This document shows, piece by piece, positions 1 through 64,000 of a DNA stretch of 64,000 nt (positions are counted from its first letter, which is position 1; the number at the start of each line of letters is the position of its first letter). Under the pieces are notes generated by a model. That model saw only the letters and a list, made by a program, of their open reading frames with translations, searched no databases and was not told the DNA's origin. The translations under genes were made by a program, and so were the position numbers. Source of the stretch: an uncultured Propionibacteriaceae bacterium (GTDB lineage Bacteria > Actinomycetota > Actinomycetes > Propionibacteriales > Propionibacteriaceae); NCBI GenBank assembly GCA_945911015.1, contig CAMDZW010000012.1:1-64000 (forward strand), read 5' to 3'.

Positions 1-723
1 AGCTGGTTGGCCAACCAGACCACCCGCGGTCAGGAACGCACCTCGGTCCAGCGACGGGTGTCAGCGGTACGGGTGTTCTTCGCCTGGCTGCATCGCACCG
101 GGCGGGCCGATCGGGACCCGGCGGCCAGCCTCAAGGCGCCCAAGACCGGTCGCCGATTGCCTCATGCCCCGACCGCAACAGCGGTGAAACAGATGTTGGA
201 CGAGCCCATTGACCCCGAAGACCCGGTGGCCGTGCGGGACTGGGCGATGCTGGAACTTCTCTACGCCACCGGCATGAGGGTCTCCGAGCTGTGCGGACTC
301 GACCTGTCGGCGGTCGACGACAGCCACGGCACGATCCGTGTCCTGGGCAAGGGCAACAAGGAACGGACCGTCCCGATGGGCGGGCCGGCCCGCAGTGCAC
401 TGTCGGCCTGGCTCGGGCTGCGGGGCCGGTTGGCAACAGGTGAGTCGGGCCCGGCGGTCTTCGTGGGGGAGCGCGGTGGCCGGATCGATCCCCGTGTTGT
501 GCGGCGGATCGTGCACCGCCGCGCGGCCAGCACCGGGACACCGGATGTGGCGCCGCACGGCCTGCGTCACGCGATGGCGACCCATCTGCTCGAAGGCGGT
601 GCGGACCTGCGGGCCGTCCAGGAGATCCTGGGGCATTCGTCACTGGCCACCACCCAGATCTACACCCAAGTCACTTCCGAACGCCTCCGGGCAGCGTTCC
701 GCCAAGCACACCCCCGAGCCTGA
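1..723 (+). CDS. xerC: Tyrosine recombinase XerC-type, 5' end outside window
   Basis: Site-specific tyrosine recombinase that resolves chromosome dimers at dif together with its XerD partner and FtsK. About 240 residues are visible; the reading frame is open to base 1, so the first part of the SAM-like core-binding domain is cut off (the family is about 300 aa). The catalytic set is present in order: Arg in TGMRVSELCG, Lys in LGKGNKERTV, HGLRH, LGHSS and the nucleophile Tyr in TTQIYTQV. It converges on the M23 peptidase with only 16 bp between the stops. XerC next to the M23 gene and rpsB is standard actinobacterial synteny, so XerC is preferred over XerD or a phage integrase. Confidence 0.93.
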   Translation, partial: SWLANQTTRGQERTSVQRRVSAVRVFFAWLHRTGRADRDPAASLKAPKTGRRLPHAPTATAVKQMLDEPIDPEDPVAVRDWAMLELLYATGMRVSELCGLDLSAVDDSHGTIRVLGKGNKERTVPMGGPARSALSAWLGLRGRLATGESGPAVFVGERGGRIDPRVVRRIVHRRAASTGTPDVAPHGLRHAMATHLLEGGADLRAVQEILGHSSLATTQIYTQVTSERLRAAFRQAHPRA

Positions 724-739
724 ACAGAACTGGGCCTGA

Positions 740-1693
740 TCAGAACCAGTCGAGGGGATCGATCAGCCACCCGTCCTGCCAGACCATCAGATGCAGATGG
801 CATCCGGTGGAGTAGCCCGTGGAGCCGACTGCGCCGACCCGCTGCCCGGCGGTGACCCGTTGGCCGCGGGTCACGTTCTGGGACGACAGGTGGTTGAGAG
901 CGGTCTGGATGTGGGAGCCGTCGACGTGACCGTGGTCGATCACGATGCGCTGTCCGAGCGCGAAGTCGTACTCGACGGCCGTCACCACCCCATCGGCGGG
1001 AGCAGCCACTGCCGTCCCGCAGGGTGCGGCGAAGTCCGTGCCGTCATGCAGTTTGACCTCACCGGTCACCGGATGGGTCCGCATCCCGTACCGCGAGGTG
1101 ATCGGTCCGTCCACCGGCAGCAGGAAGCCGTGTCCGCCGGTCCTCGACCGGATCCGCTCCCGCAACTGCTCGGCAACACTGCCCGGCATCAACCGGACCG
1201 GTCCGTCGCCGATCCGGGGCGTACGGCTGTCGTCGGTGGTGAACAGTTCCATCGGATCCAGGTAGGTGTCCCCGGCGAGCAGTCCCAGGTGCAGGCACGG
1301 CTGGTCGGCGCAGTGGCTGCCCTCGAGCACGCCCAGCCGGTCCCCGGGCCGGACCCGGTCACCGACCGCGACCTCTGGTCGTACCGGAACATAGGTGGTC
1401 CGCACCGCGCCATGGGTGACCACCACGACCGGACGGCCGCCGACCTGGCCGGCGAAGGTGACCGTCCCCGTCGCGACTGCATGGACCGACGAACCGGCAG
1501 TTGCGGCCAGGTCAAGGCCGCGGTTGCCCGATCCCCAGGCCTCTTCGGGAGGCTCGAACCCCCGCAGCACCAGCGGCGCGCCGGGCAGTGGCCAACTCGT
1601 CGGGCTCGGTAGGGCAGGTCCGGCCCGGGCCGTGGGTGCGACCAGCACGACCTGAGCGAGCACCAGCAGGGCCACGACGAGGATGCGCTTCAT
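740..1693 (-). CDS. Secreted tandem-LytM (M23) metallopeptidase
   Basis: Predicted exported peptidoglycan endopeptidase of 317 aa. Residues 1-24 form a signal peptide (MKRI, a hydrophobic run, then TARAG). Residues 33-152 are a first LytM-like domain of the kind usually found alone beside rpsB; its metal site looks broken (N57 where His is expected before D61, and a single His at CLH135). Residues 185-317 are a second, complete M23 domain with H216-x3-D220 and H299-L-H301. An upstream in-frame TTG at 1783 would add 30 residues, but it lies inside a DnaA box and would put charged sequence ahead of the signal peptide, so ATG 1693 is chosen. Divergent from rpsB and convergent with xerC. Function is inferred from family. 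Confidence 0.88.
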   Translation of the reverse strand: MKRILVVALLVLAQVVLVAPTARAGPALPSPTSWPLPGAPLVLRGFEPPEEAWGSGNRGLDLAATAGSSVHAVATGTVTFAGQVGGRPVVVVTHGAVRTTYVPVRPEVAVGDRVRPGDRLGVLEGSHCADQPCLHLGLLAGDTYLDPMELFTTDDSRTPRIGDGPVRLMPGSVAEQLRERIRSRTGGHGFLLPVDGPITSRYGMRTHPVTGEVKLHDGTDFAAPCGTAVAAPADGVVTAVEYDFALGQRIVIDHGHVDGSHIQTALNHLSSQNVTRGQRVTAGQRVGAVGSTGYSTGCHLHLMVWQDGWLIDPLDWF

Positions 1694-1744
1694 GGATCGA
1701 GCCTTGACGATCAGGCGGACCCGCGCCAGAGCCGCGGTCAGATC

Positions 1745-1783
1745 TGTGGACAACGCTTCGGCCTCGTTCCGGCCTGTGGACAA
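1745..1783 (-). promoter_or_regulatory. Pair of perfect DnaA boxes
   Basis: TGTGGACAA occurs at 1745-1753 and at 1775-1783. Its complement, TTGTCCACA, is the DnaA-box consensus of high-GC actinobacteria. The two boxes have the same orientation and start 30 bp apart, about three helical turns. They lie upstream of both the M23 gene and rpsB, just before the proposed rpsB promoter. DnaA control of either gene is an inference. Confidence 0.6.
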
Positions 1784-1791
1784 CGGTCAAG

Positions 1792-1821
1792 TTGGTTGCC
1801 TGCCGCGACGGCCGTTAGGAT
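1792..1821 (+). promoter_or_regulatory. Candidate rpsB-tsf promoter
   Basis: TTGGTT (1792-1797) and TAGGAT (1816-1821) are separated by 18 bp. This would give a leader of about 185 nt before the rpsB start, long enough to contain the two hairpins at 1941-1994. Confidence 0.5.
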
Positions 1822-1940
1822 ACGGCCAGCAGTAGTTTCTGCTCACCGTCCGGTGTGCCCAGATCCTGCTGACTTCGCATGGTGGCAACCACAATCCCGG
1901 TCACGGTCCCGCGAGGGAATCCGGGGTGTCCATCATCAGG

Positions 1941-1994
1941 CGGTGACGAAGAGTTCGTCACCGGAAAGAACCGTGAGGCGCGAGCATGCGCGCC
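1941..1994 (+). promoter_or_regulatory. Two hairpins in the rpsB leader
   Basis: Hairpin 1 is a perfect 10-bp stem, CGGTGACGAA (1941-1950) with TTCGTCACCG (1954-1963), closing a GAG loop. Hairpin 2 is GGCGCG (1977-1982) with CGCGCC (1989-1994), loop AGCATG, and ends 4 nt before the AAGGAGG ribosome site. No U-tract follows, so these look like a leader structure rather than a terminator. Autoregulation by S2 is a possible role; it is known for rpsB leaders in other bacteria and is only inferred here. Confidence 0.5.
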
Positions 1995-2013
1995 GAACAA
2001 GGAGGATACGGCC

Positions 2014-2958
<945 letters not shown>

Positions 2959-2993
2959 CCAGCCGACACCGACAACCTGAGAGGACTCTGCAC

Positions 2994-3806
2994 ATGGCGA
3001 TCACCGCTGCAGATGTGAAGAAGCTCCGCGACATGACCGGCGCGGGCATGATGGATGCCAAGAAGGCTCTCACCGAGGCCGATGGCGACGTGGAGAAGGC
3101 CGTGGAGATCCTGCGGGTCTCCGGTCAGGCCAAGGCCGCCAAGCGTGGCGCCGAGCGTGAGGCCAGCAATGGTCTGGTCGCCTCCGCCGGTGGCGCACTG
3201 ATCCAGCTGGGTGCCGAGACCGACTTCGTTGCCAAGAACGAGGAGTTCATCGCCCTGGCTGATCGGATCGTGGCTGCTGCTGATGCCGCCAAGGCCGGTG
3301 ACGTGGCTTCGGTCAACGCCGCTGGGCTGGACGACGGCACCGTGGGTGACGCGGTGGGCGCACTCGCGGTCAAGATCGGTGAGAAGATCGAGGTCTCCAA
3401 CGCCGCCTGGTTCGACGGCCGGACGACTGTCTACCTCCACCGCCGCGCCTCCGACCTGCCGCCGCAGGTCGGTGTGCTCGTCGAGTTCGAGGGCGAGGAC
3501 GAGGCAGCCGCCAAGGCTGCCGCCATGCAGGTCGCCGCCATGCGGCCGCAGTTCCTCAACCGCGACGAGGTCCCGGAGGAGACCGTCGCCAACGAGCGTC
3601 GGATCGCCGAGGCCACTGCCAAGGAGGAGGGCAAGCCGGAAGCAGCTCTGCCGAAGATCGTCGAGGGCCGCCTCAACGGCTTCTTCAAGGACGTCTGCCT
3701 CCTGGACCAGCCGTCGGTCACCGACAACAAGACCACGGTCGGCAAGCAGCTCGAGGCTGCCGGCGTGAAGGTCACTCGCTTCGTTCGTTTCGAAGCTGCG
3801 AGCTGA
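2994..3806 (+). CDS. tsf: Elongation factor Ts
   Basis: Guanine-nucleotide exchange factor for EF-Tu, 270 aa, of normal length for actinobacteria. The N-terminal UBA-like domain ([19 protein letters not shown], residues 12-30) and the core signature around [14 protein letters not shown] are clear, as is the C-terminal [13 protein letters not shown] segment. It starts at ATG 2994 behind GAGAGGA and is co-transcribed with rpsB. A strong terminator hairpin with a repeated tail follows the stop. Confidence 0.98.
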
Positions 3807-3820
3807 CTCACAGCTCACCC

Positions 3821-3862
3821 GTACGGGCGTCGCGCACCAGCGCGGCGCCCGTACGTCGTTCT
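3821..3862 (+). terminator. tsf terminator (possibly bidirectional)
   Basis: GTACGGGCG (3821-3829) pairs with CGCCCGTAC (3846-3854). The stem continues through a T-G wobble and CGCG/CGCG, with loop CACCAG, giving about 14 bp. The tail GTCGTTCTC is only moderately T-rich. The hairpin lies between the convergent tsf and hydrolase genes. Confidence 0.7.
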
Positions 3863-3908
3863 CAGGTACCCGTACGTCGTTCTCAGGTACCCGTACGTCG
3901 TTCTCAGG
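3850..3908. repeat. 21-bp tandem repeat, 2.8 copies, overlapping the terminator tail
   Basis: CGTACGTCGTTCTCAGGTACC occurs at 3850-3870 and 3871-3891, and a third copy covers 3892-3908 before diverging. The first copy starts inside the right arm of the tsf terminator and contains its tail. The last bases cover the 3' end of the hydrolase gene on the other strand. Confidence 0.9.
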
Positions 3909-4818
3909 CGTGCAGTGCTTTCTGGGCGAACGCGATGGCCTCGTCCTGCACATCGGCGGGGAACTGGTGGCCACAGTCGGGGTGGCGCAGCTCCAGGTGG
4001 CCTCCGGCCTCGTCGCGTACGGGACGGGTTGCCTCCACCAGACGGTCGACGCTGGCCGCGACGAAGTTGTCGTCATGCAGCGGTGCGGAGACGAAAAGCT
4101 GCCGATCGGCGACGGCGGTCAGCACATCGTCGAAGTCGAAGGCTGGCGGATCCTGGTCGGCCAGGTGCGGCATGTAGCGCCCCTGCAGCCAACCGGCCAG
4201 GTCACCGCCCTGGTAGTCGCGAAACGAATCGAAGCCGCAACTCGACACCACCGCGGTGATCCGGGGATCGAAGGATGCGGTGAACAACGAGTTGTGTCCG
4301 CCCAAGGAGTTCCCCAGGGCCACGACCCGAGAGCTCATCCCGGGCAGGGAACAGACCAGATCCAGTCCGGTGACGTTGTCGCAGACGGCCTTCATCGTGC
4401 CGCTGCGCCAGCCGAGTCCGGTGAAGTCGACGTCGTATCCGGCCATGGTCGGATAGTGCGGAGCCAGCACACCGAACCCGGCGGCCACCAAGCGCAGGCC
4501 GTAGTCGCTGAGTGGCTTGCCGCCCAGCCCGACCACGATGCCGGCACCGAGCTCGAGCTGGGTGCCGTGCAGGGCCAGCGCCACCGGCCGGCCCTCGGCG
4601 GGCGGGGGAGCAGTCGGGGTGAGCAGGAAAGCCGGGACCCAGGTCCCGTCGACTGCCTGATATCGGATCTCGGCCCGGACATGGTCGCCGGCCTTCTGGG
4701 TCACGGTCGTCGACGACACGATCTCGTACGGGGGTGGCTGCCGGTCGCTGCTCAGCCGGAAGGGCCCCATGACGGTTTCCATCGCGGCTCGAGCCAGGGT
4801 TTGGGGAGTGGTGTGCAC
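3904..4818 (-). CDS. Alpha/beta hydrolase (dienelactone-hydrolase/esterase-like)
   Basis: Cytoplasmic serine hydrolase of 304 aa with no signal peptide. Visible parts are the oxyanion-side HGT motif (LALHGTQ), the nucleophile elbow GNSLGG, an acidic candidate in SAPLHDDNF and the terminal His in HPDCGHQFP, so the triad appears complete. It resembles the acetyl-xylan-esterase/dienelactone-hydrolase group; the substrate is unknown. It sits between tsf and pyrH on the opposite strand, an insertion in an otherwise conserved order. The start is GTG 4818: on its own strand TACGGT (4825-4830) lies 6 nt upstream, which suggests a leaderless transcript. Confidence 0.85.
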
Positions 4819-4824
4819 CTGCTG

Positions 4825-4830
4825 ACCGTA
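4825..4830 (-). promoter_or_regulatory. -10 box of leaderless hydrolase transcript
   Basis: TACGGT on the minus strand, 6 nt before GTG 4818. It is one member of the recurrent leaderless promoter-start pattern in this window. Confidence 0.5.
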
Positions 4831-4901
4831 CGTCGGTGCGCCGGATCGGGGAACGACCGGTAGAGTTGGCGAGACGCCCGCCGCCAGACCGAGGAGCTGC
4901 C

Positions 4902-5609
4902 ATGCCCGCCTACCGCCGAGTCCTGTTGAAACTGTCCGGTGAGGCCTTCGGTGGCGGCAGCATCGGCGTCGACCCGGACGTGGTCGCCAGCATCGCCACC
5001 CAGATCGCCACGGTCGCCAAGGCCGGGGTCCAGGTCGCGATCGTGGTGGGTGGGGGCAACTTCTTCCGCGGTGCCGAACTGCAGCAGCGCGGCATGGAAC
5101 GGGACCGCGCCGACTACATGGGCATGCTCGGCACGGTGATGAACTGTCTGGCCCTGCAGGACTTCCTCGAAAAGGCCGGTGTCGACACCCGGGTGCAGAC
5201 CGCCATCACCATGGGCCAGGTGGCCGAGTCCTACATTCCCCGGCGCGCCGAGCGGCACCTCGAGAAGGGGCGGGTCGTCATCTTCGGTGCCGGTTCGGGC
5301 ATGCCGTACTTCTCCACCGACACCGTGGCCGCCCAGCGTGCGCTCGAGATCGGTGCAGAGGTGCTGTTGATCGCCAAACAGGGTGCTGACGGTGTGTTCG
5401 ACAAGGACCCCAACAAGCATCCCGATGCGGTCCTGTTCGACCACCTCAGCTATGACGAGTACTTGTCGCGTGACCTCAAGATCGCCGATGCGACGGCGGT
5501 CAGCCTTGCTCGCGACAACAACCTCAAGCTGGTCTTCTTCAACCTCGACGACCACGCCAACATCGCGCGCGTCATGTCGGGTGAGAAGCTCGGCACCACC
5601 GTGCCCTGA
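4902..5609 (+). CDS. pyrH: UMP kinase
   Basis: Phosphorylates UMP to UDP in pyrimidine nucleotide synthesis; amino-acid-kinase fold, 235 aa. Motifs are [11 protein letters not shown] at the N-terminus, [10 protein letters not shown], the MGMLGTVMN segment, [13 protein letters not shown], and [13 protein letters not shown]. The start is ATG 4902, preceded by GAGGAG; an upstream in-frame start at 4836 would add an unrelated 22 residues. A -10-like TAGAGT lies at 4861-4866. frr follows, the usual pyrH-frr pair. Confidence 0.97.
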
Positions 5610-5659
5610 CCGACTCCCCGCCAACGAGCCACACCGAACTCACCCAGGAAGGGACAATT

Positions 5660-6217
5660 GTGATCTCCGACATCATGGACGAGGCCGAACTGAAGATGGT
5701 CGACGCCGTCGACTACGCCAAGGAGGAGTTCGCGGCGATCCGCACCGGCCGGGCCCACCCGGCCATGTTCGCCAAGATCACCGCCGAGTACTACGGTGCC
5801 CAGACCCCGATCATGCAGCTGGCGACTGTCCAGGTCCCCGAGGCCCGCATGGTCATCATCACCCCCTTCGACAAGGGCTCGATCAATGCCATCGAGAAGG
5901 CCGTCCGTGACTCCGACCTCGGTGTCAACCCGGCCAATGACGGCAATCTGGTGCGGGTCGTGCTGCCGGAGCTGACCGAGGACCGGCGCAAGGAGTACAT
6001 CAAGCTGGCGCGCACCAAGGCCGAGGACGCCAAGATCTCCATCCGCAACGCCCGTCGCCACGCCAAGGACGCGATCGACAAGCTGGTCAAGGACTCCGAG
6101 ATCGGCGAGGACGAAGGCGCACGCGCTGAGAAGAACCTCGACACGGTGACCCGCAAGTACACCGACCAGATCGATGAGGTCCTCAAGGGCAAGGAAGCCG
6201 AGCTCCTCGAGGTCTGA
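5660..6217 (+). CDS. frr: Ribosome recycling factor
   Basis: With EF-G, RRF splits the post-termination ribosome. 185 aa, the standard length. Starts at GTG 5660 behind AGGAAGGGA. Recognisable segments are IRTGRAHPAMF, the YYGAQTPIMQLA hinge region and IRNARRHAKDAIDKL. The stop codon directly abuts the cdsA ATG, so the two are translationally linked. Confidence 0.97.
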   Translation: MISDIMDEAELKMVDAVDYAKEEFAAIRTGRAHPAMFAKITAEYYGAQTPIMQLATVQVPEARMVIITPFDKGSINAIEKAVRDSDLGVNPANDGNLVRVVLPELTEDRRKEYIKLARTKAEDAKISIRNARRHAKDAIDKLVKDSEIGEDEGARAEKNLDTVTRKYTDQIDEVLKGKEAELLEV

Positions 6218-7132
6218 ATGACTGAGTCCACACCCACCGACTCACCCGAACCGGACGGTTCGGGGGTGTCGTCGACGGCTGAGGCTCCCTCGTACGGACG
6301 TGCTGGTCGAGACCTGCCCGCTGCGATCGGCGTCGGAGTCGGCCTCGGTGCGGTTGTCGTGCTCACCCTCACCTTCCTGCACTGGGGCTTCGTCGTCCTG
6401 GTCGCAGTCGGGCTCTGCCTGGGCGCGGTCGAACTCCACCAGGCGTTGGGTCGGTTGGGGATCGGTACCGCCGTGCTCCCCATCTGTGTCGGCACCGCGG
6501 TGATGGTCTGCGCCTCCTATTGGGCGGCGCTGCACCCCGACCGGGTGATGCCAGCCAGTACGGTGATGGTGGTCGTGTTGGCGCTGACCGTGATTGCCTC
6601 GTTGGTGTGGCGGATGCGGTCGGGCCCGGACGGGTTCGTCCGTGATGCCAGCGGCAGTCTGTTCATCATCTGCTACATCGGCCTGCTCGGCTCCTTCGTG
6701 CCGCTGATGTTGGCCGGTGACCAGGGCGTGGGCCGGGTTGTGGTGTTCATCGCTGCGGTTGTCTTTTCCGACATCGGTGGCTATGTGGCCGGGGTGTTGT
6801 TCGGCCGGCATCCGATGGCGCCGGTGATCAGCCCGAAGAAGTCGTGGGAAGGGTTCATCGGCTCGATCGTGTTCTCCGTCGCGATGGCCACTGTGCTGTG
6901 TGTCCTGGTGCTGGACGTCCAGTTCTGGATCGGGATCGTCCTGGGTCTGGTGATGGTCGCGGTCGGCACCTGCGGCGACCTGATCGAGTCCTTGGTCAAA
7001 CGGGATGTCGGGATCAAGGACATGAGCTCGTTCATCCCCGGCCACGGTGGTGTGATGGACCGGATCGACTCTCTGTTGCTCGCCGCACCAGCCGCTTGGC
7101 TGGTCATGTACCTGCTCATCCCCGGAGGCTGA
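6218..7132 (+). CDS. cdsA: Phosphatidate cytidylyltransferase
   Basis: Makes CDP-diacylglycerol from phosphatidic acid and CTP in the membrane. 304 aa: a polar, Ser/Pro-rich N-terminus of about 30 residues, then about eight membrane helices, with the family signature near the C-terminus ([19 protein letters not shown], then [11 protein letters not shown]). The ATG is immediately after the frr stop. CDP-diacylglycerol is also the donor for many CDP-alcohol phosphotransferases, a family with a member at 46600-47409. Confidence 0.96.
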
Positions 7133-7134
7133 GA

Positions 7135-8289
7135 ATGACTGAACGTCCCCCGCTCGTCGAACCGGGCAAGCAGCTCCCGTTGGTCTTCGAAGCCCCGCGC
7201 CGGGGCAAGCCGCCGACCCATTGGGCCGACCTCGACGCCGATGGCCGGATCGATGCGATCAACCGGGCGGGTCTGCCGAGGTTCCGGGCCAAGCAGCTGT
7301 CCACCCAGTTCTTCGTACGGCATGAGCACGACCCCCAGCGCTGGACCGATCTGCCGGCCGCGCTGCGCGACGAGCTCGGTGAGCAGTTCTTCCCGCCGCT
7401 GCTGAATCGGGTCCGCGACCTCGACTGCGACGACGGTGACACCGTCAAGACCCTGTGGAAGCTCCATGATGGGGCGTTGGTCGAGAGCGTGTTGATGACC
7501 TACCCGAACCGGAGCACCATGTGTGTCTCCTCGCAGGCCGGTTGCGGTATGGCCTGCCCGTTCTGTGCGACCGGTCAGGGTGGTCTGCAGCGCAACATGA
7601 GCACTGCCGAGATCTTGTGCCAGGTCGCTGACGGGATGCGACGCCGGGCGGCCGACGATCGCCGGATCAACAATGTGGTCTTCATGGGCATGGGCGAGCC
7701 GCTGGCCAACTACAAGGCCGTGATCGGTGCCGTACGGGCGATGGTCGCGCCTGCGCCCGATGGTTTCGGGATGAGTGCTCGCGGCATCACGGTGTCCACG
7801 GTCGGCCTGGTGCCGGCCATCAAGAAGCTCACCGAGGAAGCCATCCCGGTCACTCTGGCCCTGTCGCTGCACGCCCCCGACGACGAACTGCGCGACGAGC
7901 TGGTGCCGATCAACACCCGGTTCAAGGTCGACGAGGCGATCGACGCGGCGTGGGAGTACGCCAAGGTCACCAAGCGGCGGGTCTCGATCGAGTACGCCCT
8001 GATCAAGGACATCAACGATCACGCGTTCCGGGCCGATCTACTCGCCACCAAGCTGAAGAAGCGCGGCGACTGGGGTTGGGTGCACGTCAACCTGATCCCG
8101 CTCAACCCGACGCCGGGCTCGATCTGGACCGCGTCGCGCCGTGAGGATGAGGCCGAGTTCGTACGGAGGCTGGAGGCCCACGGGGTGCCGGTCACGGTCC
8201 GCGACACCCGTGGTCGTGAGATCGAGGGGGCCTGCGGTCAGCTGGCGGCGACCGAGGAAGAGCTTGCCGCGGCCGCTCTGCCGTCGTGA
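7135..8289 (+). CDS. rlmN: Dual-specificity 23S rRNA/tRNA methyltransferase RlmN
   Basis: Radical-SAM enzyme that methylates C2 of A2503 in 23S rRNA and A37 in tRNAs. 384 aa from ATG 7135, 2 nt after the cdsA stop with GGAGG inside the cdsA end. The 4Fe-4S motif is CGMACPFC; the [10 protein letters not shown] segment follows; the methyl-carrying Cys lies near the end in EIEGACGQL. In most relatives dxr follows soon after, but here an accessory block of about 14 kb begins. Confidence 0.96.
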
Positions 8290-9260
8290 TGCGTCCCCGT
8301 CCGCTGATGCTGCGCTGGCATCGTCATCTGGGGCGTTGTGTCTGGACCGGTCTGCTCGGTGCCATTGGCCTGGTGATCGTGGTGTTCGGCTGGGTCGGTC
8401 TTGTTGCCAGCAGCGACTGGAACGGGCTGGTGGTCCTTGGTGTCGGGGTGGTGATGACCGTGGGCGCCGAGCTGCTCTCGCGCAGGTTCTGGGCGGTCAC
8501 CGCAACCGGGCTGCAATGGCCGGTCCCGTTCGGCACGGCACGTCTGGGCTGGGCGCAGGTCCGAGCCACCACCCGACAGCCGGCGCCGGTGGAACGCCGT
8601 CAGGGCGACCGCATCATGGTCCACCGCCCTGATGGCACAGCACTGACCTGGCCACGACCGGAGACCCATGGCCGCTGTGTCGACGATCTGCAGTGGTGGC
8701 ACGGTCTGCAGGCTGGCGTGCCGCACGGCGACTGGCGCGCGGTGCCCGATCTACGTCCATGGAGTCCGCAGCCGAACCGTACGGTCTCGAACACGGGTGG
8801 GCGTCGCTGCCAGGCTGTGCTGGGGATTGTCGTGGTGCTGGTTGCCGTGTCATCGCTGGTGATGGGCGTCGGTGCCGACGAGCCGCCTGCCATGGCGGGC
8901 TGGGGGATGGTGGTGCTGTTCTTCGGCGGTTGGGGGATTCGCTCGCTACGGCGGGCCTGTTGGTCGATCCAGGTCGGGCCCGGCGGTGTGGTGACCCAAG
9001 GGTTCCCGAGCCGCCGCGAGGTGCCCAGTGAACTGATCGTGGGATGTACGGTGCAGAAGTCCCCCAAGCTGGTGAGCGTTGGTTTCCTCACCGTGCTGAT
9101 GGCTTTGACCGATCTTGACGCGGACCTGCCGGACCACCGCTACGTACCGACCCTGCTGCTTGCCGACGGCTCGGCCCTCGCTCTGGGAGCGTTGGCGACC
9201 CGATCTCGAGAACGGGCGGAGCGGCTCGCCCTCCGTACGGTCGATCCTCACGCGGTCTGA
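8289..9260 (+). CDS. Membrane protein with duplicated TM-pair/PH-like layout, function unknown
   Basis: I do not recognise a named family. 323 aa from ATG 8289, overlapping the rlmN stop by one base; GTG 8286 is an equivalent start. The protein has two similar halves. Each has two closely spaced hydrophobic helices (about residues 18-65 and 172-220) followed by a soluble segment of about 100 residues that reads like a small bacterial PH-type beta domain (WAVTATGLQWPVPFGTARLGW in the first, WSIQVGPGGVVTQGF in the second). The overlap with rlmN suggests coupled translation. It converges on the LOG-family gene. Confidence 0.6.
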   Translation: MRPRPLMLRWHRHLGRCVWTGLLGAIGLVIVVFGWVGLVASSDWNGLVVLGVGVVMTVGAELLSRRFWAVTATGLQWPVPFGTARLGWAQVRATTRQPAPVERRQGDRIMVHRPDGTALTWPRPETHGRCVDDLQWWHGLQAGVPHGDWRAVPDLRPWSPQPNRTVSNTGGRRCQAVLGIVVVLVAVSSLVMGVGADEPPAMAGWGMVVLFFGGWGIRSLRRACWSIQVGPGGVVTQGFPSRREVPSELIVGCTVQKSPKLVSVGFLTVLMALTDLDADLPDHRYVPTLLLADGSALALGALATRSRERAERLALRTVDPHAV

Positions 9261-9298
9261 CCTGCGCTTGATCGACGTGATGGGACGACCGGTGTGAA

Positions 9299-10405
9299 TC
9301 AGCTGGTGACGATCTCGACCGCTTCGTCGATCGTGTCGACCAGATGGATCTTCTCACCCATGACCCGGCCCGCGCCCAACGCCTGCAGCAGCGGCCACAC
9401 CGGCAGCTTCTCGGTCCACTGCCGACGATCGACCAGCACCATCGGGGCGACATTGTCGTCGTGGGCGGCGTAGTAGTTCTCGGTGACCGCCTGGAACACC
9501 TCCTGGACCGTCCCTGCAGCGCCGGGCAGATAGACGATCCCGCCGCGGCACCGGGCCAGCAGGGTGTCCTCCCGCAACGCATTGGTGAAGTACTTCGCGA
9601 TCCAGGTGGCGAAGGCATTCGGCGGCTCGTGCCCGTAGAACCAGGTGGGGATGCCGACACTGCGACCGGCCGACTCCGCCGGCCACCGATGCCGCACCTG
9701 CATCGCCGCGGCCGCCCAGCCGTCCAGATCGTCATGGAAGTCAGGGCGCGCAGCCAGTACCTCGATCGCTTCGGCGCAGACGTGCGCTCCGTGTCCGCTG
9801 AGGTAGGCGCCGAGATTGGCGGCCTCCATCGCGCCTGGCCCGCCCCCGGTGAGCACGATGCGACCAGCCTCGGTGAGCCGGGCGCCGAGGTCACAGGCCT
9901 GACGGTAGCCCGGCTCGCCCCGGCGCAGGGCGTGCCCGCCCATCACTCCGACCAGTCGGGTCGACGGAAGCACGGCTGGACCGATCATGTCGTCGAGTGC
10001 CTCGGTGATGGCGTGGTCATGCAGCGTGATCGCCAGATCGCCCTGGAGGTCGTGCTCTCGCTGCCAGTGCTGTGACCACGCGTACACCGCCGCATCCGGC
10101 CCACTGGAGTAGGGCCCGGGCCCGTACAGCTCGTCGGCGTCGTAGAGCGTGGCGCGATAGGGATCGAACGGGACATGGGGGAGCGCGGGAAAGATCAGGG
10201 CGCCGCGCAGGCGCAGCAGGTTCTCCACTCCCTCGGCGAACCGACAGCCCAGGAAGACCGCTCCGGTGACGTCGCGGTCGATCAGCGGCCCGGAGCGCCC
10301 GGTCAGATCGACCGACTGGAGGAACCAGCCCTGCAGCGATCGGGTCAGCCCGATCCGATGGTCGAAGTCGGACAGGTTCTCGATCTCGGTGTGGCGCCTC
10401 GACAT
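9299..10405 (-). CDS. LOG-family Rossmann nucleotide-binding protein
   Basis: Member of the LOG/lysine-decarboxylase-like family (cytokinin-activating phosphoribohydrolases and relatives), 368 aa and much longer than the roughly 190-aa LOG core because of an N-terminal extension of about 150 residues. The core shows GVMGGHALRR, LTGGGPGAMEAAN, and PGAAGTVQEVF. The last is the catalytic PGGxGTxxE motif with Ala in place of the second Gly, so LOG activity is uncertain. ATG 10405 is preferred; an in-frame start at 10453 would add 16 residues of no recognisable character. A CACACT box lies 7 nt before the ATG. Confidence 0.75.
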   Translation of the reverse strand: MSRRHTEIENLSDFDHRIGLTRSLQGWFLQSVDLTGRSGPLIDRDVTGAVFLGCRFAEGVENLLRLRGALIFPALPHVPFDPYRATLYDADELYGPGPYSSGPDAAVYAWSQHWQREHDLQGDLAITLHDHAITEALDDMIGPAVLPSTRLVGVMGGHALRRGEPGYRQACDLGARLTEAGRIVLTGGGPGAMEAANLGAYLSGHGAHVCAEAIEVLAARPDFHDDLDGWAAAAMQVRHRWPAESAGRSVGIPTWFYGHEPPNAFATWIAKYFTNALREDTLLARCRGGIVYLPGAAGTVQEVFQAVTENYYAAHDDNVAPMVLVDRRQWTEKLPVWPLLQALGAGRVMGEKIHLVDTIDEAVEIVTS

Positions 10406-10669
10406 GGCGGTGAGTGTGCCAGACCACTGGCCCAGGGGCTCGGTGCGGTCCACGGTCGCTGCTCGGGGCCACAGTCATCGTCTTGATCTGGACAGAGCGG
10501 TACCGGGATTCGTGGCGCACGAGTGTCGATGGTGTAGCACCTGACCTCATTCGGGATGGTTGCCATCTAGGTTCCAAACCGGTCTCTTGACGTCATGGCC
10601 AAACCTTCCTATGCTCATGACGTCGCAATGTGTGGAAGCAATGGAGTGACCAACGAAGGGGACGGACAG
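10406..10669. other. 264-bp divergent regulatory region between LOG gene and ABC operon
   Basis: No gene is supported. The right half contains a strong promoter with flanking inverted repeats for the importer operon. A small inverted repeat, GGTT-CCA-AACC, lies at 10570-10580. The in-frame ATG at 10595 lies within the promoter spacer and is not used. Confidence 0.7.
10587..10624 (+). promoter_or_regulatory. ABC-operon promoter bracketed by a 9-bp inverted repeat
   Basis: TTGACG (10587-10592) and TATGCT (10610-10615) are 17 bp apart, one of the best sigma-A-type promoters in the window. GACGTCATG (10589-10597) overlaps the -35 and its exact complement CATGACGTC (10616-10624) begins directly after the -10. 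The left half contains the palindrome TGACGTCA. This is a typical repressor-operator layout; the regulator could be the CGNR protein at the end of the operon (inference). Confidence 0.7.
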
Positions 10670-12415
10670 ATGGCTGACCGATTGACGACGCTGAGTCGCA
10701 GAACCATGCTGGCGGCCACCGCCAGTGCCGGCATGGTGGCCACCACATCAATGCTGGCCGGTTGCAGTTCCGATCCGGGGACGCCCGAGGAACCGAAGGG
10801 CATCGAGAATGTCCCGGTCAAGGAACTTGGGCCGGAGGCGAGTGATTCCCCGTTCTACCCCGATGACTATGTCGGACCCCGGGCGAGGGACTATGAGCCC
10901 TTCAGTGACGGAGCCACCGAACTGACGATCGTTGTCCCCCAGAACTCGAACATTGTCGGGGACTGGAACACCAACGGGTTCAGCAAGTGGATGGAGGCCC
11001 GCACCGGGGTGAAGATCCGCTACCAGTCCGTCCTGACCCAGGGCGCCGACGGGGCAGCCGATCTCACCAAGATCAACGCCATGATCGGAGCGGGTGAGTT
11101 GCCGGACGCCTTCCTTGGCGTGCCGTTCTCTCCGGCGCAGATCTCGCTTTACGGCGAGCAGGGCCTCTTCCTCCCCTTGGATGACCTGATCGTCACCTAC
11201 GCGCCAGAGCTGCGCCAGGTCTTTGAGGACGACCCCGACCTGAAGGGAAACCTCAAATCCTTGGACGGGAAAACCTATCAGTTCAAGTCGATCAGCGACT
11301 GCTACCACTGTCGCGTCAGCCCCGGACGTGCCTGGGTTCACCAGGATCACCTCGAGGACGTCGGGGCGAGTCTGCCGACCACCACCGAAGACCTCCGCGA
11401 CCTGCTACGCCTCTTCAAGGAAAAGGACCCCTCAGGGACCGGCGCCATGGTGCCGATGGCTGCAGGTGTGGACAACCGTGTTGACACCTACATCATGAAC
11501 AGTTTCATTCAGACACCGGCTCCCGACCAGAACTGGATGGTCGTGGAGGACGGCCAGGTCACGTTCGTCGCCAACACCCCGCAGTGGCGGGAGGGGTTGC
11601 GCTACTTGCGATCGCTATTCGATGACGGTTTGATTGACAGTGGGTTGTTCACCGCGACGGCCGAAGAAGTCCTGCGGATGGGCAACCAGGGGCGCATCGG
11701 CGTTGGCCGGGCCTACTACCAAGGCGAACTCGCTGACATCACTGATTCAGCGACCGACACGTGGGCTCGCTATGTCGCACTTCCCCCGGTGGAGGGGCCA
11801 GAAGGGGTCCGACTTTCCTGCTGGAGCGACAACCTGATCACCGGGATCCCTCTGCTGATCACCAACAAGTGCACCAATCCAGAGCTCTTGGTCCAGTGGG
11901 CCGATTACCAGCTGGAGCTCACCGCCCAGTGCAACTCCCAAGCAGGGGAGAAAGGGACAGACTGGGACTGGGCTGATGAGGGCCAGGTCGGCCTGACCGG
12001 AGAACAGGCTGTCTGGTGGAACAAGAAGTATCCGCCCGATGTCGGCAAGGGTTGGGGACAGCTCCACATCTACAACTTCAGCCGCAGCTATCGCGATGGC
12101 ATCGTCAGCGATCCTGACCAGCCGCACTTCGAGCGACGCTTGCAGGAGGCGACTGAGCCGTACGAGGAGCTGCGTCCTGACCGCGAGACCCAGCTGCCCA
12201 CCTTGATCTTCGACGAAGTTGCCGCCACTGACCAAGCGACGAGTGAGCAGACGATTGTTCCCTATGTTGAGCAGGCAATCGCCGAGTTCGCGCTCGGGCG
12301 GCGCAACATCAACGATGACGCAGTCTGGGACGAGTACGTCAGCACCCTCGACAAGATGGGAATCGAGCGCTTCATCGAGCTGTATCAGACTGCCTACGAC
12401 ACGACGCCTCGATGA
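10670..12415 (+). CDS. ABC importer substrate-binding lipoprotein (CUT1/LplA-type)
   Basis: Extracellular solute-binding lipoprotein of 581 aa for a sugar-type importer. ATG 10670 follows GAAGGGG; the first 32 residues contain Arg10-Arg11 (SRRTML), a hydrophobic stretch and the lipobox LAGC with Cys32. Length and layout match the large LipO/LplA-like binding proteins rather than the 400-aa maltose type. The stop overlaps the next permease start (ATGA). The operon has no ATPase gene, so a shared MsmX-like ATPase elsewhere must be assumed. The substrate is unknown, probably an oligosaccharide given the neighbouring glycosidase-like gene. Confidence 0.88.
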   Translation: MADRLTTLSRRTMLAATASAGMVATTSMLAGCSSDPGTPEEPKGIENVPVKELGPEASDSPFYPDDYVGPRARDYEPFSDGATELTIVVPQNSNIVGDWNTNGFSKWMEARTGVKIRYQSVLTQGADGAADLTKINAMIGAGELPDAFLGVPFSPAQISLYGEQGLFLPLDDLIVTYAPELRQVFEDDPDLKGNLKSLDGKTYQFKSISDCYHCRVSPGRAWVHQDHLEDVGASLPTTTEDLRDLLRLFKEKDPSGTGAMVPMAAGVDNRVDTYIMNSFIQTPAPDQNWMVVEDGQVTFVANTPQWREGLRYLRSLFDDGLIDSGLFTATAEEVLRMGNQGRIGVGRAYYQGELADITDSATDTWARYVALPPVEGPEGVRLSCWSDNLITGIPLLITNKCTNPELLVQWADYQLELTAQCNSQAGEKGTDWDWADEGQVGLTGEQAVWWNKKYPPDVGKGWGQLHIYNFSRSYRDGIVSDPDQPHFERRLQEATEPYEELRPDRETQLPTLIFDEVAATDQATSEQTIVPYVEQAIAEFALGRRNINDDAVWDEYVSTLDKMGIERFIELYQTAYDTTPR

Positions 12416-13350
12416 GCAGGCCGGCGACCACCACGCGCATCACCAGTTCGCGACCTGGAGCGAGAATAGGCGACACCAAGATCGACCGGGCCTATTCGAG
12501 GGTCAACTACCTTGTCCTTGCCGTCTTCAGCCTGATGGTGATCTACCCGCTGACCTTCGTGCTCAGCGCCTCCCTCAGCGAGCCGGAGGCACTGACCCGA
12601 GGGGATGTCTGGCTCTGGCCCGTCGGTGTGAATCTCGAGGCCTACGCGGCGATCTTTGATTCTCCCCAACTGGTGCGCGGCTTTCTGAACTCGGTGGGCT
12701 ACACCGTCAGCGGCGCACTGCTCGGGACAGTGCTCACCATGCTGGCGGGATATGTACTGGCACGCGAGGAGCTCCCTTTTCGGCGAATGCTCACCCTGTT
12801 CTGCCTGGTCCCGGCGCTGCTCTCGGCAGGAATCATCCCGACCTACCTAGTGGTCTACAACCTCGGGCTGATCAACACGCCGCTGGCCGTGATCCTGCCC
12901 GGGGCGATGAGCGTGTTCAACGTTCTCATCACTCGAACCTTCTACCAGATGAACGTTCCCCTTGAGATTCACGAGGCTGCTCGGGTGGACGGCGCGAACG
13001 AGTTCGCCTTCTTCCTGAGGATCGCCGTCCCGCTGAGCAAGCCGATCATCGCGGTGAACCTGCTGTTCTACGGCGTGACCCAGTGGAACTCGTGGTTCAA
13101 CGCCTACCTGTATCTGAACGACCAGGATCTCTTTCCTCTGCAGCTGGTGCTGCGCGAGGTCCTCACCCAGAGTCAGATCGATCCCTCGCAGCTGGCCGGT
13201 GCCGACCTCGGTGAGCTCGTTGCCCAGCGTGAGCTGTTCGACAAGCTCAAGTACGCGATGATCGTCGTGGCAATGATCCCACCACTCATCGCCTATCCCT
13301 TTGTCCAGAAGCACTTCGTCAAGGGTGCTCTCATCGGCGCGGTCAAGTGA
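12412..13350 (+). CDS. ABC importer permease, LplC/YtcP type
   Basis: Inner-membrane permease of 312 aa with six predicted helices. The cytoplasmic EAA loop that contacts the ATPase is present (EIHEAARVDGANEF...PLSKP, about residue 183). The start overlaps the binding-protein stop by four bases. It corresponds to the MalG-like subunit of the CUT1 family; the long hydrophilic C-terminal loop before the last helix is typical of the LplC/YtcP subgroup. Confidence 0.9.
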   Translation: MSRPATTTRITSSRPGARIGDTKIDRAYSRVNYLVLAVFSLMVIYPLTFVLSASLSEPEALTRGDVWLWPVGVNLEAYAAIFDSPQLVRGFLNSVGYTVSGALLGTVLTMLAGYVLAREELPFRRMLTLFCLVPALLSAGIIPTYLVVYNLGLINTPLAVILPGAMSVFNVLITRTFYQMNVPLEIHEAARVDGANEFAFFLRIAVPLSKPIIAVNLLFYGVTQWNSWFNAYLYLNDQDLFPLQLVLREVLTQSQIDPSQLAGADLGELVAQRELFDKLKYAMIVVAMIPPLIAYPFVQKHFVKGALIGAVK

Positions 13351-13360
13351 GGTCCTTCGA

Positions 13361-14341
13361 ATGACCCCCACAATCCAAAGCCCCGCAATCCACGGCCCCG
13401 CGATCCGCCGGCCGGCAACCGGTGGTCGCACCGGGTCCGCCTTTTGGCGCACGGTCAGACGTCACTGGCAGCTCTACGTTCTCTTCCTGCCGCCCTTCGC
13501 CTACTCACTGATCTTCTTGTATGGCCCGTTGTGGGGACTCCAAGTCGCGTTCCGCAACTACTCCCCAGCCTTGGGGATGGTGGGGAGTCCGTGGGTGGGT
13601 CTGGACCACATTGTCCGCTTCGTTACCAGCTACCAGTTCTGGACGCTGATGGGCAACACCCTTGCCCTGAACGGTTATGAGCTGCTGGCCCTGTTCCCGC
13701 TGCCCATCGTGCTGGCCCTGCTGCTCAACACCGTCCGTACCGCGCGATTCCGCAAGGGGGTGCAGCTGATCACCTATGCACCTCACTTCATCTCCACCGT
13801 GGTGGTCGTCGGAATGATCGTGATGATGTTCTCTCCGACCACCGGGATCGTGAACCAGTTCCTCGGTGTCGTCGGAGTCGCTCCGGTCGAGTTCTTCGGT
13901 CCAGACATGTTCCGACATACCTATGTCTGGTCCGGGGCTTGGCAGACGCTCGGGTACTCCGCGATCATCTACCTCGCTGCACTGGCAGGGGTGAATCCTG
14001 AGCTCCACGAAGCTGCTCGCGTTGACGGTGCCAACATCCTGCGCCGGATCTGGCACATCGATCTGCCGAGCATTCTGCCGGTCATGGTCACCTTGCTGGT
14101 TCTCAACACCGGCTCGATCCTGTCGACCGGATTCGAGAAGGTGCTGCTCATGCAGAACCCGTTGAACCTGTCGGTGTCGGAGGTTCTGGACACCTATTCA
14201 TTTCGCGTTGGATTCAGCGGAGCGGTGCCGCAGTACTCGTACGGCACAGCGATCGGGTTGTTCAAGTCCGTGATCTCGTTGGCTCTTCTGCTGGTGGCCA
14301 ACGCACTGGCGAGGCGAGTCTCTAAACAGGGAATTTTCTGA
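13361..14341 (+). CDS. ABC importer permease, LplB type
   Basis: Second permease, 326 aa, MalF-like partner of the preceding subunit. ATG 13361 comes 10 nt after the previous stop; an in-frame start at 13301 lies inside the previous gene and is rejected. The N-terminus is Pro/Ile-rich and cytoplasmic. The first helix begins near WQLYVLFLPPF, and the EAA loop is ELHEAARVDGANIL. Polypeptides of this type usually precede the LplC-type subunit in other operons; here the order is reversed. Confidence 0.9.
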   Translation: MTPTIQSPAIHGPAIRRPATGGRTGSAFWRTVRRHWQLYVLFLPPFAYSLIFLYGPLWGLQVAFRNYSPALGMVGSPWVGLDHIVRFVTSYQFWTLMGNTLALNGYELLALFPLPIVLALLLNTVRTARFRKGVQLITYAPHFISTVVVVGMIVMMFSPTTGIVNQFLGVVGVAPVEFFGPDMFRHTYVWSGAWQTLGYSAIIYLAALAGVNPELHEAARVDGANILRRIWHIDLPSILPVMVTLLVLNTGSILSTGFEKVLLMQNPLNLSVSEVLDTYSFRVGFSGAVPQYSYGTAIGLFKSVISLALLLVANALARRVSKQGIF

Positions 14342-14365
14342 TCCACCAAAGAGAACGGAGCGAAG

Positions 14366-16516
14366 ATGCGGTACGCATTTCGAGCCGAGCTGTCCGAGGT
14401 TCACACCCCGGATCGCCGGGACTGGGAATCTGTACGGAAACTGGACGAGGTCGAGATCAGCGACACCTGGGTCATCGTTGTGCCTGCTGAGGCCGACCCG
14501 CTGGTCATGGCCACGGCTCAGGACCTGCAGGACTACCTGCTGGTCAGCATGGGCGTCGGTGTGCGAATCCTGAAGGGCTCGGAACCCTCCCCCGGGGTTG
14601 GGCGAATTGGTCTCGCGGTGGTCCCGCTCGGTGGTGACGCACCTGACGAGCGTCGACATCGGATCTCGGTGGCACCGGGTCGGGTCGAGCTGGACGGCGA
14701 AGGACCGAAGGGCGTGGCTCGCGCCTGCCACCACCTCGAGGAACTGCTGAACTTCCGCGGTGGCCCGTTCCTCCAGGAGACAACGATCTTGCGGGAGCCG
14801 AGCTTCGCGGTGCGGATGTCGCACTCCGGCTTCGGCGTCGACGAATTCCCAGACGCCCACCTCGCGCAGCTCGCCCACCAGGGCATCGACGCGATCGTTG
14901 TGTTCGCCTCGGCTCCGGACCACACCCCCGACGGTCGGACCAACAGGGGCGCCCACGGTTCTGGTCAGGGACGACACCAACGCTTCAGCGAGCTGGCCGA
15001 CCGCGCTGACAGACATGGCCTGGACCTCTACCTGTACGCCTACTTCCACGGTGAGCGAGCGCCGCATCCCGATGACCCGAATGCGCAGGAGTTCTATGAC
15101 CGCGTGTATGGCGACTGTTTTGCGGTCTGTCCTCAGGCCAAGGGCATCGTGCTGGTGGGGGAGTCGATCGAGTTTCCGAGCAAGGACCCGCGCACCACAG
15201 GACGACTGCGTACCGATCCACCCCCCGACGGCCGGGTGGATCGACGTCCCAGCCCGGGGTGGTGGCCCTGTGAGGACTACCCGTTATGGGTCGAACGGGT
15301 ACGGGACGCCTGTCGACGACACAATCCGGAGGCGGACGTTGTGTTCTGGACCTATAACTGGGGATGGGCGCCGCAGGAAGCGAGGTTGTCGCTGCTGCGC
15401 AACCTTCCCGACGACGTCACGGTCCAGGTCACCTTCGAGATGTTCGAACCGATTGACCACGACGGCATCCGGAATGTGTGTGTGGACTACACCGCCAGCC
15501 AGATCGGCCCCGGGCGGTACTTTCGCTCGGAGGCCGAGGTCGTTCACGAGCGTGGGATGGGGTTGTCGGCGATGGCCAACAGCACCGGTCTGACATGGGA
15601 CTTCGGGTCCGTGCCCTACCAGCCGATCCCGTTCCAGTGGGCGAAGCGCCACGAAGCTGTCTTGGCTGCTCGCCGCGACTGGGGGTTGCGCAGTGTGATG
15701 GAGAATCACCACTACGGATTGTGGCCCAGCATTATCAGCGAACTGGCGCAGGCGATGTATCACGAGCCCGCTCCTGACCCGGATGAGTACCTCTCGCGAT
15801 TGGCGGCCAGGGACTTCGGGTCTGGAGCCGATGATGTGCTGGCCGCCTGGCGGCACTGGAGCGAGGCGAGCACGCACTACCTACCCACCAATGCTGACCA
15901 GTACGGCCCGTTCCGGATCGGTCCGAGCTATCCGCTGGTGCTGTTCTCTGTGCCTCAACTTCGGACCGAGACCGATGTCCTTTTCGGCGACCTGATCGTC
16001 AAGATCCCCTATCAGCCCGAGACCACTGGCACAGTGCCCACGACCGCCCCGATCCACCGGGTGCCTGCTGAGATCAGGAGCTTGGAAAGGATGCAGCAGC
16101 AGTGGCGTGAAGGGATGGCCCGAATGGACCGGGCTGTCACCAAGACTCCGGCTCATCGCTGGGCCGCTGCCCACCGGATGGCCAACCTCGCCAGATACAT
16201 CGATCACTGCCTGTCGACCACGATCCACGTCAAGAAATGGTGGCAGACCAGGGCCGAGTTGCTGGTGACTGCAGATCTGGCACAGGCCGATCGGTTGATT
16301 GCCGAGCTCGAGCAGATCGCTGGAGCCGAGCGGGAGCAGGCGGTGGTAGCCATCCAATGCGTCGAGGCCGACTCACGTCTGGGCTGGGAGCCTTCGATGG
16401 GCTATGTGGGCGACCGAGCTCAGATCGAGTGGAAGATCGATCACCTGGATCGCGTCCTCGGTGAGGAACTACCTGCCTACCGTCGCAGCCTCGGGTGTTC
16501 TATGGTCGTGACGTGA
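14366..16516 (+). CDS. Glycosidase-like TIM-barrel protein of unrecognised family
   Basis: 716 aa, no signal peptide. Residues 30-150 resemble the beta-N-acetylhexosaminidase domain 2/GH67-type N-terminal fold (VIVVPAEADPLV, ATAQDLQDYL, then an IxVAxGxVxLxGExxxGxxxA pattern). Residues 150-470 look like a TIM barrel (LYLYAYFHGE, VLVGESIEF, VVFWTYNWGW, VTFEMFEPIDH), followed by a helical C-terminal part. Candidate acids are the Glu of GESIEF and the Glu of TFEMFE, but I cannot assign a GH family or substrate. It follows the permease by 24 nt behind AACGGAG, so it probably acts inside the cell on the imported compound. Confidence 0.65.
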   Translation: MRYAFRAELSEVHTPDRRDWESVRKLDEVEISDTWVIVVPAEADPLVMATAQDLQDYLLVSMGVGVRILKGSEPSPGVGRIGLAVVPLGGDAPDERRHRISVAPGRVELDGEGPKGVARACHHLEELLNFRGGPFLQETTILREPSFAVRMSHSGFGVDEFPDAHLAQLAHQGIDAIVVFASAPDHTPDGRTNRGAHGSGQGRHQRFSELADRADRHGLDLYLYAYFHGERAPHPDDPNAQEFYDRVYGDCFAVCPQAKGIVLVGESIEFPSKDPRTTGRLRTDPPPDGRVDRRPSPGWWPCEDYPLWVERVRDACRRHNPEADVVFWTYNWGWAPQEARLSLLRNLPDDVTVQVTFEMFEPIDHDGIRNVCVDYTASQIGPGRYFRSEAEVVHERGMGLSAMANSTGLTWDFGSVPYQPIPFQWAKRHEAVLAARRDWGLRSVMENHHYGLWPSIISELAQAMYHEPAPDPDEYLSRLAARDFGSGADDVLAAWRHWSEASTHYLPTNADQYGPFRIGPSYPLVLFSVPQLRTETDVLFGDLIVKIPYQPETTGTVPTTAPIHRVPAEIRSLERMQQQWREGMARMDRAVTKTPAHRWAAAHRMANLARYIDHCLSTTIHVKKWWQTRAELLVTADLAQADRLIAELEQIAGAEREQAVVAIQCVEADSRLGWEPSMGYVGDRAQIEWKIDHLDRVLGEELPAYRRSLGCSMVVT

Positions 16517-17055
16517 AATCTGACCGCGCTCGTGTTCAGGAGGTTCTGGTCGACCTCGTGAACTCGGATGGAGGTGAGGACGGCGAGGAACAACTGGGCG
16601 GACGTCAGGACCTGGTGCGGCTGGTCGAGCGGTGGATTGTCACCGAAGCGGCTCCGCCCAGCGAGAACGACGTGATCCAGCTGCGCCGGTTCCGGTCCAG
16701 CCTGAGATCGCTGTTCGTAGCCGAGGACCGGCAGCTGAGAATCGCGGTGATCAACGATGTCTTGGCTGGCGCCCACATCCAACCGCGCCTCGCCGAGCAT
16801 GACGGACTACCACTGCACATCCACTACTTTCCACGCCATGCCTCAGTCGCCGACCACCTGATCGCGGACTGCGCGATGGAGCTGGCCCTGATGTTTCAGG
16901 CAGGGGAAGATGACCGACTGAAAGTCTGTGCCGCTCCCCGATGCGGCACCGCCTTCATCGATCGTTCGAAGAACCGATCACGGCTGTACTGCGACAGCCA
17001 GTCCTGTGGGAACCGACTGCACGCAGCCGCCTATCGGGCCCGCCATTCCACCTGA
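16513..17055 (+). CDS. CGNR zinc-finger (ABATE-domain) regulator
   Basis: 180 aa. The N-terminal part fits the ABATE domain (VLVDLVNSDGG near the start); the C-terminus is a CGNR zinc finger with C-x4-C (CAAPRC) and, 15 residues on, C-x4-C containing the CGNR signature (YCDSQSCGNRLHAAAYRARH), a DNA-binding module. The start chosen is GTG 16513, forming a GTGA overlap with the previous stop; an alternative GTG at 16495 would add six residues. As the last gene of the importer operon it is the natural candidate for an autoregulator acting on the operator at 10589-10624 (inference). Its stop lies 5 bp from the convergent aminotransferase stop. Confidence 0.85.
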   Translation: MKSDRARVQEVLVDLVNSDGGEDGEEQLGGRQDLVRLVERWIVTEAAPPSENDVIQLRRFRSSLRSLFVAEDRQLRIAVINDVLAGAHIQPRLAEHDGLPLHIHYFPRHASVADHLIADCAMELALMFQAGEDDRLKVCAAPRCGTAFIDRSKNRSRLYCDSQSCGNRLHAAAYRARHST

Positions 17056-17060
17056 GCCAG

Positions 17061-18212
17061 TCACGCCGGCTGGGGCTGCGGGGCCCAACCGTGCGGGACC
17101 ACCGCTCGTACGGCCTCGACGAAGCGGCTCACATCCCGTACGGTGTTGAACCCGTGGAAGGACGCGCGGATCCGACCGTCGCCGCCCCAGGCGAGGATCC
17201 CTTGCCTGGCAAGGACATCAGCCATACCTTCTCCGTCGGGGCAAGCGACCACCACGCTGCCCCCTCGGCGGTCACCGTCCTGTGGTGACAGGACGGTGAG
17301 GCCGCGGTCGAGCGCCCGGTCGGTGCAGACATCAGTGAGTCGACGGGAATGGTCCTCCACAGCAGAGATCCCTATCTCTGCGACTCGGGCCGCACCGGCC
17401 CCGAGAGCGGCAATGGAGGCGAAGGCCGCCGCCCCCATCTGGAACCGCTGCGCATCGCGATGCCACCCCAGCCGCTCGAAGCGGTCCGGGTCGAACATGT
17501 TCTCAGTCGAACGCCATCCGGGTTGGCCTGAGGCGACACGGGTGTGAGGGGTGGTGATGGCGATGCCGACGCCGTACGGCCCGAGCAGCCACTTGTAGGA
17601 GGCGCTGACGCCGACTGCTGCCAGATCTGGATCGATGTCCTGGACGCCGAAGGAGTGGGACCAGTCGATCAACAAGGCGATTCCGGCTTCTCGAGAAGCT
17701 CGGGACAACGCGACAAGGTCGTGGCGGTAGCTGTTGACATAGGTCACCGAACTCACCGCGATCGCGCGGGTGTGTTCGTCACAGGCAGCCATCAACCGCC
17801 TCACCGGCACCTCCCAGGCCTCGTCGTGCTCGACGAAGCGGGTGCTCAACCCGTGGCGACGCTGGGCAAGAAAGGGGTAGTACAGTGCCGGATGCTCCAG
17901 GTCGTTCAGGACAATGTTGTCCCCTGGCTGCCAGCTGAAGCCGGCGGCCACTGAGTTCCACACCGTCGAGGCATCACCAGCCAGCCCGATGTGGTCGGCG
18001 GTGGTCCCGGCCAGACTGGCCAGCTGCTCGCGGGTAGCCAGCTCGATATCGAGCAATGCTTCGCGGCCCGACGCGCCCCGACTCTGCAACGCGTACGCAT
18101 CAGCCATGGCCTGATGCGCGGTACGCAAGGTCGGTGAGTTCGCCCCGGTGTAGAGATAGCTGGTGTTCTCATCCAGGCCGAGGAACTCGCTCGGGTCGAT
18201 CAGGGTGGACAT
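17061..18212 (-). CDS. Class V aminotransferase-fold PLP enzyme
   Basis: 383 aa of the cysteine-desulfurase/isopenicillin-N-epimerase superfamily. The PLP-binding Asp is in LLIDWSHSFG and the Schiff-base Lys in SASYKWLLGPYG. The TGANSPTL start and NDLEHPALYYP resemble epimerase/lyase members more than IscS. No reactive Cys loop typical of desulfurases is evident, so NifS function is unlikely. It is co-directional with and 39 nt downstream of the amidohydrolase, with a GGAGA ribosome site, so the two form an operon. The reaction is unknown. Confidence 0.82.
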   Translation of the reverse strand: MSTLIDPSEFLGLDENTSYLYTGANSPTLRTAHQAMADAYALQSRGASGREALLDIELATREQLASLAGTTADHIGLAGDASTVWNSVAAGFSWQPGDNIVLNDLEHPALYYPFLAQRRHGLSTRFVEHDEAWEVPVRRLMAACDEHTRAIAVSSVTYVNSYRHDLVALSRASREAGIALLIDWSHSFGVQDIDPDLAAVGVSASYKWLLGPYGVGIAITTPHTRVASGQPGWRSTENMFDPDRFERLGWHRDAQRFQMGAAAFASIAALGAGAARVAEIGISAVEDHSRRLTDVCTDRALDRGLTVLSPQDGDRRGGSVVVACPDGEGMADVLARQGILAWGGDGRIRASFHGFNTVRDVSRFVEAVRAVVPHGWAPQPQPA

Positions 18213-18251
18213 TGGTCTCCGTACGGCTGAGAGGTGGATGGTCAGGAAGAA

Positions 18252-19046
18252 TCAGAGATCAAGGACTGCAGCCAAAGAGGCGCCTCGGATTTTCGACGCG
18301 ACTTCCGGTGGCAGGTCGTTGATCCCGCTCGGTTGCGTTGCGGTCGCGAAGGCGTGGTGTTCCAAGCAAGGGCTGAAATCCGATCCCCAGTGGACTCGGT
18401 CCGGACCGAAAGCCTCGACCAAGAGCTGGGTTGAAATAGCGAGTTGGCTGGAGCTCCAGCCGGCCGCAGTCATGGCCCAATGGCCGGAGAGTTTCACATG
18501 GACAGTCGGAATCGTCGCCAGTTCGACCAGTGGGGCCACAGCAGCGGCCACACGGCCCGGACCATCGGGAGCGGGAGGAGTCGCGAGGTGGCTGATCAGG
18601 ATGCGATGGTCGATGCGTGCAGCCACCGTGGCGACGGCTCGGAGTCGGTCCGTTGTGGTGTTGACACTGACCACACTGCGTTCCGGGAGCGTAGCCCAGT
18701 CGTCGGCGGTCCAACTGCTCCAGGCGGCGAGGGAGGCGTCGTCGAGCAGGTAAAGGCTCACGCCGGCCCATGCGGCGTCCGCGATCTCCTCAGCCGGCCT
18801 GAGTCCTTGGTCTGGGTGAACGTAACGCAGCGGGAGAATCCAGTTGTGTTCTGCGGCCACCTGTGCCAGGTGGGCGTTGTTCCCGACCAGCACAGGGTCA
18901 CCTTCAAATCCGACGACCAGGGCATGGCTGATCCCGTACGAAGAGCGTAGCCGGTCGTAGTCGGCAAGCTCAGCGCCGTTGGGGCGGTCGCGCCGGTATC
19001 CGCGTTCGAACACGTGGATGTGTGAGTCGACCCATCCGGCAGGCAC
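18252..19046 (-). CDS. Amidohydrolase_2-family hydrolase/lactonase
   Basis: 264 aa, COG3618-like TIM-barrel hydrolase. The N-terminal metal motif is DSHIHVF; ISHLATPP and HWGSDFSP provide the later His and Asp of the metal site. This family includes rhamnono- and fucono-lactonases and 2-pyrone-4,6-dicarboxylate hydrolase, so a sugar-lactonase role beside a Gfo/Idh/MocA dehydrogenase is plausible but unproven. The start is GTG 19046 with GGAAGGAG upstream. Transcribed divergently from the oxidoreductase. Confidence 0.82.
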   Translation of the reverse strand: MPAGWVDSHIHVFERGYRRDRPNGAELADYDRLRSSYGISHALVVGFEGDPVLVGNNAHLAQVAAEHNWILPLRYVHPDQGLRPAEEIADAAWAGVSLYLLDDASLAAWSSWTADDWATLPERSVVSVNTTTDRLRAVATVAARIDHRILISHLATPPAPDGPGRVAAAVAPLVELATIPTVHVKLSGHWAMTAAGWSSSQLAISTQLLVEAFGPDRVHWGSDFSPCLEHHAFATATQPSGINDLPPEVASKIRGASLAAVLDL

Positions 19047-19062
19047 GGCGGGCTCCTTCCTC

Positions 19063-19106
19063 GACGGTCAGTTTCGTTGACAGTCAGGCATGAACTGTGT
19101 TTTGGT
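19063..19106 (+). promoter_or_regulatory. Candidate promoter and imperfect operator for the oxidoreductase/M20 pair
   Basis: A perfect -35 TTGACA (19077-19082) is followed after 18 bp by TTTGGT (19101-19106), a weak -10. An imperfect inverted repeat, GACGGTCA (19063-19070) with TGACAGTC (19078-19085), covers the -35. The upstream in-frame TTG at 19077 is therefore promoter DNA and not a start codon. Confidence 0.45.
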
Positions 19107-19169
19107 AGTGACGCAGTTTGGACTGTACGGCGGGGCCGAGAGTGTCGTCAACCTTGGAGGTCGGAGATT

Positions 19170-20126
19170 GTGGACCGGAGAGATGCCCCACGGGTTGCTG
19201 TAGTCGGACTCGGTCCCTTCGGGCTCGAGCATCTCCGGCAGTACACCGATCTTGGTGTCGAGGTGGTCGCCGTGACCGATACTGATTCCGGACGGCGAGC
19301 TGCCGTGGCCCAGCAGTTCGACGTTGCCGTGGTGGACAGCTTCGCCGCGCTGCTTGACCGCAAACCCGCCGCTGTCTCGCTGGTGACCGGTCCCGAGGGC
19401 AATCGCGTCCTCGTTCCGCAGTTGCTGGCGGCCGGGGTCCCGGTCCTGGTGGAGAAACCATTCGCTGAGACACCCGCCGACGCCGAGTTCCTGGCCGGGC
19501 TGCGGGGCGCGGCTCAGCTGGTCCGTCCCGGGCATGTCCTGCGGTACGACCAGGGATGTCGCCAAGTGGCAGACCTCGTCGGCTCAGGAGCGGTGGGTCG
19601 AGTGCTGGCCATTGATGCCGAACGTCATCGCGACACTGACCACGCCCGCTACCGGCCCCAGCACAGTCCTGCCTCGCTGACCATGTACCACGACATCGAC
19701 CTTGCCCATTGGATCGCTGGCGCCCATCCGATCGAGTTGCACGCGAGGCAGGCCGGCAGCGGCTCCGTGCTGGCCGTCATGATCCGTGATGCGCGCGATG
19801 CCCTGTGGACCCTCCGATCGTCTTGGACACTCCCGACGGGTCAGGTGCGAGAGCGTCTGCGGATCACCGGGACCGAGGGTACCCTCGTCCTCGAGGGGTC
19901 AGCGGTTCATCTGCTCGACCGATCCGGCGACCACGTCTGGCCAGTGATCGGGAACCCGTTGCGCACCGAACTCGCCGAGTTCTGCGCCGACGTCATGGTG
20001 GGCCGAGGTCCACAGTCGGTCACTGTCGCCGATGCGGTGACCTGTGTACGTACGGTGGCCGCCATCGAAGAGCTGTGCCATGAACATGCGCACACTGAGG
20101 AAGGACAGACCCATGATCGATCGTGA
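19170..20126 (+). CDS. Gfo/Idh/MocA-family NAD(P)-dependent oxidoreductase
   Basis: 318 aa. The N-terminal Rossmann fold has VAVVGLGPFGLEHL and the family PVLVEKPFAETPADAEF segment with the EKP motif; the C-terminal domain includes HDIDLAHWI. Members oxidise sugars, inositols or sugar nucleotides. The start is GTG 19170, preceded at good distance by GGAGG (19155-19159). The 3' end overlaps the M20 gene, so the two are co-expressed. Adjacent to a possible lactonase, it could provide the dehydrogenase step of an oxidative sugar pathway (inference). Confidence 0.85.
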   Translation: MDRRDAPRVAVVGLGPFGLEHLRQYTDLGVEVVAVTDTDSGRRAAVAQQFDVAVVDSFAALLDRKPAAVSLVTGPEGNRVLVPQLLAAGVPVLVEKPFAETPADAEFLAGLRGAAQLVRPGHVLRYDQGCRQVADLVGSGAVGRVLAIDAERHRDTDHARYRPQHSPASLTMYHDIDLAHWIAGAHPIELHARQAGSGSVLAVMIRDARDALWTLRSSWTLPTGQVRERLRITGTEGTLVLEGSAVHLLDRSGDHVWPVIGNPLRTELAEFCADVMVGRGPQSVTVADAVTCVRTVAAIEELCHEHAHTEEGQTHDRS

Positions 20127-21339
20127 CCGGTTGGCTGCTCGGGTGGATGAGTTGGAGCCCGAGTTGGATGCCTTGGTGGCCGACCTGATCGCGATCGACT
20201 CGCAGATCCCACCCCATGCCGATGAACGCGAGGTAGTGGCCCACCTGAGAGAACAGACCGTTGCGCGCGGCCTGGGTGCCGGGAAGGTCTTGGCGAAGTC
20301 TGCGGAGCGACCCAATCTGGTGGTGAGGCTCGACGGGAACCCCGAGGGGCGCCGGCTGGGCCTGTGCGGTCACGTCGACACCAAGCCGGTCGGCGACGCT
20401 GCGCACCTGTGGCAGACCGACCCGCTACGGGCCACCGAAATCGACGGGATGCTGTACGGATTGGGCACCAGCGACATGAAAGCCGCTGTTGCTGCCATGG
20501 TGATCGCGGCCCAGGCCTGTGTGGAAGCCGGGGTCACCGATCACGGGAGTCTGGAGCTTGCCATGGTCGCCGATGAGGAGGCCGGAGCCCAGTTCGGCTC
20601 GAAGTGGCTCGCTCCGCAACTGACCCACTGGGACGGCTGCGTGATCGGGGAGCCGTCCGGGTGGGAGCGCGACTGGCAGGGGCTGCACCTGGTCTCGCGC
20701 GGGCTGAGCTGCTTCCGTGTCCGGGTCAAGGGGACCCAGCGTCACAGCAGCTTGTCTGATCGTCTCCCAGCAGTGAATGCAAGCCTGCAACTGGCGACCC
20801 TGATGGGCCGGATGCGCGCCGATCTCGAGCTGACCCATCCGTCCCAGTTGTTCGACGATCTGCGACCAACCGTCAATCCCGGCGTCCTGCTCAGTGGCGG
20901 GGTCTTCTACGGTGTCGTGCCCGGCGAGGCTATGTTCGCCTGCGACATCCGAGCGGTGCCCGGGATGACCCTTGAGTCCTTGACGGCAGATCTGCACCGC
21001 TGGCTTGATCGGGCGGCTGCCGAGCTCGGTGTCGAAGCCGAGCTGGAGTTCGAACCGACCCTGACCTGGATCGATCCCTCGGTGATCGATGCCAACGACC
21101 CGCTGGTGCTGGCCGCCCACGACGGCTGTGCCCGTGCGCTTCCCGAGCCGCCGCCGCTGTCGTTCTTCCCCGGGACCACCGACGCCCCTTGGTTCTCGGG
21201 AGCCGGCATCCCGACAATTCCTTCGTTGGGGCCGGGCATCCTCACGTACTGCCACGGCCCCAACGAGGCGGTCAGTGTCGCGTCAATCCGTCAGGCAGCG
21301 CATCTCTATGCCCAGACGATCATCTCGTACCTGACCTGA
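20113..21339 (+). CDS. M20-family metallohydrolase (ArgE/DapE/ACY1-like)
   Basis: 408 aa di-zinc deacylase/peptidase. Metal and catalytic motifs run in order: LGLCGHVDTKPVGD, the bridging Asp in GLGTSDMKAA, the general base EE in MVADEEAGAQFG, and VIGEPSG. The C-terminal ligand His is in LTYCHGPNEA. ATG 20113 follows AGGAAGGAC and overlaps the oxidoreductase end by 14 bp. Typical substrates are N-acyl amino acids; the exact one is unknown. Confidence 0.87.
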   Translation: MIDRDRLAARVDELEPELDALVADLIAIDSQIPPHADEREVVAHLREQTVARGLGAGKVLAKSAERPNLVVRLDGNPEGRRLGLCGHVDTKPVGDAAHLWQTDPLRATEIDGMLYGLGTSDMKAAVAAMVIAAQACVEAGVTDHGSLELAMVADEEAGAQFGSKWLAPQLTHWDGCVIGEPSGWERDWQGLHLVSRGLSCFRVRVKGTQRHSSLSDRLPAVNASLQLATLMGRMRADLELTHPSQLFDDLRPTVNPGVLLSGGVFYGVVPGEAMFACDIRAVPGMTLESLTADLHRWLDRAAAELGVEAELEFEPTLTWIDPSVIDANDPLVLAAHDGCARALPEPPPLSFFPGTTDAPWFSGAGIPTIPSLGPGILTYCHGPNEAVSVASIRQAAHLYAQTIISYLT

Positions 21340-21360
21340 AGCTCCCTGATCTGGAGCTCA
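21337..21360. terminator. Hairpin formed by two convergent stop codons
   Basis: TGA (the M20 stop), a bulged A, then GCTCC (21341-21345) pairs with GGAGC (21353-21357) and TCA (21358-21360, the complement of the PhyH stop), with loop CTGATCT. It may act as a compact bidirectional terminator, though no T-tract is present. Confidence 0.4.
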
Positions 21361-22257
21361 GCGGAGGTAGGGGATGCTGCGGTCGAGCAGACCGCGCTCC
21401 TTGAGCTCGGCGCGCAGCGGGATCTCGTCATCGATCCAGCCGGACTGCTTGATCCCCCAGAAGGAGGCATTGTCCGGGCCGTAGCCGAGCAGTTGCTGCT
21501 GCAAGGGGCTGAGGCTGGCGAACCACTCGCTGTCCTGGTCAGCGACGTTCTCGTCGAGAGGCCGGATCCAGCGGTAGGTGTAGCCGATGAACATCAGCTT
21601 GCGGATCCGGTCGGACTTGTTCATCGAACGGCTGTGCCACAGACGGCGGTCGAAGATGAACGCATCGCCCGGCTCGAGCAGCACCTCGGTGGAACCCTCG
21701 GGCTCGATGATCGGATCGCCCGGCTTCTCCGGACGCCCCGACAGGGTGTTGTTGAGGTGGCTGCCGGGGATGACCTTGGTCTGCCCGTACCCGGGATCGG
21801 CCAGATCAGTGAGGCAGAAGCAGATCTTGGTCATGAACATCGGCCGGGGATCCATGTCGATGTCGGAGTTCTGGCGGTAGCCGTCCTGGTGCCAGTTCCA
21901 GAAGGGCGGCTCGTCCTTGGGCGGGTTGACGTCGATGTGGTTGTGGTGGGTGTAGATGTTCCACCCCATGTTGCCCCAGATGTAGGGGAACGTGGTCGGC
22001 CAGGTCAGCAGGTCGAGGAACAGCGGGTTGCGGTCGAAGTAGCCCATCACGTGGATGGACTTGTCCGGACGGAGCTGATCGGCCGCCTCTTCCTCGGCGT
22101 AGACCTGATCCACCGCCTCTTCGTACTTGGCCCGGGACTCCTCGTCGAGCGCGTTCTTGATGACGACGTAGCCGTCACGGGCGTACTGGTCACGGATGGC
22201 CGGATCGAGCGGCTCGAAGCCGGTCAGATCGCTCGGCCGGGTTTCGGTCACCGTCAT
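21358..22257 (-). CDS. Phytanoyl-CoA dioxygenase (PhyH) family protein
   Basis: 299-aa Fe(II)/2-oxoglutarate-dependent oxygenase. The iron facial triad is visible as HQD in NWHQDGYR and the distal His in RRLWHSRS, with candidate Arg residues for 2-oxoglutarate further on (RIRKLMF). ATG 22257 is chosen because GGAGGGAG lies about 10 nt upstream; the open frame to 22605 runs into the dxr region. Such enzymes hydroxylate diverse small molecules; the substrate is unknown. On its strand TTAGGA and TAGCCT with a 17-bp spacer lie upstream as a possible promoter. Confidence 0.85.
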   Translation of the reverse strand: MTVTETRPSDLTGFEPLDPAIRDQYARDGYVVIKNALDEESRAKYEEAVDQVYAEEEAADQLRPDKSIHVMGYFDRNPLFLDLLTWPTTFPYIWGNMGWNIYTHHNHIDVNPPKDEPPFWNWHQDGYRQNSDIDMDPRPMFMTKICFCLTDLADPGYGQTKVIPGSHLNNTLSGRPEKPGDPIIEPEGSTEVLLEPGDAFIFDRRLWHSRSMNKSDRIRKLMFIGYTYRWIRPLDENVADQDSEWFASLSPLQQQLLGYGPDNASFWGIKQSGWIDDEIPLRAELKERGLLDRSIPYLR

Positions 22258-22411
22258 GGCGGTTGACTCCCTCCAGTGGATGTGCATCTGTGGCGGTGCA
22301 CTGTGTTGGGGCTGTGCTGTCGTGCTGAGGCACAGGCTACACGCGCGGTGAGGCGATCCTAAGAAAAGTCGATGCTCGTGTCGAGGAATCAGCGGCTTGG
22401 CTCGGAGGTGA

Positions 22412-22417
22412 CAGACT
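22412..22417 (+). promoter_or_regulatory. Putative -10 of leaderless dxr transcript
   Basis: CAGACT, within TGACAGACT, ends 6 nt before the GTG start. The same nonamer stands 6 nt before the start of the D-aminoacylase at 32220. Confidence 0.4.
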
Positions 22418-22423
22418 GGCAGG

Positions 22424-23644
22424 GTGCGTGACGTCGTGATTCTGGGCAGTACCGGTTCCATCGGCACCCAGGCCCTGGAGGTGATCCGGGCCAATCCTGA
22501 CCTGTTCCGGGTGGTGGGCATTGCTGCGGGTGGGTCGGATCCGGCGACTCTGGCCGCCCAGGTGCTGGCGCACCGCCCGGCCATGGTCGGGGTCTCGCGA
22601 GCCACCGCCGTACAAGACCTCCAGCTCGCGCTCTATGCCGAGGCCAAGAAGATGGGGTGGAATGCCGGGGAGCTCACCCTGCCCCGGATCGTGGCCGGGC
22701 CCACCGCGGCCACCGAGATCGCCGGGATGGGGGTCGATCTCGTACTGAACGGGATCACCGGCTCGGCTGGTCTGGTCCCGACCCTGACCGCTCTCGACAC
22801 CGGCGCAACCCTCGCCCTGGCCAACAAGGAGTCGTTGGTCATCGGCGGACGGTTGGTCACCGAGGCCGCCCGACCCGACCAGATCACCGCCGTCGACTCC
22901 GAACACTCCGCCATCGCCCAGTGCCTACGGGCGGGCCGTGCCGAGGAGGTCGACCGTGTCATCCTGACCGCCTCCGGTGGTCCCTTCCGCGGCCGGACCC
23001 GGGCCGAACTGGCTGAGGCCACCCCCGCCCAGGCGATGCAGCATCCGACCTGGTCGATGGGGCGGGTGATCACCACCAACTCAGCCACCCTGATCAACAA
23101 GGGACTCGAACTCCTCGAGGCCCATCTGCTCTACGGCACCGAGCTGGATCGGATCGACGTGGTCGTCCACCCGCAGTCGATCGTCCACTCAATGGTCCAG
23201 TTCATCGACGGATCAACCATGGCCCAGTGCTCACCACCGGACATGAAACTCCCCATCGCGCTGGCCCTGGGCTGGCCGGAACGGATCGCTGACGCGGCCC
23301 GCCCGGTTGACTGGACGGTCGCCTCCACGTGGACCTTCGAGCCGCTCGACGACCAGGCCTTCCCTGCGGTCAGCCTTGCCCGGATCGCCGGGGCAGGACC
23401 GGCAACCGCACCTGCGGTCTACAACGCCACCAACGAGGTCTGTGTCGATGCCTTCCACGACGGACGGATCGGCTTCTGCGACATCACCGACACCGTGGCG
23501 GCTGTGCTGCACCGCCACATCGATTCCGCTGACCCCGCCCAGGAGTTGACCGTCGACGCCGTGCTCGCCGCTGACGCCTGGGCCCGTACCGAAGCCGCCG
23601 AGGCCTGTCGCTCCCTCGCAGACCAAGGCGAGGCAACCGCATGA
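22424..23644 (+). CDS. dxr: 1-deoxy-D-xylulose 5-phosphate reductoisomerase
   Basis: Converts DXP to 2-C-methylerythritol 4-phosphate, the first committed step of the MEP isoprenoid pathway; needs NADPH and a divalent metal. 406 aa from GTG 22424. Visible are the NADPH loop LGSTGSIGTQ, NKESLVIGG, the metal/catalytic segment AVDSEHSAIAQC, ASGGPFRG, the HPTWSMG motif and HPQSIVHSMV. The stop overlaps the M50 protease start (ATGA). ispG, another MEP gene, lies one gene downstream. Confidence 0.97.
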   Translation: MRDVVILGSTGSIGTQALEVIRANPDLFRVVGIAAGGSDPATLAAQVLAHRPAMVGVSRATAVQDLQLALYAEAKKMGWNAGELTLPRIVAGPTAATEIAGMGVDLVLNGITGSAGLVPTLTALDTGATLALANKESLVIGGRLVTEAARPDQITAVDSEHSAIAQCLRAGRAEEVDRVILTASGGPFRGRTRAELAEATPAQAMQHPTWSMGRVITTNSATLINKGLELLEAHLLYGTELDRIDVVVHPQSIVHSMVQFIDGSTMAQCSPPDMKLPIALALGWPERIADAARPVDWTVASTWTFEPLDDQAFPAVSLARIAGAGPATAPAVYNATNEVCVDAFHDGRIGFCDITDTVAAVLHRHIDSADPAQELTVDAVLAADAWARTEAAEACRSLADQGEATA

Positions 23645-24936
23645 CCATCTTGCTCTACGTGGTCGGCGCGATCGGCTTCTTTGCCCTGATCATGGCCTCG
23701 ATCGCCCTGCACGAGGTGGGTCATCTGGTGCCGGCGAAGATCTTCGGCGTCAAGGCCACCCAGTACTTCGTCGGCTTCGGCCGGACCCTGTGGTCGACGC
23801 GCCGGGGGGAGACTGAGTACGGATTCAAGCTGCTGCCGCTGGGCGGTTACGTCAAACTCATCGGCATGATCCCGCCCGGCAAACGGGGGCTTCGGGCCAA
23901 CAGCACCGGTCTGTTCAGCTCACTGGTCGACGATGCCCGCCATGCCGACGCCGACGACATCACCCCCGCCGACGAAGGCCGACTCTTCTACCAGAAACCG
24001 TCGTGGCAGAAGATCATGGTGATGGTCGGCGGCCCACTGATGAACCTCATCCTTGCCTTCGCGCTGCTCCTGGGCGTCAATGCAAGTATCGGCATGGTCC
24101 GACAGACGCTGGTCGTCAGCCATGTCAGCGAGTGCATCATCCCGGCCGATCGTGAGGTCCAGACCTGCACCGACGCCGATGCACCGTCCCCTGCGGCCCG
24201 AGCCGGACTGGAGATCGGCGATGAGATCCTTGCCTTCAACGGGACTCCGGTCGCCACCTGGCAGGATCTGTCCGCCGCGATCCGGGCCAACCTTGACCAG
24301 GAAGCCACCCTCCTGGTCCAACGTGGTGACGAGCAGGTGGAGCTGACCACACGCACTGAGATCACCGGGGTGCCGGATCCGCTCGACCCGGCCACGATCG
24401 AGCAGGTCGGGTTCCTCGGGGTCAGCCCGAGCCAGGAGCGCGTCCGTGGCGGCCCGGTCGACACACTCAAGGACATGACAGAGATGACCGGCCGGGTGTT
24501 CCGGGTGCTCGGCACCTTCCCGGTCCGGGTGTGGAATGTCGTGGCTGACCTGGTCACCGGCCAGGAACGCGATGCTGACTCGCCGATGAGCATTGTCGGC
24601 GCCAGCCGGGTCGCCGGGGAGATCGCGAGCACCGACCAGATCCCGGCCAAAGAGAAGGTCGCCGGGCTGGTCACCACCCTCGGCACGGTGAACCTGTTCG
24701 TGGCACTGTTCAACTTCGTCCCGCTGCTGCCGCTCGACGGCGGTCACATCGCCGGAGCCCTGGTCGAGTGGATCCGTCGTGGCATCTTCCGACTGCGGGG
24801 CAAGGCCGATCCGGGCCCGGTCGACATTGCCGTCCTGATGCCGGTCGCCTATGTGGTGGCTGGTTTCATTGCCCTGTGCGGTGGTGTTCTGATCATTGCT
24901 GACATCATTGACCCGGTGTCGTTGTTCCGACAGTGA
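23641..24936 (+). CDS. Site-2 (M50) intramembrane metalloprotease, RseP/Rip1-like
   Basis: 431-aa membrane zinc protease that cleaves anti-sigma factors or other transmembrane proteins. The zinc motif HEVGH is at about residue 23 in the first helix; one PDZ domain lies near residues 160-260; the second conserved motif appears as LPLDGGH near residue 365 before the last helices. The family NPDG motif is replaced by PLDG, common in this group. It overlaps the dxr stop by four bases; dxr-rip-ispG is the usual actinobacterial order. Confidence 0.95.
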   Translation: MTILLYVVGAIGFFALIMASIALHEVGHLVPAKIFGVKATQYFVGFGRTLWSTRRGETEYGFKLLPLGGYVKLIGMIPPGKRGLRANSTGLFSSLVDDARHADADDITPADEGRLFYQKPSWQKIMVMVGGPLMNLILAFALLLGVNASIGMVRQTLVVSHVSECIIPADREVQTCTDADAPSPAARAGLEIGDEILAFNGTPVATWQDLSAAIRANLDQEATLLVQRGDEQVELTTRTEITGVPDPLDPATIEQVGFLGVSPSQERVRGGPVDTLKDMTEMTGRVFRVLGTFPVRVWNVVADLVTGQERDADSPMSIVGASRVAGEIASTDQIPAKEKVAGLVTTLGTVNLFVALFNFVPLLPLDGGHIAGALVEWIRRGIFRLRGKADPGPVDIAVLMPVAYVVAGFIALCGGVLIIADIIDPVSLFRQ

Positions 24937-24993
24937 AACACTGGGGAACGTGCCGACCCACCTGAGTGACGAGCGGAAAGAGGCGTACTGCAG

Positions 24994-26136
24994 ATGACTG
25001 TCTCCTTGGGAATGCCGGAGATCCCCCCGGTGCTGGCTCCGCGGCGCCCGACCCGGCAGATCAAGGTCGGCAAGGTCCTGGTCGGGGGCGGTGCCCCGAT
25101 CTCGGTGCAGTCGATGACCGCGACGCCGACCACCGACATCAACGCCACCCTGCAGCAGATCGCTGCCCTCACCGCCAGCGGCTGTGACATCGTGCGCGTC
25201 GCCGTACCCAGCCAGGACGATGCCGATGCCCTCCCGGCGATTGCGAGCAAGTCCCAGATCCCGGTGATCGCCGACATCCACTTCCAGCCCCGCTACGTGT
25301 TCGCCGCGATCGAGGCCGGCTGTGCTGCGGTGCGAGTGAACCCCGGCAACATCAAGGCCTTCGACGACCGGGTCGGGGAAATCGCTCAGGCGGCCAAGGA
25401 GGCCGACGTCTCACTGCGGATCGGGGTCAACGCCGGCTCCCTCGACAAGCGGCTGCTGGCCAAGTACGGCAAGGCCACCCCTGAGGCACTGGTCGAGTCG
25501 GCGCTGTGGGAGGCGAGCCTGTTCGCCGAGCATGACTTCCACGACTTCAAGATCAGTGTCAAGCACAACGACCCGGTCGTCATGGTGCGCGCCTACCAGC
25601 TGCTCAGCGAGCAGTGCGACTACCCGCTCCACCTCGGTGTCACCGAGGCGGGACCGGCCTTCCAGGGCACGATCAAGTCGGCCACAGCCTTCGGTGCCCT
25701 GCTCAGCCAGGGGATCGGGGACACCATCCGCGTCTCGCTCTCGGCCGATCCGGTCGAGGAGGTCAAGGTCGGCGGCAAGATCCTGGAGTCGCTGAACCTG
25801 CGGCCACGCAAGCTCGAGATCGTGTCGTGTCCGTCCTGCGGTCGCGCTCAGGTCGACGTCTACACCCTGGCCGAGAAGGTCACTGCCGGCCTGGAAGGCC
25901 TGACCGTCCCGCTCCGGGTGGCCGTGATGGGATGTGTCGTGAACGGGCCGGGGGAGGCTCGCGAGGCTGACCTCGGTGTGGCCTCCGGCAACGGCAAGGG
26001 CCAGATCTTCGTCCGCGGCGAGGTCATCAAGACCGTCAAGGAGGCCGACATCGTCGAGACCCTGATCGAGGAGGCCATGCGCATCGCCGAAGAGATGCCC
26101 GACACCGAAGGAGCGCCCTCGGTCAGCGTCGGCTGA
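24994..26136 (+). CDS. ispG: 4-hydroxy-3-methylbut-2-enyl diphosphate synthase
   Basis: 4Fe-4S enzyme of the MEP pathway converting MEcPP to HMBPP. 380 aa from ATG 24994, behind GGAAAGAGG. The TIM-barrel domain carries [14 protein letters not shown] and RVNPGN; the cluster domain has SCPSCGR and [12 protein letters not shown] with the Cys ligands and conserved Glu. The N-terminal 20 residues before the core are typical of actinobacteria. It lies 57 nt after the M50 gene. Confidence 0.97.
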
Positions 26137-26148
26137 CCGCGCCCGCTG

Positions 26149-27012
26149 ATGGCCCCAGATCTCGCCTCCCAGACCACCGTGCGGGTCCTCGGCAACGACG
26201 ATCTGCCCGCGGTGGTCCGGCTGCTCGTGCAGCGACCGGTCCACAACCTGTTCGTCTCCGCGCGCATCCGCCAACTCGGGTTGGATCCCTTCGTCCTGGG
26301 GTGTCAGGTGCTCGGTTGCGAACGTGACGCCGAGCTGGTGGCGCTGTGTCATGCCGGCTCGAACCTGGTCCCGGTGGGCAGCGCTGAGCCCGAAGTCCTC
26401 GCGGCCTTCGCCGAGCGGCTGGGTCCGGCCCGCCGGTGCAGTTCCATCTCCGGTGAAGCGCCGGCCGCGCTCGGCCTGTGGGAACGGCTGCGCACCCGCT
26501 GGGGCGGTGGTTGGAACCGGATCCGTGAGGTCCGCGACTGTCAGCCGCTGATGGCCATCGCTGCCGACTCACCGCTGCCCGGCGACCCACAGGTCCAGCC
26601 GATCGGACGGCACCTGATGGAGCCGTACTTCGCTGCAGCAGTGGCCATGTACACCGAGGAGGTCGGCGTCTCGCCGCTGATCCCCAGCCCCTCGTCGTAT
26701 CGCAGTTACGTCCAGGCACTGCTCGACACGGGTCGGGCCTTCGGGGTCATGCACGAGGACCGGGTCGTGTTCAAAGCCGATCTTGGAGCCGTGTCGGGCA
26801 GCTTCGCCCAGATCCAGGGGGTCTGGCTGGATCCGCAGTTCCGGGGCCGTGGACTGGCTGCTGGGCTGATGTCCTCGGTCGTCCGGTTGGCCCGAGAGAC
26901 TGTGGCCCCGAATCTGTCGCTCTATGTCAACGACTACAACACCCGTGCCATCCGCACCTATGAGAAGGTCGGATTCAGTCGGATCGCTGACTACGCCACG
27001 ATCTTGTACTGA
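26149..27012 (+). CDS. GNAT acetyltransferase with N-terminal DUF4081 domain
   Basis: 287 aa. The first 130 or so residues match the DUF4081 module that precedes GNAT domains in actinobacteria; residues 160-287 carry the acetyl-CoA site (LDPQFRGRGLAAGLMSSVV) and the ending YVNDYNTRAIRTYEKVGF. The same two-domain gene follows ispG in mycobacteria and relatives. The acetyl acceptor is not known. It starts 12 nt after the ispG stop. Confidence 0.88.
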   Translation: MAPDLASQTTVRVLGNDDLPAVVRLLVQRPVHNLFVSARIRQLGLDPFVLGCQVLGCERDAELVALCHAGSNLVPVGSAEPEVLAAFAERLGPARRCSSISGEAPAALGLWERLRTRWGGGWNRIREVRDCQPLMAIAADSPLPGDPQVQPIGRHLMEPYFAAAVAMYTEEVGVSPLIPSPSSYRSYVQALLDTGRAFGVMHEDRVVFKADLGAVSGSFAQIQGVWLDPQFRGRGLAAGLMSSVVRLARETVAPNLSLYVNDYNTRAIRTYEKVGFSRIADYATILY

Positions 27013-27041
27013 CGCCCGTCCCTGACTGAACGGACCCCGCC

Positions 27042-27692
27042 ATGAGTGAGCTGACCATCGTCGTCACCGGCACCTCCCAGCGTGAGGTGCCTGCCGAGCG
27101 GGTCACCGTACGGCTGCGTCTGGCTGCCGATGGATCCGACCGCGATGCCCTGGTGAGCGAGGTCGGGACCCAGCACGCCCAGCTGACGTCCCAGGTCGAG
27201 CAGCTCCAGTCGGCCGGTGTGGTCAGCTGGTGGGCCAGTGACCAGCTCCAGGCCTGGGGTGAACGGCCGTGGTCCAACGACGGCGTCCAACTCCCCGTGG
27301 TGCACCACGCCGCCGTCGAGCTCCGGGTCCGCTTCGTCGACTTCGCGGCACTGGGGGTCTGGCTCACCGAGGCAGCCGCCGCCGAGACCGTCACGGTGGC
27401 CGGGCTGGACTGGGAACTCGAGGACGACACCCGCGACAGCATCACCGCACAAGTGCAGATCGCTGCGGTCCATGACGCCGTCACTCGCGCCAGCCGGTAT
27501 GCCGCAGCTCTCGGCCACGAGCGGGTCGAGGCGGTGGAGGTCACCGAGCCGGCCGACCCCGCCCAGCCCGGCGTGATGGCGATGTCCTACCGCGACGGTG
27601 GCCGCACGGGCGGTGCGCCGGCGTTCGAACTCCGACCGGAGGAGGTCAGTGTGCGGGCTTCGGTCACCGCGCGGTTCCGGGTGGTCGTCTGA
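27042..27692 (+). CDS. SIMPL-domain (DUF541) protein
   Basis: 216 aa. The opening ITVVTGTSQREVPAERVTVRL-like pattern and the later AVHDAVTRASRYAAALG segment are characteristic of SIMPL/DUF541 proteins. There is no signal peptide, so a cytoplasmic location is likely, unlike the periplasmic E. coli YggE type. Biochemical role unknown. It is in line with the GNAT gene, 29 nt downstream. Confidence 0.75.
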   Translation: MSELTIVVTGTSQREVPAERVTVRLRLAADGSDRDALVSEVGTQHAQLTSQVEQLQSAGVVSWWASDQLQAWGERPWSNDGVQLPVVHHAAVELRVRFVDFAALGVWLTEAAAAETVTVAGLDWELEDDTRDSITAQVQIAAVHDAVTRASRYAAALGHERVEAVEVTEPADPAQPGVMAMSYRDGGRTGGAPAFELRPEEVSVRASVTARFRVVV

Positions 27693-27698
27693 CAGGAT
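27693..27698 (+). promoter_or_regulatory. Putative -10 of leaderless GH20 transcript
   Basis: CAGGAT, in TGACAGGAT, lies 7 nt before ATG 27706 and overlaps the SIMPL gene end region. Confidence 0.4.
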
Positions 27699-27705
27699 GG
27701 TCGTC

Positions 27706-30345
27706 ATGGATGCTTCATCGTTGACCCCTCCGGCCCGATACCGCTGTGTGCGCAGTGATGCGCAGACGGTGCTGGCCCCCGATGCCATCGAAGACACCCG
27801 AGCCCACCGCGCCGGTTCGGACGGTTGGATCGACGCCGCAGCCGGTGACCTGTTCCACGGTCGCACCGTCGCCTGGCAGGCGCTGACCGTCAAGGACCAG
27901 GGCGTCGACGTCGAATGTGAGTGGGACCAGCCGGTCTTCGTGGACCGGGTGGTGCTCGACGCGGCAGCCCTCGACCAGGTGAGGCGGGTGCGTGTCCTGG
28001 TGCCGCAGGGAGGTCGACTGCGCCAGGTCGGACAGGTCGACCTGGCCTCGCGGACCGTCGACGAGTTCGTGCTGGAGCGCAGCACTCGGATCGGCATCGA
28101 CGTCGGCGTTGCCGTGCAGCGTTGCATCATCCGCTTCGAGACCAGGATTGCCGACCTGGTCCTGGCCGACGGACTGGAGGTGGTCGGGCTCACCGTGCCA
28201 CCGCTGGGGATCTTCCCCGCCCACCCGGTCGAGCAGCGCACCGGCAGCATCGCCCTCGCCGCGCTGGCCAGAGCCACGGTGACCGCCCACGGTGCAGCCG
28301 GTGGGCCCGCCGAACGGATCGCGTCCCATGCCGTGACCAGTGCCGAAGAAGCCGTCGCGATGACCTGGGCCCTGGCTGCCCGGCTCGAGGGTGGGCCGCA
28401 CCACGAGTCGGTCGTCATTGCCCCCGATCCGCAGTCGATGCCGACCCCGCAAGCGATGCCGACCCCGGAGTCGGGGGTCAGCCTTGCCCCGGAGGGTTTC
28501 GTGCTGGACGTCACCGACGACCGGATCGTGGTCAGCGGCGACGAAGCCGGGCTGCGTCATGGCGTCGAGTCTGTCCTCCAGCAGCTGGTCCTGGACGGTC
28601 GGGTCCAAGCCGGCCGGTTCATCGAGGAACCCCGACATTCCTTCCGTGGTGTGCATCTGCCCCTTCCCGGACCGTCGCAGCTTGATCATTTCCGGCGACT
28701 GATCCGGTGGCTGGTGGTGCCGTCGCGACTCAACACCGTCATCGTTGAGATTGCCGGTGGGATGGAGTTCCGCACACATCCCGAGATCAACGAGGTCTGG
28801 CGCACCGAGCACGCCCGGGCGATGGCCGGAGAGCGGAAGATGCCCGGCCACTTCAACATGGTCGCGCCCGGCGAAACCCTGTCCCAGCAGGAAACCCGGG
28901 AGTTGGTGGCGTGGATGAAGTCACTCGGGCTGGACGTGGTGCCGGAGATCCAGTCACTGTCGCATGTGCAGTACCTGACCCTGGCCCATCCCGAGATCGC
29001 CGAGGTGGCCGGTGAGGTCGACAACACTGCGACGGTCGACCTCTTCGATGCCGATCAACCCGCCGCGAAGGATCCCAGCTGCTACTGCCCGTCGAACCCG
29101 AAGTCGTACGAGCTGATCGATGACCTGATCGAGGAGATCATCGACGTCTTCGAGCCCGAGCACCATGTGCACCTGGGCCACGACGAGGTGTACGAGCTCG
29201 GCGTCTGTCCGACCTGTCGCGACAAGGACGCCGCACAACTGTTTGCCGATGACGTCAACCATCTGGTGGACACGGTCCGACGGGTCAGCGTGCATCCGGT
29301 CCGTCCGATCATCTGGTCCGACATGGTCCAACCCGATGCCAAGTACCGCGCCGGGGCGGCACTGGACCAGCTTCCCGAGGACCTGGTCATGCTCGACTTC
29401 ATCTGGTACTTCGACCGCGAGCGCGACATCGAACACCACCTACTCAGGGCAGGACACGAGGTCGCCATCGGCAACCTGTACGCCAGCCACTTCCCCCGCT
29501 GGGAGACACGCTCGGCACAGCCGGGCATGATCGGCGGTCAGGTCTCCACCTGGGTGTCGACCGACGACGAGATCCTTGCCAGGGAAGGGAAGTACTTCGA
29601 CATCGCGATGGTCGCGGTGATGGTGTGGAGCGATCGGTACCACCGTCACCACCACCGCTCCCAGTCGCTGCGGATCGCCACCCAGCTCACTGATCTGCGG
29701 TCCCGACTCACCGCTCAGACCTGGACCGTTGGGGCCGACGGCATCGACCTGCTCCCGACGGCGACCGGCGATGACGGTGGAACGATCGCCGATGACCCGG
29801 TTCTGGCCGCGCTGGCCATCCGCGCCGGTGGTCCGGTCGACGTCCACGAAGCCCGGGGTGAGGTCAGCACGTACGGGATCGGTCACGCCATCGCGGTGCC
29901 GGCCACCGATGCCGACCACACCGACGGTGCAACGGCCACCCTTGCCGTACCTGCAGGGATCAGCGAGATCCATCTGGTGCACGCACTCAGCCGTCCGGTG
30001 GCTCGTACCGCTTGGGCCGGCCTGGTCGAGGTGGGTCGATATGTGGTCACCGACGGCGAGACCGAGCTCGCATCGCAGACGATCACCGGCGGCGGCACCG
30101 CCGGGCACCTGTTCACCCGGTACGCAACTGCGCTGCAGACCTCTTACTACCGCCACCAGGGTTGGACCGCCACCTACCGAGCCGATCCGGTCGAGGTCGG
30201 TCAGACCGACGACGGACGCGACCTGTGCCTCTACCGCACCGTGCTCACCCTGCCGGCCCCGCTCGAGGTCGAGGCAAGCCTGCGGGTCGAGATCGATGCC
30301 GATGTCGGGACCGCACTGGTGCTGGCGGCCGCAGTGGGCCGGTAG
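27706..30345 (+). CDS. GH20-type beta-N-acetylhexosaminidase
   Basis: 879 aa, no signal peptide. The N-terminal 190 residues look like a carbohydrate-binding/jelly-roll module; a GH20 N-terminal domain precedes the catalytic barrel. The catalytic Asp-Glu pair of the family is D493-E494 in HLGHDEVYE; other barrel landmarks are HSFRGVHLPLP, VVPEIQSLSH and IIWSDM. A C-terminal beta domain follows. An 18-bp DNA repeat (28436-28471) gives the linker SMPTPQAMPTPE. ATG 27706 is favoured because of the -10 box 7 nt upstream; ATG 27697 would add three residues. It is an insertion between the SIMPL gene and proS. It ends in TAG, one of only four TAG stops in the window. Confidence 0.82.
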   Translation: MDASSLTPPARYRCVRSDAQTVLAPDAIEDTRAHRAGSDGWIDAAAGDLFHGRTVAWQALTVKDQGVDVECEWDQPVFVDRVVLDAAALDQVRRVRVLVPQGGRLRQVGQVDLASRTVDEFVLERSTRIGIDVGVAVQRCIIRFETRIADLVLADGLEVVGLTVPPLGIFPAHPVEQRTGSIALAALARATVTAHGAAGGPAERIASHAVTSAEEAVAMTWALAARLEGGPHHESVVIAPDPQSMPTPQAMPTPESGVSLAPEGFVLDVTDDRIVVSGDEAGLRHGVESVLQQLVLDGRVQAGRFIEEPRHSFRGVHLPLPGPSQLDHFRRLIRWLVVPSRLNTVIVEIAGGMEFRTHPEINEVWRTEHARAMAGERKMPGHFNMVAPGETLSQQETRELVAWMKSLGLDVVPEIQSLSHVQYLTLAHPEIAEVAGEVDNTATVDLFDADQPAAKDPSCYCPSNPKSYELIDDLIEEIIDVFEPEHHVHLGHDEVYELGVCPTCRDKDAAQLFADDVNHLVDTVRRVSVHPVRPIIWSDMVQPDAKYRAGAALDQLPEDLVMLDFIWYFDRERDIEHHLLRAGHEVAIGNLYASHFPRWETRSAQPGMIGGQVSTWVSTDDEILAREGKYFDIAMVAVMVWSDRYHRHHHRSQSLRIATQLTDLRSRLTAQTWTVGADGIDLLPTATGDDGGTIADDPVLAALAIRAGGPVDVHEARGEVSTYGIGHAIAVPATDADHTDGATATLAVPAGISEIHLVHALSRPVARTAWAGLVEVGRYVVTDGETELASQTITGGGTAGHLFTRYATALQTSYYRHQGWTATYRADPVEVGQTDDGRDLCLYRTVLTLPAPLEVEASLRVEIDADVGTALVLAAAVGR
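28436..28471 (+). repeat. Two-copy 18-bp repeat in the GH20 linker
   Basis: CGATGCCGACCCCG is repeated at 28436 and 28454 with an 18-bp period, in frame, coding for two MPTP-containing units. Confidence 0.8.
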
Positions 30346-30348
30346 GGT
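30343..30348 (+). promoter_or_regulatory. Candidate proS -10 box containing the preceding stop codon
   Basis: TAGGGT; its first three bases are the GH20 stop codon. It would give a proS leader of about 37 nt with a normal ribosome site. No clear -35 is seen. Confidence 0.35.
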
Positions 30349-30391
30349 GGTGCCGCCCAGCAGTGGGCCCACCAGTTGAGGGAGTAGCCAG

Positions 30392-32137
30392 TTGATCACG
30401 CGCATGTCCGAACTGTTCGTCCGCACCCTGCGTGAGGACCCGGCCGATGCTGAGGTCGCCAGTCACCGCCTGCTGGTGCGCGCCGGGTACATCCGCCGGG
30501 CGGCGCCGGGCATCTACAGCTGGCTGCCCCTGGGGTTGGCCGTGTTGCGCAAGGTCGAGCAGATCGTCCGCGAGGAGATGGCGGCGATCGGTGCCCAGGA
30601 GGTCAGCTTCCCCGCGCTGCTGCCGCGGGAGCCCTATGAGGCGACGAACCGGTGGACCGAGTACGGCCCCAACCTGTTCCGGCTCTCCGACCGCAAGGGC
30701 GGTGACTACCTGCTCGGGCCCACCCATGAGGAGATGTTCACCCTGCTGGTCAAGGATCTGTACACCTCGTACAAGGATCTGCCGCTGTCGCTGTTCCAGA
30801 TCCAGACCAAGTACCGCGACGAGGCCCGGCCGCGGGCCGGACTGTTGCGTGGCCGTGAGTTCGTGATGAAGGACTCCTACTCCTTCGACATCGACGAGGC
30901 CGGGCTGCAGAAGTCCTATGACGCCCACCGTGACGCCTACATCAAAATCTTTGAGCGGCTCGGCCTGGAGTACGTGATCGTCAAGGCCCAGTCCGGCGCC
31001 ATGGGCGGATCGGCATCGGAGGAGTTCCTCGCCGTCTCGCCGATCGGTGAGGACACCTATGTCCGCTCGCCCGGCGGCTATGCGGCCAATGTCGAGGCCG
31101 TGGCGACACCAGCCCCCGCACCGATCCCGTACGAGGACGCTCCGGCCGCCCATGTCGAGGACACCCCTGACTCGGCCACCATCGAGGCCCTGGTCGCGGT
31201 CGCCAACCAACGGGTCCCGCGCGACACACCGTGGCAGGCCGGTGACACCTTGAAGAATGTGCTCTTCCGCATCACCCACGCCGACGGCAGCACCGAGGAC
31301 CTGGCCATCGGCCTGCCCGGTGACCGCGCCGTCGACGACAAGCGACTCGAGGCCGTGCTGGGGGAGAGCTCGGTGTTCACCCCCTTCGACGATGCCGACT
31401 TCGCCCGGCACCCGCAGCTGGTCAAGGGTTACATCGGCCCCGGCGTCCTCGGTGAAGAATCGGCCACCGGGATCCGCTACCTGCTCGACCCTCGCGTGGT
31501 CACCGGCACCCGCTGGGTCACCGGCGCCGACCGGGCTGGCCAGCATGTCTTCGATCTGGTCGCCGGCCGCGACTTCACCGCCGATGGCAGCATCGACGTC
31601 GCCGAGGTCCGCGAGGGGGATCCCTCGCCCGACGGATCCGGTCCGCTCGAGCTGGCCCGGGGCATCGAGATGGGCCACATCTTCCAGCTCGGTCGCAAGT
31701 ACGCCGAGGCCTTGGGGCTGAGGGTGCTGGACGAGAACGGCAAGCTGGTCACCGTCACCATGGGGTCGTACGGGGTTGGCATCTCCCGTGCGGTCGCCGC
31801 CATCGCCGAGAGCAACTGCGACGACCAGGGCCTGTGCTGGCCGGCTGACCTGGCTCCGTACCAGGTCCATGTGGTGGTGGCCGGCAAGGGCGAGGAACAA
31901 CTGCTCGCCGCCACCGAGTTGGCCCAGGAACTCGCCGGGCGGGGGATCGACGTCCTCCTCGATGACCGCAAGGCCAGCCCCGGGGTGAAGTTTGCCGATG
32001 CCGAGCTGCTGGGCATGCCGACCGTCGTGGTCGTGGGCAAGGGGCTGGCCGATGGGGTGGTCGAGGTCAGGGATCGCCGCAGCGGGGCCCGGGAGAACAT
32101 CGCCGTCGGCCAGGTGGTGGAGCATCTCGCGGGCTGA
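30392..32137 (+). CDS. proS: Prolyl-tRNA synthetase (bacterial type)
   Basis: Charges tRNA-Pro. 581 aa with the class II core and the bacterial editing insertion (INS/YbaK-like) at about residues 230-400. Motifs are [27 protein letters not shown] (motif 2 region), [18 protein letters not shown], and [13 protein letters not shown] (motif 3). The start is TTG 30392 (MITRMSEL...), with GAGGGAG about 8 nt upstream; the same N-terminus is used by mycobacterial ProS, so TTG is preferred over ATG 30404. Confidence 0.97.
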
Positions 32138-32176
32138 TTCGGTCCCAGATGGTGCCCTGTTTGGTCCAGATGATGA

Positions 32177-32206
32177 CAGTTGGTGGAACTTCGGTTCCAC
32201 CAACTG
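32177..32206. promoter_or_regulatory. 13-bp perfect inverted repeat with TTCG loop (operator or RNA hairpin)
   Basis: CAGTTGGTGGAAC (32177-32189), TTCG, GTTCCACCAACTG (32194-32206). As RNA it is a stem capped by a UUCG tetraloop, 39 nt after proS; as DNA it is a long perfect dyad ending 13 bp before the D-aminoacylase ATG. With a putative -10 (CAGACT, 32208-32213) directly after it, it could be an operator over the -35 region, or a proS terminator, or both. No T-tract follows. Confidence 0.6.
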
Positions 32207-32219
32207 ACAGACTCGTCTC

Positions 32220-33821
32220 ATGTTGATCGCTGGCGGCCTCTTGGTCGACGGAACCGGAGCCGAACCCACCCACGCAGATGTCCTCATCGACGGAGATCGG
32301 ATTGTCGCCGTCGGACCGGAGCTCGACGCTCCGCCGGGAGTCGAGGTGCTCGATGCCTCCGGTCGGCTCGTCACGCCGGGATTCATCGACATCCACACCC
32401 ACTCCGATGTCAGCCTGCACCTCGACGGGCGAGGGGAGTCCAAGCTCCGGCAGGGGGTCACCACCGAGGTCATCGGCAACTGCGGCTTCTCCCCGTACCC
32501 ACTCACCACGGGCGCCCGCCGGGACCAACTCGATCTGCTCGAAGGCATCGGCGATCCCCGGATCGACCCCGACTGGACTGACCTCGAAGGCTATGCCGCA
32601 GCCCTCACCGAGGCCGGCATCGCGGTCAATGTTGCCTCCCTGGTTGGCCACGGAGCGCTCCGGCTGGCCGTGGCCGGCACCTCTGACCGGTCCCTGGGCG
32701 CGGCTGAGCTCACGGCGGCCTGCGCCCTGCTCGACACCCAGCTGAGCCAGGGTGCCTTCGGCATGTCGACCGGACTGACCTATGTGCCGTCACGTTTTGC
32801 CGACCGCGACGAACTGATGGGCTTCAGTGAAGTCCTTGCCGCCCACGGTGCCCTCTACGCCACCCACGCCCGAGGAGAGGCCGCCACCTCGATCCGAGAA
32901 GCTGCCGAGCTGTCGCTGGGCACCGGGGTGCGGGTGCAGTACTCCCATCTGGCGATCAACGACCCGGCCCGCTGGGGAGGCGCCCAACACGTCATCGACC
33001 TGATCGCCGAGCAGCGCGCCGCCGGAGCCGACATCGCCGCCGACGTCTATCCCTATGCCGCCTCCGCGTCGGCGCTCACCCAGTACCTTCCGGTGTGGAT
33101 CCAGGACGGCGGGATCGATGCGATGCGGCTGCGCCTGGCCGATCCCGATGTCTTCACCCGTGCCGCACAGGACCTTGCCCGCGGCTGGGGCATCAGCCCG
33201 GTGACCGGCCGGATCCCGTGGTTCTGGGACCGGGTCGAGATCTCCCGTGGAGACCGGATCGCCGGGGTCCGCGACGGCGAGACCATCCAGGCGGCAGCCC
33301 GCCGACTGCGGCGTGACCCGGCCGGACTCGTCCTGGACCTGTGCCGGGTCGGTGGCCACCGCGTTCAGGTGGTGTTGCACTACCGGACCGAGGAAGACAT
33401 GCAGGCCTTCCTCGGCGCCGACTTCACCACCATGGGTTCTGACGGATCCGCTGTCCCCTACGAGGTCGACCGTCACCCCCATCCGCGGTTCTTCGGCGCA
33501 ACCGCTCGGACCCTGGGCCGCTACACCCGCGACCTCGAGCTGTTCAGCTGGGCCCGCGCGGTCCACAAGATGAGCGGCGCGGTCGCCGACCGTCTCCGGC
33601 TCACCGACCGGGGGACCGTACGGGCCGGGCTGGCGGCCGACCTGGTGGTCCTCGACCCTGACCAGGTCAACGACCGGGCCACCTTCGCCGAGCCCAAACA
33701 GGCCCCGGTCGGCATCGACCATGTGATCGTCAACGGCGTCCACGTCGTTGCCGATGGGCAGCAGACCGAGGACCGGCCGGGCCGCGTCCTGCGCCACCAG
33801 TCCCGGAAGGACCAACCATGA
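32220..33821 (+). CDS. N-acyl-D-amino-acid deacylase (D-aminoacylase)
   Basis: 533-aa amidohydrolase that releases D-amino acids from N-acyl forms. The metal motif HTHSD is near residue 60, followed by QGVTTEVIGNCGFSPYPL with the Cys typical of D-aminoacylases; TGLTYVPSRFADRDEL and THARGEAATSIREA carry further active-site residues. The C-terminal segment contains MSGAVADRLRLTDRGTV and the final strand region. There is no ribosome site at ATG 32220, but CAGACT lies 6 nt upstream, so the mRNA may be leaderless. Its stop overlaps the next start (ATGA). Confidence 0.9.
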   Translation: MLIAGGLLVDGTGAEPTHADVLIDGDRIVAVGPELDAPPGVEVLDASGRLVTPGFIDIHTHSDVSLHLDGRGESKLRQGVTTEVIGNCGFSPYPLTTGARRDQLDLLEGIGDPRIDPDWTDLEGYAAALTEAGIAVNVASLVGHGALRLAVAGTSDRSLGAAELTAACALLDTQLSQGAFGMSTGLTYVPSRFADRDELMGFSEVLAAHGALYATHARGEAATSIREAAELSLGTGVRVQYSHLAINDPARWGGAQHVIDLIAEQRAAGADIAADVYPYAASASALTQYLPVWIQDGGIDAMRLRLADPDVFTRAAQDLARGWGISPVTGRIPWFWDRVEISRGDRIAGVRDGETIQAAARRLRRDPAGLVLDLCRVGGHRVQVVLHYRTEEDMQAFLGADFTTMGSDGSAVPYEVDRHPHPRFFGATARTLGRYTRDLELFSWARAVHKMSGAVADRLRLTDRGTVRAGLAADLVVLDPDQVNDRATFAEPKQAPVGIDHVIVNGVHVVADGQQTEDRPGRVLRHQSRKDQP

Positions 33822-34954
33822 CCGACGTCTACACCCGACTCGGGCTGCAGCCGCTGTTGAACGCTGCCGGCCGCTACACCAAGTTCGGCGGATCGGTGAT
33901 GCCACCGCCGGTGGTCGCGGCGATGAACAGTGCCGCTGAGAGCCATGTCGACCTGGAGGCCCTCCAGACCACGGTGGGGCAGAAGATCGCCGAACTCACC
34001 CACAACGAGGCTGCTTTCGTCACCACCGGCGCTGCCGCCGGTCTGGTGCTGAGCCTGATGGCCCTGGCCACCGGTCAGGATGAGGCCGCGGTACGTCGGA
34101 TGGCCGAGGGCCGCCACCGCTCGCGTCAGGTGATCGTGCAGCGCTCCCAGGCCATCCCGTACCTGCCCGCGGTGCGCCTGGCCGGGATGGAGATCGTCGA
34201 GGTCGGCAACTTGTGGCTGACCGACGAACACGACATCCGTGCCGCGGTCACCGAGGACACTCTGGCGATCCTCCACGTCGCCGGACAGAATGTCGCCCGA
34301 GGCAGCATGCCGTTGCCCGAACTGGTGAGGGTCGCCGACGAGCTCGCTGTGCCGGTGGTCGTCGATGCCGCCGCCCAGCTGCCTCCGGTCTCCAACCTCT
34401 GGGAGCTCACCGGCGCCGGCGCCGTGGCTGCGGTGTTCAGCGGTGGCAAGGACCTCGAAGGACCACAGGCCAGCGGTCTGGTCGTGGGGACGGCCGCGCT
34501 GGTTGAGGCGATCCGACTGCACAGCGCACCGCGCCAGCGACTGGCCCGTGCACTCAAGACCGGCAAGGAGGAGATGGCCGGTCTGCTCGCCGCCGTCGAA
34601 CGTTATGTCGGGCTCGACCACGACCAGCGTCGGGCTGGCTGGGACCGCACCCTCGCCGACTGGGCTGCCACTCTGGCCACGGTGCCCGGCATCTCCACCC
34701 TCCGGGACGAGCTCAACGAGGCCGGGCAGCCGCTGCCGCGCCTGTTGGTCAGCTGGGCCGACGGACCGCCGACCGCTGAGATCGTGGACCGTCTGTTGGC
34801 GGCGGGGCTCGCGGTGGCACCGGCCGGGGCGCAGACCATCGGCATGACACCCGAATGCATGCTCCCCGGCGAGGCCGACCCGATCGTGGCCCTGGTCCGC
34901 GAGGAACTCAGTCGGTCCATCCCGGCCACAACCGAGGTCCGGCCCCGGCCCTGA
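33818..34954 (+). CDS. SelA-fold PLP-dependent enzyme (DgaE/ammonia-lyase-like)
   Basis: 378 aa, of the SelA/D-glucosaminate-6-phosphate ammonia-lyase-like group. The N-terminus (LGLQPLLNAAGRYTKFGG) matches this family, and the Schiff-base Lys is in FSGGKDLEGPQASGLVVG. It is not selenocysteine synthase: shorter and coupled to a D-aminoacylase by a four-base overlap behind GGAAGGA. Such pairs suggest deamination or elimination of the released D-amino acid (inference). Its last 47 bp overlap the convergent DUF4439 gene. Confidence 0.83.
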   Translation: MTDVYTRLGLQPLLNAAGRYTKFGGSVMPPPVVAAMNSAAESHVDLEALQTTVGQKIAELTHNEAAFVTTGAAAGLVLSLMALATGQDEAAVRRMAEGRHRSRQVIVQRSQAIPYLPAVRLAGMEIVEVGNLWLTDEHDIRAAVTEDTLAILHVAGQNVARGSMPLPELVRVADELAVPVVVDAAAQLPPVSNLWELTGAGAVAAVFSGGKDLEGPQASGLVVGTAALVEAIRLHSAPRQRLARALKTGKEEMAGLLAAVERYVGLDHDQRRAGWDRTLADWAATLATVPGISTLRDELNEAGQPLPRLLVSWADGPPTAEIVDRLLAAGLAVAPAGAQTIGMTPECMLPGEADPIVALVREELSRSIPATTEVRPRP

Positions 34955-35939
34955 CCGCAGCAGCAGCCCCGTCGACCAGCCAGGCGACGGCCGCCTCCCG
35001 TTGGTCTGCCCGGCAGGCCGCGACCCAGGCCCCGGAGAACACCAGCAGCGCATCCTCCATGTGCGCGACCAGCGCGCGGGCCTGCTTCGGGTCATCGGCG
35101 GCATCGCCGGTCTCGTACTCCGGTTCGGCGGCCGGCACCGCCGCCCCACGGTCGCGCAGCAGCTCGGCCAGCCGATCCCGGAACTGGCGATGCTGCTCCA
35201 ACCGCAACGACCACTCCTGGCTGTCAGCGGCCGCGATCGGGGTCAGCGCGACCGAGTAGCCGAAGACCATCGCATGGACCTGACTGAGCAGCTCCTGGGC
35301 GGCCCGGACCTCCTTCTTCGTCACGTACGGGAGATGGTCGGCCTCGGACGGTGCCGGGTCTGCTGCGGCTGCCAGAACCTCCCGGTCCTGGACCGCGCCG
35401 GCTGCCATCGAAGCCCACAACAAGGTCTCAGCACCGGAGGTCTCCCGGGCCCGAGCGCGATGGCCCTTGGCCAAAGTGGCCAGGTCCTTGGCAAGAGCCT
35501 TCTTCCCCGAGGCCACGGACTTCGGCACCGACACCGAGGGCAGGGGTGGAAAGGGCAGCACCACTGCAGCGGTCGGGTCCGGTGTGGCCGGCGTCGAGGA
35601 CGGCAGCTTCTCCCGCAGGGTCGGGCGCTCGGTCAGCAGCACCTCGACCCGGCGCCGATGGGCCAGCTGACACCACGCGATGCGGGCCCGGTCAGCTCGG
35701 TCGAGATCCAGGTCGGCCAAGGCTTCGAGCCTGCCTAGGACATCGAGTTCGGCCTCCCGTCCGGCAGCCACGCCGACCAGCGGGGGCGGCGGGGTGCGGG
35801 TCGGGGGTGCAGGTCGGGTCGCGCCCGGACGCGGCTGCACCGTCGGACGCCAGGTGCAGGCGGCCACCGGCACCACGGCGGCACCGGTGATCCAGCCGAG
35901 AAGCCGCCGGCGGGAGCGCGGGACGGATGAGGACACCAC
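34908..35939 (-). CDS. DUF4439 ferritin-like lipoprotein
   Basis: 343 aa. The N-terminus has SRRRLLGWITGAAVVPVAAC, a Tat-like Arg run with a lipobox Cys (VAAC), then a Pro/Thr-rich spacer. The C-terminal 150 residues form the four-helix DUF4439 domain (FGYSVALTPIAAA, RLEQHRQFRDRLAELL, EPEYETG). Found directly before rimP across actinobacteria; function unknown. It overlaps the 3' end of the SelA-fold gene by 47 bp, so that gene pair is a recent-looking insertion against a conserved boundary. Confidence 0.82.
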   Translation of the reverse strand: MVSSSVPRSRRRLLGWITGAAVVPVAACTWRPTVQPRPGATRPAPPTRTPPPPLVGVAAGREAELDVLGRLEALADLDLDRADRARIAWCQLAHRRRVEVLLTERPTLREKLPSSTPATPDPTAAVVLPFPPLPSVSVPKSVASGKKALAKDLATLAKGHRARARETSGAETLLWASMAAGAVQDREVLAAAADPAPSEADHLPYVTKKEVRAAQELLSQVHAMVFGYSVALTPIAAADSQEWSLRLEQHRQFRDRLAELLRDRGAAVPAAEPEYETGDAADDPKQARALVAHMEDALLVFSGAWVAACRADQREAAVAWLVDGAAAAVRAGAGPRLWPGWTD

Positions 35940-36053
35940 TCACCGACCGTATGTCATGGACGTGGATGGCACGGTTGTGGCCGGTTTGCGGTCGGCGCGT
36001 TAAGGTTGGTCCTTCACAACTGGAACCACACAACCGGATCGAGGACAGCAGCC

Positions 36054-36524
36054 ATGGACGCCAATCGGATCAGCGCCGTACTGGAACCGGTGCTCATCGC
36101 CCACGACCTGGAGTTGGAGGCGGTGGAGATCCAACGAGCGGGCCGGCGCAGTGTGGTCCGGGTGGTCGTCGACGGAGACGGTCCCGACGGACGTGGTCCC
36201 GGTCTGGACGACATCGCCGAAGCCACCCAGTCGGTCTCGGCCGCCCTCGACGAGACCGAAGTGACCGGGGACAGCCCGTACACCCTCGAGGTCTCCTCCC
36301 GTGGTGTGACCCGCCCGCTCATGCTGCCGCGACAGTGGCGACGCAACACTGGCCGCCTGGTCAAGGTCAACTTCACCTCCGACGAGGAGCCGGTCACCGG
36401 CCGGATCGTCGAGGTCGATGACGAACGGGCCACCCTTGACATCGCCGGTGACCACCGGTCGATCCCGTACACCGAAGTGGCCAAAGCTCTGGTCCAGGTC
36501 GAGTTCAACCGGAAGGATGGCTGA
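36054..36524 (+). CDS. rimP: Ribosome maturation factor RimP
   Basis: 30S assembly factor, 156 aa. ATG 36054 follows GAGGACAGC; a 16-residue longer frame from 36006 has no family support. Recognisable are the VEIQRAGRRSVVRVVVDGDG strand pair, LDDIAEATQSVSAALDE and YTLEVSSRGVTRPL. Followed by nusA with one base between stop and start, the standard rimP-nusA operon. Confidence 0.95.
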   Translation: MDANRISAVLEPVLIAHDLELEAVEIQRAGRRSVVRVVVDGDGPDGRGPGLDDIAEATQSVSAALDETEVTGDSPYTLEVSSRGVTRPLMLPRQWRRNTGRLVKVNFTSDEEPVTGRIVEVDDERATLDIAGDHRSIPYTEVAKALVQVEFNRKDG

Positions 36525-36525
36525 G

Positions 36526-37503
36526 ATGGACATCGACATCTCGCTGCTGCGTCAGATCGAGGCGGATCGGGGACTCCCCCTGGAACTGCTCGCCCAGGCG
36601 ATCGAGGAGGCCCTGCTCGGTGCGTACGAGAAGACGCCCGACGCAGTGCCCGGGGCCAAGGTCACCCTGGACCGGTCCAACGGTCACGTCGCGGTCCAGG
36701 TGCCGGTCCTGGGGGAGGACGGCGAGATCGTGGGCCACGCCGACGAGACCCCTGAGGGTTTCGGCCGGATGGCCGCCGCCACAGCACGCTCGGTGATTGT
36801 GCAGCGGATCCGCGCTGCCGAGGATGACGCCAAGTACGGTCATTTCGCCGGGGTGGAGGGCGACATCGTCTCCGGTGTGATCCAGGCCGATGCCGACTCC
36901 CGTACGGTCCGGGTCGAACTCGGGGAACTCGAGGCGATCCTCCCGGTCGCCGAGCAGGTGCCCGGCGAGGACTACTCCCACCGCACCCGCCTGCGGGTCT
37001 ACGTCGTCGCCGTACGGCGCGACGTGCGCGGACTGCAGGTGGTCGTGTCGCGGACTCACCCGGGGCTGGTGGAGAAGCTGTTCGCCCTGTACGTGCCCGA
37101 GATCGAGTCCGGCGTGGTCAAGATCAAGGCCGTCGCCCGTGAGGCCGGCCACCGGACGAAGATCGCGGTCCACTCCAGCGACCCGAATGTCTCGGCCAAG
37201 GGCGCCTGCATCGGCCCGATGGGTCAGCGGGTCCGCAATGTGATGCATGAGCTGAACGACGAGAAGATCGACATCATCGACTGGTCCGAGGATCCGGCTG
37301 AGTTCGTCGCTCAGGCCCTCTCCCCGGCCAAGGTCTCCTCGGTCACCGTCGTGGACCGCGAGGCCCGCTCGGCTCGCGTGGTGGTGCCTGACTACCAGCT
37401 CTCCTTGGCGATCGGCCGCGAAGGCCAGAACGCGCGCCTGGCGGCCCGCCTCACCGGGTGGCGGATCGACATCCGACCCGACACCGAGTCGCCTGCCTCG
37501 TGA
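36526..37503 (+). CDS. nusA: Transcription termination/antitermination factor NusA
   Basis: 325 aa, the short actinobacterial form without the C-terminal acidic repeats of E. coli NusA. Order: N-terminal RNA-polymerase-binding domain (about 1-105), S1 domain (GDIVSGVIQADADSRTVRVEL, 110-185), then two KH domains (KGACIGPMGQRV; AIGREGQNARLAARLTGWRI). ATG 36526 lies 1 nt after the rimP stop. The stop overlaps the ylxR GTG. Confidence 0.97.
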   Translation: MDIDISLLRQIEADRGLPLELLAQAIEEALLGAYEKTPDAVPGAKVTLDRSNGHVAVQVPVLGEDGEIVGHADETPEGFGRMAAATARSVIVQRIRAAEDDAKYGHFAGVEGDIVSGVIQADADSRTVRVELGELEAILPVAEQVPGEDYSHRTRLRVYVVAVRRDVRGLQVVVSRTHPGLVEKLFALYVPEIESGVVKIKAVAREAGHRTKIAVHSSDPNVSAKGACIGPMGQRVRNVMHELNDEKIDIIDWSEDPAEFVAQALSPAKVSSVTVVDREARSARVVVPDYQLSLAIGREGQNARLAARLTGWRIDIRPDTESPAS

Positions 37504-37793
37504 CCGAACCGATCCGGACCTGCATCGGCTGTCGCCGACGGGCCGGCCGGGACGAGCTGTGGCGGCTGGTCCGAGGCGAGGACGGGCTGGTCGTCGACCT
37601 CTCCCGTACGGCATCGGGGCGCGGAGCGAACATCCATCCCGACCCGGCCTGCTGGGAGCTGGCCGTCCGTCGGCGGGCGATCGGACGAGCCTTGCGGATC
37701 GAAGGTGTTTCGGAGGAATTGGTGTGGGCTGCGGCCGACCGGGCCGGCCTCGCCCGGAGGGTCGGGTTGGGCGGAGAGCGGCCGAGAGCGTAG
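37500..37793 (+). CDS. ylxR: YlxR/DUF448 RNA-binding-like protein
   Basis: 97 aa. The signature RTCIGCRRRAGRDEL and the GRGANIHPDPAC segment identify YlxR (DUF448), a small basic protein between nusA and infB in most Gram-positives. GTG 37500 overlaps the nusA stop (GTGA). Its TAG stop is the first half of the proposed infB -10 box. Confidence 0.93.
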   Translation: MTEPIRTCIGCRRRAGRDELWRLVRGEDGLVVDLSRTASGRGANIHPDPACWELAVRRRAIGRALRIEGVSEELVWAAADRAGLARRVGLGGERPRA

Positions 37794-37796
37794 AGT
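37767..37796 (+). promoter_or_regulatory. infB promoter; -10 starts with the ylxR stop codon
   Basis: TTGGGC (37767-37772), an 18-bp spacer and TAGAGT (37791-37796). TAG 37791-37793 is the ylxR stop. It would give infB its own transcript with a leader of about 180 nt. Confidence 0.55.
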
Positions 37797-37801
37797 TGTC
37801 T

Positions 37802-37828
37802 GGCGTGCCTGTCAGATGCCGGCACGCC
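37802..37828 (+). promoter_or_regulatory. Hairpin at the start of the infB leader
   Basis: GGCGTGCC (37802-37809) pairs with GGCACGCC (37821-37828), loop of 11 nt, followed by TCCTTGTG. It could be a weak terminator/attenuator between the nusA operon and infB, or a 5' stabilising stem of the infB transcript. Confidence 0.45.
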
Positions 37829-37984
37829 TCCTTGTGCACTGGCCGAGTGATGCCACGCCGAGGAGGACCGTCGAACCAGGAAGTGGGCGATGAGCTCATG
37901 ACGAGTCGATGAGTACAGCTCAATGAGCACTCACACCAACTAACTCGTCCGCGACTCCACCAGACGCGGACCAGAAGGAGAGCA

Positions 37985-40927
37985 GTGGCAAAGGTCCGAG
38001 TCTACGAGCTCGCTAAAGAGCTCGGAGTCGAGAGCAAGGAACTCCTCAAAACTTTGGGGGACATGGGGGAATTCGTCCGTTCGGCGTCCTCCACGATCGA
38101 GGCACCGGTGGTCCGCAGGTTGCGTGACCGCGTCGGTGAGCAGGGCAAGTCCGACAGCACCTCATCTGCGGGGACGGCCAAGTCGGCTGCGAAGGCTGCA
38201 CCGGCGGCGAAGAAGGCGGCGTCCAGCGCTCGCCCCGTCCCGCCCGGCGCCCGTCCGGGACCAGCACCTCGTCCCGGCGCCGCACCCGGTGCCCGCAAGG
38301 CAGCCAAGGCAGCCCCCGACACCCCCACACCCGAAACACGCGCCCCCGAAACGCGTACCCCGAAGGCTCCGGAGGCCCCTGAGGCTCCCGCCGCGTCCTC
38401 GGAGACATCGACCCCGGCTCGTCCCGCGCCGGAGGGGCGCCCCGCACCCCGTCCCGGCCCGGCGAGCCGCCCCGAGGGGTCCGCCCGCCCGGGTGGCGCC
38501 CGTCCAGCGGCTCCGCGTGCCGGCGCCACCGGTGGGCTGCCCGGACCACGTCCGCAGGCCCGGCCCGGTGACGGTCGTCCCGGCCCTCGGCCGGGTGGTG
38601 CCCAGGGCCGTCCCGGTCAGGGTCGTCCAGGCGGTGGCCAGGGTCGTCCCGGCCAGCCACGTCCCGGCAACAACCCGTTCGCCTCGAGTCAGGGCATGGG
38701 GACCAGCCGTCCCCGTCCGCCTCGCGGTGACGGCGCCGGTGCACCGGGGATGCCACGTCCGCCCGCTGGTCGTGGCGGTCCCGCAGCAGCGCCGCGTCCG
38801 GGCATGCCCCGGCCGAATCCGGCGATGATGCCCAAGCAGAGCTCGCTCGGCGGTCCGACCTCGCGGCCCGGTGGCCGTGGCGGCGGTCCCGGCGGCGGTC
38901 GTGGCCGCGGCGGTGGTCGTGGACCCGGTGCCGGCGGTGGCTTCGGAGGACCTCCCGGTGGTGGCCCGCCCGCCGGTCGTGGCGGTCGCGGTGGCCGTGG
39001 TGGCACCCAAGGTGCCTTCGGTCGTCCCGGTGGTCCGTCGCGACGAGGTCGCAAGTCACGCAAGCAGCGTCGTCAAGAGTTCGACGAGATGGAGGCGCCA
39101 TCGATCGGTGGCGTGCGCGTCCGTCAGGGTGACGGCAAGACGGTCCGGCTGCGTCGCGGTGCTTCGCTGACCGATCTCGCCGAGAAGATCGGCGTCGACG
39201 CAGCGGCCTTGGTGCAGGTGCTGTTCCACCTGGGTGAGATGTACACCGCCACCCAGTCGGTCAACGACGAAACCCTGCAGTTGCTGGGCTCGGAGTTGAA
39301 CTACGACATCGTCGTGGTCTCCCCCGAGGACGAGGACCGTGAACTGTTGGAGAGCTTCTCCATCGAGTTCGGGGAGAACGCCGGCGGCGAGTCCGATCTC
39401 GCGCCCCGTCCTCCGGTGGTCACCGTCATGGGTCACGTCGACCACGGCAAGACCCGCCTGCTGGACACCATCCGCAAGGAGAATGTCGCCTCGGGCGAGG
39501 CCGGTGGCATCACCCAGACCATCGGTGCCTACCAGGTCATGACCGACGTCGACGGCAACGACCGTCGCATCACCTTCATCGACACCCCCGGTCACGAGGC
39601 GTTCACCGCCATGCGTGCCCGTGGTGCGAAGTCGACCGACATCGCCGTGCTGGTGGTGGCGGCCGATGACGGTGTGATGCCGCAGACGATCGAAGCCCTG
39701 AACCACGCAACCGCGGCCGATGTGCCGGTGGTCGTGGCGGTCAACAAGGTCGACAAGGAAGGCGTGGACCCGTCGAAGGTCCGCGGCCAGCTGACTGAGT
39801 ACGGACTGGTGGCCGAGGAGTACGGCGGCAGCACCATGTTCGTTGACGTCTCGGCCGCCACCGGTCAGGGCCTGAGCGATCTGCTCGAGGCCATCGTGCT
39901 GACCGCCGACGCCGAGCTCGACCTGCGGGCCAACCCCGAGATGGATGCCCAGGGTGTGGCCATCGAGGCACACCTGGACAAGGGGCGTGGCCCCATGGCC
40001 ACCGTCTTGGTCCAGCGCGGCAGCCTGAAGGTCGGCGACTCGATCGTGTGTGGACCGGCCCACGGCCGCGTCCGCGCGATGCTCGACGACCACGGCGCCA
40101 ATGTCGACGAGGCTCCGCCCTCGATGCCGGTCCAGGTGCTGGGTCTGACCAGCGTCCCGGGTGCCGGTGACTCCTTCCTGGTGGTCTCCGACGACCGCAC
40201 GGCACGCCAGATCGGCGATCAGCGTGAGGCGCGCAAGCGGGCGGCACTGCAGGCACAGGGTGCACGCCGCAAGACCCTGGACCAGCTGTTCGAGCAGATG
40301 GAGAAGGGCGAAGCCAGCGAGCTCCTCCTGATCCTGAAGGGCGACGGCTCCGGTTCGGTCGAGGCCCTCGAGGACGCGTTGACCAAGATCGATGTCGGCG
40401 ACGAGGTGTCGCTGCGTGTCATCGATCGCGGTGTCGGTGCGATCACCGAGACCAACGTGTCGCTGGCGGCAGCCTCCGGCGCGGTGATCATCGGGTTCAA
40501 CGTCCGAGCGCAGGGCAAGGCCACCCAGATGGCCGACCAGGAGAATGTCGATGTCCGCTACTACTCGGTCATCTACGACGCGATCGACGAGATCGAGGCC
40601 GCGCTCAAGGGCATGCTCAAGCCGATCTACGAGGAGGCCCAGCTCGGCACCGCCGAGGTCCGCGCCACCTTCCGGTCGTCCAAGGCCGGTGTCATCGCCG
40701 GTTGCATGGTCACCTCGGGCATCATGCGGCGTAACGCGAAGGCTCGCCTGCTGCGTGACGGCGTCGTGGTCAATGAGTCGTCCATCAGCTCGCTGCGGCG
40801 GGAGAAGGACGATGCGACCGAGGTCCGTGAAGGGTTTGAGTGTGGTCTGACCCTGCACAACTTCGATGACATCAAGGAAGGCGATGTCATCGAGATCTTC
40901 GAGATGCGGGAGAAGGCTCGCGACTGA
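37985..40927 (+). CDS. infB: Translation initiation factor IF-2
   Basis: GTPase that places fMet-tRNA in the ribosomal P site, 980 aa. GTG 37985 follows GAAGGAGAG; the protein opens [20 protein letters not shown]. Residues 60-350 are a low-complexity Pro/Gly/Arg/Ala linker with Arg-Pro-Gly repeats, characteristic of actinobacterial IF-2. The G domain starts near 475 ([26 protein letters not shown]), followed by domains II-IV and ending [15 protein letters not shown]. The linker produces long but meaningless open frames in other registers. Confidence 0.98.
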
Positions 40928-40960
40928 GCTGGTGCACCACAGCACCACCTGTTGAACCGT

Positions 40961-41000
40961 CGACGTGCGCAGGGCCCCATCCGGGGTCCCGCGCACGTCG
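40961..41000 (+). terminator. infB terminator-like hairpin
   Basis: CGACGTGCGC (40961-40970) pairs with GCGCACGTCG (40991-41000); inside, GGG/CCC and CCCC/GGGG extend the stem past single-base bulges to loop ATCC. Very stable but without a U-tract. A second copy of the right arm follows at 41015-41024. Confidence 0.6.
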
Positions 41001-41038
41001 CACATGTGAGAAGGGCGCACGTCGCTCACGAGGGAGGG
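40991..41038 (+). repeat. 24-bp imperfect duplication of the terminator right arm
   Basis: GCGCACGTCGC begins at 40991 and again at 41015; the 24-bp units agree at about 19 positions. The second copy includes the rbfA ribosome-binding region (GAGGGAGG). Confidence 0.7.
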
Positions 41039-41042
41039 CACC

Positions 41043-41489
41043 ATGCCATCACCACGCCTGCTGAAGCTTGCTGAGCAGATCAAGAACATCACCGCCCAGA
41101 TGCTGGAGCGGCGGATCAAGGATCCTCGGTTGGGTTTTGTCACCCTGACCGATGTCCGGCTGACCGGTGACAGTCGTGAGGCAACGCTGTTCTACACCGT
41201 GTTGGGCGACGAGGCCGCCCGCGCCAGCACCCAGGCGGCTTTGCAGTCGGCGACCGGGGTGATCCGGTCCCAGATCGGCAAACAGCTCGGACTGCGCTAC
41301 ACCCCGTCGCTGACTTTCATCCTGGATGCGGTCCCGGAGAACGCCCAGCACATCGAGGACCTGCTGGCCAAGGCCCGCCTCGGTGACGCTGCGCTCATCG
41401 ACCAGGCCACCGGCGCCACCTATGCCGGTGACCCGGACCCGTACAAGAAGAAGCCCGACGATGACCCGGCACAGGAACCGGATGAGTGA
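41043..41489 (+). CDS. rbfA: Ribosome-binding factor A
   Basis: Late 30S maturation factor, 148 aa with a single KH-like domain. PRLLKLAEQIKNITAQML at the start and RRIKDPRLGFVTLTDVRLTGD are typical, with FILDAVPENAQHIEDLL near the end; the last 25 residues are an acidic/polar tail. ATG 41043 follows GAGGGAGGG. The truB gene overlaps its last 8 bases. The DHH phosphoesterase (nrnA) that commonly follows rbfA is missing. Confidence 0.95.
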   Translation: MPSPRLLKLAEQIKNITAQMLERRIKDPRLGFVTLTDVRLTGDSREATLFYTVLGDEAARASTQAALQSATGVIRSQIGKQLGLRYTPSLTFILDAVPENAQHIEDLLAKARLGDAALIDQATGATYAGDPDPYKKKPDDDPAQEPDE

Positions 41490-42357
41490 CGGCTCAGGCG
41501 TGGTCGTGGTCGACAAGGCGCCCGGCGTGACCAGTCATCAGGTCGTCGGGCGGCTGCGTCGGCTGCTCGGCACCCGCAAGATCGGCCACGCCGGGACCCT
41601 TGACCCGATGGCGACCGGAGTGCTGGTCTGCGGGGTCAACCGGGCCACCCGGCTGCTCGGGCACCTGATGCTCGGCACCAAATCCTACCGGGCCACCATC
41701 CGGCTCGGCGCAAGCACCGTCACCGATGACGCCGAGGGGGACATCGTCGCCTCACCTGGTGCTGCCGGCATCAGCCCGGACCGGGTTGCGGCGCTGCTGC
41801 CCCGGTTCACCGGCGACATCGAGCAGGTCCCCACCCAGGTCTCGGCGATCAAGATCGACGGGGTCCGTTCCCATGCCCGGGTCCGGGCCGGTGAGGAGGT
41901 CGACCTACCGGCCCGTCCGGTCACCGTGCACCGCTTCGACCTGCTCGACAGCCGGATCGAGGGCGACTTTCTCGACCTGGAGGTTGAGGTCGACTGCAGC
42001 CCAGGCACCTACATCCGTGCGTTGGCCCGCGACATGGGCCGTGAGCTCGGCTGCGGCGGACACCTCACCCGGCTGCGCCGTACCGCTGTGGGTCCGTACG
42101 GGATCGACCGGGCAGTGCGGATCGACACCGATGAACCCGTGGTAAACCTGATCAGCATCGACGACGTGGCCCGGGAGAACTTCCCGGCCGTCCAGCTGGA
42201 GCCGGACCGGGCCGGACCGGTCCGTCACGGTGGACGGGTGGCGGCCGAGTTGCTCGCCCCCGCCGGCTCGACCGCTCTGTTCGAAGGTGACGAATTCCTC
42301 GCGCTGCACCGCGCCGACGGGAAGGTCGAGGCCGTGTTCTGTTCGGGACGACAGTGA
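41482..42357 (+). CDS. truB: tRNA pseudouridine(55) synthase
   Basis: Makes pseudouridine 55 in the T-loop of tRNAs. 291 aa. The catalytic Asp is in KIGHAGTLDPMATGVL; YRATIRLGASTVTDDAEG, the VSAIKIDG motif and SPGTYIRALARDMG follow. ATG 41482 overlaps rbfA, so translation is coupled. The C-terminal 70 residues correspond to the actinobacterial TruB_C domain. Confidence 0.95.
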   Translation: MSDGSGVVVVDKAPGVTSHQVVGRLRRLLGTRKIGHAGTLDPMATGVLVCGVNRATRLLGHLMLGTKSYRATIRLGASTVTDDAEGDIVASPGAAGISPDRVAALLPRFTGDIEQVPTQVSAIKIDGVRSHARVRAGEEVDLPARPVTVHRFDLLDSRIEGDFLDLEVEVDCSPGTYIRALARDMGRELGCGGHLTRLRRTAVGPYGIDRAVRIDTDEPVVNLISIDDVARENFPAVQLEPDRAGPVRHGGRVAAELLAPAGSTALFEGDEFLALHRADGKVEAVFCSGRQ

Positions 42358-42358
42358 C

Positions 42359-43222
42359 ATGGGCATGACCATCCCCGACCTGCCCGAGCGGGCGCCGATC
42401 TGGCAACGCGGCGCCCACCGGTTGGTCTTCCATCCGGCCACCCAGACCGTGATCGTCACGGCGATCGTGCTGAACGGGATCGTCCTGGGCCTGCAGACCT
42501 TCGACGAGTTCAGCCCCGGCACGTACCACATGCTGAACCTGATCGACCGGAGCTTCCTGGCCTTCTTCGTCATCGAGATCGCGCTGCGTTTCATTGCCGA
42601 GGGCTGTCGTCCGGTCAAGTACTTCCGCAATGGATGGAACACCTTCGACACCGTGGTGATCCTGCTCGCGGTGCTGCCGTTCATCGCTGCGAATGCCTCG
42701 GTGCTGCGGATGATCCGGGTGCTGCGGATTGCCCGTTTGGCCCGAGTGATGCCTGATGTGGCTGTCCTGCTCGACGGGCTGCGCCGGGTCGCCAAGCCGG
42801 CGGCCAGTCTGATGGCGCTCACCGCGCTGATGGTCTTCCTGTACGGGATGGTGGGCACCTTCCTCTTCGGGGACACGGTCCCGCAGCGCTTCGGCAACAT
42901 CGCCAATTCGATGCTCCCCCTGTTCGAACTGCTCACCCTCGAAGGGTGGAACGACACCCTGCACGAACTGCTCGACGCCCACGGCTGGCTCGGTGGGGCC
43001 TACACGATCTCCTTCGTGCTGATCGGCACCTATGTCGTGATCAACCTGATGGTTGGTGTGGTCATCTCCGGTCTTGACGAGGCCCACAAGGAAAGGATCC
43101 GCACCCGGCCCGACCAGCACCACGAACTGCAGAGCACCGTCGACGAGATGAACGAACTGGTCGAACGGTTGCAGCGCAATGTCGCCGAGCTCGAGCGCGA
43201 CCGTCCCCGGCGTCACCGGTGA
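42359..43222 (+). CDS. Single-domain voltage-gated cation channel, calcium-type filter
   Basis: 287-aa member of the NaChBac-like six-helix channel family, expected to form tetramers in the membrane. S1-S4 cover residues 28-130; S4 has five Arg at three-residue spacing (117, 120, 123, 126, 129) in VLRMIRVLRIARLARV. The pore loop between S5 and S6 has LTLEGWND (T193-D199). Bacterial sodium channels have TLESW here; EGW followed by an Asp matches calcium-preferring homologues such as CavMr. The last 40 residues form heptads (LQSTVDEMNELVERLQRNV), the tetramerising coiled coil of this family. ATG 42359 is 1 nt after the truB stop, so it is in the translation-factor operon. Confidence 0.9.
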   Translation: MGMTIPDLPERAPIWQRGAHRLVFHPATQTVIVTAIVLNGIVLGLQTFDEFSPGTYHMLNLIDRSFLAFFVIEIALRFIAEGCRPVKYFRNGWNTFDTVVILLAVLPFIAANASVLRMIRVLRIARLARVMPDVAVLLDGLRRVAKPAASLMALTALMVFLYGMVGTFLFGDTVPQRFGNIANSMLPLFELLTLEGWNDTLHELLDAHGWLGGAYTISFVLIGTYVVINLMVGVVISGLDEAHKERIRTRPDQHHELQSTVDEMNELVERLQRNVAELERDRPRRHR

Positions 43223-43233
43223 TCGGGCAGCGG

Positions 43234-43239
43234 TAGAAT
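43234..43239 (+). promoter_or_regulatory. -10 box of leaderless ribF transcript
   Basis: TAGAAT, 7 nt before GTG 43247. The alternative ATG at 43238 overlaps this box. Confidence 0.55.
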
Positions 43240-43246
43240 GCGGCGA

Positions 43247-44149
43247 GTGCCAGACCAGCCACCCACCTCTGCCAACCGCGTCGTGATCATCGGCAACTTC
43301 GATGGCGTCCACATCGGCCACCAGGCGGTCATCGCCGAGGCCGGCCATCACGGCCAGGTGGTCGCGGTCACCTTCCGGCCTCACCCGTTGCGCGTGCTGC
43401 GTCCCGCGGTGGCCCCTCGACTGATCAGCACCGACGCCCAGCGGCGTGAACTGCTGCTGGCTGCCGGGGTGAGCGAGGTCGTCGAGGTGGAGTTCACCTC
43501 GGAGGTCTCCCAGTGGAGCCCGGCAGAGTTCGTCGAGAAGGTGTTGGTCCCGCTGCAGCCGGCCCGGATCGTGGTCGGGCAGAACTTCCGCTTCGGACAT
43601 CGCGCCGCCGGCGATCCCACGTTGCTGGCCGAGCTGGGCCAAGGCCGGTTCGAGGTCGAGGAACTGCCGTTGCGTCAAGGGGTGTCGTCCTCGCTGGTGC
43701 GCGAAGCCCTCACCCGCGGTGACATCGAGACCGCCAATCGTGCCCTGGGACATCCGTTCTGCTATCGCGAGACCGTCGTGGTCGGCCACCAGCGGGGCAG
43801 GGAACTCGGCTTCCCGACCGCCAACCTGCCAGTCGGTGCCGAACGGATCGCCCCGGCCGACGGGATCTACGCCGGGTGGCTCACCCGCGTCGACACCCCG
43901 GACGAACGACTCCCGGCCGCGATCTCGGTGGGGACCAATCCGACCTTCGACGATGTCGCAGCCACCGTCGTCGAGGCCCATGCCCTGGACCGCACCGATC
44001 TGGAGCTGTACGGGGTCGAGGTGATGGTCGAGTTCGTGGCCCGGCTGCGCGGCAATGACAAGTTCGACGGCATCGACGCCCTGATGGTGCAGATCGGCAA
44101 GGACTGTGATGCCGCCCGGGCCTGGCTCAGCCAGCCGGACGCAGACTGA
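43247..44149 (+). CDS. ribF: Bifunctional riboflavin kinase/FAD synthetase
   Basis: Makes FMN from riboflavin and then FAD. 300 aa. N-terminal nucleotidyltransferase domain with VVIIGNFDGVHIGHQ and SSLVREAL; C-terminal riboflavin-kinase domain with GRELGFPTANLPVG. GTG 43247 is preferred over ATG 43238 because a TAGAAT box sits 7 nt before the GTG and includes the AT of the ATG; the extra residues MRR carry no signal. Its 3' end overlaps the PfkB gene by 23 bp, tail to tail. Confidence 0.95.
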   Translation: MPDQPPTSANRVVIIGNFDGVHIGHQAVIAEAGHHGQVVAVTFRPHPLRVLRPAVAPRLISTDAQRRELLLAAGVSEVVEVEFTSEVSQWSPAEFVEKVLVPLQPARIVVGQNFRFGHRAAGDPTLLAELGQGRFEVEELPLRQGVSSSLVREALTRGDIETANRALGHPFCYRETVVVGHQRGRELGFPTANLPVGAERIAPADGIYAGWLTRVDTPDERLPAAISVGTNPTFDDVAATVVEAHALDRTDLELYGVEVMVEFVARLRGNDKFDGIDALMVQIGKDCDAARAWLSQPDAD

Positions 44150-45056
44150 CCCGTGCGGCCAGCTTCTCGGCAACCCGGGCCTCGAACCGGCCCGCACCGG
44201 GGACCAAGGCATTGGCCGTACCGCAGGCCATCGCCCACCGCAGGCCATCAGCGAGTGAGTCGCCACGATCGAGGCCGGTGAGCAGACCGCCCAGGAATGA
44301 GTCCCCACTGCCGACCGGGAACGTGCCGCGCACCTGGGCCAGCTCTGCCCGTACCAGGTCGTGGCCGTCGAAGCCGACCGCACCGTCGGCACCGTCGGTC
44401 AGCACGACCAGGCCATCGGTGACTGCGGCCAGTGAACGGGCCATTGCGCCCAGATCACCGGACGGATCGATACCGAGCTCGGCCGATGCCTCGGCCCGGT
44501 TCACCTTCACCAGCGCAGGCTTCTCAGCCAGAGCTGCGGTGAGGGTCCGCCCGGAGCTGTCGACCGCGACCCGCACCCCGTGCCGGTGACCCAGCCGGAC
44601 CACCTCGGCCAGCGCATCGTCAGGCAGGTTCCGGGGCATCGAACCACTGGTGGACAACCATCCCGGACGGTCGGCGAGCAGTTCACCGGTGCGGGCGACC
44701 AGCCTCTGCCAGATCTCGGGGTCGGTGGTCGGGGCATGTTCGTAGATCTCGGTCAGGCTGCCGGTCGCGGTGGAGGAGACCGACACGCAGGTGCGGGTCT
44801 CCTGTGGGCTCGACACCGCAGCAGTCCGTACGCCTTCGGCCTCCAGTTCGGTGACGATCCAGTCGCCACTGGCGCCACCGACCACGGTGGTCAGAGCCAC
44901 ATCGGCGCCCATCCGTCGGGCGGCACGTGCCATGTTGAGGGCCTTCCCACCGGCGCAGCGGGCCACCGTGGTGGGGCGATGGATCTCGCCGAGACGGTAG
45001 TCGTCCACCTGGTAGGTGATGTCGATCGAAGGGCTCGGTCCCAGTACGGTCAGCAC
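44127..45056 (-). CDS. PfkB-family hexose kinase (FruK/LacC-like)
   Basis: 309 aa. PfkB signature 1 is [12 protein letters not shown] near residue 35 and signature 2 is [14 protein letters not shown] near 250, with the catalytic Asp in GSGDS. GSGD rather than GAGD and the short lid fit the 1-phosphofructokinase/tagatose-6-phosphate kinase branch. No PTS gene is nearby, so the substrate cannot be fixed. It starts at GTG 45056, 6 nt after TAGGCT (45063-45068 on the minus strand), a leaderless arrangement. Divergent from rpsO. Confidence 0.87.
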
Positions 45057-45062
45057 CCGACG

Positions 45063-45068
45063 AGCCTA
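45063..45068 (-). promoter_or_regulatory. -10 box of leaderless PfkB transcript
   Basis: TAGGCT on the minus strand, 6 nt before GTG 45056. Confidence 0.5.
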
Positions 45069-45084
45069 ACCGGAGCGCACCGAA

Positions 45085-45114
45085 TTGCGACGGCCGTCCC
45101 GCTCCCGGTAGAGT
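45085..45114 (+). promoter_or_regulatory. rpsO promoter
   Basis: TTGCGA (45085-45090), 18-bp spacer, TAGAGT (45109-45114). The resulting leader of about 115 nt contains a short GCCGT/ACGGC stem and the inverted repeat CACCAT-C-ATGGTG (45180-45192), possible elements for S15 autoregulation (inference). Confidence 0.6.
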
Positions 45115-45233
45115 TGCGGAGTTGCCGTCACGACGGCCGCGGGATTCCAAGAGCTTCCACCACCCGATGTGGACTGGGCCACCATCATGGTGACCCGGGC
45201 GGGGGCGCCGCGCAACGGACCGAAAGGGACCAC

Positions 45234-45503
45234 ATGTCGATCAGTGCAGAAGTCAAGAAGCAGACCATCGCCGAGTTCGCCACCAAAGAGGGCGACACCG
45301 GTTCCCCCGAGGTCCAGGTTGCGCTGCTGACCCGCCGCATCTCCCATCTGACCGAGCACCTGAAGGCGCACAAGGGCGACCACCACAGCCGCCGCGGCCT
45401 GATGCTGCTCGTCGGCCAGCGTCGCCGGCTGCTGAACTACCTCGCCGACAACGACATCGCGCGTTACCGCTCGCTGATCGAGCGTCTCGGCCTGCGCCGC
45501 TGA
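45234..45503 (+). CDS. rpsO: 30S ribosomal protein S15
   Basis: 89 aa, full length. The sequence contains [33 protein letters not shown] and the ending [12 protein letters not shown], all diagnostic. ATG 45234 follows AAAGGGA. In most actinobacteria pnp follows directly; here a three-gene envelope cluster separates them. Confidence 0.98.
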
Positions 45504-45528
45504 TCCTCAGCCGGCCAGTCCGTCCGAC

Positions 45529-45572
45529 GGCGACCCTCGTGACTGCGGTCACGGGCGGTCGCCGTTGTCGTT
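45529..45572 (+). terminator. rpsO terminator
   Basis: GGCGACC (45529-45535) pairs with GGTCGCC (45557-45563) and CGTGAC (45538-45543) with GTCACG (45548-45553), loop TGCG, small internal loop. The tail GTTGTCGTTG is the start of the tandem repeat. Confidence 0.7.
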
Positions 45573-45626
45573 GCGATGGACCGCCGTTGTCGTTGCGATG
45601 GACTGCCGCTGTCGTTGCCATGGACA
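45561..45626. repeat. 22-bp tandem repeat, three copies, on the rpsO terminator tail
   Basis: GCCGTTGTCGTTGCGATGGAC begins at 45561 and 45583; a diverged third copy runs 45605-45626. The first copy starts in the right arm of the terminator. Each copy ends in TGGAC plus one base, and the last (TGGACA) falls 16 bp before the -10 of the next gene. Confidence 0.9.
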
Positions 45627-45648
45627 GTTGGTGAACACCCGGTAGCAT
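45621..45648 (+). promoter_or_regulatory. Promoter of leaderless GT2 transcript
   Basis: TGGACA (45621-45626), 16-bp spacer, TAGCAT (45643-45648), 7 nt before GTG 45656. The -35 is the end of the third tandem-repeat unit. Confidence 0.5.
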
Positions 45649-45655
45649 CGCCTGC

Positions 45656-46582
45656 GTGACGACTCAGGCCGATCCCTCGACCGCCGACCGGAGTGCCGAC
45701 GACTCCGCGGCGACCTTTGGTGTCGTCGTTCTCACCCAGGGCACCCGCCCGGTTGATCTGCGTCGCGGTCTGGACTCACTGCTGGCTCAGCGTGATGTCG
45801 AGCTCGACATCGTCGTGGTCGGCAACGGCTGGGTGCCCACCGACCTGCCCGCCGGTGTGCGCGGTCTCCATCTGAACGACAACCTCGGCATCCCGGCCGG
45901 GCGCAATGCCGGCGTGCCCCATGTCGACGGCGAATTCCTGTTCTTCCTCGACGACGACGCCTGGCTGCTCGACGATGACTTCCTCGCCCGGTGTGCTGCG
46001 GAGTTCCGCGCCGACCCGAGCCTGGGGATGATCCAGCCCCGGATCGAGGATCCGGACGCCGAGGAACTGCCCACCCGGTGGATCCCTCGGCTCCGCAAGG
46101 GCGATCCGCACCACAGCTCCAATGTCTTCTCCGTGGTCGAGATGGCGGTGGCGATGCGCCGTGATGTCTTCGACCGGACGCTCGGATGGCCGGCACCATT
46201 CTTCTACGCGCACGAGGGGATCGAGCTGGCCTGGCGGGTCTGGGGGGTGGGCAGCCGCACGGTCTATCGCGGTGACCTGCGCGCGGGCCATCCGGTGATC
46301 GACCCGCGCCGACACAGTGACTACTTCGTGAAGAATGCGCGCAACCGGGTCTGGCTGGCCCGACGCAATCTGCGTTGGCCGATCAGCTGGGCCTATGTCG
46401 GCTCGTGGACCCTGGTCCAGCTGATCCGCTGGCGGCGCCATCCCGAGTACCTCAAGCCGTGGTTCGCCGGCTGGAAGGAGGGCTGGACCTCCAGCCCCTG
46501 GGCTCCGGGTGAGCCCCACATCAAGCTGTCCTGGGCGACCCACCTGCGGATGGGTCGTGCCGGCCGGTGGCCCGTGATCTGA
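45656..46582 (+). CDS. Family 2 glycosyltransferase
   Basis: 308-aa inverting GT-A transferase. Features are the start strand FGVVVLTQGTRP, NLGIPAGRNAG, the metal-binding FLDDDAW and a later FFYAHEGIELAWR acceptor/base region. The C-terminal part (WPISWAYVGSWTLVQLI) could be membrane-associated. Start GTG 45656. Followed closely by two genes of a CDP-polyol polymer pathway, so it probably adds sugars to an envelope polymer (inference). Confidence 0.87.
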   Translation: MTTQADPSTADRSADDSAATFGVVVLTQGTRPVDLRRGLDSLLAQRDVELDIVVVGNGWVPTDLPAGVRGLHLNDNLGIPAGRNAGVPHVDGEFLFFLDDDAWLLDDDFLARCAAEFRADPSLGMIQPRIEDPDAEELPTRWIPRLRKGDPHHSSNVFSVVEMAVAMRRDVFDRTLGWPAPFFYAHEGIELAWRVWGVGSRTVYRGDLRAGHPVIDPRRHSDYFVKNARNRVWLARRNLRWPISWAYVGSWTLVQLIRWRRHPEYLKPWFAGWKEGWTSSPWAPGEPHIKLSWATHLRMGRAGRWPVI

Positions 46583-46586
46583 CCGC

Positions 46587-46592
46587 TACAGT
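46587..46592 (+). promoter_or_regulatory. -10 box of leaderless CDP-alcohol phosphotransferase transcript
   Basis: TACAGT, 7 nt before GTG 46600 and 5 nt after the GT2 stop. Confidence 0.5.
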
Positions 46593-46599
46593 GATCCGC

Positions 46600-47409
46600 G
46601 TGAACCAAGCCCGGCCGACGATCGCTGCCCTGCGTGAGGTCTCCCAACCCCCGACCGTACGGGGGCGCAAGAACGCCGAGCACTGGTCGGGGGAGTACCT
46701 GCGCCACGGCTCGCTGTACCTCACCCGGCTGATCGTGCCCACCCCGCTCCGCCCCAATGGCGTGACGGTGCTGATGATGATGGCCGGCTGGTGCATCGCC
46801 GGCTCGTTGCTGATCCCGGGCATCATCGGTCCGATCCTGGCCATCTTCTTCGCCCAACTGCAGATGTACCTCGACTGCGTCGACGGCGAACTCGCCCGAT
46901 GGCGCAAACAGTTCAGCCCGGCCGGGGTCTACCTGGACCGGATCGCGCACTACACCACCGAAGGCTTCATCGGCCTCGCGCTGGGACTGCGGGCCAGCGG
47001 TGTCATCGGCGGTGACGTGCCGGCCGCCGAGGTCTGGATGTATGCCTTCCTCGGTGCGGTCCTTATGGCCGGGATCATGTTCAACAAGGCGATCAACGAC
47101 CTCGTTCATGTCGCCCGCGCCTTCAACGGGATGGAGCGGCTGCCCGACACCGCCGAGGCGAAGGCCGTCCCCAGCCGCAGTCTGATCGGGATGTTGCGCA
47201 AGGCTGCCCGGTTCCTGCCCTTCCATCGGATCTTCCACTCCGTCGAACTCAGCATCGTTGCCCTCGTGCTGGCGGTGGTCGGCCTGTTCGTCGGGGACGT
47301 CGAGGTCTTCCGGATCGCGGTGTGGGTGCTGGCTCCGGTCATCTGGCTGGTCTGCGCAGGACATCTGCTGGCCGTGCTCGCCTCACCGCGGCTGCGACCG
47401 AGCCGATGA
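46600..47409 (+). CDS. CDP-alcohol phosphotransferase-family protein with altered motif
   Basis: 269-aa membrane enzyme with about six helices. The family motif D-x2-DG-x2-AR-x8-G-x3-D-x3-D is present as D92, D95-G96, A99-R100, G109, D113, but the final Asp is His117 (DRIAHY). That Asp is regarded as the catalytic base in the family, so the reaction or substrate may differ, or His may substitute. Start GTG 46600 from the -10 spacing; the open frame from 46567 lies within the previous gene. The stop overlaps the TagF-like start (ATGA), linking it to polyol-phosphate polymer synthesis. Confidence 0.85.
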   Translation: MNQARPTIAALREVSQPPTVRGRKNAEHWSGEYLRHGSLYLTRLIVPTPLRPNGVTVLMMMAGWCIAGSLLIPGIIGPILAIFFAQLQMYLDCVDGELARWRKQFSPAGVYLDRIAHYTTEGFIGLALGLRASGVIGGDVPAAEVWMYAFLGAVLMAGIMFNKAINDLVHVARAFNGMERLPDTAEAKAVPSRSLIGMLRKAARFLPFHRIFHSVELSIVALVLAVVGLFVGDVEVFRIAVWVLAPVIWLVCAGHLLAVLASPRLRPSR

Positions 47410-49043
47410 TCGGTCGCCTCGGTCGCGGCTCGCTCGGTCTGCTGTGCCTGGCCGCCGTGGTCGCCGTGCAGGTCATCGCGGCCGCCCTCGGACTGCCGCT
47501 GCCGGTGGTCGGCGGCCTTGCGGTGCTGGTGGGTGTGGCCGTCCTGGTCGTCGGCAGTCCCGGACCCGGCCAGCTCATCGTGCTGGTCGGGGCCACCTCG
47601 GCGGTGGCCCTGCGACTCGCCGGGGACGGTCTGCTCGGCGCTGCCGGTCTCGGCTTCGCGGTGGCGGTTGCGGTGATCACCGTGGCGGCCGCCGCCGATG
47701 AACCACTGGCTCGGCGGTTGGCCCCCGGTGTCCGTACGGTCAATCTTCCCGGAGTCCGTGATGACCCACGCCCGGGGGAGGACCGGCCGTTCGCGGCTGC
47801 CGTGGCTGTCGCGGTGGCGGTCCTCGGTCTCGGCGCGGCGATCGCAGCCTGGAGCGGTGCACGCGTGCCCGCCGTCACGGTCGCGGTGGCCACCGTCGTG
47901 GTGGTGGGTCTGGCCACCGTACGGTTGTGGCGACGGGTGGGTGCCATCCGTCGCGGGACCGCGGACCGAGCCGTACGAGCAGCTGTCGATGCCTGGGCTC
48001 CGGAGTTCGCGGTCCACTTCTGCGGACCGATCGCCGGGGAGTACCAGCTGACGATGTGGCTGCCCTACCTGCGTCAACTCGACCGCCGGTTCGTCATCAT
48101 CACCCGGGACCATCGGTGGCTGGCCCGTGCCGGCGCACTCGGTCCCGAGCCGATGCTGTCGAGTCCGCGGCTGAGCGGACTCGATGACTGCATGGTCGAC
48201 TCGATCCGCGCCGTTTTCCATGTCAACACCGACCAGCTCGGCGTCGACCTGGTCCGCTACTGGGACCGGACCCAGATCCAGCTCAACCATGGCGACTCCG
48301 ACAAGCCGTCCAGCTTCCACCCGATGATCGCGATGTTCGACAAGATCTTCGTCGCCGGGCAGGCCGCGATCGACCGATTCAGCGACCACGGGGTGGTGGT
48401 GGAGCAGTCGAAGTTCGTCATCGTGGGGCGGCCCCAAACCGCTGACATCGTGCCCGCTGGCACGGGTGACACCCGGACAGTGCTCTATGCACCGACCTGG
48501 CGCGGCGGCACGGCCGACATGTCGCTCACCTCGCTGTGGTCGGGTGAGCAGATCGTCGCCACGCTGCTCGAACTCGGTGCCACCGTTGTCTTTCGACCCC
48601 ATCCCTACTCGCTGGGGGACAAGGCGTCACGGGCGGTGATCGCCCGGATCGACGCACTGCTGGCCAGGTCCCGCACCCCGGACCGTGACCACCGCACCAG
48701 TGACCGGACCGGGTCCGGCCCGATCGCCGAGTGGTTCAACCGGACCGATGCCCTGGTCAGTGACGTCTCGAGCGTGCCGGTCGACCATCTCCAGTCGGGC
48801 AAGCCGTTGGCGATCGCGATGCCGCCGGGGGCTCAGGTCGGAGCCGCGCTGGCCGAGGCGGCCTATCTGTTGCCCCTTGACGGTGACCTGGTCGCTGGGC
48901 TGACCGCGATGATGGGCGAGGACCCCCTGGCCGAACAACGCGCCCGGACCCGGGTGCACCATCTGGGAGACATCCCGGCCGAGGATCTGGTGGCGCACTT
49001 CCTGCGGGCCGCCCGGGCAGCGATCGACACGCCTGTGGTGTGA
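47406..49043 (+). CDS. TagF-like CDP-glycerol/polyol glycerophosphotransferase with N-terminal membrane domain
   Basis: 545 aa. Residues 1-180 have five to six hydrophobic helices; the C-terminal 350 residues match the Glyphos_transf (TagB/TagF) fold, a GT-B-like domain, with QLNHGDSDKPSS, LYAPTWRGG, VVFRPHPYS and DALVSDVSSVPVDHL. The RPHP and SDxSS motifs are the nucleotide/glycerophosphate binding elements. A fused membrane domain is unusual compared with the peripheral TagF. With the GT2 and CDP-alcohol genes it suggests a teichoic-acid-like or other polyol-phosphate polymer. Confidence 0.82.
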   Translation: MIGRLGRGSLGLLCLAAVVAVQVIAAALGLPLPVVGGLAVLVGVAVLVVGSPGPGQLIVLVGATSAVALRLAGDGLLGAAGLGFAVAVAVITVAAAADEPLARRLAPGVRTVNLPGVRDDPRPGEDRPFAAAVAVAVAVLGLGAAIAAWSGARVPAVTVAVATVVVVGLATVRLWRRVGAIRRGTADRAVRAAVDAWAPEFAVHFCGPIAGEYQLTMWLPYLRQLDRRFVIITRDHRWLARAGALGPEPMLSSPRLSGLDDCMVDSIRAVFHVNTDQLGVDLVRYWDRTQIQLNHGDSDKPSSFHPMIAMFDKIFVAGQAAIDRFSDHGVVVEQSKFVIVGRPQTADIVPAGTGDTRTVLYAPTWRGGTADMSLTSLWSGEQIVATLLELGATVVFRPHPYSLGDKASRAVIARIDALLARSRTPDRDHRTSDRTGSGPIAEWFNRTDALVSDVSSVPVDHLQSGKPLAIAMPPGAQVGAALAEAAYLLPLDGDLVAGLTAMMGEDPLAEQRARTRVHHLGDIPAEDLVAHFLRAARAAIDTPVV

Positions 49044-49073
49044 TTGGCCCCACTCGATGGGCCCGGATAGAGT
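49044..49073 (+). promoter_or_regulatory. pnp promoter
   Basis: TTGGCC (49044-49049), 18-bp spacer, TAGAGT (49068-49073). This produces a leader of about 205 nt before GTG 49286. The 10-mer GTGGGTTGCG occurs at 49072-49081 and again at 49143-49152 in that leader. Confidence 0.55.
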
Positions 49074-49285
49074 GGGTTGCGTATCAGCACGCCGACCTCT
49101 CGGCGCTCGCCCACGAACACCGGCTCTGCCCGGTCCTCGGTAGTGGGTTGCGGAACTCCTGTTGTGGGGTCCGACGCCCTCGATCGAAGACCGGCTTTCT
49201 TCCCGGCCGACGTGGGTGAACGGTGACGGTCAGCGCGTGCCTGTCCACCGTGCGGCCCTGTGTGGCCGCGGGAAAGGAGAGCCCC

Positions 49286-51517
49286 GTGGAGGGGTCCGAA
49301 CTCATCACCAGTGAAGCCGTCATCGACAACGGCACCTACGGCAAACGCGTCGTCCGGTTCGAAACCGGTCTGCTCGCCAAGCAGGCGGGCGGCTCGACCG
49401 CCGTCTACATCGATGACGACACCATGTTGTTGTCGTGCACCACCGCATCGTCCTCGCCCCGTGAGGGCATGGACTTCTTCCCGCTGACCGTCGAGGTCGA
49501 GGAGCGGATGTACGCCGCGGGTCGCATCCCCGGCGCCTTCTTCCGTCGCGAGGGACGCCCGTCCGAAGGGGCGATCCTGGCCTGCCGCCTGATTGACCGT
49601 CCGCTGCGGCCGCTGTTCACCAAGGGTCTGCGCAATGACGTCAACGTCATCGTCACCATCCTCTCGCTCAACCCCGAGGTGCTGTACGACGTCGTCGCGA
49701 TCAACGCGGCCTCGCTGTCCACCCAGCTGTCCGGTCTGCCCTTCGGTGGTCCGGTCGGTGGCATCCGGGTCGCCCTGATCGGCGAGCAGTGGGTCGGATT
49801 CCCGACCGCCACCCAGCTCGAGGACGCCACCTTCGACATGGTCGTGGCCGGCGGTGTGCTGCCCGACGGTGACGTGGCCATCTCCATGGTCGAGGCCGAG
49901 TCCACCGAGCAGACCTGGGATCTGGTCCGCTCCGGTCGTACCGCTCCGACCGAAGAGGTCGTGGCCAACGGTCTCGAAGCGGCCAAGCCGTTCATCAAGG
50001 CCCTGTGCGATGCCCAGGCCGAGGTGGCTGCCAAGGCAGCCAAGCCGACCGCCGAGTTCCCGCTGTACCCGGACTACACCGACGAGGTGTATGCCGCAGT
50101 GGAGGCAGCTGCTGCCGCTGAGCTGGACAAGATCATGCTGATCGCCGGCAAACAGGAGCGCGAGGACGCCCAGAACGCCCTGCGCGACAAGGTCGTGGCC
50201 GAGCTGGAGGGGACCGTCGAGAACAAGGGCTACATCCACGGCGCCTTCAGCGCGGTCAGCAAGCAGATCGTGCGCCAGCGGGTGCTGCGCGACAAGGTTC
50301 GCATCGACGGCCGTGGCCTGGTGGACATCCGTCCGCTGTCGGCTGAGGTCGAGCTGATCCCGCGGGCCCATGGTTCGGCGCTGTTCCAGCGTGGCGAGAC
50401 CCAGATCCTGGGCGTCACCACCTTGAACATGTTGGACATGGTGCAGAAGCTCGACACTCTCGCTCCCGAGACCGAGAAGCGCTACATCCACCACTACAAC
50501 TTCCCGCCCTACTCGACCGGTGAGACCGGTCGTGTCGGGTCGCCGAAGCGGCGTGAGATCGGCCATGGCGCGCTCGCCGAGCGAGCCCTGGTGCCGGTGC
50601 TGCCGACCAAGGAGGAGTTCCCGTACGCGATCCGTCAGGTCTCCGAGGCCCTCGGTTCCAACGGTTCCACCTCGATGGGGTCGGTCTGCGCCTCCACCCT
50701 GGCGTTGATGAACGCTGGTGTGCCGCTGCGCGCACCGGTCGCCGGCATTGCCATGGGGCTGATCTCGGGTGAGGTCGACGGTGAGCAGACCTATGTCGCG
50801 CTGACCGACATCCTCGGCCAGGAGGACGCGTACGGCGACATGGACTTCAAGGTCGCCGGCACACGTGACTTCATCACCGCACTGCAGCTCGACACCAAGC
50901 TCGACGGCATCCCGTCCGACGTTCTGGCCGCGGCCCTGCGCCAGGCCAAGGACGCCCGCAACACCTTGCTCGACGTGATGGGTGAAGCGATTGACGCACC
51001 GGACGAGATGAGCCCCTTCGCACCGCGGATCATCACCGTGAAGATCCCGGTCGACAAGATCGGTGAGGTGATCGGCCCGAAGGGCAAGGTGATCAACCAG
51101 ATCCAGGAGGACACCGGCGCGAACCTGTCCATCGAGGACGACGGCACCGTCTACATCGGCGCCGATTCCGGTGAGGTCGCCGAGGCTGCCCGCCAGGCCG
51201 TCAACGCGATCGCCAATCCGACGATGCCCGAGGTCGGCGAGCGCTACCTCGGCACCGTGGTGAAGACCGTCGACTTCGGCGCCTTCGTCTCGCTGATGCC
51301 CGGCAAGGACGGCCTGCTGCACATCAGCAAGCTCCGCAGCCTCAACGGTGGCCAGCGGGTCAACAGCGTCGACGGCGTCGTGTCGGTCGGTCAGAAGATC
51401 CAGGTCGAGATCGCCGAGATCGGCGACCGCGGCAAGCTGTCGCTGGTCCCGGTCTCCGAGGACGAGGCCGACGAGTCGAGCAACGAGGGCGCCGAGACCG
51501 AGCAGGCCAGGGCCTGA
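49286..51517 (+). CDS. pnp: Polynucleotide phosphorylase
   Basis: 3'-5' phosphorolytic RNase/polymerase (guanosine pentaphosphate synthetase in actinobacteria), 743 aa. Two RNase PH domains flank a helical domain; the active-site stretch is [19 protein letters not shown], with [17 protein letters not shown] before it. Then come a KH domain ([16 protein letters not shown]) and an S1 domain ([21 protein letters not shown]). The acidic tail ends [13 protein letters not shown] 49286 follows GGAAAGGAGAG; an in-frame start at 49223 lies in the leader. Confidence 0.97.
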
Positions 51518-51541
51518 TCGGGTCCCGACCCTCACCTGCGG

Positions 51542-51580
51542 ACCGCCGCCCACACGATGTGTGTGGGCGGCGGTTCTGTC
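51542..51580 (+). terminator. pnp terminator
   Basis: A perfect 14-bp stem, ACCGCCGCCCACAC (51542-51555) with GTGTGGGCGGCGGT (51561-51574), loop GATGT, tail TCTGTC. A likely -10 for dapB (TAGACT, 51593-51598) follows. Confidence 0.8.
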
Positions 51581-51617
51581 ATGGGTGGCCAGTAGACTGA
51601 CCGCCGGTGTCCAGTGA

Positions 51618-53254
<1,637 letters not shown>

Positions 53255-53264
53255 GGCCGTCGGC

Positions 53265-53834
53265 TCAGTCGGCCGGGATCGAGGCGTGGAGGCGGACCTG
53301 CTTGATCGTCAGGTCGGTGCTGGGACCGATCTCGCGATGGCTGCCGTCAGCGGCCCAACCAGCATCGACCAGCAGGCGACGCCGTACGTCGTCGGCAGCC
53401 TGGACCCACAGCGTGGCACGAGTGAAGCCGTCGACGTGCAAGGTGTCGACTGCTGCGTTCAGCAGCCGCGAGCCGTGTCCGGTGTGACGGGCCGAAGGGT
53501 CGATCGTCCACTCGGCGATCTCACCGTCGGCGGCCTTGTCGCTGTCGGGATCGTCGCTGGGTTGGGTGGTGGCAAAACCGACCACCTGATCGGGTGCTCC
53601 GTTCTCCGTACCGCTGGTGGCCACCAGGACCCGGCAGCGGGCGTCGGGAGGACGGGTGATCGAACGGTGCCACAGCTCGGTCAGTTCGCCGAGATCTGTG
53701 CTGCGCAGCAGCCAGTCCCGGAGCTCGGCGGGTTGGTCCTGGTCCCACGAACGCCGCTGGATGGCAGCGATGTCGGCGGACTCGGCCGGAAGGGCGAGAC
53801 GGACCTGGGGTGGGCGAGCAGCGACGTCAGACAC
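53265..53834 (-). CDS. GNAT-family N-acetyltransferase
   Basis: 189 aa. The acetyl-CoA motif is IDPSARHTGHGSRLLNAAVD, and the ending TLWVQAADDVRRRLLVDAGW is the usual GNAT C-terminus. GTG 53834 is chosen because TACGAT (53841-53846 on the minus strand) lies 6 nt upstream; the longer open frame from 53945 adds 37 residues unlike the family. Acceptor unknown. Confidence 0.82.
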   Translation of the reverse strand: MSDVAARPPQVRLALPAESADIAAIQRRSWDQDQPAELRDWLLRSTDLGELTELWHRSITRPPDARCRVLVATSGTENGAPDQVVGFATTQPSDDPDSDKAADGEIAEWTIDPSARHTGHGSRLLNAAVDTLHVDGFTRATLWVQAADDVRRRLLVDAGWAADGSHREIGPSTDLTIKQVRLHASIPAD

Positions 53835-53840
53835 CCTGTG

Positions 53841-53846
53841 ATCGTA
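53841..53846 (-). promoter_or_regulatory. -10 box of leaderless GNAT transcript
   Basis: TACGAT on the minus strand, 6 nt before GTG 53834. Confidence 0.45.
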
Positions 53847-54018
53847 TGCCACGCCCACTGGGCGAGACACTTTCCGGACTTTTCTGTCGAACGACTGGCA
53901 TCCGGTGCCTGAGATGTGCCAGACTGGTTTTCGAAGAGCCCGCATGTGCCTGACCCCCCGAGCAGGTATCGGCGGGCTCTTCGCCTGTCCGGAGTCGGCC
54001 GTACCGGTGCACGTCGGC

Positions 54019-54024
54019 TAGCCT
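54019..54024 (+). promoter_or_regulatory. -10 box of leaderless RNase J transcript
   Basis: TAGCCT, 6 nt before GTG 54031. Confidence 0.45.
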
Positions 54025-54030
54025 TGAGGG

Positions 54031-55707
54031 GTGACCCCAGCTCTGAGAACCCCCCCGAAACTCCGTTCCGACACCCTCCGGGTGATCCCGCTGGGAGGTC
54101 TGGGCGACGTGGGTCGCAACATGACCGTCTTCGAGATCAACGGCCAGCTGCTGCTCGTGGACTGCGGGGTGTTGTTCCCCGAGGACGACCATCCCGGCGT
54201 CGACCTCATCCTCCCCGGACTGGGAGCGATCGAGGACCGTCTCGACGAGGTTGTCGGGCTCGTCCTCACCCACGGCCACGAGGACCACGTGGGCGCCGTC
54301 CCGTACCTGCTGCGGCAGCGGCCCGACATCCCGATCTACGGTTCACGGCTGACTCTGGCGTTGCTCAAGGAGAAGGTGCGCGAACACCGCCTCCGCAACA
54401 CCGACCTGCACATCGTCGAAGCCGGCGAGACCGTTGCGCTGGGCGAGTTCGGGCTGGAGTTCGTCGCCGTCAACCACTCGATCCCCGATGCGCTCGCCGT
54501 CGCGATCCGCACCAAGGCCGGACTCGCGCTGCACACCGGCGACTTCAAGATGGACCAGCTGCCGCTCGACGGTCGGATCACCGACCTGCGCGCCTTCGCC
54601 CGGCTGGGGGAGGAAGGGGTCGACCTCTTCCTCACCGACTCCACCAATGCTGAGGTGCCCGGGTTCACCACGCCGGAGAAGGACATCCTGCCGGCGCTGG
54701 AACGGGTCTTCACCACCAGCCAGCAGCGGCTCATCGTGGCCTGTTTCGCCAGCCACGTGCACCGGGTCCAGCAGGTCCTCGATGCGGCCGTACGGCACGG
54801 GCGCAAGGTCGTCTACGTGGGCCGATCGATGGTCCGCAACATGGGCGTCGCCAAGGATCTGGGCTACCTCCAGGTGCCGGCCAACACCGTGGTCAACCTG
54901 AAGGAGCTGGAGAACTACCGGCCCGATGAGGTGGTGATCATCTCGACCGGTTCGCAGGGGGAACCGCTGTCAGCGCTGTCGCGGATCGCCAGCGGTGAAC
55001 ATCCGGTGATCGAGCTCGCCGAGCAGGACACGGTGCTGCTGGCATCCTCGCTGATCCCAGGCAATGAGAACGCAGTCTCACGGGTGATCAACGGGCTGAC
55101 TGCTCGGGGGGCACGCGTGGTGCACAAGGGCAACGCGCTGGTCCACGTCTCCGGACACGCCTCGGCCGGTGAGTTGCTCTACTGCTACAACATCGTCCAG
55201 CCCGAGAACGTGATGCCCGTCCATGGCGAGATCCGCCACTTGGTCGCCAATGCCGAGCTGGCAAGGGCGACCGGTGTGCCGCGGTCCATCGTGGTCACCG
55301 ATGGTGGAGTGGTCGACCTGGCCGACGGGGTCGCCAAGGTCGTGGGCCAGATCGATGCCAGCTACATCTTCGTCGACGGCTCGACCGTGGGGGACATCTC
55401 GGAGTCCTCGCTCACCGACCGCAAGATCCTCGGTGAGGAAGGATCCATCTCGATCGTGTGCGTGGTCGACACCCGTGAGATGAATGTCGTCTCCGGACCT
55501 GACATCCATGCCCGCGGGTTTGTCGAGGACGACTCGATCTTCGACGACGTACGGGCCGAGATCATCACCGCCGTGGTCAGTGCGATGAAGGACGGGGCCC
55601 AGGACTCCCATCGACTGCAGCAGGTGATCCGACGCACGATCGGACGCTGGGTGAACGTGACCCACCGCCGCCGTCCGATGATCGTGCCGGTCGTGGTGAC
55701 GGTGTGA
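54031..55707 (+). CDS. rnj: Ribonuclease J
   Basis: Metallo-beta-lactamase/beta-CASP RNase with 5'-3' exo- and endonuclease activity, 558 aa. The zinc motif is LTHGHEDHVGAVP; further ligands lie in HTGDFKMD. The beta-CASP region spans about 210-370 (FASHVHRVQQVLDAA, ISTGSQGEPLSALSRIASG, HVSGHAS), followed by the C-terminal domain. GTG 54031 gives the standard N-terminus ending in IPLGGLGDVGRNMTVFE. With pnp and rnc it completes an RNA-processing set in this window. Confidence 0.95.
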   Translation: MTPALRTPPKLRSDTLRVIPLGGLGDVGRNMTVFEINGQLLLVDCGVLFPEDDHPGVDLILPGLGAIEDRLDEVVGLVLTHGHEDHVGAVPYLLRQRPDIPIYGSRLTLALLKEKVREHRLRNTDLHIVEAGETVALGEFGLEFVAVNHSIPDALAVAIRTKAGLALHTGDFKMDQLPLDGRITDLRAFARLGEEGVDLFLTDSTNAEVPGFTTPEKDILPALERVFTTSQQRLIVACFASHVHRVQQVLDAAVRHGRKVVYVGRSMVRNMGVAKDLGYLQVPANTVVNLKELENYRPDEVVIISTGSQGEPLSALSRIASGEHPVIELAEQDTVLLASSLIPGNENAVSRVINGLTARGARVVHKGNALVHVSGHASAGELLYCYNIVQPENVMPVHGEIRHLVANAELARATGVPRSIVVTDGGVVDLADGVAKVVGQIDASYIFVDGSTVGDISESSLTDRKILGEEGSISIVCVVDTREMNVVSGPDIHARGFVEDDSIFDDVRAEIITAVVSAMKDGAQDSHRLQQVIRRTIGRWVNVTHRRRPMIVPVVVTV

Positions 55708-55737
55708 ACCCGGCCGCCCAGTGGGCAACGCTCCGGT

Positions 55738-55767
55738 TTGGAGAGTTGGAGCCCGGGAAGCTATGCT
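55738..55767 (+). promoter_or_regulatory. rpmB promoter
   Basis: TTGGAG (55738-55743), 18-bp spacer, TATGCT (55762-55767); leader of about 60 nt. Confidence 0.6.
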
Positions 55768-55833
55768 GTCCCGGTTGCCCGGAGCCAATCGGGCGTGAAG
55801 ACTTGTCGATCTGCAGGATGAAGGAGTAGTCCA

Positions 55834-56022
55834 GTGGCTGCTGTGTGCGATGTCTGCGCCAAGGGACCGGGCTTCGGCCACAACGTGCCGTGGTCGAAGA
55901 AGAAGACCAACCGGCGCTGGGATCCGAACATCCAGACCGTGCACGCCAAGCTCAACGGCACCGCCAAGCGGATGAACGTGTGCACCGCGTGCCTCAAGGC
56001 CGGCAAGGTCTCCAAGGCCTGA
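55834..56022 (+). CDS. rpmB: 50S ribosomal protein L28, zinc-binding form
   Basis: 62 aa. VCDVCAKGPGFGHNVPWSKK identifies L28, and the CDVC and CTAC pairs make it the zinc-binding (C+) paralogue type. GTG 55834 follows AAGGAG. In zinc-regulated systems C- copies replace C+ ones; no such copy is in this window. A terminator follows the stop. Confidence 0.95.
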   Translation: MAAVCDVCAKGPGFGHNVPWSKKKTNRRWDPNIQTVHAKLNGTAKRMNVCTACLKAGKVSKA

Positions 56023-56037
56023 GCCAGAGTTTCTGCA

Positions 56038-56080
56038 GGACCCGGTCGACCCTCGAGGTCGGCCGGGTCCTTGCCTGTCC
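56038..56080 (+). terminator. rpmB terminator
   Basis: GGACCCGG (56038-56045) with CCGGGTCC (56063-56070); the stem continues through a T-G wobble and CGACC/GGTCG, loop CTCGA; tail TTGCCTGTCC. Confidence 0.75.
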
Positions 56081-56118
56081 GCTGGATTGTCGCCGCAGCG
56101 ACTGTCGGACCGACCGCC

Positions 56119-56124
56119 TACAGT
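56119..56124 (+). promoter_or_regulatory. -10 box of leaderless recG transcript
   Basis: TACAGT, 7 nt before GTG 56132. Confidence 0.5.
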
Positions 56125-56131
56125 AACGGCC

Positions 56132-58393
56132 GTGAGTCAGACACAGTCAGGACGCAGCCTGCCCGATGGCGGATCAGGGCCGAGGCCGTGGCAGACCGAG
56201 ACCGCCCGGATGCTCAATGCCCGGGTGGATCGTCTGGTGGGTGACAAGACCGCCAAACGACTGGCACCGCTGGGCATCGTCACCGTCGGAGACCTGATGC
56301 GGCATGTGCCGCTGCACTGGATGTCAGGCACCGACAATTCCCGGCTCGCCGACCTGACGGTGGGAGAGTACGCCGCTGTCGCCGCCGAGGTTGACGATGC
56401 CGAGCTCATTGCGGACCGGGGCAAGGAACGGTTGCGGGTCCTGATCACCGACGGCACTGACCGGGTCGAACTGACCTTCTTCGCCCGGGGCCGGGCTCCG
56501 ATGAAGTTGCTCTCCTGGTGGCAGTCCCACCTCAAGCCCGGGCAGCGCGGGATCTTCGCCGGCAAGGTTGGTGCCTTCCGGGACAAGCTGCAGCTGACCA
56601 ACCCCGACTACGTGATCCTCGATGAGGGCGGTCAGATCATCGGCGGCGCCAAACGCAATGAGCTGATGGGGAAGCTGACCCAGGCTGGCGGTCTGTTCGG
56701 GATGTATCCACAGACCAGCGGATTCAAGACCTGGGAGATCGCCCAGACCATTCTCTTCGTGCTGCCGCAGCTGGAGCTGGCCGATCCATGGCCGGACTGG
56801 GTGCGTGAGCAGGCCGGGGTCATCGGGCTGATGGACGCCTTCCAGTCGATCCATCGACCGCGCAACCGTGAGGAGGTCGAGGCCGGACTGGACCGGATCC
56901 GATTCGATGAAGCCTTCCGGGCGCAGCTGACGATGGCGCACCGTCGGGCCGAGCTGGAACACTTCGGCGCGGTGCCGCGCCGGGTGGGCCCCGGTGGTCT
57001 GCTGGAGCAGTTCGACGCGCAGCTTCCGTTCGGGCTCACCGACGGGCAGCAAGCCATCACCGACGAGATCCTGACCGACATGGACCGCGACCGTCCGATG
57101 CAGCGGCTGTTGCAGGGGGAAGTCGGCTCCGGCAAGACCGTGGTCGCACTCCGCGCGATGGTGGCGACCGTCGAGGCAGGGGGACAGGCGGTGCTGATGG
57201 CGCCGACCGAGGTCCTGGCCAGCCAACACCTGAACACCGTGACCTCGCTCCTGGGGTCCCTTGCCGACAGCAATGACCTGCTCAGTGAGCTCAATCCCGA
57301 TGCCCCGGAACGGACCGTGCGCGTCGAGCTGCTGACCGGCTCGATGACCGCAGCGCAACGACGGGCCGCCCATGCCCGGATCGATGCCGGGGAGGCCGAC
57401 ATCATCATCGGCACCCATGCCGTGTTGTCGACCGATCTGATGTTCCACGATCTGGGTTTGGTCGTGGTTGATGAGCAGCACCGCTTCGGGGTGGAGCAGC
57501 GGGCCGCCCTGGCCGAACGGTCCTTCCACCATCCCCACATGCTGGTGATGACCGCCACCCCGATCCCTCGGACTGTGGCCATGACGGTCTTCGGTGACCT
57601 GACGGTCTCCACCCTTCGGGAGATCCCGGCCGGGCGCAGTGACGTCACCACTGTGGTGGTCGACGAGGCTGCCACCCCGGCCTGGGTCGACCGGGCCTGG
57701 GCCAGAGTTGGCGAGGAGGTCGCCCAGGGCCGGCAGGCGTTCATTGTCTGTCCCCGGGTCAACCCGACCGACGGCGACGACGGTCGCTCGGTCATTGAGC
57801 TCCACGCTCAGCTGACCGGACCGCGTGGCCCGTTGGCCGACCTGCGCGTCGAGATCGTCCACGGTCAGCTGCCGGCCAAGGACAAGGACGAGACCATGGC
57901 CCGATTCGCGGCCGGGGAGGTCGACGTCATCGTGGCCACCACCGTGATCGAGGTCGGTGTCGACGTGCCGAATGCCTCGATGATGGTGGTCACCGACGCC
58001 GATCGGTTCGGCATCTCCCAGCTGCACCAGCTCCGTGGCCGGATCGGACGTGGCGAGCATGCCGGCACCTGTTTGTTGTTCACCACGGCCGAGCCGCACA
58101 GCCCGGCCCGGGCCCGGCTCGATGCGGTGGCCCGCAGTCGCGACGGTTTCGCTCTGGCCGAGGTCGACCTGGCCCAGCGGCGGGAGGGTGATGTCCTGGG
58201 CGCCAGCCAGTCCGGCGGCCGTTCCACCCTGCGGCTGATCCGCGTGCTGGACCACATCGACATCATCGAACGCGCCCAACAGGTGGCCGCAACGGCGATC
58301 GAGCGAGACCCGGAGCTGTCCACTCCAGGGTTCGTGGATGCCGTCACCGAGATCGAAATGGTCGCCCAGGAGGACCTGATCGATCGCAACTAG
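56132..58393 (+). CDS. recG: ATP-dependent DNA helicase RecG
   Basis: Branch-migration helicase for stalled forks and Holliday junctions, 753 aa. The N-terminal wedge/OB domain spans about 50-220. Helicase motif I is GEVGSGKT, motif II DEQH, motif III TATPIPRT, motif VI region TVIEVGVDVPNA and QLRGRIGRG; the C-terminal TRG-like end is present. GTG 56132 is set by the TACAGT box; the frame from 56087 is longer but unrelated. Ends in TAG. Confidence 0.95.
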   Translation: MSQTQSGRSLPDGGSGPRPWQTETARMLNARVDRLVGDKTAKRLAPLGIVTVGDLMRHVPLHWMSGTDNSRLADLTVGEYAAVAAEVDDAELIADRGKERLRVLITDGTDRVELTFFARGRAPMKLLSWWQSHLKPGQRGIFAGKVGAFRDKLQLTNPDYVILDEGGQIIGGAKRNELMGKLTQAGGLFGMYPQTSGFKTWEIAQTILFVLPQLELADPWPDWVREQAGVIGLMDAFQSIHRPRNREEVEAGLDRIRFDEAFRAQLTMAHRRAELEHFGAVPRRVGPGGLLEQFDAQLPFGLTDGQQAITDEILTDMDRDRPMQRLLQGEVGSGKTVVALRAMVATVEAGGQAVLMAPTEVLASQHLNTVTSLLGSLADSNDLLSELNPDAPERTVRVELLTGSMTAAQRRAAHARIDAGEADIIIGTHAVLSTDLMFHDLGLVVVDEQHRFGVEQRAALAERSFHHPHMLVMTATPIPRTVAMTVFGDLTVSTLREIPAGRSDVTTVVVDEAATPAWVDRAWARVGEEVAQGRQAFIVCPRVNPTDGDDGRSVIELHAQLTGPRGPLADLRVEIVHGQLPAKDKDETMARFAAGEVDVIVATTVIEVGVDVPNASMMVVTDADRFGISQLHQLRGRIGRGEHAGTCLLFTTAEPHSPARARLDAVARSRDGFALAEVDLAQRREGDVLGASQSGGRSTLRLIRVLDHIDIIERAQQVAATAIERDPELSTPGFVDAVTEIEMVAQEDLIDRN

Positions 58394-58403
58394 GACGCGA
58401 ATC

Positions 58404-58409
58404 TAGGAT
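58404..58409 (+). promoter_or_regulatory. -10 box of leaderless rsmD transcript
   Basis: TAGGAT, 6 nt before GTG 58416 and 10 nt after the recG stop. Confidence 0.5.
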
Positions 58410-58415
58410 GGGCCC

Positions 58416-58997
58416 GTGTCACGCATCATCGCCGGGAGCCGTCGTGGACGGCGTCTGACCACGCCGGACGGTCCCGCGACCCGGCCGACCAGCGACCGGG
58501 TCCGCGAAGCAGTGTTCACCGCGCTGGTCTCCTGGCTCGGCACCGTCGACCAGGACCCCGCCGAGACCTTCGCCGGGATCAGCTTCCTCGACCTCTACGC
58601 CGGTTCGGGCGCGGTCGGACTGGAGGCGGCCAGCCGTGGGGCCCAGCCGGTCCTGCTGGTCGAACGGGATCGCCCCACCGCCGAGCTGGCCCGGGGCAAT
58701 GCCGCCTCAACGGGCCTGGACGTCGAGGTGTGGGCCGGACGTGCCGAAAAGCTCGCCAGCCAGGCCGCAGCATCCCCGTACGACATCATCTGGTTGGATC
58801 CGCCCTATGACGTGGCCACGACCACCGTCAACCAGACCGTCAGTGACCTCGTGGCCCGGGGCTGGCTCACCCACAACGGGCTGGTCGTCGCCGAACGGTC
58901 GACCCGCAGCGAGGCCCTGAGCTGGCCCAGCGGCATCGGTGAGACCTGGACCAAACGGTACGGGGAGACGACTGTGCACTTCGGGATGGCAGAGTGA
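58416..58997 (+). CDS. rsmD: 16S rRNA (guanine(966)-N(2))-methyltransferase
   Basis: 193 aa. The start MSRIIAGSRRGRRLTTP is diagnostic; TRPTSDRVREAVF, the SAM loop LDLYAGSGAVGLEA and the catalytic DPPY (IWLDPPYDV) follow. coaD starts 4 nt after its stop, the usual rsmD-coaD pair. Confidence 0.95.
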   Translation: MSRIIAGSRRGRRLTTPDGPATRPTSDRVREAVFTALVSWLGTVDQDPAETFAGISFLDLYAGSGAVGLEAASRGAQPVLLVERDRPTAELARGNAASTGLDVEVWAGRAEKLASQAAASPYDIIWLDPPYDVATTTVNQTVSDLVARGWLTHNGLVVAERSTRSEALSWPSGIGETWTKRYGETTVHFGMAE

Positions 58998-59001
58998 TCC
59001 C

Positions 59002-59490
59002 ATGACCAACCGCGTTGTCTGCCCAGGATCGTTCGACCCGATCACCCACGGCCATCTCGACGTGATCGGCCGGGCCGTGCGCCTGTTCGACGAGGTCGTC
59101 GTCTCGGTCGGAGCCAACTCCACCAAGCCGACCCAGATGTTCACCGTCGAGGAGCGGATCGACCTCATTGTCGAGGCCTGTGCCCGCTGGCCACAGGTCC
59201 AGGTCACCAGCTTCACCGGTTTGCTGGTCGACCACTGTCATGCGGTCGGCGCCATGGGCGTGGTGAAGGGCCTCAGGACGGCTGGGGACTTCGAGTACGA
59301 GCTGCCGATGGCCCACCTCAACCGCCAGATGTCAGGCCTGGAGACGGTCTTCGTGCCGACCGCTCAGGAGTGGTCGGCCGTGTCGTCGACCATGGTGCGT
59401 GAGATTGCGCGATTCGGCGGCGACGTCGCTGACTTCGTCCCGGCCACGGTCGCGGCGCGGATCGCTGAACGTGTCAGCGCCGAGCGGTAG
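59002..59490 (+). CDS. coaD: Phosphopantetheine adenylyltransferase
   Basis: Penultimate step of coenzyme A synthesis, 162 aa. CPGSFDPITHGHLDVI carries the T/HxGH nucleotidyltransferase motif; VVKGLRTAGDFEYELPMA and the ending SSTMVREIARFGGDV complete the active site. ATG 59002. Stop TAG, whose bases begin a TAGATT -10-like box for the next gene. Confidence 0.97.
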   Translation: MTNRVVCPGSFDPITHGHLDVIGRAVRLFDEVVVSVGANSTKPTQMFTVEERIDLIVEACARWPQVQVTSFTGLLVDHCHAVGAMGVVKGLRTAGDFEYELPMAHLNRQMSGLETVFVPTAQEWSAVSSTMVREIARFGGDVADFVPATVAARIAERVSAER

Positions 59491-59493
59491 ATT
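59488..59493 (+). promoter_or_regulatory. -10 box formed by the coaD stop codon
   Basis: TAGATT; TAG is the coaD stop. ATG 59500 follows after 6 nt, so the next gene may be leaderless. CTGAAC (59465-59470) is a weak -35 with a 17-bp spacer. Confidence 0.5.
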
Positions 59494-59499
59494 GAAGCC

Positions 59500-59961
59500 A
59501 TGACCGATCACAGTGACTCCACCGACGAGCTGCGCAGCACGCTCGAGGCACTGCAGGCTCTGGTCTCCGGCGCCAAGGCCATGCCGATGTCGGCCTCCTG
59601 CGTGGTGAACCGGGCCGAGGCCCTCGCCCTGGTCGACAAGGCACGGGCGGCGATCCCCGAGCCGGTCGCCGCAGCACCGTCGACCGACCAGGCCGACGAG
59701 ATCATCGCCGACGCGCGGGCCCGTGCCTCGGAGCTGATCGCCGAGCAGACCGTCGTGATCGAGGCCAAGCGCGAGGCCGAGCAGATCCGGTCCGCCGCCC
59801 AGGACGAGGCTGCCGGCCTGCGGACCGAGACCGACGGGTTCGTCGACGCCCGGATGGCGTCGTTCGAGTCCGTGCTGCACCAGACCCTGAGCCAGGTCCA
59901 ACTGGCTCGGGCCAGACTGTCCCAACGCAGCGGCTTGGACGACAGCGACGACCAGGACTGA
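59500..59961 (+). CDS. Coiled-coil DivIVA-like protein
   Basis: 153 aa, acidic. Residues 65-145 form an Ala/Glu/Arg-rich coiled coil (ADEIIADARARASELIAEQ onward) like the membrane-recruited DivIVA-like or ATP-synthase-b-like proteins. A homologous small gene lies after coaD in mycobacteria and other actinobacteria. Function unknown, possibly linked to growth-pole or division machinery (inference). Confidence 0.7.
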   Translation: MTDHSDSTDELRSTLEALQALVSGAKAMPMSASCVVNRAEALALVDKARAAIPEPVAAAPSTDQADEIIADARARASELIAEQTVVIEAKREAEQIRSAAQDEAAGLRTETDGFVDARMASFESVLHQTLSQVQLARARLSQRSGLDDSDDQD

Positions 59962-60051
59962 GGCGATTCGCCACGAACGTGTGGCAACGGTAGGATGGCG
60001 CGTCGGTCACGACTGTGTCGCTGACCACCGTGTGGGTGAAGGGAAAAGACG

Positions 60052-60627
60052 ATGGCTTCGCAGGACGCTGTCGATCCGCGCTCGGAATTCGTGTTCGACA
60101 CGCATGCTCTGGGCCGCCGGGTTGGCGCGATGGCTGAGCACCGTCGGCAAGCACACACCACGGTGGACTTCGGCACCGAAGTGATCGGTGTGCCACAGGG
60201 TTCTCCCGTCGATCTCGAGCTGCGGCTCGAGGAGGTCGGGGAGGGTGTCCTGGTGACCGGTACGGCCACGGCGCAGTTGCGCGGTGTGTGCGGTCGGTGC
60301 CTGACAGAGATCGGCGAGGAGATCGTCATCGATGTGCAGGAACTGTTCGTCCACCCCGGGCACGGCGACGAGGACGACGAGAGCACCAGCCGCCTCGTGA
60401 ACGAGCTGCTCGACCTCGAGCCGTTGCTGCGCGACCAAGTGGTCCTCGACCTGCCGTTCCAGCCGGTGTGTCGGGAGGATTGTGAAGGTCTGTGTGCTGA
60501 ATGCGGCGCCAACCTGAACGATGACCCCGACCACGGCCATGACGCGCCGATCGATTCCCGTTGGGCCGGCCTGGCCGGTCTGATGGACCTGAACTCACCC
60601 AACGAGTCCGAACAGAGGGAGAACTGA
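60052..60627 (+). CDS. DUF177 (YceD-like) protein
   Basis: 191 aa, the YceD/DUF177 family encoded next to rpmF in most bacteria and implicated in 23S rRNA processing. The C-terminal half has CGRCL and then [17 protein letters not shown], the conserved Cys cluster. ATG 60052 follows AGGGAAAAG. Upstream TAGGAT (59991-59996) is a candidate -10, giving a leader of about 50 nt. rpmF follows after 1 nt. Confidence 0.9.
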
Positions 60628-60628
60628 C

Positions 60629-60823
60629 ATGGCCGTTCCGAAGCGGAAGATGTCCCGGAGCAACACCCGCCATCGCCGGTCCCAGTGGAAGGCCCAGGCG
60701 CCGTCCTTGGTGACCTGCGTCAACCCGGCCTGCCGTGCCAAGCACCTGCCGCACACCGCGTGCCCGTCGTGCGGCCAGTACGGTCCGCGCAACGAGCGCC
60801 GTCAGGTCGTCGAGACCGCCTGA
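60629..60823 (+). CDS. rpmF: 50S ribosomal protein L32, zinc-binding form
   Basis: 64 aa. [20 protein letters not shown] is diagnostic of L32; the four zinc-ligand Cys (CVNPAC and CPSC) are present. ATG 60629 follows GAGGGAG within the end of the DUF177 gene. Confidence 0.97.
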
Positions 60824-60833
60824 GGCCTCTGAG

Positions 60834-61541
60834 ATGTCCGGTCGCCTGACCCAGACCCTGGCCGACCTCGACATCCCGCTGTCCATCGAGGACCTCGAGC
60901 TGGCGTTCGTCCACCGCTCCTATGCCTACGAGCATGGTGGCCTGGACACGAACGAGCGGCTCGAGTTCCTCGGTGACTCCGTTCTTGGTGTCGTGGTCAC
61001 CGACCACCTCTACCGGGCCCATCCTGACCTGTCCGAGGGACAGCTCGCACGGATCCGGTCAGCGGTGGTGAATTCGCGCGCTCTTGCTTCAGTGGCCCGG
61101 GGCCTGTCGCTGGGCCAGTTGGTCAAACTCGGCAAGGGCGAGGAGGCCACCGGCGGCCGGGACAAGAACTCGATCTTGGCCGACACCACTGAGGCACTGA
61201 TCGGGGCGATCTACCTCGGTGCCGGTCGCGATGCCGCTGAGCGATTCGTCCGCAAGCTGTTCGACCCGTTGGCCGAACACGCCGCAACCCTGGGCGCCGG
61301 CCTGGACTGGAAGACCAGCCTTCAGGAACAGACCTCCCTCGCCGGTCTCCCGGTGCCGCACTACACCATCGTGGCCGACGGCCCCGACCACGCGAAGTCG
61401 TTCGAGGCCAGCGTCCACATCGGTGACCTCACCTTCGGCCCGGGCACCGGTACCAACAAGAAGGACGCCGAACAGGACGCGGCCGAGCAGGCCTTCGCGG
61501 TGATCAAAAAGCTCGCCGACAAGGCCGCCGCCACCGACTGA
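60834..61541 (+). CDS. rnc: Ribonuclease III
   Basis: Double-stranded RNA endonuclease for rRNA and mRNA processing, 235 aa. The catalytic signature [13 protein letters not shown] is at about residue 38, the second acidic cluster in [12 protein letters not shown], and the C-terminal dsRNA-binding domain from about 160 to the end. ATG 60834 is chosen; the longer frame from 60735 overlaps rpmF and lacks support. The stop shares a base with the fpg ATG. Confidence 0.96.
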
Positions 61542-62386
61542 TGCCTGAGCTGCCTGAGGTGGAGGTGGTGCGCCGCGGGCTCGCCTCGGCGATCACCGGT
61601 CGCACGGTGGAGCGAGTCGAGGTCCTGCACCCCCGCCCGGTCCGAGCCCATCTGGCCGGGCCGGCCGACTTCGTCGCACAGTTGGCCGGACAGACCATCA
61701 CCGAACCCCGCCGTCGCGGCAAGTACCTGTGGCTGCCCCTGGCCGGCGGCGACGCGGTCGTGGCCCATCTCGGCATGAGCGGGCAGTTCCGGGTCGACGA
61801 CGGCGTCACCGACCATCGACATGTACGGGTCCGCTGCCACCTCGACGACGCTCGGGTGCTCAGCTTCTGTGACCAGCGGATGTTCGGCGGGCTGTCCTTG
61901 TCCGTCGACGGCGCAGAGTTGCCGGCTGAGATCGCCCACATCGCGGTCGACCCGTTCGACCCCGCCTACGACATCGATGCCGTGGTCGCTCGGATGCGTC
62001 GCAAACGGACCGGAATCAAGCGGGCCCTGTTGGATCAGACTCTGGTCTCGGGGATCGGCAACATCTATGCCGACGAATCCCTGTGGCGAGCCCGGCTCCA
62101 TGCCGAGCGGCCGACCGAGCGACTGTCGCGGCCCAAGGCGTACGAAGTACTCAACCACGCCCGCGACGTGATGGCCGAGGCGCTTGCGCAGGGCGGGACC
62201 AGTTTTGATGCGCTCTATGTCAACGTCAACGGCGAATCCGGCTACTTCGAACGGGGCCTCGACGCGTACGGCCGTGAAGGCCTCCCATGCCGACGGTGCG
62301 GTCGGTTGATGGTACGGGAGCAGTTCACCAACCGGTCTTCGACCCGGTGCCCTTCCTGTCAGCGGCGGCCGTCGGGGCTTGGCTGA
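61541..62386 (+). CDS. mutM: Formamidopyrimidine-DNA glycosylase
   Basis: Base-excision repair enzyme for 8-oxoguanine, 281 aa. The mature N-terminal Pro and catalytic Glu are in [31 protein letters not shown] is the H2TH region; the C-terminal zinc finger has CRRC and CPSC, with the Arg finger in the intervening loop. The 1-base stop/start overlap with rnc indicates an operon. In many actinobacteria smc follows; here htpG does. Confidence 0.95.
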
Positions 62387-62511
62387 CCGTCCCGCGGTGT
62401 CCCCATGCGGGCCAGCGTGCTCGGACACCGGCCCACGGCGCCGCGTACCGTCGCTAAACTTCGGGCTCGGAAAACGGTGGTCCTCGCCACCCGGGCAGAA
62501 GGAGAAGGACG

Positions 62512-64000
62512 TTGTCGGCACAGGTGCACGAGTTCAGGGCGGAGGCTCGCCAACTGCTGGACCTGATGGTCCATTCGATCTACTCGAACAAGGACAGCTT
62601 CCTGCGCGAGCTGGTGTCCAATGCGTCGGATGCGTTGGACAAGCTGCGGATCGCGGGCTTGACCAATGACGATCTCGGCGTTGACATCTCGGATCTGCAC
62701 ATTCGGCTGATCCCGGACGCCGCAGCGCGAACCCTGACGATCAGCGACAACGGCATCGGCATGTCGCGCGACGAGGTGATCGATCTGATCGGCACCGTTG
62801 CCAAGTCCGGCACCGCTGAGCTGCGCCGCAAGCTTGCCGAGGCCGACAAGGCCTCCGCTGAGGAGCTGATCGGGCAGTTCGGCATCGGTTTCTACTCGAC
62901 CTTCATGGTGGCCGATGAAGTGACCTTGACGACCCGCAAGGCCGGGGAGTCCGTGGGCACCGGTTGGTCCTCGACCGGTGACGGGACCTACACGATCGAC
63001 GACGTGGCCGACGCGCCGCAGGGGACCTCCATCACGCTCCGGCTGAAGCCGACCGACACCGACGATGCGGTCAATGACTACGCCGACCGGTTCGTGTTGC
63101 GGGGACTGGTGAAGAAATACTCCGATTTCATTTCGTGGCCGATCCGGATGCTCGGGGAGCCCGCGAAGCCCGCCGACACTGACAGCGACGATGCCGCACC
63201 CGCACCGGTCGACGAGACTCTCAACTCGCAGAAGGCGCTGTGGTCCAAGAGCACGAGCGAGGTGACCGACGAGGAGTACGCCGACTTCTACCGTCACATC
63301 TCGCATGCGTGGGACGAGCCGCTGGAGACCATCTCGCTGCACGCCGAAGGCACATTCGAGTACCAGTCGTTGCTGTTCATCCCGACCCAGGCACCGTTCG
63401 ACCTGTTCCTGCGCGAGCGCAACAACGGCATCCACCTCTACGTCAAGCGCGTCTTCATCATGGATGACGCCGAAATCCTGCCCGAGTACCTGCGGTGGGT
63501 GCAGGGGGTGGTGGACGCGGCGGACCTGTCGCTGAACGTCTCTCGGGAAATCCTGCAGGAGGACCGCCAAATCCGGGCCATCCGGCGGCGTCTGACCAAG
63601 AAGGTCATCTCCACCGTCCAGGACCTTGCCGACAACCGGCCGGATGACTACGCGACCTTCTGGGAGAACTTCGGTCGAGTCTTCAAGGAGGGCCTGGTCA
63701 ATGACGCCGACAATGCACAAGCGATCCTGAAGGCCTCGGTCTTCGCCTCCACCCATGCTGAGACCGAACCGACTCGGCTGGCCGACTACCTGTCCCGGAT
63801 GCCCGAGGGCCAGGACGTCATCTACTTCATGACCGGCGAATCGCGCGCCCGGCTCGAGTCGAGCCCCCATCTGGAGGCATTCCGCGCCAAGGGGATCGAG
63901 GTGCTGTTGCTGTCGGACCCGGTCGACGAGGTGTGGGTCACCGCAGTGCCGGAGTTTGAGGGCAAGAAGTTCGTGTCCGTCGCCAAGGGGGAGATCGATC
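62512..64000 (+). CDS. htpG: HSP90-family chaperone HtpG, 3' end outside window
   Basis: ATP-dependent chaperone; 496 residues are visible of about 610-630. The start TTG 62512 follows AGAAGGAGAAGG. The GHKL ATPase motifs are [27 protein letters not shown], and [14 protein letters not shown]; the middle domain has [15 protein letters not shown] and the client/ATP Arg region [15 protein letters not shown] -10-like TAAACT lies at 62455-62460. No CIRCE or HAIR operator was seen upstream. The frame is open to the last base. Confidence 0.96.

Follow-up and report, generated by a model that had tools for sequence, protein, structure and literature searches.

A single-domain voltage-gated channel gene with a TLEGWND selectivity filter between truB and ribF in a Propionibacteriaceae genome, a candidate prokaryotic calcium channel

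The window analysed, a stretch of 64,000 nt from an uncultured Propionibacteriaceae bacterium (contig CAMDZW010000012.1), contains the genes infB, rbfA, truB, a channel gene and ribF in this order, followed by a pfkB-family kinase gene on the opposite strand and then by rpsO. The channel ORF begins with ATG and, as an earlier note on this DNA had described, occupies positions 42359-43222, leaving a gap of 1 nt to the truB stop codon (42355-42357); its own stop is separated by 15 nt from the ribF start. The kinase gene (44127-45056, minus strand), located between ribF and rpsO, is convergent with ribF, the ends of the two genes overlapping over 23 nt. The features relevant here are the following:

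41043..41489, + strand: rbfA, context gene (Pfam RBFA, E 1.7e-30)
41482..42357, + strand: truB, context gene upstream of the channel gene (Pfam TruB_N, E 1.5e-47)
42359..43222, + strand: voltage-gated cation channel gene, 287 aa, TLEGWND filter (ORF; Pfam Ion_trans, PF00520, E 7.9e-44; AlphaFold2 pLDDT 91.4; dN/dS 0.34)
42695..42745, + strand: S4 voltage sensor, residues 113-129, with Arg117, Arg120, Arg123, Arg126 and Arg129, the first four of them invariant in the TLEGWN alignment
42935..42955, + strand: selectivity filter 193-TLEGWND-199, read from the sequence (TLEGWN invariant and position 7 variable in the clade)
42986..43105, + strand: S6 pore-lining helix, residues 210-249 (AlphaFold2 helix), with the conserved Asn229, invariant in 45 channels
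43109..43201, + strand: C-terminal heptad helix (coiled coil), residues 251-281 (a/d spacing 257-278; AlphaFold2 helix)
43238..44149, + strand: ribF, context gene downstream of the channel gene (Pfam FAD_syn and Flavokinase)

The channel ORF is not a chance reading frame, since it combines the Ion_trans match (E 7.9e-44) with an orthologue (74% identity) at the corresponding locus of a congener, Candidatus Avipropionibacterium avicola (DVLP01000314.1), and a dN/dS of about 0.34 between the two. In the same comparison the values for truB, ribF and rbfA were 0.27, 0.28 and 0.17. The channel gene is thus under purifying selection and is not a relic. Its patchy distribution (any related channel was matched in only 14 of 148 family genomes) and an in-frame TGA near the start of the gene in one related lineage could point to a decayed or non-functional channel. 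However, the window copy is intact, its dN/dS indicates constraint, the key residues of S4, S2-S3 and S6 are kept and the fold is predicted with confidence, which makes decay exceedingly unlikely. The TGA was seen about 18 codons past an upstream ATG in the channel frame of Propionibacterium sp. AS27yjCOA_218 and of the genomes G040 and G106 (genus g18), where the frame either has a later start or is broken.

An AlphaFold2 monomer model, built from an alignment of 45 channel sequences, had a mean pLDDT of 91.4 and contained a complete voltage sensor and a complete pore, plus a C-terminal helix. With the segment names assigned to the predicted helices in the present analysis, the voltage sensor comprises S1 (26-46), S2 (53-80), S3 (92-105) and S4 (113-124 and 127-130), and the pore comprises S4-S5/S5 (132-170), P1 (181-192), P2 (197-208) and S6 (210-249); the C-terminal helix spans residues 251-281. 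This arrangement of a six-helix voltage sensor and pore, with an Arg at every third residue of S4, is that of the BacNav superfamily (PF00520). The five regularly spaced S4 arginines and the C-terminal coiled coil that the earlier note had pointed out were both confirmed: the predicted core positions of the latter (257, 261, 264, 268, 271, 275 and 278) follow a perfect 4-3-4-3-4-3 spacing within the AlphaFold2 helix, a pattern that would agree with a homotetramer. Residues I36, N39, E73, F96, P107, R117, R120, R126 and N229 were invariant across the 45 channels, which means that the residues for charge transfer and those of S6 have been retained. Both S4 and S6 are intact, contrary to the loss of function that the earlier note had named as a possible refutation. 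When the model was compared with the PDB using Foldseek, NavMs was the best match (5e-12), followed by CavAb and NavAb. By sequence, the top matches among the 60 PDB entries listed were Cav3 T-type calcium channels (3.1e-71 when their repeats are summed); a CavMr entry was absent from these best 60.

The order truB-channel-ribF was found in five Propionibacteriaceae species, namely the two congeners, genome G071, Microlunatus speluncae and Microlunatus parietis. Relative to the truB stop, the channel start lies at +1 in the window, at -4 in the congener (an ATGA overlap) and, depending on the start codon chosen, at about +26 in G071, +7 in M. speluncae and +10 in M. parietis. This recurrence, together with the 4 nt start/stop overlap in the congener, might be taken to indicate a functional tie of the channel to tRNA modification, flavin synthesis or ribosome function, a proposal compatible with any ion selectivity. 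However, other TLEGWN orthologues sit elsewhere in their genomes. Further, in relatives lacking the channel, truB and ribF are usually adjacent (the gap between matches being 48-178 nt in most) or have unrelated genes between them, namely MarC, DUF308, an ABC transporter pair, an FGGY kinase with a HAD hydrolase, a sorbitol PTS, or a methyltransferase with a LuxR regulator. A functional tie is therefore very unlikely. The truB-ribF junction is a variable site in Propionibacteriaceae, where the channel is one cargo among several. The unexpected partnership with truB that the earlier note had highlighted is thus uninformative, the neighbourhood says little about function, and a link between the channel and translation is not supported. 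What the position between truB and ribF does suggest is that the channel gene is probably co-transcribed with the housekeeping operon. A sigma-70 scan for a promoter belonging to the channel gene found none, which is also what chance alone would give. As to whether the channel arrived at truB-ribF by a single insertion, the tree needs two linkage changes, and the alternative with all linked genes in one clade was not rejected (p-AU 0.34).

Orthologues with the TLEGWN filter were identified in the two congeners, M. speluncae, M. parietis, G071, Propioniferax innocua, Tessaracoccus rhinocerotis, G072 and Propionibacterium MAGs. The scan of genome contigs, which yielded eight loci, used strict motifs, so the range of the clade may be wider. 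In a tree of 68 sequences, built without NavAb, NaChBac, CavMr and NavPp, the nine TLEGWN sequences from Propionibacteriaceae that it included were monophyletic with support of 100/100. They also stood apart from a 29-sequence actinobacterial clade whose filters lack the Trp. The latter clade of voltage-gated channels (support 100/97) has filters such as TLENFP, TLENLP, TLDGLG and TLETLP, from which selectivity is not obvious. A TLEGWNE channel from Sumerlaeota was considered as a possible relative; a common origin was weakly rejected (p-AU 0.02, on a long branch), and its placement elsewhere in the tree suggests that the resemblance is convergent. Origin from a mobile element was likewise discarded, plasmid protein matches being at most about 33% identical and the one weak phage match 26% identical; no similar DNA was found in plasmids, and thus there was no sign of recent transfer. 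Other filter types were also seen. The genome that contains the window encodes a second voltage-gated channel (C8:96126-96848; 7061-7894 on the minus strand in its locus) with an aberrant filter, LIGDGWAV, one residue shorter in the alignment; the same is seen in the congener. Another family of the same order has many channels with the filter TGDDWAN, and others in the order have TGEAWPD.

The pore sequence TLEGWND (residues 193-199) had been contrasted in the earlier note with the TLESW of sodium channels, a distinction that both the sequence and the tree bear out. Alignment of the filters of actinobacterial homologues showed TLEGWN to be constant in the Propionibacteriaceae clade, while position 7 was Asp, Ser, Gln or Glu, and Met in no member. 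Position 4 is occupied not by the Ser that defines the canonical BacNav filter but by Gly, as in the native prokaryotic Cav group (CavMr-like, AnclNav). All clade members have Asn at position 6, instead of the non-polar Val needed for full CavMr selectivity. The extended L6 loop bearing a disulfide, a trait described for CavMr (PMC10120453) and not necessarily a mark of the group, is absent: the sole Cys of the channel, C83, lies outside the pore and the pore loops contain none.

These residues can be compared with published mutants. According to PMC7041947, CavMr of Meiothermus ruber, with the filter 183-TLEGWVD-189, has a PCa/PNa of 218, which became 11.9 in mutant G4S, 7.7 in G4D, 40 in V6T and 144 in D7M. 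The V6T change, which lowered Ca2+ selectivity about five-fold, also abolished the exclusion of K+ (PK/PNa 0.69). In NavPp, D4G raised PCa/PNa from 0.31 to 41, while T6V gave 1.7. The values indicate that what counts is Gly4 and the identity of position 6, not Asp7. The calcium-type filter proposed in the earlier note is therefore upheld as regards Gly4, a Ca2+ determinant in CavMr, while Asp7 lends it little: as a Ca2+ signature this residue fails, being replaced by Ser, Gln or Glu in orthologues and dispensable in CavMr-D7M.

Gly4 is not sufficient for Ca2+ selectivity, because NavAb S178G, whose filter becomes TLEGW, keeps a PCa/PNa below 0.01 (PMC12919392). The window channel might then be a sodium (or Li+/Na+) channel, its scaffold being one in which the TLEGW core imposes no Ca2+ selectivity, and NavMs and NavAb are indeed among its nearest folds. 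However, position 7 in NavAb is Met181, which PMC12919392 describes as helping to sort monovalent from divalent ions and which no clade member has. In addition, grouping of the TLEGWN sequences with the TLESW channels of the phylum was rejected in the tree lacking NavAb and NaChBac (p-AU 0.005). A sodium channel is for these reasons improbable.

The main rival to Ca2+ preference is a cation channel with weak selectivity or none, in which Gly4 widens the entrance and the polar Asn6, together with a short NavAb-like turret, lets Ca2+, Na+ and K+ pass. The behaviour of CavMr-V6T and NavPp-T6V is in line with this, as are the presence of Asn6 throughout the clade, the free variation at position 7 and the NavAb M181A mutants, reported in PMC12919392 as non-selective with an approximately 10-fold preference for Ca2+. 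Nevertheless, in one-domain channels a Gly after the acidic filter residue goes with Ca2+ selectivity, and the native one-domain channels listed with Gly at that position are described as Ca2+-selective (PMC10120453). We consider a non-selective channel rather unlikely, if clearly less so than a sodium channel.

By analogy with these characterized channels, Ca2+ selectivity of the window channel is likely, and the protein would probably form a homotetrameric, depolarization-activated cation channel that prefers Ca2+ over Na+ by a factor of tens. Four copies would assemble, assisted by the C-terminal coiled coil, and depolarization would move the five S4 arginines, opening the S6 gate. A ring of four Glu195 residues would bind the ion, and Gly196 just above, in place of the Ser of sodium channels, would leave a wide filter entrance that may admit Ca2+ as in CavMr. 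Since position 6 is a polar Asn and not Val, a moderate PCa/PNa would be expected, in the tens as opposed to the value of about 200 of CavMr; CavMr-V6T and NavPp-D4G, both around 40, serve as the analogues. The presumed physiological role would be Ca2+ entry upon depolarization. Counting against a Ca2+ preference are Asn6, the lack of a disulfide-bearing L6 loop and the fact that the nearest solved folds are sodium channels, although the fold does not report selectivity.

A single-domain voltage-gated channel with Gly at filter position 4 is of a kind already known from CavMr, and members of the TLEGWN clade may already be present in the tree of the CavMr paper. Within the literature under open licences, no report was found of a family-wide TLEGWN filter in short-turret channels whose position 7 varies freely. 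PMC12919392 (2026) still terms CavMr the only native prokaryotic Ca2+ channel identified, and the window channel is a good candidate for a second one. It is quite possible, though we propose it tentatively, that the whole clade constitutes a lineage of its own, the second one, of voltage-gated Ca2+ channels native to prokaryotes. Their minimal pore with its short turret would achieve selectivity through Gly4 in combination with the polar Asn6, position 7 being free to be Asp, Ser, Gln or Glu. The clade is a good test case more than a surprise. It provides a natural set of channels with a constant TLEGWN and differing residues at position 7, and several of these come from strains in culture (such as Microlunatus parietis DSM 22083 and Propioniferax innocua DSM 8251). 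With this set one can probe why TLEGW confers Ca2+ selectivity in CavMr and not in NavAb, and it offers a way into voltage-driven Ca2+ entry in actinobacteria.

Among known systems, the closest is CavMr, assigned to the ancestor-like BacNav group (AnclNav; PMC7041947), which shares with the window channel a single-domain voltage-gated architecture, the TLEGW core, Gly4 and Asp7. The two differ in that the window channel has Asn6 instead of Val, belongs to a clade in which position 7 is not conserved, and has pore loops devoid of Cys, in contrast to the disulfide-bearing L6 extension of CavMr (PMC10120453). The canonical bacterial sodium channels NavAb, NavMs and NaChBac, with TLESW filters, have the overall fold, the S4 pattern and the C-terminal coiled coil in common with it, but carry Ser where it has Gly at filter position 4. 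Finally, the domain I filter of the eukaryotic Cav3 T-type channels, TLEGWVD, closely resembles TLEGWND, and these channels were its top PDB sequence matches; Cav3, however, is a four-domain protein whose other repeats have different filters, whereas the window channel would use its single filter four times.
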